Shown here: positions 1 to 28,178 of the stretch, piece by piece
How the letters are laid out: the number at the start of each line of letters is the position of its first letter
Position numbering within the stretch: position 1 is the first letter of the stretch
Source of the DNA: a virus
DNA: 28,178 nt
Virus record (IMG/VR): IMGVR_UViG_3300044530_000011
Coordinates: 1 to 28,178 of that record
Reading direction: 5' to 3' (one strand)
Notes under the pieces: model-generated
Told to the model about the DNA's origin: nothing
Databases searched by the model: none
Seen by the model: only the letters and a program-made list of their open reading frames with translations
Made by a program: the position numbers and the translations under genes

Positions 1-315
1 ATTCGCCACAGCAACGAAGACACCCAGCGCATTGCACAAAGCCAGTTGTCTGCGCTTTGCCATGCAGTGAACGTGATCAAGTTGATGGACACTGCCGCCC
101 TGCACTTTAAGCCAGTTCGCATCAGTGTGACTGTGCGTGAAGCACAAGGCATCTATAAGGCCAGCAACAACATCAAGGGCTATGAGTCTGCCGGTGGGTT
201 TAGCGCACCAGCTGCTGCACCAACACCGGCGCCAGTAGCTGACACGCCTGCATGGCCAACAGCCGAGCAAGAAGCCGCCAAGTCCAAAGCACCCGCTTGG
301 GCACGGAAAGGCTGA
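1..315 (+). CDS. DUF669-like phage protein, C-terminal part (5' end cut by window)
   Basis: The frame is open from base 1 to a TGA at 313-315, so the true start lies outside the window; an internal TTG at 46 is not needed. The visible 104 residues include the segment QLSALCHAVNV, then LHFKPVRISVTV and NNIKGYES, which resemble the C-terminal half of DUF669 proteins found in phage replication or recombination modules. The last 35 residues are Ala/Pro-rich and look disordered, ending WARKG. It sits 1 base before the nuclease gene and appears to be in the same operon. DUF669 proteins often lie beside recombination ATPases or ssDNA-handling genes, but their biochemical role is not settled. The family assignment rests on memory of the motif pattern. 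Confidence 0.6.
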   Translation: MRHSNEDTQRIAQSQLSALCHAVNVIKLMDTAALHFKPVRISVTVREAQGIYKASNNIKGYESAGGFSAPAAAPTPAPVADTPAWPTAEQEAAKSKAPAWARKG

Positions 316-316
316 C

Positions 317-1405
317 ATGGCCTTGCTACCACAATCAGTTACTGATCCTGTGGCCGATGCCATCTTTGCCTACTACAAGGCAAAGTATGGCGCGGAAGCA
401 CAACGCCCTTACCTTGGCGCCTCTGCCATTGGTAAGCCCTGCCTGCGCCAGCACTGGTACTCATTCAGATGGGCCAAGCCTGCGCAGTTCTCTGGCCGCC
501 TGTACCGAGTCTTTCAGTCTGGCCACCTTCAGGAGCCAAGGGTTTATCAAGATTTGGCAAGCATTGGTTGCACGGTCTACCAGATCAATCCAACCACTGG
601 CAAGCAATGGTCATTTAGCGAAGCCAAGACTGGCCATCATTTTCAGGGCAATGCTGACGGCATTGTTACTGGCTTGCCGCAGGCGCCTAAGTCTCCGCAC
701 ATACTGGAGATAAAGACAGCATCTGACAAGATGTACAAGGAAATGCAAAAATCTGGCGTAAAGAAGGCCAAACCCGAACACTACGCGCAGATGCAAATAT
801 ACATGAAGTGGAGCATTGATCAGTTTGGCGAAGACGGTTGCCGCAGGGCACTCTATCTGGTGGTCAACAAAGACAATGACGACATCTACACCGAACGCTT
901 GGAGTTTGATGCTAAAGAAGCGCAGGCACTGATTGACAAGGCCATGGCGGTGATCACCAGCGTAGAGCCACCAGTTGGCATTTCGACTGATCCCACATGG
1001 TTTGAGTGCAAGTTCTGTGATTACCAGGCTGTTTGCCACGGCACAGATGTACCAGCGCCGACTTGCCGGTCATGCGTACATGTCACACCAGAGATGGATG
1101 GCCAAGGCCGGTGGTCATGCGCGTCGCTTGGCACTGACTTGACCACAGACCAGCAGCGCAAGGCTTGCAGCAAGCACCAGTACATTCCGATTCTTTTGGC
1201 CAAGACGGCCAGTCCTGTGGATGTGACCGAAAACAATGGACTGGTTTACAAAACGCCAGAAGGTGTAGAGTTTATTAACGGCGATCCTGCCGTCAGCCCT
1301 GACTACATCAGCAGCGCTGAGATTCACGCTTGCTCAGACAAAGTGATGTTGGTTGACCAACAAGCGCTTGAGTTGCGCAAACAACACAACGGAAGGTTCG
1401 TATGA
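317..1405 (+). CDS. PD-(D/E)XK nuclease, RecB/Cas4-like, with likely Fe-S and zinc sites
   Basis: A 362-residue protein with a recognisable PD-(D/E)XK nuclease core: GNADG (D114), ILEIKTAS (E131, K133) and a downstream YAQMQ (Q158/Q160) motif, matching the D...ExK...QxxxY-type order of RecB-family nucleases. One cysteine near the N-terminus (C42, GKPCLRQ) plus C231-x2-C234-x5-C240 gives the split four-Cys arrangement that binds a 4Fe-4S cluster in Cas4 and AddB nucleases. A further Cys-rich tail (C250, C253, C268, C284, with H287) looks like a separate zinc site. The ATG at 317 follows the DUF669 stop by one base. Its 3' end overlaps the next gene by ATGA. The likely role is DNA end processing in phage replication or recombination, in step with the adjacent helicase. 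Class is confident; precise polarity and metal content are inferred. Confidence 0.85.
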   Translation: MALLPQSVTDPVADAIFAYYKAKYGAEAQRPYLGASAIGKPCLRQHWYSFRWAKPAQFSGRLYRVFQSGHLQEPRVYQDLASIGCTVYQINPTTGKQWSFSEAKTGHHFQGNADGIVTGLPQAPKSPHILEIKTASDKMYKEMQKSGVKKAKPEHYAQMQIYMKWSIDQFGEDGCRRALYLVVNKDNDDIYTERLEFDAKEAQALIDKAMAVITSVEPPVGISTDPTWFECKFCDYQAVCHGTDVPAPTCRSCVHVTPEMDGQGRWSCASLGTDLTTDQQRKACSKHQYIPILLAKTASPVDVTENNGLVYKTPEGVEFINGDPAVSPDYISSAEIHACSDKVMLVDQQALELRKQHNGRFV

Positions 1406-1560
1406 ACACCCCACCAATTGACCAGATCACCTTGCGTGATTACTTTGCCGCAGCCGCCTTGACTGGCTTGTTGGCCAATGGCGATAGGAGAAGCGCTGTA
1501 GAAAACGCCTACGCCATTGCCGACAGTATGCTTGAGGAGCGTGATGATGATCCTGCGTGA
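1402..1560 (+). CDS. Small conserved-type phage protein, 52 aa
   Basis: The ATG at 1402 overlaps the nuclease stop as ATGA, and the frame runs to a TGA at 1558-1560. The product begins MNTPPIDQITLRDYFAAAAL, continues with a helical segment containing AVENAYAIADSMLEER and ends in acidic residues. Its 3' end carries the GAGGAG ribosome site of the helicase gene, so the two genes overlap by 14 bases. Small proteins with an LRDYFAA...AYAIAD..L.ER pattern are common in phage genomes, but no function is known to me. Coupled translation with its neighbours is the main evidence that it is real. Confidence 0.75.
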   Translation: MNTPPIDQITLRDYFAAAALTGLLANGDRRSAVENAYAIADSMLEERDDDPA

Positions 1561-3262
1561 GTACCAGTCCCGCGCAGTGTCTGACTTGTTTGCTTGGTGG
1601 ACAAAGCACACCGAGGAGGCCGACATTCCTCTTTTGGTGTTGCCTACCGCCGCCGGCAAGTCGGTGATCTGCGCTGAGATTGTGCGCCAGATGTGGGATC
1701 AGTGGCCAGAGTTTCACCCGCGCACTGTGGTGCTAGTTCCCTCAAAAGAACTGGCCGAGCAGAATGCGGCCAAGCTCAGGGCCTTACTTCCGCACACCAT
1801 CAGCGTTGGCTTTGTCAGCGCCAGCTTAGGCACAAAAAGGTACAACGCCGATGTGATTGTGGCTACCATTGGCAGCATCCACAAGGCCGCGCACTTGCTT
1901 GGAAACATCAAGGCCGTAGTAATTGATGAGGCTCACCTAGTGAGCCAGAAGGCAGGAGATGCAGGCATGTACCGCAATTTCCTGTCCAAACTCGGAGAGT
2001 TATGCAAATTTCGCATAGTTGGCATGACGGCCACGCCATTCAGGGGCAATCAAGTCTGGCTGACTGACGGTGACGATCCATTGTTTACTGGCATCGCAAG
2101 CCGTGTGTCTATGGGTGAGCTGCTTGCGCAGAAGTTCATTGCACCACTGGTTCCACCGGCAGAGAAAATCAACACCCGCATCGATGCCAGCCATGTTGGC
2201 ATAGCCAACGGCGACTACAAGGTTGGCGAACTATCCCGCGAGGTTGAGAAATACCTTGCCAAAGTGGCCGTAGAAGCCACTAGGATTGCTTCAGAGCGCA
2301 AGAAATGGATTGCCTTTACACCGAGTGTCGATAACGCTGAAAGCCTGTCTGAGAAGCTAAACGCGCTTGGCATTGTGAGTGCCGTTGTGTGCGGTGAAAC
2401 CCCCAAACAAGAGCGCGAAGACTTAATTCGCCAGTTTAAGAGCCACCAGATTCATTGTTTGGTCACCGTGCTGGCGCTCTCAGTTGGCTTTGATGTGCCA
2501 GATGTGGACTGCATTATTTGGTGCAGGCCCACTAAGTCGCCAGTGCTTTATGTGCAGGGCATGGGCCGAGGCACTCGCATTGCAGACGGCAAGACCGATT
2601 GTTTGGTGCTTGACTTTACCGACACCGTAGAACGCTTGGGGCCGGTGGACACGATCCAAGGTAGGGCTAAGAAAAAGTCAGGCACACAGGAGGCGCCCTA
2701 CAGTATTTGCCCAGACTGCGGAGAGCGCAACGCACCAGCTGCGCTTGTGTGTGTGCATTGTGGTGGCCAAATCAGGGAAGAAGAAGTTAAGCCAATGGAT
2801 GCCAAAGTGTCCTATGCAGCCCTGCTATCAAGCCAGACCGCGGCAGCCGAACTGGTGTGGCACGACATCACAAAGGTTGGTTATGCCATGCACCGAAAAG
2901 AAGGCAAGCCAGACAGCATGAGGGTTGACTACTACGCCGGCCTGCTGCGTGTGGCCAGCGAGTGGGTGTGCTTCAACCACATTGGCTATCCCAAGCAAAA
3001 AGCACAGGACTGGTGGTTAAGACGCGACAAAATTTTTATGCCGTCTTCCGTCAGCGTGGCAATTGACTATTTGCAATTACATAAGATCAATGAGCCAGTC
3101 AGAATTGCAACCCGTAAAAATGGTAAATATACAGAGGTAAAAGATTATGAATTTGATAGAACTGAACGCAATCAAGAGGCATTTGGACGGCCAAGTCAAG
3201 CAAGTCAATTTGATACAAGTAAATTGCCAACAGTGCAACAACTTTGCAGTTGGAATGTGTAA
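1547..3262 (+). CDS. Superfamily 2 DEAH-box helicase with zinc ribbon
   Basis: The 571-residue reading from ATG 1547 carries the SF2 motifs in order: Walker A LPTAAGKS (residues 32-39), DEAH (127-130), TAT (161-163), then the second RecA-like domain with SVGFD and QGMGRGTR (337-344). A zinc ribbon follows (C388-x2-C391, C402-x2-C405), and the C-terminal domain contains MRVDYYAGL and KAQDWWLRR, seen in many phage helicases. I chose ATG 1547 because GAGGAG at 1534-1539 is 7 bases upstream; an adjacent ATG at 1544 is only 4 bases away. It would unwind or remodel DNA during phage replication or recombination with the neighbouring nuclease. The final ~35 residues overlap the next gene by 116 bases and may be an extension (see findings). 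Confidence 0.92.
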   Translation: MILREYQSRAVSDLFAWWTKHTEEADIPLLVLPTAAGKSVICAEIVRQMWDQWPEFHPRTVVLVPSKELAEQNAAKLRALLPHTISVGFVSASLGTKRYNADVIVATIGSIHKAAHLLGNIKAVVIDEAHLVSQKAGDAGMYRNFLSKLGELCKFRIVGMTATPFRGNQVWLTDGDDPLFTGIASRVSMGELLAQKFIAPLVPPAEKINTRIDASHVGIANGDYKVGELSREVEKYLAKVAVEATRIASERKKWIAFTPSVDNAESLSEKLNALGIVSAVVCGETPKQEREDLIRQFKSHQIHCLVTVLALSVGFDVPDVDCIIWCRPTKSPVLYVQGMGRGTRIADGKTDCLVLDFTDTVERLGPVDTIQGRAKKKSGTQEAPYSICPDCGERNAPAALVCVHCGGQIREEEVKPMDAKVSYAALLSSQTAAAELVWHDITKVGYAMHRKEGKPDSMRVDYYAGLLRVASEWVCFNHIGYPKQKAQDWWLRRDKIFMPSSVSVAIDYLQLHKINEPVRIATRKNGKYTEVKDYEFDRTERNQEAFGRPSQASQFDTSKLPTVQQLCSWNV

Positions 3263-3347
3263 GCAGTTTGGCGCCAAACCACCGCTAGAGTGGATTACCG
3301 GCACGGTTGAGTGCGAACATTGGGAATGGGATCAGATCCCTTTTTAG
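3147..3347 (+). CDS. Small Cys-rich phage protein, 66 aa, probable metal binder
   Basis: The product has an N-terminal helix (IKRHLDGQVKQVNLIQ), then C-x2-C (residues 27 and 30), another Cys at 38 and a C-terminal C-E-H pair (C56, H58), a spacing that could ligate zinc. It ends in an aromatic tail, WEWDQIPF. The start ATG 3147 has an AGAGG-type site upstream, but it lies 116 bases inside the 3' end of the helicase in another frame. The stop at 3345-3347 is 8 bases before the next ATG. Similar small proteins occur in phage early regions; function is unknown. Confidence in the reading is good because the C/H pattern and downstream spacing are coherent. Confidence 0.7.
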   Translation: MNLIELNAIKRHLDGQVKQVNLIQVNCQQCNNFAVGMCKQFGAKPPLEWITGTVECEHWEWDQIPF

Positions 3348-3355
3348 GAGACAAC

Positions 3356-3823
3356 ATGATACGTACAGAAGAAGATGACGAGTTTGCTCGTATTGAGCAT
3401 GAAAACAGAATAAAGGGGCAACCTTACCACTGGGAAGTTGATGCTATCAAAGCGGCAATCAACATAGAACGTGAGGAGTGCGCCCGTATTGCTGACGATT
3501 GGGATAAGGCAAATCCACTTAGCAATTATGGGAGAAGCATTGCAAACAGAATTCGCGCTAGAGGAGAAAATACACCCATGGAAATACTGATCTACACCAA
3601 ACGCAAATGCCCCAATTGCATTACAGCCAAGATAATTTTGAGGGCTGAGAACATTAGGTATGTTGAGATTGACGTTGAGTCAAACCCTGCACTGCTTAGT
3701 GATCTGCCAGAAAACTCACGCCAGACGCCGCAAATCTTTATTGATGGCCAGCACGTTGGCGGCTTGGCCGGTCTACACGCAGCACTTACAAAGACAAAAA
3801 ATGCCACGCCCAAAACCACCTGA
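3356..3823 (+). CDS. Small phage domain fused in frame to glutaredoxin
   Basis: Starting at ATG 3356, with AGGAG at 3346-3350, the 155-residue product has two parts. Residues 1-74 are a charged helical domain (AINIEREECARIADDW, then GRSIANRIRARG) like small stand-alone phage proteins of unknown role. Residues 75-155 are a thioredoxin-fold glutaredoxin: MEILIYTKRKCPNC has the redox pair C85/C88, TPQIFIDG supplies the cis-Pro loop, and HVGG is the glutathione-side Gly-Gly. Phage glutaredoxins usually supply electrons to ribonucleotide reductase, but no reductase gene is in this window. An internal ATG at 3578 with GAGGAG upstream (3561-3566) could produce the glutaredoxin alone. The last 23 bases overlap the next gene. 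Confidence 0.85.
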   Translation: MIRTEEDDEFARIEHENRIKGQPYHWEVDAIKAAINIEREECARIADDWDKANPLSNYGRSIANRIRARGENTPMEILIYTKRKCPNCITAKIILRAENIRYVEIDVESNPALLSDLPENSRQTPQIFIDGQHVGGLAGLHAALTKTKNATPKTT

Positions 3824-3992
3824 ACCCCTACTAGGACGACAAATCAGAATGTCTGACAGACATTGGATGATCCTGCAAGAACTTGGCGGGGCTGAATGGC
3901 TACGCAAACAGTTGGATAAAAACGCCAAGATGCCAGCCAAGTATTACCGGCTTGAGACGGATGCGCCATCAAAGAAGGAAACAAATGACTGA
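3801..3992 (+). CDS. Small basic phage protein, 63 aa
   Basis: The reading from ATG 3801 gives a short basic protein with a Pro-rich start (MPRPKPPEPLLGRQIRMS) followed by a helix DRHWMILQELGGAEWLRKQL. The arrangement of basic N-terminus, Ser, helix and LGGAEWLR is frequent in small phage proteins and might suit a DNA-binding fold, but this is only an impression. Its start overlaps the glutaredoxin gene by 23 bases and its stop overlaps the next ATG by 8 bases. No strong Shine-Dalgarno is seen, so translation probably depends on coupling. Function unknown. Confidence 0.65.
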   Translation: MPRPKPPEPLLGRQIRMSDRHWMILQELGGAEWLRKQLDKNAKMPAKYYRLETDAPSKKETND

Positions 3993-4125
3993 TGACGATG
4001 ACATTCAAGATTACGTCCGGCCTTGGATTGGGCTAACGGATGAGGAGATAGACCAACTTGGTCTAGGTAATTACCGACAAGTGGTGCGTGAAGTTGAACA
4101 AGCCTTAAAGGAGAAGAACACATGA
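3985..4125 (+). CDS. Small acidic phage protein, 46 aa
   Basis: ATG 3985 has a GAAGGAAA ribosome site directly upstream and overlaps the preceding gene. The product starts with an acidic run (MTDDDDIQDYV), followed by WIGLTDEEIDQLG and a C-terminal helix with REVEQALKEKN. Proteins with a GLTDEEI...VEAALKEKN pattern are common tiny phage ORFs near replication genes; role unknown. Its stop forms an ATGA overlap with the next gene. Confidence 0.7.
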   Translation: MTDDDDIQDYVRPWIGLTDEEIDQLGLGNYRQVVREVEQALKEKNT

Positions 4126-4751
4126 GTTATATCGTGGCATCATTGCCGCCCATGAAATGCTTTGTTAAGAAAGAATTTCTATACAACGATCTAAAAGGCC
4201 ATGGCGAACTAGAGCCTGCAATCTGGGTCAGCCTTAAAGCCTTGCGCGGCCAAGTGTTCCGCATTGAGTCGCTGTTGCCCGCGTATGGCGCCCTCTACGA
4301 CAAGCTGCCGATCCACGCCTACGTCTGGCACAAAGACGCTGGCAATCTGCCAATTGACACGCTTCAGTTGTGGGACTGCATGGGCTACCGCTTTACGGTC
4401 ATTGAGAAGATCGGCCTGCGTAACCTAGGCGTCAAGTTTCTTGGCAAAGACAAAGAGTGGCACTTTGGGCGCTACTTGTTCACAGTAGACTTCTGCGCCG
4501 AAGGCATGGACTTAGACACGGGGTTTACCGAGCAGGCCGAGGAACACAAGTCGTTTAACTGGATTGCGCTAGACAACGGCCAGTTTGCCTGCCAGCCAAA
4601 CAACCGATGCCTGTGGTATGACCAAAGCCTGATACCAAATGAGACAAAGTTTCCTGATTTCCAAGCGGCGCAGCGCTTGTGGACAGTAGATGGCACGCGC
4701 AAATGGTCTGCTGGTGATGATTGGTTCTACGACATCAAGGAGAGAGCGTGA
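4122..4751 (+). CDS. Uncharacterised phage protein, 209 aa
   Basis: The gene begins in an ATGA overlap with the previous one and has AAGGAG-type sequence upstream. The product is soluble, rich in Trp, Phe and Tyr, with mixed alpha/beta character and no membrane segment or known catalytic motif that I recognise. Notable stretches are LPIHAYVWHKDAG, TLQLWDCMGYRFTVI and DWFYDIKERA at the end. It sits among early genes, so a role in replication or host takeover is plausible but unproven. Its stop overlaps a GTG-started gene. I do not recognise the family with certainty. Confidence 0.75.
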   Translation: MSYIVASLPPMKCFVKKEFLYNDLKGHGELEPAIWVSLKALRGQVFRIESLLPAYGALYDKLPIHAYVWHKDAGNLPIDTLQLWDCMGYRFTVIEKIGLRNLGVKFLGKDKEWHFGRYLFTVDFCAEGMDLDTGFTEQAEEHKSFNWIALDNGQFACQPNNRCLWYDQSLIPNETKFPDFQAAQRLWTVDGTRKWSAGDDWFYDIKERA

Positions 4752-4933
4752 GTAACAAACCAGACTTTGCAACATGGAGCCAGGTTAACTTGGCCAAGTT
4801 TGCTGACGAGGCTTACACCAAGTTATGTGAACAGGACGACATAATTCAGCACCTACAGTGTGACCTTAAAACGGCCATTGAGGCTTACCGAACCCTGTCT
4901 AAGCAAATGCCCGAGTCCCAGCCTTGTCAATAA
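4748..4933 (+). CDS. Small helical phage protein, 61 aa, GTG start
   Basis: The chosen start is GTG 4748, which overlaps the preceding TGA (GTGA) and has AAGGAGAG 5-10 bases upstream; a start further upstream at 4721 would lie inside the previous gene without a better site. The product starts VSNKPDFATWSQVNLAKF and has a helix likely to form a coiled coil (EQDDIIQHLQCDLKTAIEAY). It is the last + strand gene: its final 35 bases overlap the 3' end of the oppositely transcribed endolysin. Function unknown. Confidence 0.65.
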   Translation: MSNKPDFATWSQVNLAKFADEAYTKLCEQDDIIQHLQCDLKTAIEAYRTLSKQMPESQPCQ

Positions 4934-5327
4934 TCAGGGCTTGTTTGCGAGGTGATCCAGTAACTTGGTTGGGGATGCTAATGTGTGTCCACCGATCAAA
5001 CTCGCGGATCACCTGATCAAACCCAAGGTCTGAGGCAATAATGGCACGCACCACTTGATCTGGCGTCATGCCTGGCACACGGATGTCGGCGGCGCAACCA
5101 ACGCGATGCTGACTGGTGTCTTTGCTGCCTACCGCATCGTTAACCGCTTTACTGCGGAAAGCACTGTTGACCATAATTGGCTTACCGCCAAGTAAGGTTT
5201 TGACTGCTTCAAGGAACTCAGCCAGTCTTTGAATGTTTGCTTGTTCAGTTTCATTTGGGGTGTTGTCCAATGTTCGGTGGTCTGTATGTGTCAGTTCTTC
5301 TAAAGTAAAGTGTTCAGTCAAGTTCAT
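4899..5327 (-). CDS. M15-family peptidase, probable endolysin
   Basis: A 142-residue Zn peptidase of the M15 (D-Ala-D-Ala carboxypeptidase/VanY-like) fold. Visible ligands: SQHRVGCAADI gives H74 and D81, and RWTHIS gives H115; E109 in VIREF is the likely catalytic acid. NSAFRSKAVN is the usual preceding motif. Such enzymes cut peptide cross-links in murein and serve phages as lysins. No signal peptide is visible, so release would need a holin, and a holin-like gene lies directly upstream with an ATGA overlap. It is the last gene of the leftward operon. Class is confident; its role in lysis is inferred from position and family. Confidence 0.9.
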   Translation of the reverse strand: MNLTEHFTLEELTHTDHRTLDNTPNETEQANIQRLAEFLEAVKTLLGGKPIMVNSAFRSKAVNDAVGSKDTSQHRVGCAADIRVPGMTPDQVVRAIIASDLGFDQVIREFDRWTHISIPNQVTGSPRKQALIIDKAGTRAFA

Positions 5328-5821
5328 TTCACTGACCCTGCTTTTGAAAGTAAATCGGTCTTGGCTTGTGATCCTGCGCTAGAGCCAAAATAATAAGCAA
5401 TGATGCCAGTCCACGCTGTGCCTAAACTGCCAAGCATCATCAAGATTGCAGGGTTACTGCTGTCAATTTGGTTAAAGAACATCATCACCATGATGCCAAA
5501 GAAACCGATGGTTACAGCGCCAGCCAAAATGGGAGGCATCAGGCTGCGGGTGGTGGCCTGCATTTCCCGCGCTGACTTCCTGTCCTCGACCTCTAGCTTT
5601 TCAAAGTTAAGGCCAAGTTCTTGCGCTTGCTTCTGTAACTCAATCTCAGCAATTTTGACTTGAGCAATCTGCTCTGCTGACAACTTGTTGTTGGAGATCA
5701 AGTCGCCCACTTTGTCGGGGTCAACGCCAATAGCCTTGGAGATGGCAGACACCGCCATGCCAGCCAGTGGGCCACCCATAGCGGTTGCAATCGTGGGTGC
5801 AATTTGTTTAAGCCAATCCAT
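5324..5821 (-). CDS. Holin-like protein (3-TM holin family type)
   Basis: A 165-residue protein with a Gly/Ala-rich hydrophobic N-terminus (IAPTIATAMGGPLAGMAV), a central charged helix (residues ~50-85, EIELQKQAQELGLNFEKLEVEDRKSAREM), and two C-terminal membrane segments (ILAGAVTIGFFGIMVMMFF and LMMLGSLGTAWTGIIAYYFG). This plan matches the 3-TM holins first described in gene transfer agents and podoviruses. It would permeabilise the inner membrane for the endolysin, whose ATG overlaps its stop. Its own ATG overlaps the stop of the upstream gene (TAATG). Confidence 0.8.
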   Translation of the reverse strand: MDWLKQIAPTIATAMGGPLAGMAVSAISKAIGVDPDKVGDLISNNKLSAEQIAQVKIAEIELQKQAQELGLNFEKLEVEDRKSAREMQATTRSLMPPILAGAVTIGFFGIMVMMFFNQIDSSNPAILMMLGSLGTAWTGIIAYYFGSSAGSQAKTDLLSKAGSVK

Positions 5822-6432
5822 TATTGTTTGCTCCTTGAAAGCATAGTTGCTGCAATTTCCATCATGGTTTTTGTTACCTGAATGTCGGCGGGTTCATTAT
5901 CCCACCCCACAGTAATCTGGCCTACAAATCTGTTTGGGTCTGGTGGAATGCTAATTCTGCAAGTGTAGGCAACCCCCTTGGCTATGTACCACAAACCCAT
6001 TTCAGATTGCGCTGACTTGTATTCCCCGCAAGGTATCTCACTAGCCATCAGCTTAACCACATCTGCATTGTTGGCTGCGTTTTGGGTAAACAAACCTACA
6101 TCAAGCCCATCGTTGGTTTTGTCTCGACCTTCTTTGGTGTAAGCGCGGTACAACACTCTGGTTCCAAACATGGGGTTTACTTTAAACACAGCAACAATGG
6201 TAGCGTTGGTGGTTTTAAATAAGTGAGCAGCAGCATCTTCTACCCTGTCCTCGACAATGCTTGGCATCTTCTTAGACTCTTTGTACGCACCCATCAGCAG
6301 TTCTTGGTTCTGCCAAACAAAGTACCCAGAGAACGCAAACACCGCCATGAGTATCAGCGCGAACAGCTTGAACGGGCTATCCACATAGGACAGCACCTTG
6401 CTTAGTATGTCTGCTGGCTTTTCGTCACTCAT
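5821..6432 (-). CDS. Single-span membrane protein with large extracytoplasmic domain
   Basis: The 203-residue product has one clear membrane segment near the N-terminus (FKLFALILMAVFAFSGYFVW, residues ~21-40), then about 160 residues predicted outside the cytoplasm with two Cys (in EIPCGEY and AYTCRIS) that may pair. No enzyme motif is recognised. It lies in the lysis/membrane cluster, overlaps both neighbours (ATGA upstream, TAATG downstream) and is probably translated with them. A lysis accessory or membrane signalling role is possible. Function unknown. Confidence 0.75.
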   Translation of the reverse strand: MSDEKPADILSKVLSYVDSPFKLFALILMAVFAFSGYFVWQNQELLMGAYKESKKMPSIVEDRVEDAAAHLFKTTNATIVAVFKVNPMFGTRVLYRAYTKEGRDKTNDGLDVGLFTQNAANNADVVKLMASEIPCGEYKSAQSEMGLWYIAKGVAYTCRISIPPDPNRFVGQITVGWDNEPADIQVTKTMMEIAATMLSRSKQ

Positions 6433-6581
6433 CCTAGTCCAATCATTCCAAGTAGTTTGTTCACAATCTTGTCCGACAAGTTATCAGGCAGGAACTGGAG
6501 AAACCCAAGTACCCACCAAGCAATGCACAACCGCACAAAGACTTTAAGGAAAAGGTCAAATTGCTTTTGGTACTCATTCAC
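6429..6581 (-). CDS. Tiny membrane protein, 50 aa, GTG start
   Basis: A reading from GTG 6581-6579 to TGA 6431-6429. The GTG overlaps the upstream gene's TGA (GTGA), and its own stop overlaps the next ATG (ATGA), so it fills what would otherwise be an empty 145-base gap. The product begins VNEYQKQFDLFLKVFVRLC, has a membrane-like centre with AWWVLGFLQFL, and ends in an amphipathic helix (KIVNKLLGMIGLG). It may be a holin-type or accessory lysis peptide; this is inference from size and context. Confidence 0.7.
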   Translation of the reverse strand: MNEYQKQFDLFLKVFVRLCIAWWVLGFLQFLPDNLSDKIVNKLLGMIGLG

Positions 6582-7072
6582 CGCCCACACCTTGATCTAG
6601 CACACAGATCAGAGACTTCATTAATACCCCAACCAATAGCACCAATAAACATCACAATAATAACAATAGCAACTGCCCACTGCATCTGTTCGGCTTCGGC
6701 TTCTTTGCGCTTTTTCTCTTCAGCGTGTAAGGCCGCCATTTCTTTGGCATCATCCCTGTCCATTTCAGCTTGACGGGCCTTGGTTGCATTCCATACGTCT
6801 ATGCGCCCAGCTTGCATAAAAAGCATCTTTAACTGCTCTTCAAATCGTTTGGCTTCATCCAAAGCCATCTCAATTTGCAGGGCCGCACCAAGGTTAGACT
6901 TACCACCTGTACGTTTGGCGTGAAGCATGGCCTTGGTAGCGGTGCTCTTTGCATCAAAAAGCTTGGCAATTGACGGCGTTAGACCTGCCAGATCACTAGC
7001 GACTTTACTAGCCTTTTTAACGACACTGATTGCAGTTTGCAATCCTTCTAGCGCCGTGATCGGATCAATCAT
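6578..7072 (-). CDS. Phage protein with C-terminal membrane anchor, 164 aa
   Basis: I start at ATG 7072 (MIDPITALEGLQTAI) rather than an upstream TTG, because the ATG overlaps the preceding stop as ATGA. The protein is mostly helical: a region with GLTPSIAKLFDAKSTATKAM, a charged coiled-coil-like stretch (EKKRKEAEAEQ), then a single membrane segment (WAVAIVIIVMFIGAIGWGI) and a short tail with two Cys (LCARSRCGR). I recall similar proteins in podoviruses of aquatic bacteria, always with this tail-anchored plan and no assigned role. It is part of the coupled membrane cluster. Confidence 0.75.
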   Translation of the reverse strand: MIDPITALEGLQTAISVVKKASKVASDLAGLTPSIAKLFDAKSTATKAMLHAKRTGGKSNLGAALQIEMALDEAKRFEEQLKMLFMQAGRIDVWNATKARQAEMDRDDAKEMAALHAEEKKRKEAEAEQMQWAVAIVIIVMFIGAIGWGINEVSDLCARSRCGR

Positions 7073-7209
7073 TTCCGTACAACCTTTTCCCACTGTAGGC
7101 AAACAACTTTGCGGTTATAAACATCACCCGTCCACGCCCACCGCACACAGCGGTATTCAGTTGAGGCCGCTTGCGATAGTAGTAAAACAACCGCAAGTGC
7201 CCATTTCAT
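7069..7209 (-). CDS. Small exported protein, 46 aa
   Basis: A reading from ATG 7209 to TGA 7071-7069 that fills the space between two annotated genes; it overlaps both by ATGA. It begins with a signal-peptide-like sequence (MKWALAVVLLLSQAAS), with likely cleavage after AAS, leaving about 30 residues: TEYRCVRWAWTGDVYNRKVV, then a second Cys in VCLQWEKV. Two Cys suggest one disulfide in the periplasm. There is no lipobox, so it is not an obvious outer spanin. The compact RCVRW.W.GDVYNRKVVCL pattern looks conserved-type. Role unknown; the location suggests envelope or lysis function. Confidence 0.75.
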   Translation of the reverse strand: MKWALAVVLLLSQAASTEYRCVRWAWTGDVYNRKVVCLQWEKVVRK

Positions 7210-7427
7210 TTGTCTACTTTATTGTCCAGTTTGTCAAAAATCTTGCCAAGCATTTCTTTGACTTCACGCATGTCAGCGCGATAGTCATCGCGGGTGACGT
7301 AGTTCAAAGGCATTGCCCGAACGTCGGTGTCTAGGCGCTCCAAGGAACGGTAGATGTTGTTTAGCACCCAACCACCTAAGAACCCCGCCAAACTCACCGC
7401 GATGTTAAATAAAACTTGGGTATCCAT
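7206..7427 (-). CDS. Small N-anchored membrane protein with coiled coil, 73 aa
   Basis: The product has an N-terminal membrane span (FNIAVSLAGFLGGWVLNNIY) followed by a charged helical domain (YVTRDDYRADMREVKEMLG, then KIFDKLDNKVDK). This shape is shared by inner spanins and by XhlA-type haemolysin-like phage proteins, but the coiled coil is short for a spanin reaching the outer membrane. Its ATG overlaps the upstream gene's TAA (TAATG), and its stop overlaps the 46-aa gene. Probable lysis-cluster member; function inferred only. Confidence 0.7.
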   Translation of the reverse strand: MDTQVLFNIAVSLAGFLGGWVLNNIYRSLERLDTDVRAMPLNYVTRDDYRADMREVKEMLGKIFDKLDNKVDK

Positions 7428-9331
7428 TACTTTTTACCCGTTCCACGAATTTCTATGCGGAAAGGTTCGTTTAAAGCGTTTTTGTTTGCACCCTTTGGCG
7501 CCAACTGGTTGGGTTGCTTCAAAGATTCTTGAAGTTGTTTTTTGTATTGCATTCCACGCGCAAACTCGGCAGCCGTTTGAGTGCCAGGAATTTTAAATGG
7601 TAAATTTTGCAAGGCTTCAAGACCACGCAAGACAGCGCCAGCCGTGTTAGGGTAGTTAACCGCGCCTGGCTCTTTGACCATCACATCGCTGATACTTTGC
7701 TTTAAATCAAGAAGTTTGTCTCTGCCAGGCTTGCCAAACATATAACTAAGTTTGTCTTCTCGATCAAGCTGAGTAACAAAATTATTAAAATTATTTAAAC
7801 GAATATCGTCTGTGTCATTACCTTTTTTAAGCAACAAATCTTTCATTTGTTGTAAGGTAAAGGCAGTCAATTCTTTGTAAGCCTGTTGACCTTCTTTGCC
7901 GCCTTTTTTAAGCAAATCAGTGACGGTTTTCATTTCTTCTAATGAACCATCAATAACAATATGTTTATAAACATCATCAAGCGCTACTTGACGATCTTTG
8001 TATCCAGCTTTTGTGCCAAGCAATTTGTCAACACGATAAACATCTTCAAAATCTTTTGCCAATTGCGTTCTGGCTTGACGAGCTTCTTGATATAACTTAC
8101 CACCAGCGCCAGCGCTAATTTGATCAATTAAATCTTTTAATGGCCTTGCACTTGGAGAATCTTTAGCTGTACCAATTACTTGATAAATATCGTCCAAATT
8201 ACGAATTGAAATAGTCCCAGTTTTTTGTGGGTCATTCATGGCTAACAATTCAGCCACATCATTTAAAATTGGATCTAATTTTTCGCGGCGTGTAGGACTT
8301 TTTGTTCCAATGTAATCAAGCAAATTTTGATAAGGAACTTGTTCTAAAGTTTCGCCAGCATTATCTGCTTTGGCATATTTTGCTTTGTAATCATCAAATT
8401 TTTTGGTATATAAATTAACCATGGTTTTATCAACCAAAGTACCAAGTGCGCGAGGGTTACTGCGATCAAAAGCCAACCCTTCTTCTCCAACAACTTGATT
8501 TGTCATGCGTTCAAATTGATTCAAAATATCTTCTTTTTGACCAACTTTAAACGCACCATATTCTCTGCCCAATTTAGCTTTAACATCTTCAGAAACGCCA
8601 GGCAAGGCGCCACGTTGAACGTCTGACTCAAACTGTTGTTTTTGTAAATTCTTTTCACGCTCACCAGCTGTAGCACGAATACCAAATTGCTCCAACCGTT
8701 GCTGACGCATCAAATCTTCAGCGGTATTGGCAGCACCCATGCCTGGCATAACAGGTTGTTCGCGTGTCATTGCTTTGGCCAAAGCATTTTGAACTGGTGT
8801 AACCACTTGGCTTACAACAGGACGAGCCATTGCACCGGCTTGCATCAAGGTTGCAGGCGCCAAAGCGTTAAGCGATGTACCAACTGTGCCAAGTGTTGGT
8901 GGCAAAGCGCCTGTAATTGGTTGCAAGAACTCACCAACAGCGCCCAAGGCTTTTCTGGCCGTCTGTGTGCGGGGCTGATACATAACAGACTTAGCCGCCT
9001 GTTCGCCAGCGCGAATACCTTCTTGAGTGCCATATTTGCCACTTGCCAAAGTGCCAGCAATACCAACAATAGGTGCAATAGCACCGCCGGCCAAGGTAGC
9101 GCCAAGCGCCAATGGAGTTTCAATCACACCCATGATGCGGTCACGCATAGAAATTTCAGGCGCTACGGGAGGGGCAATGCCAAACTTTACGCGAATGGCT
9201 TGCTGGGTTTCTAAATTTGCACCAGTAAAGTTTTTATCATTTGCAGAAAACTTGTCAAAGATGGCCGCCTTAGTTTCTGCATTTGCATTGACATAATTTG
9301 GATCATCTAAAATTGAAGATAAATTGGCCAT
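7427..9331 (-). CDS. Probable ejection (internal virion) protein, 634 aa
   Basis: A long, helix-rich protein without enzyme motifs. Residues ~60-180 form a Gly/Ala-rich hydrophobic region (LALGATLAGGAIAPIVGIAG, later GALPPTLGTVGTSLNALAPA) that could insert in membranes. The remainder is a charged helical domain to residue 634. P22 gp16/gp20-type ejection proteins show this combination, and the gene sits in the expected place, just after two other virion proteins. It would leave the capsid with the DNA and help form a trans-envelope channel. A good AAGGGA site precedes ATG 9331. The C-terminal two-thirds is clearly more AT-rich than the N-terminal part. Assignment is by context and composition. 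Confidence 0.65.
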   Translation of the reverse strand: MANLSSILDDPNYVNANAETKAAIFDKFSANDKNFTGANLETQQAIRVKFGIAPPVAPEISMRDRIMGVIETPLALGATLAGGAIAPIVGIAGTLASGKYGTQEGIRAGEQAAKSVMYQPRTQTARKALGAVGEFLQPITGALPPTLGTVGTSLNALAPATLMQAGAMARPVVSQVVTPVQNALAKAMTREQPVMPGMGAANTAEDLMRQQRLEQFGIRATAGEREKNLQKQQFESDVQRGALPGVSEDVKAKLGREYGAFKVGQKEDILNQFERMTNQVVGEEGLAFDRSNPRALGTLVDKTMVNLYTKKFDDYKAKYAKADNAGETLEQVPYQNLLDYIGTKSPTRREKLDPILNDVAELLAMNDPQKTGTISIRNLDDIYQVIGTAKDSPSARPLKDLIDQISAGAGGKLYQEARQARTQLAKDFEDVYRVDKLLGTKAGYKDRQVALDDVYKHIVIDGSLEEMKTVTDLLKKGGKEGQQAYKELTAFTLQQMKDLLLKKGNDTDDIRLNNFNNFVTQLDREDKLSYMFGKPGRDKLLDLKQSISDVMVKEPGAVNYPNTAGAVLRGLEALQNLPFKIPGTQTAAEFARGMQYKKQLQESLKQPNQLAPKGANKNALNEPFRIEIRGTGKK

Positions 9332-9340
9332 ATTTGTCCC

Positions 9341-10846
9341 TTACCTTGGCTGGCTTAACAAAGGATTTGATAAATCTACCCCAGTTCCACCGCCTGGCAA
9401 TCCTTCAAGCGCTTTTCTTGATGCTTTAGGAACACGGCCATAAGTAGTTTCAAGATTAATTGTGCTGCGTTTCAACATGTCTTCAATGACTTTGGTTTGT
9501 TCATTAAAACCTTGTTTGGTTGTAAACTTTCCAGACCACGAAGCAGGGTTAGTTATTTGCGACTCAATAATTGACATATCAGGGCCAGTCAATGCGCCAA
9601 GGGTGTACAAGTCTTTAACGCCCATTAACAGTGCCGTGTACTTTGATGTCATGGCGGCTGTGTCTGCACCAGATGGTAGAAATTTAGCGCCTGTAAATAA
9701 ATTTTTGTTGACTTCATCTTTAAAGTCTTTAAGTGAACCAGCAAGACCCGCCAATTGCAAATCAGTGTCATTAAATTTAACAGGCGCTTCTTTCTTGCTT
9801 CCCACTGGTTGACCAGCCACGCGCATACCATCTACAGACGGTCTAGGCATGGCAGCAGGCGCCGCAGTTTGGTCAAGCACACTGGTCATGCCAGGGATGG
9901 CCGGCATGCGTTGACCAGGCAATGCAGCTGGTGGCTGACGCATCATGCTTGCGCCTGGTGCGGCTGCGGGTGCAGCTTGGAAGCCAGTTGGGCCGTACAC
10001 CACAGGAGTGGCCACGCCAGTTCTAAGGTTGACCGCTAACAAACCACTTGGATCTTCTTGGATTGACAAGCCAGGATTAGCTTGCTCAAACGCAAACTTT
10101 TCACGCGCTAAACCAAGCTGGCCTTGAGCAGTTCTTTCGCCAAATGTTGGCGTTTTAGCTATAGTCCCGCCAACAATTGGCATACCGTAACCCGCCATCG
10201 CAGGATTGTCTTGAATGGTTTGAATCACACCGCCAATGTCCCGATCGCGTGTTTTTGGCAACATAAAACCAAGTTTGTCTTTGGCGTCCAAAATACCCAT
10301 AACTTTTTGAACTCTGTATTGTTGATACTGTTCGGGGGTCATGTTTTGAAGTTGTTGAATTTCGGCAGTAACCGATTTCATATCAAACACGCCATTTTTG
10401 GCACCTTTGGTCAACTCAGATATTGCTGCTTGTGGGGTTGAAGCCGATCCGACTGCGTTCCAAGCAAACTTTAATTTTTTGTCTTGCAAGTCAAATTGAT
10501 TTTTTTCAATTTCACCTTGGGTTTTTTTGACGGCAAGCGCAGCAGCTTCAATTTCTCGGCGTGTTTTTTCAATGCCTGGAATTTGTGCCCCGCCACCGCC
10601 TTTTGCCAAAAGACCGGTCAATTTGTTGTAATTGATTGTGCCGGTATTAGGATCAATAGATTGGCTATAAGCATCAGCTAACACATTTTGCGTTGCTTCT
10701 GCGCGTTGAGCAGAGCCAAGTTGATACTGCGCTAATTGATTTTGATTTTGCGCGTTTTGAATAGCCGCAATCTGGCCATACTGCGCCAAAGGATTGGCTA
10801 TTTCTATTGGGCGAACGCCAAGAGAAATGTTTGGATCAAGTGCCAT
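9341..10846 (-). CDS. Probable ejection or internal virion protein, 501 aa
   Basis: The N-terminus (MALDPNISLGVRPIEIANPL followed by Gln/Asn-rich QNAQNQNQLAQYQLG) is a type I recall from many uncultured podoviruses. After a helical region with IEKTRREIEAAALAVKKTQG there is a Pro/Ala/Met-rich flexible linker (residues ~290-345) and a C-terminal domain ending SNPLLSQPR. No enzyme motif is visible. Its place between two injection-type proteins suggests a role in the ejected complex. AAGGAAT lies upstream of the ATG. Function is inferred from neighbourhood and composition. Confidence 0.6.
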   Translation of the reverse strand: MALDPNISLGVRPIEIANPLAQYGQIAAIQNAQNQNQLAQYQLGSAQRAEATQNVLADAYSQSIDPNTGTINYNKLTGLLAKGGGGAQIPGIEKTRREIEAAALAVKKTQGEIEKNQFDLQDKKLKFAWNAVGSASTPQAAISELTKGAKNGVFDMKSVTAEIQQLQNMTPEQYQQYRVQKVMGILDAKDKLGFMLPKTRDRDIGGVIQTIQDNPAMAGYGMPIVGGTIAKTPTFGERTAQGQLGLAREKFAFEQANPGLSIQEDPSGLLAVNLRTGVATPVVYGPTGFQAAPAAAPGASMMRQPPAALPGQRMPAIPGMTSVLDQTAAPAAMPRPSVDGMRVAGQPVGSKKEAPVKFNDTDLQLAGLAGSLKDFKDEVNKNLFTGAKFLPSGADTAAMTSKYTALLMGVKDLYTLGALTGPDMSIIESQITNPASWSGKFTTKQGFNEQTKVIEDMLKRSTINLETTYGRVPKASRKALEGLPGGGTGVDLSNPLLSQPR

Positions 10847-10855
10847 GTTTATTCC

Positions 10856-11641
10856 TTATCCGTATATTTGTCGTTCAAGGTCTGCATTGGATGGGCTGTT
10901 GCCACGATTTTGCAATGCGTTAAGCAACGCATTGCCTTGGGTGTAGTTTAAATAAGTACCCACACCACCAGTAAAAGCGTTAGCCATACCCACTTGACCA
11001 GCCGCTTGTGCTGCGCCAGCGCTGGTCATTAAATTGCCTACGTTTGTGCCGTATGACCCTAACGCATTACCAGCACTAGTTGCGTAGTTTTGACCAGCTT
11101 GGCCAACTAAATTAGTAGAAGTTTGACCGATACCAGACAACGCTGCTTGACGGTTATACAACTGGTTCTCACGCGCCACGTCAGTGTTGTAGCCAGTTAA
11201 AGCGCGGTTGTATGCGTTGCCAAATTCTTGAGACGCTGACTCTTGCGCGTAGTCTTGCATTCCTTTAAGCGTTTGTCCAGACACTAAACCACCTCTTGCG
11301 CGTGCTTTAGATGCCAGCGCTTTACGGCCTTCAGCTAAACGGAACGCATAGCCGGGATCAGCGGTGTAATCACCCGCGCCAAATTTAAACGCGCCAGGCA
11401 CATTGCCAGCGGTGCGTTGCATTTCAGCTAATGCGTTATAACCAGCCGTACGATAAGGCGCTTGATCAGCACGCGTTTTCTCATACATTTCGCGTTGCAA
11501 CGCAACTTGTTGATCAGAAATTTCTTTCTGCACCTCAGACGCTTGCGCCACCGCGCCCGCTTGTGTTTTAGAAGCGCTTCTTGATGAGGCCGCGCCTAAT
11601 AAGGCGCCGCCAATAATTGCCGTTGCTGTTCCTATTGCCAT
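10856..11641 (-). CDS. DNA-transfer/ejection protein, P22 gp7-like
   Basis: The 261-residue protein starts with a hydrophobic Gly/Ala helix (MAIGTATAIIGGALLGAASS), followed by a helical stretch (residues 30-60) and the characteristic segment DPGYAFRLAEGRKALASKAR, then GGLVSGQTLKGM and an Asn/Gly/Ala-rich tail. This pattern resembles phage DNA-transfer proteins of the P22 gp7 type, which are packaged in the head and ejected into the host. The gene overlaps the GNAT gene by 10 bases and precedes two further ejection candidates, giving a three-gene set as in P22. Moderately confident. Confidence 0.7.
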   Translation of the reverse strand: MAIGTATAIIGGALLGAASSRSASKTQAGAVAQASEVQKEISDQQVALQREMYEKTRADQAPYRTAGYNALAEMQRTAGNVPGAFKFGAGDYTADPGYAFRLAEGRKALASKARARGGLVSGQTLKGMQDYAQESASQEFGNAYNRALTGYNTDVARENQLYNRQAALSGIGQTSTNLVGQAGQNYATSAGNALGSYGTNVGNLMTSAGAAQAAGQVGMANAFTGGVGTYLNYTQGNALLNALQNRGNSPSNADLERQIYG

Positions 11642-12099
11642 GACGTTACCTCTTTAATGAATGTGCGCTCCATTGGCTTGAACCCAGCGCGAATGTAAAG
11701 ATTTTCCATCTTTTTTGCCCGATTGTCTTCTAACGCAACCATAAATAATGCGGCTGCTTCTTTGTCTTTTGCCCATTGTTCAATTTGTTTGAACATTTGA
11801 CCGCCAGCGCCGCTTCCCCGTGATGCTGGAGTTAGCCACCACCACAACTCTTGCACAACAAGCGCCGAAGGGTTGAAGTAAAGCGGGTATACAAGAGCGC
11901 CGCATACACCAACAATTTCATCTTCAATTTCTGCAAGCCAAATACCAATACTATCGTTTTGTAGTGATGACAAGTAAAACTGTGAATATCCAGGCACATC
12001 AAACCCAATCGACCCGTGCATTGGGGACGCAGCATGAAACGCCTGCGCTAATATCAGATATTGAGGCAGATCAGACTCAAGGGCTTTGCGAACAAGCAT
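11632..12099 (-). CDS. GNAT-family N-acetyltransferase
   Basis: A 155-residue single-domain GNAT. The N-terminal strand-helix (MLVRKALESDLPQYLILAQA), central strands (GIWLAEIEDEIVGVCGAL), LWWWLTPASRGSGAGG with the acetyl-CoA pyrophosphate loop R94-GSGAGG100, and the closing ENLYIRAGFKPMERTFIKEV follow the GNAT order. It would transfer an acetyl group to an amine on an unknown substrate. It lies between the tail fibre and ejection genes, not among early genes, so it may act on virion proteins or be injected; this is inference. GCGAGGT lies upstream of ATG 12099. Confidence 0.88.
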   Translation of the reverse strand: MLVRKALESDLPQYLILAQAFHAASPMHGSIGFDVPGYSQFYLSSLQNDSIGIWLAEIEDEIVGVCGALVYPLYFNPSALVVQELWWWLTPASRGSGAGGQMFKQIEQWAKDKEAAALFMVALEDNRAKKMENLYIRAGFKPMERTFIKEVTSWQ

Positions 12100-12103
12100 T
12101 AGG

Positions 12104-12154
12104 TTACCTCGCGCCTAAAAACATAGCTGTTGATTGTACTGATAAATTCATCAT
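12104..12154 (-). CDS. Possible 16-aa leader-like ORF
   Basis: The fibre stop and an ATG overlap as TAATG (12156-12152), opening a 16-codon frame MMNLSVQSTAMFLGAR that ends at TAA 12106-12104, just before the GNAT start. The GNAT ribosome site (GAGGT) is inside its end. It could be a coupling peptide that carries ribosomes from the fibre gene to the GNAT gene, or a chance ORF or remnant. No further support is visible. Confidence 0.25.
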   Translation of the reverse strand: MMNLSVQSTAMFLGAR

Positions 12155-14493
12155 TACCCCAGTAGCAGAATGTTGTTCGGGATGTACTGCGTCATCAACC
12201 AATTAGTGCCGTCAGACACAAGTGTCGCAGAATCTCCAGAACTTGCCAAGAGAATTGACGTAGCCGCCGAGCCGCCAGCCAAGGGCACTACGTTGCTAGA
12301 CGCAGACACCAAAGTCTGCGCTTGGTAGTTCTGAAAGTACAAAACGCGCCCAGACCATAACGCCGCAGCAGGCAACGTGGCCGTGCAAGTTGAGCCTGTC
12401 TTGTTGTTGATTAGCCAAACTTCAGTATCAGCAACCGTAAAGTTAGCCGTTTTGGTAACAGGCGCAGATGGCGCGCTAGTTGTTGCAGCCAGCGTGCCTG
12501 CGGCAAAAGACAGGCCAGAACCAACGGTGACGTTGCTAAAGCCACCAGAGCCGTTGCCGTACAGGATCGAAGTCCCACTGGTGGCTGGCGCGTAGTCCGT
12601 GCCCGACGTAGCGGCAGAAATTGCCGTACCGTTGCCTTTAAGGATGCCAGTGATGCTGGTCGATAGCGTCAGTGCAGGCGTTGCCCCGCCGCTTGACGTA
12701 CCGGCAAGACCATTGGCCGACGCAACTGAGACAGCCGTGACGTAAGTGCCTGCGGGCTGTTTGCTGTTAAATGTGTTCCAGTCGGTTGACGTCAGGTAGC
12801 CGTTAGTCGATGTATTGGCCGCAGCCATCGAGATGGCCGGTGTTACACCGCCGCTAGACACAACTGGCGCAGTGCCGGTGACCGAGGTGACGTAAGTGCC
12901 TGCTACTTGAGCGCCGACGGTGTTGTATGAGATTGTTCGGGCAACAGAGCCGTCAAAAGTCGTGCCAGATGCCGCGCCTGCGCCGCCATTGTTAAAAGTT
13001 ACCGCATTGGCAACACTGCCTACGCCGGTGACGGTGCTTGGCGCGGCGTGCTGCCAGTAACCGCCAGACGTATATTGCAGAAGGTCACTGGTTGCCGCGC
13101 TACTGCTTTCAACGTCATTTAAATCGTCAAGTTGTATGCCGATTCGTGGCCTGACAAAAATTGAACCGTTGGACGCCGCGTAAACAACTGCCGCCACTTG
13201 GATCTTTGCCGCTGGCGCTGCTGGCTCAGTGTCCGTCAAACCACCAGCCACCGCAGGGTTGTAATACAGTATCTGGCCATCTACCCATGCTTCGGCGCCG
13301 CCTGTAGTATTGATGCCACGCACGATACCAAAGCTGGTGATGTAAATCCAATCGTTAAGTGCGCCGCTTTCGGTGGCAACGCCCATGAACAAATACGCCG
13401 TTGATTTGGTCAAACCGCTTGCTGGTGCGGCAGTCAGACCACCGCTTGCACCGACTGTGCCAGTAAGCATGACGCCTTGGCCTTCAGTAATTGCCGCCGA
13501 ACACTTGACCCGATAATATATTTCTTCGCCAATTTGCTGGATAGCGTTGCCGCCTTCCATGACAAGGCTTAAAGTCTGCGCGTTGTCTGCGTTGTCCCAA
13601 TACAAAGTGCCTTGGGCCGTTGGCAAGGTTGCTGGCGTAATGTCAAACTCAACAGCATTAAGGCTGGTATTGCCATTGTCATCAATGATGACAGTGCTAT
13701 TTTGAATCAGCTTGCCAGTTGTTAAGTCAAACCTAGCAACAGCGTTATCGGTAGCACTTGCAGGGCCAACAACATCGCCATTAGTTGCCGGTGCGGCCCA
13801 TGTAGGCGCGCTGCCAGTGGTGGCTGTCAGTATTTGACCAGTCGTGCCTGCCGCAGTAAACGCATAGGCCGTACCTGTACCATAAGACACCCCGTAAGCC
13901 GTAGGTGTATCCGTGCTGTTTGTGCCGCCATTGGCGATGGGTAGAACGCCGTCTACATGGGTTGTAAGGCCGATCTTGCCCCACGATGGCGCTGTGTCTA
14001 CGCCACCTGAGATTAGCGCGTTCCCAGTCGCCACATCAGCAAGTTTAGCTAAAGTGGTTGTAGTGTCTGCATACAACAAGTCGCCTACAGCATAAGATGC
14101 AAAGCCTGTGCCGCCATTTGCAGCAATCAATGTGCCGTCCAACACCACCACGCCCACGGCAGCGGCCACTGGCGTTAGGCCAGTTGTGCCGCCAGAGAAG
14201 GACAGCACGCCATCATTGGCTACGGTAATTGTGCCCGAACCGTTGGCCACCGATATGCCTGAACCAGCACCAAGAGTGTTAAGGGTATACCCTGTACCGT
14301 TGCCAATAAGCAACTGCCCATCAGTAGGGATTGTGCCCAAACCCGTACCGCCGCCAGTAACTGAAATAAAGCCTGTACCTGACCCCGTAATTGTGTACAG
14401 GTTGTACAAAAACAAGTACCACTCACGCGCAATTCTTCCGTCTTTATCTAAGAAATTAACCCGTGGCGCGGTGATTTGGTTGTTAACTGCCAT
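12154..14493 (-). CDS. Large tail fibre protein, 779 aa
   Basis: The N-terminus (ITAPRVNFLDKDGRIAREWY, LFLYNLY) looks like a conserved virion-attachment segment. It is followed by Gly/Thr-rich beta repeats (GGGTGLGTIPTDGQLLIGNG; SYGTGTAYAFTAAGTTGQIL), a globular middle domain (ATLPTAQGTLYWDNADNAQT to FVRPRIG, residues ~285-450) seen in many phage structural proteins, more repeats with STNGYLTSTDWNTFNSKQ, and a beta-rich C-terminal end (SGRVLYFQNYQAQTLVSASS). This is a classic elongated trimeric fibre plan and probably the receptor-binding appendage. Its ATG overlaps the gp10-like stop by one base. No peptidase S74 chaperone is seen at the end. Confidence 0.8.
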   Translation of the reverse strand: MAVNNQITAPRVNFLDKDGRIAREWYLFLYNLYTITGSGTGFISVTGGGTGLGTIPTDGQLLIGNGTGYTLNTLGAGSGISVANGSGTITVANDGVLSFSGGTTGLTPVAAAVGVVVLDGTLIAANGGTGFASYAVGDLLYADTTTTLAKLADVATGNALISGGVDTAPSWGKIGLTTHVDGVLPIANGGTNSTDTPTAYGVSYGTGTAYAFTAAGTTGQILTATTGSAPTWAAPATNGDVVGPASATDNAVARFDLTTGKLIQNSTVIIDDNGNTSLNAVEFDITPATLPTAQGTLYWDNADNAQTLSLVMEGGNAIQQIGEEIYYRVKCSAAITEGQGVMLTGTVGASGGLTAAPASGLTKSTAYLFMGVATESGALNDWIYITSFGIVRGINTTGGAEAWVDGQILYYNPAVAGGLTDTEPAAPAAKIQVAAVVYAASNGSIFVRPRIGIQLDDLNDVESSSAATSDLLQYTSGGYWQHAAPSTVTGVGSVANAVTFNNGGAGAASGTTFDGSVARTISYNTVGAQVAGTYVTSVTGTAPVVSSGGVTPAISMAAANTSTNGYLTSTDWNTFNSKQPAGTYVTAVSVASANGLAGTSSGGATPALTLSTSITGILKGNGTAISAATSGTDYAPATSGTSILYGNGSGGFSNVTVGSGLSFAAGTLAATTSAPSAPVTKTANFTVADTEVWLINNKTGSTCTATLPAAALWSGRVLYFQNYQAQTLVSASSNVVPLAGGSAATSILLASSGDSATLVSDGTNWLMTQYIPNNILLLG

Positions 14494-16058
14494 TATGCGT
14501 TTGTGCCAGAAAGCAGAAGTTCAGCGCCCATGATGTCAATTTTGACTGGATCAGTACCTGAGATCTCATAAACCCGATCACGTAACTTCAAAGTCATGCC
14601 CAAACGCCGCCAAAATACTCGACGATAGTATTGGCCAACCTTACCCATGGACGCCCAATGCTCGTTTGACCAAGTGTGGCCACCATCGTCTGAAAAGCGC
14701 AGCATGACTTGTGGGTCGGCGCCTTGAGTGATAACTACTGAGCCAATTAAAAAATCACCGCTTTCGGTAATTAGAAAATTCCCATTCTCAGTTAAAAGAT
14801 AAAATTCTTCATAGTCTTCAAACACTGTTCCGGTCAAACCTACGCCAGACTGACATTCAAGTTGCAAGCTGTGTTGGGCGGTACGTTTAAGCGTATTTGT
14901 GCCTTGTGGCAATGCACGCCATGAGCGCAACCACTTTTGAGGTTGGCTATTGTCAGCGTAAACATCAAGGTCAAACGTGTAGATGTTACCGTTCTCAAAA
15001 TCGCCCACAATGATGTTGCCACCAAAGTTACATTGGCAGTTGCTGCGGTGACGGGTAAACACGCCGTTTTCCCAGCCTGCACGCTCATGCCAGGCTTGCG
15101 TAGCCACGTCGTAAACCCAAGTAGCATTGGCCGATGGAAAAGTTAGCACATAAAAGGAATGGCCTTCTTGCTGATATGTATAGGCCAGCGCGTCTGCAAG
15201 ATTGCCGTATTGTGCAATAGCGTACTCAATAGCATGCGTAGACACGCGCGCGGCGCCGTAGCCATTGGCACGGTAAACAATACCTTGACCACGGGCGTCT
15301 GTGCCTAGCCAAAACAAAGTGTTGTCTAGTTTGGCAATAGAAAAAGTGGCCACGCAGCCTATTTCGTTAAATGCGCCTTGAATGGGTGACAGTGGAAAGT
15401 TAGCCAAACCGGCGTTGTACCAAACCTCAGTCGAGTCAGTACCAAACACCCACAGTTGGCGGTGATCCACGTTGATGGCCACCACACCGTCGGGCGATCC
15501 ATCAGCACTAGAAAAGGTCAAGGGGTCAAACACCAACGGGTAAATGTAGTCGCCGTTGGCGGGGTTAATTGTGTCCACGCTCCAGATGCGCTGGCTGTTA
15601 GGTTCATTAAAAATGAACTGAGTGTCCAGATAGCCCACAGTCACAGCGCCTGGGAAGTTGACGTCCGTAATTTGATCAAACTCGCCTGTGGGTTCGTAGT
15701 AGGTGTAGCTAGGGCCATTGCAGGCAAAAAACATTACCCCACCATTGTCAGCAATTGACACGGGGCCAGTACCTGATACATCACCAATTTTGGATGGGAC
15801 AGCCGTCAAGCTATTTAATTTATAAACTTCAGTGCCTGACACAACATAAAAGTCTGCGCCATTGGTCTGGTGTGCCCACAATGCACGAATGGGGCCAGTG
15901 CCAATAGACTGAAGAAATTTTAAACCGGGGGCGCGGTTTAGGAAAGCCGGTTCTGTGCCACCTTCAGGAACAATCTCGGGAAAAAGATTGATCATTCTGG
16001 CATCCGCAGCGTTTACGCTGCGTGCCACATAGGCCGAGCCAAGAATAGGCGTTTTCAT
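14493..16058 (-). CDS. P22 gp10-like tail hub / DNA-stabilisation protein
   Basis: A 521-residue beta-rich protein with the marks of P22 gp10: MINLFPEIVPEGGTEPAFLN near the N-terminus, several beta-propeller-like segments (VAINVDHRQLWVFGTDSTEV; KLDNTLFWLGTDARGQGIVY) and the C-terminal MLRFSDDGGHTWSNEHW. In P22, gp10 joins gp4 to the tail needle and plugs the DNA channel. Gene order (gp4-like directly upstream) agrees. P22 gp10 is about 472 residues; part of the excess is an AT-rich insert near residues 418-440 carrying a short repeat. The start overlaps the gp4-like stop by one base. Confidence 0.85.
   Translation of the reverse strand: MKTPILGSAYVARSVNAADARMINLFPEIVPEGGTEPAFLNRAPGLKFLQSIGTGPIRALWAHQTNGADFYVVSGTEVYKLNSLTAVPSKIGDVSGTGPVSIADNGGVMFFACNGPSYTYYEPTGEFDQITDVNFPGAVTVGYLDTQFIFNEPNSQRIWSVDTINPANGDYIYPLVFDPLTFSSADGSPDGVVAINVDHRQLWVFGTDSTEVWYNAGLANFPLSPIQGAFNEIGCVATFSIAKLDNTLFWLGTDARGQGIVYRANGYGAARVSTHAIEYAIAQYGNLADALAYTYQQEGHSFYVLTFPSANATWVYDVATQAWHERAGWENGVFTRHRSNCQCNFGGNIIVGDFENGNIYTFDLDVYADNSQPQKWLRSWRALPQGTNTLKRTAQHSLQLECQSGVGLTGTVFEDYEEFYLLTENGNFLITESGDFLIGSVVITQGADPQVMLRFSDDGGHTWSNEHWASMGKVGQYYRRVFWRRLGMTLKLRDRVYEISGTDPVKIDIMGAELLLSGTNA
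14745..14801 (-). repeat. 24-nt in-frame repeat encoding LLTENG/LITESG motif
   Basis: Inside the gp10-like gene, residues ~420-438 read as two 8-residue units plus a partial third: YLLTENGN, FLITESGD, FLI. The DNA period is exactly 24 bases (14778-14801, 14754-14777, 14745-14753) and the tract is markedly more AT-rich than its surroundings. Similar L(L/I)TE(N/D/S)G repeats occur in unrelated phage tail proteins. Confidence 0.75.
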
Positions 16059-16771
16059 TAGTAGTTACCGGCATAGATGTTGAAACGCTGGCGGTTGGCC
16101 ACCAATGCGTAAGGCAGTGCCATCACATCATCAGGGTTGTTGATGCGTTTCAAGTCACGCTTAGAAGTCATGGCGATGCGTTGCACTTGGGGGCTTGGCT
16201 CAACGCCAAACTCAGGCGCGATCTCCATGGCCAAGTTGTATGTAAACGCACGCAAATAGCCTGGTGGGTAATACATGACCGTAGCCAAATCGGCAGGCTC
16301 ATCAAGTTTTTCCACCGACACAAAGTGAAACTCCAAGTCCTGCGTTGGCCTTGGATAGACGTACATCTCAATGTCAGGAAACGTCATGTTGACCCACATA
16401 ACTTGTGGGTAAGTGGACGTCACGGTCTTAACAGCAATACCGTTGTACTGCTGTTGATTGATAAACTTGATGCCATACGACACGCCGCTAGGCGCTCTGA
16501 AGTATGTAGAGTCGTCAAGCAAAACGGGGCGAAGACCTACAAAGTCACCAGTTGGACCAAGGGTTCGACTAATAAGACTTGCAGGCCATGTAAAGACTTG
16601 ATCTTGGGTAGCAAATACTGACAGACGCTCTGTATTCCACGAATCAATCATTTGATTCATGGCCATCAAGGAATCTTGAGATACTGATGCAGAGGGCGTT
16701 TCACCTTCAGCAAGCACGCCAAGGAGCCGAAGCGCCCGATTGATTTGTTCGCCAGCGGTGTACGTTGTCAT
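16058..16771 (-). CDS. P22 gp4-like tail accessory factor (head-tail connector)
   Basis: The 237-residue protein starts YTAGEQINRALRLLGVLAEG, then SQDSLMAMNQMIDSWNTERL, and carries the family signature PPGYLRAFTYNLAMEIAPEF near residues 168-187, all features of the P22 tail accessory factor gp4. This protein binds the portal ring and starts tail assembly, with gp10 stacking below; here the gp10-like gene follows with a one-base overlap. It is longer than P22 gp4 (about 166 aa). No catalytic motif of the muramidase reported for some gp4 proteins is apparent to me. Confidence 0.85.
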   Translation of the reverse strand: MTTYTAGEQINRALRLLGVLAEGETPSASVSQDSLMAMNQMIDSWNTERLSVFATQDQVFTWPASLISRTLGPTGDFVGLRPVLLDDSTYFRAPSGVSYGIKFINQQQYNGIAVKTVTSTYPQVMWVNMTFPDIEMYVYPRPTQDLEFHFVSVEKLDEPADLATVMYYPPGYLRAFTYNLAMEIAPEFGVEPSPQVQRIAMTSKRDLKRINNPDDVMALPYALVANRQRFNIYAGNY

Positions 16772-16773
16772 GC

Positions 16774-16959
16774 TTAGACCTCTTCAGTAGTCACTTTTCT
16801 ACGGCGCTTAACTTCCAGCACGTTTACAGGAGCCGCTTCAGATTCAGAAGACGTGTCTGGATTGTAGCGTGTCCAGCCATTTTTTTCATCAGCTTCTGCT
16901 TCTAAATCCATGGTTGCCACTTTGGCGCCATGAACAGGGTGAGAAAGGTAAATTATCAT
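16774..16959 (-). CDS. Small acidic-to-basic phage protein, 61 aa
   Basis: The product starts MIIYLSHPVHGAKVATMDLE, is acidic in the middle (GWTRYNPDTSSESEAAP) and ends in a basic patch (LEVKRRRKVTTEEV). Small proteins of this form are found between head-decoration and tail accessory genes of uncultured podoviruses. It starts just downstream of a hairpin (16965-16989) and has no strong Shine-Dalgarno, so expression may be low. Function unknown; a connector or virion role is suggested only by position. Confidence 0.65.
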   Translation of the reverse strand: MIIYLSHPVHGAKVATMDLEAEADEKNGWTRYNPDTSSESEAAPVNVLEVKRRRKVTTEEV

Positions 16960-16964
16960 ATTAA

Positions 16965-16989
16965 AAATGGGGGTAATTAGCCCCCATTT
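16965..16989 (-). terminator. Hairpin, terminator-like
   Basis: A perfect 9-bp inverted repeat AAATGGGGG/CCCCCATTT with a 7-base loop. In the - direction the stem ends with CCCCCATTT followed by TTAAT, so it reads as a short Rho-independent terminator or a stabilising 3' hairpin between the 106-aa and 61-aa genes. It leaves only a few bases before the next ATG. Confidence 0.65.
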
Positions 16990-16992
16990 AAT

Positions 16993-17313
16993 TTAAGACA
17001 ACAAGCCAAGAGCCTGAAGTTTAGTTTCCAATTGTGCTACTCGGGTTTGCAAGTTTGCAACTACCGACAGCACTGAGTTACCCTCATCTTTGGTAACAAA
17101 ACCAAAGGGGGTTGTTTGAGTCAAGTCTTGAATTGCATAGTCCGGTGTACCGGGTGCAGTAGACGTGATTGTAGTTAAGGCAGTAGTGTTAGCCGCAGGC
17201 TTAGTTGTCGGAGTAGTACCAAAGAACCCCGCAGTGCCACCTGTTGCGCCCATAACAGCGCCGTCAAGGGCTGGATCGCTAAAAGCAACGCCAACTGATT
17301 TTGTATTAGGCAT
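16993..17313 (-). CDS. Probable head decoration/fibre protein, 106 aa
   Basis: I start at ATG 17313 (MPNTKSVGVAFSDPALDGAV) because AAAGGAA lies 7 bases upstream. The N-terminal part is Gly/Thr/Ala-rich (GATGGTAGFFGTTPTTKPAA); the C-terminus is a probable trimer-forming coiled coil (SVVANLQTRVAQLETKLQAL) ending GLLS. I recall proteins with the SDPAL.GA...GFFG.TP pattern and a terminal LGLL beside coat genes in uncultured phages. It is flanked by hairpins on both sides, which suggests a transcript level tuned separately. Function as a capsid or head-fibre protein is inferred. Confidence 0.6.
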   Translation of the reverse strand: MPNTKSVGVAFSDPALDGAVMGATGGTAGFFGTTPTTKPAANTTALTTITSTAPGTPDYAIQDLTQTTPFGFVTKDEGNSVLSVVANLQTRVAQLETKLQALGLLS

Positions 17314-17327
17314 AATTGTTCCTTTAA

Positions 17328-17351
17328 AAATGAGGGCCGAAGCCCCCATTT
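17328..17351 (-). terminator. UUCG-loop hairpin terminator
   Basis: The inverted repeat AAATGAGGGC/GCCCCCATTT (one A-C mismatch) closes a tetraloop. On the - strand it reads GGGGGC-TTCG-GCCCTC followed by ATTTTTAAAGG, i.e. a C(UUCG)G tetraloop with a short T-run, typical of intrinsic terminators. The ribosome site of the next gene begins directly after, so it sits in its 5' leader. Confidence 0.75.
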
Positions 17352-17355
17352 AGGT

Positions 17356-17784
17356 TTAAGACACGCGGTAAATTGAATACGCTGCGTCACCTGTTTTGCG
17401 GAAACGGAACGTGCCAGATGTGTTGCTGGTTTTAGTCAGCGAATCTTGGATCGTGTCGTTACCAACAAGGGTGTTGCCCGTGCCAGCGGTGAAAACTACG
17501 TCATTTGCTGCATTGTCACCAATGTTGATAAACGAGCAATCAAATGTCGAGCCAACTTTAAGGCTAGAGAACGCAGCGTCAAGCAATGCGCCTGTTGGGA
17601 ACACATAAGCGCCAGCATCTGTGCCGCCTGAGTCCATAGTACACACACCAGCAGCCAAGTTGTCTGCGGTGATAGTGACAGCCGCGCCAGTCAATGCAAC
17701 GGGTGCGCTAGTGTTATAAAAACTGATTTCGCCAAGATTGCCGTCACCGACTTGGTAACCGCTTGCGCCGTTAGGTAATGCCAT
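17356..17784 (-). CDS. Probable capsid decoration protein, 142 aa
   Basis: A beta-rich, Cys-poor protein that starts MALPNGASGYQVGDGNLGEI and continues with FPTGALLDAAFSSLKVGSTF, DCSFINIGDNAAND and a final FRFRKTGDAAYSIYRV. I recall proteins with LPNGYSGYQ.GDGN at the start and FR.RKT.....LYR at the end next to major coat genes in uncultured phages, which fits a head-decoration protein. TAAAGGAAAT lies upstream of the ATG. Hairpins precede and follow the gene. Role inferred from position and composition. Confidence 0.6.
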   Translation of the reverse strand: MALPNGASGYQVGDGNLGEISFYNTSAPVALTGAAVTITADNLAAGVCTMDSGGTDAGAYVFPTGALLDAAFSSLKVGSTFDCSFINIGDNAANDVVFTAGTGNTLVGNDTIQDSLTKTSNTSGTFRFRKTGDAAYSIYRVS

Positions 17785-17817
17785 GATAATTTCCTTTAAA
17801 AGATGTTACAAAATGAA

Positions 17818-17831
17818 ACCCCCGAAGGGGT
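17818..17831 (-). terminator. UUCG-loop hairpin after the coat gene
   Basis: The stem ACCCC/GGGGT encloses CGAA on the + strand, i.e. CCCC-TTCG-GGGG on the - strand, followed by TTTCATTTTG. It lies between the coat stop (17839) and the next ATG (17784). It is probably a partial terminator or a 3'-end stabiliser that sets coat mRNA abundance. Confidence 0.75.
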
Positions 17832-17838
17832 ATTCAGA

Positions 17839-19050
17839 TTAGCCCCAGATGCGGCAGGCCATTTGTGGACGAATTGTGTTGAAACCGTACAAAACGTCAA
17901 TACGGCAAGGCATACGGTCATTGTTAATATCGTACTGACGCACGATACGCAAAGAAATGCCGTTATGGACTGCGCGCGCAGCCATGTCAACACCTTGGGG
18001 CAACAGCAAGTCAGCAGTTGCAAAGGTGATGGCATCCTTGTGATAGACCAAGTTCTGAGCGTACTGAGTAGATGCAGCGCCGACAAAGGTCACAGTCGCA
18101 CCAGTCGCAGGCAACACATCCACAGTAGCCAGTGCGTTTGCAGCGGAGTACATAGGAGCCACAGTCACAGTCCAAGTGCCGGATGAAGCGGTTGCATCAG
18201 CCAAAGCAACGAACTGGAACAACGAACCAGTGGATTCACGGGTTTGTGGGTTGACAGCATTGCAAGCACTGATTGTGAACACGTCACCAGCTTTGATGGT
18301 TGTGGACACAGAGCCTTGCTCCAACAAAATGGAAGTTGCACCTTCGGCAGTGACGCCTGGGGTCTTAACCAATGTAGAAGCTGATGCACTGCGTGAACCA
18401 GTGGTGTGCTGTTTGATTGACTGAGACATGTTGATCTCATCAAAGCCCAACACGCCAGTGCCCATCATGCCGTTCTTGAATTGCTTGCTGATTGTGTCTG
18501 TAGGATTGAACAGACCTTTCATGCCTTCAACCAAGCCAGCGTTAGCAGCAGGGTTCACGGTAGCGTAACGTGGGGACATCACGGCTGCGTTCTCGTTCAG
18601 CTTCTGCTGGGCTTGGAGCAAGACCAAAGAAGTAGAAGGAGTGGTGCCAGGAGTACCAACGGTGTTACCGATGGTTTTGTACGCATTTGCCACGTCTGCA
18701 TCAATAGAAGATGCCAACTGGCTGATACGAGGCTTCAACACACGCTCAGCGAAGTCATCCAATTGCATTGTCAATTCAGCAGATGTGAAGTTGACACCGA
18801 TGTGCTTTTGGCTGGCAACGGTCAAAGTGGTGAACTGTTCGTTGTCGTCCTGAACTTGCAGGGCGGCGCCGTCAGTTACCAAAGCGCGGTCAGGTAAACG
18901 GATACGGAGGGTTGAACCAATCTTAGCACCTTCAACAGCAAAGCTGTCGTCGTACTGGCGGTTCACGTTACGGGTGATCACAAGGTTGTTCTCGAGGATT
19001 TCGAGAGATTTTCTTGTGATCATGTCGATCGTCAGAATACTGTTTGACAT
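17839..19050 (-). CDS. Major coat protein, P22 gp5-like (HK97 fold)
   Basis: The 403-residue protein is in the size range of P22 coat (430 aa). It opens with SILTIDMITRKSLEILENNL, then VGSTLRIRLP-type and GVNFTSAELTMQLDDFAERV segments, and a C-terminal region with YHKDAITFATADLLLPQGVD and RIVRQYDINNDRMPCRIDVL, all features of the P22 coat family. It forms the icosahedral shell. The scaffold gene lies immediately upstream and a hairpin immediately downstream. AAAGGAC precedes the ATG. Confident. Confidence 0.92.
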   Translation of the reverse strand: MSNSILTIDMITRKSLEILENNLVITRNVNRQYDDSFAVEGAKIGSTLRIRLPDRALVTDGAALQVQDDNEQFTTLTVASQKHIGVNFTSAELTMQLDDFAERVLKPRISQLASSIDADVANAYKTIGNTVGTPGTTPSTSLVLLQAQQKLNENAAVMSPRYATVNPAANAGLVEGMKGLFNPTDTISKQFKNGMMGTGVLGFDEINMSQSIKQHTTGSRSASASTLVKTPGVTAEGATSILLEQGSVSTTIKAGDVFTISACNAVNPQTRESTGSLFQFVALADATASSGTWTVTVAPMYSAANALATVDVLPATGATVTFVGAASTQYAQNLVYHKDAITFATADLLLPQGVDMAARAVHNGISLRIVRQYDINNDRMPCRIDVLYGFNTIRPQMACRIWG

Positions 19051-19072
19051 TTTAAAAGTCCTTTAAAAAAAA

Positions 19073-19849
19073 TTAGCGGTTCTGCGCTTCCCACTTTTTC
19101 ACTTGTCGTTTGCGCTCGGCTTCAATCCATTCTGATGCACTCATGGACTTGGTAGACCGAGGATCAGTTGTATCATAGGCCGACACTCCAGCGGAGCGTG
19201 CGGTAACAGGTGAAATCGGCGCTGGCGCAGATGTCGTTTTTCTAACTGGGGGCGCTGAAACCAATTTGGCCTCAATTTTCCCAATTTCCTTCGCCTGGCT
19301 GAGTGGCGACATGCGTGAGATTCGATCTGCTTCTTTTGGATTAGAGCCGAGATAGTACGCTAACTCAGGCCCCACGTCCGAAGACTGGATCGTTTCTGCC
19401 ATCACGTTTGTGATCGGAAGTTTAGGGTTGTAAGCGACTTGTTCAAAGTCGTCGTACTTAGTCCTAGCTTCTTCTTCCAAGTCGTGATAACTCTCAAGAA
19501 CTTGCGATTGCTGCTTGGCCGCTTCACGTTTGGCGATCAGTTCTTCAGCTTTTTGATACGCCAATGCTTCCGCATAGGCTTCAGGGCTTTCAAACTGGTC
19601 AACGGATGCTGACGGGGCGGCTTTCACGATTTGCGTTTCCGCAGACCGATTAGCTTGTTCTCTTTCCCACTTACGTTGCTCTCTTGCGAGGCGTTTGCCA
19701 ATAGCAGCGTCAAGTTCCTCTTGCGAGAATGTCTTGGCAGGCTGTGTCTCAGCTACTTCCGGCGTACTTTCAACAACTTCAGGTGTGGCCGTCACATCCG
19801 TGGTTGGCGCGGAGTCTACTTCCGCTAGGGCTTGGACTTCTTCAGTCAT
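19073..19849 (-). CDS. Scaffolding protein, P22 gp8-like
   Basis: The 258-residue product is acidic at the N-terminus, then has TFSQEELDAAIGKRLAREQR, a highly charged helical middle (YQKAEELIAKREAAKQQSQV) and a basic C-terminal helix (EWIEAERKRQVKKWEAQNR). Scaffolds of the P22 type use such a basic C-terminal helix to bind coat protein. The gene is directly upstream of the coat gene, the usual order. The 127-base leader contains a small hairpin GAATC-CTAA-GATTC (19857-19870) just upstream of the ATG and no strong Shine-Dalgarno. The family is assigned by size, charge pattern and position. Confidence 0.8.
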   Translation of the reverse strand: MTEEVQALAEVDSAPTTDVTATPEVVESTPEVAETQPAKTFSQEELDAAIGKRLAREQRKWEREQANRSAETQIVKAAPSASVDQFESPEAYAEALAYQKAEELIAKREAAKQQSQVLESYHDLEEEARTKYDDFEQVAYNPKLPITNVMAETIQSSDVGPELAYYLGSNPKEADRISRMSPLSQAKEIGKIEAKLVSAPPVRKTTSAPAPISPVTARSAGVSAYDTTDPRSTKSMSASEWIEAERKRQVKKWEAQNR

Positions 19850-19976
19850 GTTTTCTGAATCCTAAGATTCCTCGGTCTACTGGGCCGATACAGTTTTTTC
19901 AATCTTACACCCATTAAACGCTCCAAGGCAAGGGAGTATTTGCTGGGCTAACAGGTGATGTAATCATAATATTTTT

Positions 19977-21128
19977 TTAGCAAGCCATCAGTACACAAGG
20001 CACACAATATGATCCATCGTCATAGGTGCAAGTAATATGGGTTGAGGTTACTTTCGCAATGGTCTTAGAGCGCACAATGTCATCGCCTTGTGGCTTGGCA
20101 GTGCCATCACCAGCAGACATGAGCAAGTCACCACGAACAACAGTTACACCTTGGGCAATACGAATAATCATATCCCCCGTCATAGCCATGTTAATTTCGT
20201 CAACATTGTGTTGCTCATCATGTGTCCAATTGACAAACACACCAGCAACATTGGAATCGCCTTCAACATCAGACACTTTGACTTTGTTAAGTTGTTCGTT
20301 AGCAACAGGGTTGCCTTCAGCGTCTGTGTAGGTATTCATCTCATCAAGGTTAGATAGCACAGTACCCTTGACCAGCGACTCGTCTTTGGCTGTTGTGGTT
20401 TGTGCCCAACGAGACAAGTGACCACCATTGTAGGAAACAGTTGTACCTGATACCGAAATCGTGCCTTCTTCTGTTCCAGCTTGACGAAGTGAAACAAGAG
20501 TGCCATCACTTGTAAGTCGGTTTATAACTAGCGGTGCTTGTCCGTCAGCAACTAAAAGAGCAGCATTAGAACCACCAACGCCGTTTTGAAGTTCAGCGCC
20601 AGCGGAAGAACTAGAGCTTGCTGTTTTCCCCACCAGCAAGTTACCGCTGGAGTCGAGGCGCATGCGTTCGGCAAATGTGCCTGTGTTTCGTGTGCTAAAA
20701 GCAATTGCACCGCTTTCGCTTCCGTTTGTGACGTTAGTAGAAATGCCAGAGATACGGCTATAAGTTGTTTTTTGCGCTGCGCTATCTGTACCAATAAAGT
20801 TAATCAAACTAGTGACATCATTATTAGCAGGGCTTGCAGAGTTGTGAAATAAATTAACTTGAGCACCGCTTGCTCCAGCATCCGTGGCAATAAACTCGGC
20901 AACATCTGTTGCGGCTGTCACTTCAAACTTAGCAGTTCCAGTTGTTGCTCCGATAAATACATTACCGCTAGCCAACAGAGTAGTAAACGATCCAGCATAT
21001 GCACCAGCACCAGTAATGTCCGCAACGGTGGTTTTTACTGTTGCGCCGCTTTGCACAATGGGCAATACTTCAGTCCCCGCCAATGGCGTCGATGCGGCGG
21101 CTAGTTCGGATATTTTGACGTTTGCCAT
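19977..21128 (-). CDS. Tail fibre/appendage protein, 383 aa
   Basis: The N-terminus VKISELAAASTPLAGTEVLP is a common phage-fibre start. The middle has ERMRLDSSGNLLVGKTASSS, the repeat type found in fibre shafts. The C-terminal ~150 residues (YNGGHLSRWAQ; GDLLMSAGDGTAKPQGDDIV; RSKTIAKV; DDGSYCVPCVLMAC) form a module that recurs at the ends of phage fibres and may be an intramolecular chaperone or receptor-binding tip; I could not confirm the Ser-Lys dyad of S74. It lies between portal-side genes and the scaffold, an uncommon place for a fibre. Its ATG follows the 97-aa gene. Confidence 0.75.
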   Translation of the reverse strand: MANVKISELAAASTPLAGTEVLPIVQSGATVKTTVADITGAGAYAGSFTTLLASGNVFIGATTGTAKFEVTAATDVAEFIATDAGASGAQVNLFHNSASPANNDVTSLINFIGTDSAAQKTTYSRISGISTNVTNGSESGAIAFSTRNTGTFAERMRLDSSGNLLVGKTASSSSSAGAELQNGVGGSNAALLVADGQAPLVINRLTSDGTLVSLRQAGTEEGTISVSGTTVSYNGGHLSRWAQTTTAKDESLVKGTVLSNLDEMNTYTDAEGNPVANEQLNKVKVSDVEGDSNVAGVFVNWTHDEQHNVDEINMAMTGDMIIRIAQGVTVVRGDLLMSAGDGTAKPQGDDIVRSKTIAKVTSTHITCTYDDGSYCVPCVLMAC

Positions 21129-21131
21129 GCT

Positions 21132-21425
21132 TTAGCTCCTGTTTATGTCGTCGTAAGTGCCGATCAAAACATCAGCGCTAGTCTTTAGCACCATCTTGTA
21201 CGCGACACCAGTTGTTAACCAAATCTCACCACTGGCCACACGGCCAGCAGCATTAAATACGATTGGGTTTGGATGCTGAGTTGTGCCTGCAAAAGATTGA
21301 TATGTAACCTCTGGCGTAGTTGTACCGGCAAGGTATGTGAACAGTTTGCCGCCAGAAAGAGGCACACCGCTGTCATCGAAAAATTGGGCCGCTGCCCCAC
21401 CCAATTCTGAAAGATTAACGGCCAT
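21132..21425 (-). CDS. Stand-alone tailspike head-binding-like domain, 97 aa
   Basis: The sequence (AAQFFDDSGVPLSGGKLFTY, AGTTTPEVTYQS, HPNPIVFNAAGRVASGEIWL, then YKMVLKTSADVLIGTYDDI) follows the layout of the P22 tailspike head-binding domain and similar N-terminal anchors: a GGK-Y strand, NPI..NAAGR turn, and a Y..V...D.DI ending. Normally this domain leads a long tailspike; here it stops at 97 residues, 4 bases before a separate fibre gene. It may anchor that fibre as a separate subunit. Fold assignment by motif is moderate. Confidence 0.7.
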   Translation of the reverse strand: MAVNLSELGGAAAQFFDDSGVPLSGGKLFTYLAGTTTPEVTYQSFAGTTQHPNPIVFNAAGRVASGEIWLTTGVAYKMVLKTSADVLIGTYDDINRS

Positions 21426-21434
21426 GATTAACCT

Positions 21435-21704
21435 TTATTCGTATGCAACTGTGAACGCTGCGGAACTGCCGCCTAGAACAATGTACAAACCTTTGTTGAA
21501 GTACAAACCGGCTGGAATGTTGACATAAGTCGTGCTTGCTGAAACAGTGAACACGTCAACAATCTTAGGGTCGTCAGTGCTTGACTTGCCAGAATCATAA
21601 ATTGTCAAAGTGCCGCTTGAAGATGCTGACACAAAGATGCCGAACAGCTTGCCAGCACCAACTTTAACTTGTGTGGTTGCTGCGGTTTGGGTGTAATTAG
21701 CCAT
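21435..21704 (-). CDS. Small beta-rich structural-type protein, 89 aa
   Basis: A short Ser/Thr/Val-rich protein with alternating beta strands (TTQVKVGAGKLFGIFVSASS; GTLTIYDSG; KIVDVFTVSASTTYVNIPAG; LYFNKGLYIVLGG). No charge clusters, no membrane span. Similar small beta proteins are found near fibre or decoration genes in phages. It has its own ATG and lies 9 bases from both neighbours' limits, with a GGAAG-type site upstream. Probable virion component; not otherwise identified. Confidence 0.6.
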   Translation of the reverse strand: MANYTQTAATTQVKVGAGKLFGIFVSASSSGTLTIYDSGKSSTDDPKIVDVFTVSASTTYVNIPAGLYFNKGLYIVLGGSSAAFTVAYE

Positions 21705-21713
21705 GATGCTTCC

Positions 21714-22076
21714 TTATGCCAAGAATTTGAGCTTATAAAGGGTTCTTAGATAAATCTCAACGATATTATCTATCAATTGTTGCAGTGATGAATCAGATTT
21801 ATCACATACATCGTAACGAGCGCCTTCAATTTCAGCAAGTGAATCTTGCAAAAACTCAATGACGTTAGCCGTCTTCTTGGCCGAATTCAAGGTAATTGGG
21901 CCAATCAGACCGTACCGGCCTTGGTAGGCTTCGGCAAAGTCGTCAGCCGCGCCAATGATGCGGTTATAAAAGATATTGAGCGCTTCGTGCTTGCTAAAGC
22001 TGCGGGTGTTCAAATGCACGGAATGTGCGACATCCCGCGCCAAGAACAGCAAGCCTAAAAATTCATTTGCTTTCAT
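21714..22076 (-). CDS. DUF5856-like helical phage protein, 120 aa
   Basis: The start FLGLLFLARDVAHSVHLNTR, followed by SFSKHEALNIFYNRIIGAAD, DFAEAYQGRYGLIGPI and a C-terminal helix, matches my memory of DUF5856 proteins, which have a ferritin/Dps-like helical-bundle look and occur in cyanophages and other aquatic phages. His and Asp/Glu positions along the helices could bind metal. Function is unknown. The ATG overlaps the portal stop (ATGA), so it is co-translated with portal. Confidence 0.7.
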   Translation of the reverse strand: MKANEFLGLLFLARDVAHSVHLNTRSFSKHEALNIFYNRIIGAADDFAEAYQGRYGLIGPITLNSAKKTANVIEFLQDSLAEIEGARYDVCDKSDSSLQQLIDNIVEIYLRTLYKLKFLA

Positions 22077-24280
22077 TGTGGCATTCCTTGTGGAGGCATC
22101 ATTTGTTCTGGTGGCATTTCTTGCTGCGGAGGCATCATCTCCATGGGCATGGATTCCTCGCGCATATCAGGCATTTGGTTGACTGTGTTTTGCGACTCCA
22201 TGGCCGCAGCAACAACACCCATGGCAATGTCTTGGATCTGTTCTTCGGTCATACCGGCCTGCACAGCGGCAATCCGCTTAGTTTCGGCGTCATAAAGTTT
22301 GATCTGAGCCTCAAAGTCTTTGCGCTCCATGTCCTGCATCTCAATAGACTTGCCGACATTCTCAATCATCTGGTGCATCTGCTCCATCTCAGCGCCCATG
22401 GCCTGAATCTGTTGCTGGGCCGCCTGCAATGCTGGGTCTTCGTTGCCGTCTTCCAAGAACTTAGGATCAATGGTCTTGGCAAAGCGCTTGGACATTTCCT
22501 GTGCGCCAGGCCAGTCCATGTTCTTGACAAACAAGTCACCGGCAACAGTCCAAAGCTGGGGATTACCCTGTAACAGTTGAGCCATGGCTTCTAGCGCTTC
22601 TTGGCGCTTGGTTGCGTAGCCTGGGCCAGTTGTGGCCACCACGTCGTACTTGCCAACGCCGGGGTTGTAGATCTTTTCGATCACAATGCCTTGCTCATTG
22701 ACAATCTTGTTGACGGGTTGAGGTTGATCAGGGTTGATCTTGACCATCTTAGTCTCGCCGTCTTCACCAATGATGCGGGCAATGCGTTGTGTGTCGTAAA
22801 TCTTGGGGATCAAGTCCACCAGTTGACGGGCCACATGGCGCACGGCACGGGTCAGGTTGTCACCATAATGGAAAGTACCAACATCACCCTCACGCTGGCG
22901 GGCCAGAATGGCTCTGCCAGAGCGTTCGTTGCTTCCCATGCCCAAAGAGGCGTTGTATTGGCCGGTTGTAGACTTGATGTCCTCAGATGCGCCAGCTTTG
23001 GCTTGCAATAGACCGCTGGAGGCCATTGGGGGTTGCGCCCGCTGGGGTAGTGGCAAGACTGCGCCTTGGCCGTCTGTAACGTCTGGATTGACTTCCAAAT
23101 AAGGCCAGTTGTTTGTGTTGGCTGTCTTCCACTTGTCTTCGTAGCCCTCAAACTGGCCACCGTAGCCAATGAACGGAGCCTTGGGGGCCAGTGCCAGCAT
23201 TTCAGCTTCTTGAGACACCCAGTAGTTGTACATGCGCTGGGCATCTTTGGCGTTACGCACAAGGCCAGAAATGTAGATACGGCCATCAACCTCAAACTCA
23301 TTACCAACAACACGGATCACGGGGATCCATTTGCCAGCCCACTCTTTTTGTTCAAGGATTTCATATCCGTTGATCTTGCAGTACATCACCCGTGGGCGCT
23401 CAGACATGCGTGATTTGACAGGCTTGCCAAACATGTCCTTAAGCATCTTATCTTCAGGCGTGCCTTCAAAGGCCGACTGGTTGCCGGGGTACAAATTCAG
23501 CTTGGTTTTGTCGTAGTCAATGTAGTAATAACTAGCAATACGCACTGTTTCTTCACTCAGCCAATTGCTGATTGACTGGTCACCTACGCCGAGGGACTGG
23601 AGCGTAGAGATAGGCGCGGCATCTGGATACTGGCGCTCATATTCTGCTTTTGGGAGGTCTTCGGTAATAAAACAATACTTGGCATCCGCACCCGTTGGGT
23701 CTTGGATCAATGGATCCATGTAGACCGAGAAGCTGTTGCGAATACGGCCAATTTTGATGTCTTGATCGAATGTGTTTTCGTCACAATACTCGGTCATCAG
23801 GGTGATGTAACCCTCGCCGTAAGACACTTGGTTTTCGCAAGCGGTGTCGTATGCCACGTCAGCGTCAGAGATGTACTCAATGTGGCGGATCATGCCGTTG
23901 AAAATGTCGGCCACTTCCACATCGGCATTGTCATCGACTGGGATGACCTTGGCGCCTGGGCGGTTCTGACGCATGTCATTCGTCACTTGACGAACGTGCT
24001 GCGGCAGTTTGTTAATCGTAAGTGTCGGGCGTGCGTTAATGGTCTGACCCTGCACCGCGCCGCGGGTGGCCAGTACGTCAGCAGGCCACTGCCAGTGATT
24101 GTCAGGAGAACCGGCATAAAAACGCAAATCGTCGATCTCATCTTCACGGCTCTCGGCCAGTGCAGAGACAGCCATGTCCAACCGAGCGCGGGCGGTTGTC
24201 AGAATGTCTGAATCAGACTTTGGTGGTTTGCCGCCAGCAGCTACGTTAGCGGCTGCGACTATTCCGGTTGGATCATTCAT
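22073..24280 (-). CDS. Portal protein, P22 gp1-like
   Basis: At 735 residues it is close to P22 portal (725 aa). Features include the helical N-terminal part with LPQHVRQVTNDMRQNRPGAK, the stretch ENQVSYGEGYITLMTEYCDE, the crown region DIKSTTGQYNASLGMGSNER, and a long helical C-terminal barrel (EEQIQDIAMGVVAAAMESQN). The last ~30 residues are Met/Pro/Gln-rich. It forms the dodecameric ring through which DNA enters and leaves; TerL docks to it and gp4-like factors extend it. Start overlaps the GroES-like stop (ATGA). Confident. Confidence 0.93.
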   Translation of the reverse strand: MNDPTGIVAAANVAAGGKPPKSDSDILTTARARLDMAVSALAESREDEIDDLRFYAGSPDNHWQWPADVLATRGAVQGQTINARPTLTINKLPQHVRQVTNDMRQNRPGAKVIPVDDNADVEVADIFNGMIRHIEYISDADVAYDTACENQVSYGEGYITLMTEYCDENTFDQDIKIGRIRNSFSVYMDPLIQDPTGADAKYCFITEDLPKAEYERQYPDAAPISTLQSLGVGDQSISNWLSEETVRIASYYYIDYDKTKLNLYPGNQSAFEGTPEDKMLKDMFGKPVKSRMSERPRVMYCKINGYEILEQKEWAGKWIPVIRVVGNEFEVDGRIYISGLVRNAKDAQRMYNYWVSQEAEMLALAPKAPFIGYGGQFEGYEDKWKTANTNNWPYLEVNPDVTDGQGAVLPLPQRAQPPMASSGLLQAKAGASEDIKSTTGQYNASLGMGSNERSGRAILARQREGDVGTFHYGDNLTRAVRHVARQLVDLIPKIYDTQRIARIIGEDGETKMVKINPDQPQPVNKIVNEQGIVIEKIYNPGVGKYDVVATTGPGYATKRQEALEAMAQLLQGNPQLWTVAGDLFVKNMDWPGAQEMSKRFAKTIDPKFLEDGNEDPALQAAQQQIQAMGAEMEQMHQMIENVGKSIEMQDMERKDFEAQIKLYDAETKRIAAVQAGMTEEQIQDIAMGVVAAAMESQNTVNQMPDMREESMPMEMMPPQQEMPPEQMMPPQGMPQ

Positions 24281-24510
24281 TCCAAAACCCCTAAAATATG
24301 AGGCTCACGCATCACGACGTACATCTTGCCGTCTTGTTTAAATTCTTGCCCTACACCAAAGTATACGTGATCTCCAACCTTGATGTCCAAACATTTTGAG
24401 CCAACGGCCACCGCAATGCCGGTTTCAGTCTGTGAGTTCAAAGGCAATACAAACAAGGGATGTTTTTCAACATCACGCTCAATGATGACGCAATCTTGCA
24501 GTGCTTTCAT
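24277..24510 (-). CDS. GroES-like co-chaperonin
   Basis: A 77-residue protein with the Cpn10 pattern: [10 protein letters not shown] as first strand, a hydrophobic FVLPL element where the mobile loop would contact Gro[20 protein letters not shown] and the closing [12 protein letters not shown]. It is shorter than GroES (97 aa) because the mobile loop and roof are compact. Phage co-chaperonins (T4 gp31 is the model) partner host GroEL to fold coat protein. It lies between the small basic genes and the portal in the head operon, so a capsid-folding role is plausible. No GroEL gene is present in the window. Confidence 0.78.
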
Positions 24511-24644
24511 TTTTTCTTTTTCTCTGCTTCACGCTTAACACTGTAAGCAATTGCCACGGCTTGCTTGACTGGCTTGCCAGCTTTGACTTCAGCCTTGACG
24601 TTTTTGCGGAAGGCTTCGGGTGATTTTGATTTGACGAGTGGCAT
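24507..24644 (-). CDS. Tiny basic phage protein, 45 aa
   Basis: Read from ATG 24644, overlapping the upstream TAA (TAATG), to TGA overlapping the GroES-like ATG (ATGA). The product ([20 protein letters not shown], then [20 protein letters not shown] and a Lys tail) is a type I recall as a frequent tiny ORF in phages: basic, with an AIAYSVKR helix. It could bind nucleic acid, but there is no direct evidence. The tight overlaps at both ends support it as a gene. Confidence 0.75.
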
Positions 24645-24796
24645 TATTTTTTCTTCGCAGTTTTAGCAGATTCTTTGAACGCCTTGGCGGTCGGTGCGCC
24701 TTTGTCGCCAGGCTGGCGCATTTTCTCTTTGCTACCAGCGGCTATGCGCTCACGTTTGGCTGCGATATTTGCATAGAGTCCGGGTTTAGTCGCCAT
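24644..24796 (-). CDS. Tiny basic phage protein, 50 aa
   Basis: Read from ATG 24796 to TAA 24646-24644. The product [20 protein letters not shown] continues with [20 protein letters not shown] and a Lys/Ala tail. The pattern [21 protein letters not shown] is one I recall from many phages, unassigned. High Lys/Arg content suggests nucleic-acid contact or packaging with DNA. It is separated from the DUF6321-like gene by 3 bases and shares one base with the next gene. Confidence 0.75.
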
Positions 24797-24799
24797 GAT

Positions 24800-25060
24800 T
24801 TAACACTTCCATCGTTTAAGAGCCGCTTTAGCGCGTTCGCCATCCTTGGCGTTGGCTGCCACTGCACCCATGCGGGCGCAAAATGAATCCTTGCGGCTCT
24901 GATCTGCTTTAGTCTTAGGGTTAGGCGCTGGCGCCTTGAGGTTTGAGCCTGTCGCGGCGTTGTACTTAGCGCGGCCTTTTTCAGTCAAGCCAGCACCTTT
25001 GGACACTGGCAGTTTTTCGCCGCGGCCAACGCTAAGAGAGACATTCTTTTTTGTAGCCAT
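24800..25060 (-). CDS. DUF6321-like small basic protein, 86 aa
   Basis: The sequence LPVSKGAGLTEKGRAKYNAA, then TGSNLKAPAPNPKTKADQSR, KDSFCARMGAV and a final AALKRWKC is the pattern I associate with DUF6321, a short basic family widespread in phages near terminase or portal genes. Two Cys and many Lys/Arg are present. Function unknown; DNA binding is a guess. It starts directly after the TerL stop. Confidence 0.75.
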   Translation of the reverse strand: MATKKNVSLSVGRGEKLPVSKGAGLTEKGRAKYNAATGSNLKAPAPNPKTKADQSRKDSFCARMGAVAANAKDGERAKAALKRWKC

Positions 25061-26587
25061 CTAACTTCCCATCCATGAAGTTGCAACCGCCGGTCTGTCA
25101 GTGTACTTGCGGCTTGTTTCCCTCGCAGTATATTCCCTATGAGCCACAGGAAACGCAAACGTCACGCATATTGCGTCAGCCGCGTCAGGACTTGCTAGGC
25201 CACGCGCCTTCATGTCCTTCTTTGACTCCAAAAATATAGTGCCCCTCGAATCTGGCTTGATCATAGGCGATACCAAATCAGTTTTCAAGAACCTATCTTT
25301 GGGAATTGATGCCGTTCTTAGCCAATCCTTCATTTTTCCCCACATTTCAGCCCTTTTATTGCCATACATGACCGGATTTGCCGATTTATTGCCAAAGTTG
25401 ACACCTTTGACTTTGTACCTTTGTTCCTTCAATCGGTCAACAATGCCAGCACCCAAGCCACCCTCATCAATTACCACCATCGCAGGCTTAAATTCCTCCA
25501 TGGCCTCAATGATGTGGCCAACCACCGTCATGGTGTCATCGCCTCGATGCCTGTCAATGCGCACAATGTCGCGTCCTTGGCGTATCGCAATCACCGTAGC
25601 ATCAGCGCCAAAGCGTGCAGGGTCAACTCCAATGATGATTGGCGCAGTCTGATCCTTGTACTTAGGCCTATTCATGGCCTCATCCACAATGTCAGCCGGA
25701 ATGAACTGGTCATCACCCTCAGATGGGAACATGCCATAGACCTCAACGTGCGCTTGGCTGGATTCGGGCCCGTATTCGTCAATGATGTTCTGGTATACCG
25801 CCTTATCAGTGCCTTCTACCGTTCTAGCATCCACAACCTTATTCGTCCAGAAGTCGCGCTTAGAGTTAAAGCACTCATAAAAGTAGCCAGTGTTGCGCCG
25901 TGGGTTAGAGAACGCCAACCAAAGGCGGTTCGGTGTGTTCTCGGTAAAAAAGCCAGCCGTCACAGCCCAGATCGAGTCGTCAATACCGCTGGCCTCGTCA
26001 AAGATCACCATCACACCATCAAAGTTGTGGACACCAGCATAAGCATCTGGGTTCTCTGCGCTCCACAACCGGCCCTCAACAGCCCAATACCTTGTGCCTT
26101 TTTTGAGGTCTTTCTCAACCAGTTCAGTCAACCACGTTGCCGGCGTGATCTTGGTGGCCGCAACCTCAAACCAGTGGCTGTTAATGCTCATGGCCAACCA
26201 CTTCGTAATCTCAGCCCAAGTCACCGCACGCAGCTGTGCTTCGCTGTTGGCCGAAATGATCGTTGTTGAGCCAATGCGCGTTGATAGCATCCAGATGGTG
26301 AGCCAGCTGACTAAGGCTGATTTGCCGATACCACGGCCAGAAGACACCGCACTGCGCAGGGTGTTGAAGTCTATCTTGCCCTGGTTGTCTTTGATGTGGT
26401 TGCTGATTTCGCGCAGGACTTCCCTCTGCCACTTGCGTGGCCCCTTGAAGTTCGCCAGTGGCGTGTTCTCTTGGCCCCAAGGGAAGGCAAACAGCACAAA
26501 CGCCTCTGGGTCATCGGCAATCGCCGGTGTCCACAGCGTGGCCATCAACTCTTGTTCGTCTTCGGGCTTGTAGATCGTGGTTTGCAT
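25061..26587 (-). CDS. Terminase large subunit (TerL)
   Basis: The 508-residue protein has the packaging ATPase Walker A SGRGIGKS (residues 83-90), Walker B VMVIFDEAS (192-200, D197/E198), and a C-terminal RNase H-like nuclease with IIIGVDPARFGADATV (D322), MVVIDEGGLG (D374) and a late Asp in SPDAADAICV. It pumps DNA into the head through the portal and cuts the concatemer. The N-terminal 50 residues are a typical recruitment region. No clear small terminase subunit is seen in the window. The ATG follows the upstream stop with no gap. Confident. Confidence 0.94.
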   Translation of the reverse strand: MQTTIYKPEDEQELMATLWTPAIADDPEAFVLFAFPWGQENTPLANFKGPRKWQREVLREISNHIKDNQGKIDFNTLRSAVSSGRGIGKSALVSWLTIWMLSTRIGSTTIISANSEAQLRAVTWAEITKWLAMSINSHWFEVAATKITPATWLTELVEKDLKKGTRYWAVEGRLWSAENPDAYAGVHNFDGVMVIFDEASGIDDSIWAVTAGFFTENTPNRLWLAFSNPRRNTGYFYECFNSKRDFWTNKVVDARTVEGTDKAVYQNIIDEYGPESSQAHVEVYGMFPSEGDDQFIPADIVDEAMNRPKYKDQTAPIIIGVDPARFGADATVIAIRQGRDIVRIDRHRGDDTMTVVGHIIEAMEEFKPAMVVIDEGGLGAGIVDRLKEQRYKVKGVNFGNKSANPVMYGNKRAEMWGKMKDWLRTASIPKDRFLKTDLVSPMIKPDSRGTIFLESKKDMKARGLASPDAADAICVTFAFPVAHREYTARETSRKYTDRPAVATSWMGS

Positions 26588-27868
26588 TTATTTTGTTCTG
26601 ACAATCAACTGATTGACCGGAACGTCGTAGCTTTGATAGGGAAAAGTGGCTATGCGTTCTTGAGGCGTCATGTTCATGCGAGTTTGCACTGCTCTGGCTT
26701 CGGCTTCGCCGGCAAGACGCTGATACAAATCAAATTTTGCTTGTTCGCTGTGATAAGCAAGTAACGCTTTTTCATCTAATTCACGCGCCTCTTTTTCAAG
26801 TTTTAAACCTTTTTTGCGGGCGCCAGGCTTGACAATCTTTGTTGGATCAAGCGGGTCATTAGCGCTAGACATCCTAAACATTTCTTGTGCTTGTTCTCTT
26901 TTTTGTTTTGCAATTTCTTCAAGCGTCAAAATCATTGTTTGTGGATCACCACCCCCTGCAAAACCTTCTCTTTGCTGTACAGCGTGTTGAAGCTCATGCA
27001 ACATTGTTGATCTATTTACAGCTCCATTTTCGCTAATAGGAACACCAATATTGTCCCTTTCGGTTTCGTAATATCCGCCCTTTCTGCCAGGCTTCAAAAA
27101 AACGCCAATATTTTTTGTGTCGGGATATGCCGCCGATAGTTCTGGGTGCAACAAAGCCTTTTGCCTGCGAACTACGGTTGAATTTCCTCTTTCTAAATCT
27201 GTTCTTTCACCCCAAGAATAAAGTTTGTGGCCAGGCATTGAATTAGCGTCACTAATCTCTTGCCTCAATTTGCCTTCTGACCCCCTAAATGTGCCAGTAG
27301 CTGCCCAGATTTCTTCAGGTTTTGCGCCAGCCTTTTCCATCTCTAACGCTTTATTTGCAGCAGCCTGATTCCATGTCTTAGAAGTAGGGCCAACAAAAAT
27401 CTGGCTTTGCGTACCCTGCGCCATTCCCTGCAACATCTCAGCCGGCAACCCACCGCGCTCCATGATGCCTGGCACAACCCTCTCCGCATAACGCTCACCA
27501 GCCATGCCAGCTTTCATTGCCGCCTGCCTTGCAGCCCTTGCCGCTTGCAGTGTGGCCATAGTCGCAGGCTGCGCTACAGGCGCCACCGCCATGGCCGCTT
27601 CTAATGCCTCCGGCCTGATGCGTGTCGTCATGCCTGCACCAGTTGTTAGGGGTTCGCCATAGGACAGGCGATCCAGTGTCTGGCTAATCGCCGGCATCGA
27701 TAAGAACCGCGCCGTGCCCTGCATCTGCTGGGTGCGCTGGGGTGAATAACTCTGCGCTATCAGGTCAGCCAGTGCGCCCAAATACTCGTTGCGCTGGGTT
27801 GCGCTCAAAGTGTCTTGGTACGCCAACATGTTTGCTGGGCGCTGGGCTAGGGCGTTGTTAATTGGCAT
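26588..27868 (-). CDS. Polyvalent-type protein with zincin metallopeptidase domain
   Basis: A 426-residue protein in two parts. Residues 1-150 are Ala/Gln-rich and helical. From ~158 there is a segment like large-polyvalent-protein-associated domains (SKTWNQAAANKALEMEKAGA, then IWAATGTFRGSEGKLRQEIS), and then a zincin core: STMLHELQHAVQQREG gives HExxH (H291, E292, H295), with GEAEAR (E388/E390) as the likely third ligand. Polyvalent proteins of phages and plasmids are thought to be delivered with DNA and counter host defence or modify targets. It is the first gene of the late operon, before TerL. The 5' half is visibly GC-richer than the protease half. No Shine-Dalgarno precedes ATG 27868. 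Substrate unknown. Confidence 0.8.
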   Translation of the reverse strand: MPINNALAQRPANMLAYQDTLSATQRNEYLGALADLIAQSYSPQRTQQMQGTARFLSMPAISQTLDRLSYGEPLTTGAGMTTRIRPEALEAAMAVAPVAQPATMATLQAARAARQAAMKAGMAGERYAERVVPGIMERGGLPAEMLQGMAQGTQSQIFVGPTSKTWNQAAANKALEMEKAGAKPEEIWAATGTFRGSEGKLRQEISDANSMPGHKLYSWGERTDLERGNSTVVRRQKALLHPELSAAYPDTKNIGVFLKPGRKGGYYETERDNIGVPISENGAVNRSTMLHELQHAVQQREGFAGGGDPQTMILTLEEIAKQKREQAQEMFRMSSANDPLDPTKIVKPGARKKGLKLEKEARELDEKALLAYHSEQAKFDLYQRLAGEAEARAVQTRMNMTPQERIATFPYQSYDVPVNQLIVRTK

Positions 27869-27917
27869 GGGGCAGATGTTAAATCATTTTTTTAAAAAAT
27901 AAAAATAAAAAATGTTT

Positions 27918-27936
27918 GCGGGGCTACCGTTCCCGC
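27918..27936 (-). terminator. Terminator-like hairpin ahead of late operon
   Basis: GCGGG (27918-27922) pairs with CCCGC (27932-27936) around a 9-base loop. In the - direction the stem is followed by AAACATTTTTTATTTTTATT, a T-rich tract. It would stop leftward transcription before the first late gene unless antiterminated, or protect the leader from readthrough. The stem is only 5 bp, so this is moderate. Confidence 0.4.
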
Positions 27937-27995
27937 GGCCCTTTCGCGCCGGCCCTACCCCCGCCCCCTCGGCCATCGGTGGCAGGCCATAGGCG

Positions 27996-28084
27996 TTGTC
28001 CACAGGCAGTTATGCACACTTGTCCACAATTGCTTGTGCATAACTTTATTTGTAATGCTTTGATACTCTTAAATCTGTGGATAA
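27996..28084. promoter_or_regulatory. Cluster of five DnaA-box-like sites
   Basis: Five 9-mers in 89 bases match the DnaA box TTATCCACA or its complement: TTGTCCACA at 27996-28004, TTATGCACA at 28010-28018, TTGTCCACA at 28020-28028, TGTGCATAA at 28035-28043 and the perfect TGTGGATAA at 28076-28084. Three are on the + strand and two on the - strand. The density is far above chance and an AT-rich tract lies about 80 bases away, as in bacterial origins. Confidence 0.7.
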
Positions 28085-28156
28085 CTTAGGGTCAACTTAA
28101 CATAATGGACACTGTATAAAGTAGAAACGTATTTTCTGCTTTCCGAGCCTTCTTTT

Positions 28157-28174
28157 CGTTGCGTTTGCGCAACG
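28157..28174. repeat. Perfect inverted repeat at the window edge
   Basis: CGTTGCG-TTTG-CGCAACG: a 7-bp stem with a 4-base loop. No T-run follows in the visible bases to the right; on the - strand it is followed by AAAAGAAGG. It could be a protein-binding palindrome, an origin element or the end of a terminator that continues outside the window. Confidence 0.5.
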
Positions 28175-28178
28175 TGTC

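Follow-up and report, generated by a model that had tools for sequence, protein, structure and literature searches.

The DnaA-box array and its surroundings

The window analysed here, by which we mean the whole 28,178-bp stretch of virus record IMGVR_UViG_3300044530_000011, is classed as linear and is therefore probably a fragment. It resembles podoviruses, has terminase and portal genes of the P22/Sf6 type and is related to DSL-LC05, which has been proposed as the founder of the 'Luchaoviridae' (PMC10611076). Next to its terminase genes lies a module of DnaA boxes and a dif-like site, with the features listed below; box offsets are counted from the XerD arm and are given for two sets of unique sites, 26 retrieved by way of the large terminase subunit (TerL) and 58 found with nothing but the Xer pattern, with no box criterion.

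25061–26587, minus strand: terminase large subunit gene (terL), downstream neighbour of the module
26588–27868, minus strand: 426-aa open reading frame (ORF), an insertion that carries an LPD23 domain and separates the module from terL
27880–27917, no strand: AT-rich tract (95% A+T), candidate unwinding element
27918–27995, no strand: GC-rich block (78% G+C), a feature of lineages A and C that B and D lack
27996–28004, plus strand: DnaA box 1, TTGTCCACA; at −99/−98 in 23 of 26 TerL-retrieved sites
28010–28018, plus strand: DnaA box 2, TTATGCACA; dispensable, in 12 of 26 TerL-retrieved sites
28020–28028, plus strand: DnaA box 3, TTGTCCACA; at −75 in 18 of 26 TerL-retrieved and 51 of 58 Xer-pattern-retrieved sites
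28035–28043, minus strand: DnaA box 4, TTATGCACA; at −60 in 24 of 26 TerL-retrieved and 53 of 58 Xer-pattern-retrieved sites
28076–28084, minus strand: DnaA box 5, TTATCCACA; at −19 in 25 of 26 TerL-retrieved and 55 of 58 Xer-pattern-retrieved sites
28095–28105, minus strand: predicted XerD-binding arm, TTATGTTAAGT; nearly invariant, identical to the XerD arm of the Rhodoferax ferrireducens dif (PMC2731167)
28106–28111, minus strand: central hexamer of the Xer site, TGTCCA
28112–28122, minus strand: predicted XerC-binding arm, ACTTTATACAG; less conserved than the XerD arm, a trend shared with true dif sites

The five boxes span 89 bp (27996–28084) in the orientation order + + + − −. Three of them fit TTWTNCACA exactly, where the preliminary description of this DNA had counted a single perfect box, and no further exact box occurs in the 28 kb window. 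Near-boxes are scarce across the window as a whole (41 observed compared to roughly 70 expected), so the equal box density elsewhere that the same description had named as a refutation is not seen. Of 2,000 dinucleotide shuffles, one had three exact boxes within 89 bp, 17 had five near-boxes within that span and none reached the combined box score of the array; the reported cluster of five box-like 9-mers is thus real. An exact IHF consensus, TATCAAAGCATTA, lies on the minus strand between boxes 4 and 5 (28053–28065) and, judged by eye, is apparently not conserved in relatives.

The region is non-coding and has the AT-rich tract and GC-rich block initially described, but it does not head a late operon: in relatives, a terS gene of the Sf6 type (PF20901) lies roughly 50 bp past what corresponds to the window's right end and is transcribed towards the module, which places the region in the gap between terS and terL. 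The AT tract is a candidate unwinding element; the AT peak at about −215 from the site is strong in lineages A and C but only weak in lineages B and D. The start of terL in relatives is some 0.1 kb away from box 1, a distance that grows to 0.7–2.5 kb where an ORF is inserted, and other genomes have different ORFs or none in this interval. The interval (window 26588–27868; also loci L123, L018 and L025) looks like a hot spot for insertions; the ORFs found there have LPD23, DUF6782-like or ART-PolyVal-like domains and may encode injected or polyvalent proteins. On the opposite side, the window carries an inverted repeat, GTTGCG-TTTG-CGCAAC (28158–28173), whose stem is kept in relatives while the loops change; other lineages have different short inverted repeats to the right of the XerC arm.

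A dif-like site ten bases from box 5

The preliminary description overlooked a 28-bp dif-like site at 28095–28122, ten bases from box 5, which reads ACTTTATACAG-TGTCCA-TTATGTTAAGT on the minus strand and has the layout of an 11-bp arm, a 6-bp centre and a second 11-bp arm. With a profile built from the arms of 26 beta- and gammaproteobacterial dif sites, it is the top match in the window (16.8 bits), as are the corresponding sites in 13 of 13 other module-carrying genomes. Scores in module-carrying genomes range from 16.8 to 30.4 bits and those of the profile's own dif sites from 17.7 to 37, and the window's site owes its position at the lower margin of the real dif scores to its own XerC arm. 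The same scan of module-less relatives gave no score above 13.2.

Across 123 unique sites, part of them retrieved by a pattern that includes this arm, the XerD arm TTATGTTAAGT occurs in 113, and the XerC arm has at least 20 variants. The XerD arm is thus the better conserved of the two, the same trend as in true dif sites. A 13-mer, CTTAACATAATGG, is present with at most one mismatch in 88 of 91 contigs selected by box geometry; we had considered it as a promoter, an unwinding element or a packaging site, and dropped these readings because it consists of the XerD arm and the centre. Viral contigs have almost no module variants with an XerD arm of the gamma type (AAAT): there were two matches. 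We infer that the 28-mer is a putative XerC/XerD recombination site.

Conserved spacing and distribution across phages

At the level of sequence, the DnaA array and the dif-like site are the two halves of a conserved composite. At least three of the four boxes 1, 3, 4 and 5 sit at their exact positions in 53 of the 58 sites retrieved by the Xer pattern, and the 26 TerL-retrieved sites have few boxes outside the fixed positions; as the retrieved loci are related, these counts are not independent events. The distance between box 5 and the Xer site is fixed at 10 bp across lineages. Such rigid spacing suggests that boxes and Xer core would act jointly, as one nucleoprotein assembly.

The module is widespread among viral contigs, and all frequencies from the scanned collections are to be read as lower bounds. 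A 33-mer over boxes 1–3 recurs exactly in 25 other IMG/VR contigs, whereas the box geometry and, in a separate scan, a 17-mer on the right-hand side of box 5 each occur in at least about 119 contigs. We fetched 182 loci with the module, some of them overlapping pieces of one contig, and each holds one copy. Conservation of the boxes in related phages, which the preliminary description had proposed to look for, is therefore clear, and a host-DnaA site on the phage genome is well supported. Similar module DNA was absent from INPHARED phages and PLSDB plasmids, and a scan of 84,980 species genomes for the box geometry gave no proteobacterial match; for the same reason, we rejected mimicry of a host oriC.

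Whereas the module always lies near terminase genes, these belong to three TerL types and co-occur with three primase types, in the TerL + primase pairings A + A, A + D, B + A, B + C, B + D and C + C. TerL A and C share 30% identity and TerL A and B have no significant similarity; TerS A and C are 27% identical. Primases A and D share 33% identity, and primase C combines PriCT_2 with AAA_25 instead of Toprim with AAA_25. The orientation of the module relative to terL is reversed between lineages. Since the module is common to such varied terminase and primase types, the readers that all carriers have in common are most likely to be found in the host, namely DnaA and XerCD.

Replication and recombination genes of the carriers

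In the carriers tested, we found primase-helicases but neither a tyrosine recombinase (PF00589) nor, with three Pfam models, a DNA polymerase of type A, B or III alpha, although primase C may belong to a primase-polymerase (PriCT_2), which makes the absence of a polymerase less sure in lineage C. A ParA-type partition gene (PF13614) was not found in 17 records. The phage-plasmid lifestyle suggested earlier thus gains no support beyond the Xer site, given the lack of both ParA and a PLSDB match.

Within the window's own TerL family (82–97% identical), genomes with a Toprim primase carry the module, and those with DNA polymerase A have neither module nor dif site. Homologues lacking the boxes do exist, as the preliminary description had envisaged on the side of refutation, but they carry a different replication module that includes a polymerase. 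The whole replication module is swapped within this one family (82–97% identity; G035 and G032 versus G065, G041, G054 and G060), one type consisting of a Toprim/AAA_25 primase with Sak4, a Cas4 exonuclease and an SF2 helicase, and the other of DNA polymerase A with a DUF5906 protein and a SNF2 helicase. Module-less polymerase-A relatives (L068, L075, L091, L092, L087 and L093) have other box arrays near terS, either sets of six boxes whose order is fixed but differs from that of the module, or copies of TTGTCCACA in tandem, and these come without a dif-like site; in L068, L075, L091 and L092 they lie roughly 0.67–0.80 kb upstream of terL.

Two other candidates were rejected. The boxes are not a trait of the Toprim/AAA_25 primase as such, as fetched records with related primases (cultured phages of marine or saline gammaproteobacteria, a Roseobacter phage and an environmental genome) lack such clusters, and the cultured phages among them have neither box clusters nor dif-like sites. 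Nor is there a general phage-encoded reader with DnaA domain IV: PF08299 was found neither in the window nor in 73 IMG/VR relatives, but only in MW202483.1. There, a 99-aa protein (31423–31719; loci L028/L029) consists of little beyond the DnaA C-terminal DNA-binding domain (PF08299, 64 bits), has no ATPase and is a possible phage-made DnaA-box binder.

The switch in GC skew that an origin might show was not seen consistently: in ten genomes the extrema lie between 158 bp and about 18 kb from the site. A first, non-detrended reading was discarded because rotating the genome at the site makes the skew trivially extreme there.

Comparison with known systems

The dif of Rhodoferax ferrireducens, ACTTGATACGA-TGTATA-TTATGTTAAGT (PMC2731167), agrees with the window's site at 23 of 28 positions, including the identical XerD arm TTATGTTAAGT, and differs in its centre (TGTCCA in the phage compared to TGTATA); in the phage, DnaA boxes adjoin the site. 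Judged from dif similarity alone, the host may be a member of the Comamonadaceae.

Plasmids offer a second comparison. A 31-nt query from a relative's site matched 652 plasmids, 538 of them from Acinetobacter, and the plasmid sites we fetched read ACTTCGTATAA-CGTCCA-TTATGTTAAAT or near variants thereof, and are pdif sites. They share the 28-bp layout of 11 + 6 + 11, and one of them has the centre CGTCCA of the phage relatives and differs only in arm positions. In contrast, the phage XerD arm ends in AAGT rather than AAAT or AATT, each phage genome has a single site, and DnaA boxes in the phage geometry were found at none of six fetched plasmid pdif sites.

Regulatory proteins are known to work beside Xer cores at cer (ColE1) and psi (pSC101), where ArgR or ArcA at defined positions, together with PepA, impose directionality on XerCD (PMC11724359, PMC5357621), and plasmid accessory sequences lie at defined distances from Xer sites (PMC11724359). 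The phage module likewise combines an Xer core with binding sites of a regulatory protein at a set spacing (PMC11724359, PMC5357621), but it has DnaA boxes where cer and psi have ArgR or ArcA sites, and its boxes lie on the XerD side whereas the accessory sequences of cer and psi flank the XerC arm. Because of this XerD flank, we do not regard the phage array as a member of the cer/psi family.

With filamentous phages that integrate through Xer (IMEX phages such as CTXphi, VGJphi and TLCphi), the carriers share a dif-like site and would share a reliance on host XerCD (PMC5357621). Unlike them, they are tailed dsDNA phages with DnaA boxes, and no integrated copy was seen, as the 84,980 genomes gave no proteobacterial geometry match. 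With DnaA-box origins they share clustered TTWTNCACA boxes and a nearby AT-rich tract, but not a consistent skew switch or a detected phage initiator; the converging orientation of the phage boxes and the built-in Xer site set them further apart. Such origins include oriC and P1 oriR, the latter being a DnaA-box origin. The components are known and their combination is new.

Proposed mechanism and alternatives

We propose that the module is a composite cis site at which host DnaA and XerC/XerD would meet in one assembly on circular phage DNA, a reading to which we assign a probability of roughly 55%. The boxes, of which there are four or five, would be bound by host DnaA, and the dif-like 28-mer at a distance of ten bases by host XerC/XerD; DnaA would then act as the architectural accessory protein for XerCD, as ArgR or ArcA does with PepA at cer and psi. 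Recombination would resolve multimers or recircularise terminally redundant genomes. P1 recircularises such genomes by Cre/lox, and its loxP lies near pac; in a headful phage, a site on the terminase side would likewise be close to the packaged ends, where circularisation by XerCD may be possible. The same array would probably also start replication by the host replisome. Binding of DnaA and XerCD, recombination, origin activity and the coupling of both are predictions, made from sequence and, for the joint action, from the spacing. More tentative still, and in our estimate somewhat short of even odds, is the step by which host DnaA would gate XerCD recombination at the phage site, making it a DnaA-dependent counterpart of the ArgR- or ArcA-dependent cer and psi.

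The main rival, which we consider unlikely but serious, is an ordinary DnaA-dependent origin beside which lies a separate site for resolving dimers: DnaA would open the AT tract or the interval between boxes 4 and 5, the phage primase-helicase would load, host Pol III would copy the genome and XerCD would later split dimers with DnaA uninvolved. The box cluster with its AT tract, the presence of primase-helicases in carriers without a detected polymerase and the recurrence of the module alongside replication genes in other phages all fit this scheme. Independent elements should drift, however, and the spacing between box 5 and the Xer site does not; the AT tract is weak in lineages B and D, GC skew is uninformative, and cultured phages with a related primase do without both elements. 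What survives of the DnaA-dependent origin in the preliminary description is a clustered and conserved set of boxes, while the skew gives it no help and the array belongs to a rigid Xer composite. For the latter reason, origin may not be its sole or main role, even though host-DnaA-driven replication fits carriers in which no DNA polymerase was detected. As a second function of the array, an origin is plausible, given the lack of a detected polymerase A, B or III alpha and the AT peak at a fixed offset, which is strong in lineages A and C but weak in the other two.

The remaining explanations each account for part of the module. That it is an attP through which the phage integrates at the host chromosomal dif by XerCD, in the manner of the filamentous IMEX phages, appears improbable: a dif-like site in a phage lacking its own integrase, and a centre whose first three bases equal those of the Rhodoferax dif, would suit it, but the central hexamers otherwise differ from TGTATA and the geometry has no proteobacterial match in the species genomes. 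Titration of host DnaA by a decoy that halts host replication initiation, which the preliminary description had also raised, draws on a dense array of good boxes that phage replication would multiply, yet a sink requires neither fixed spacing nor an adjoining Xer site and boxes are otherwise rare in the window, so we give it very little credence. Hardly any weight falls on the readings as a pac (packaging) signal or as a late promoter serving the terminase region, as the constant proximity to terminase genes is offset by the sharing of the module among phages with unrelated terminases (no significant TerL similarity between A and B, 27% for TerS A and C), by distances to terL of about 0.1 to 2.5 kb and by its reversed orientation between lineages.

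Significance

The recombinases or initiators that tailed phages use are generally taken to be their own. In this case, a cassette of roughly 130 bp in unrelated freshwater phages holds only predicted binding sites for host proteins, DnaA and XerCD, in register with each other, and its dif-type arms let the site double as a host marker. In the papers we searched for XerCD or dif with DnaA boxes, or for Xer accessory sequences, we found nothing on a role of DnaA in recombination; if boxes and Xer site cooperate, DnaA would gain such a role in site-specific recombination. If true, this would show how phages that lack an integrase and use the DNA synthesis of their host recircularise their genomes or resolve them. 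Should DnaA gate XerCD, genome circularisation and monomerisation would be tied to the replication state of host and phage, through a mobile cis cassette common to unrelated tailed phages of one host group.
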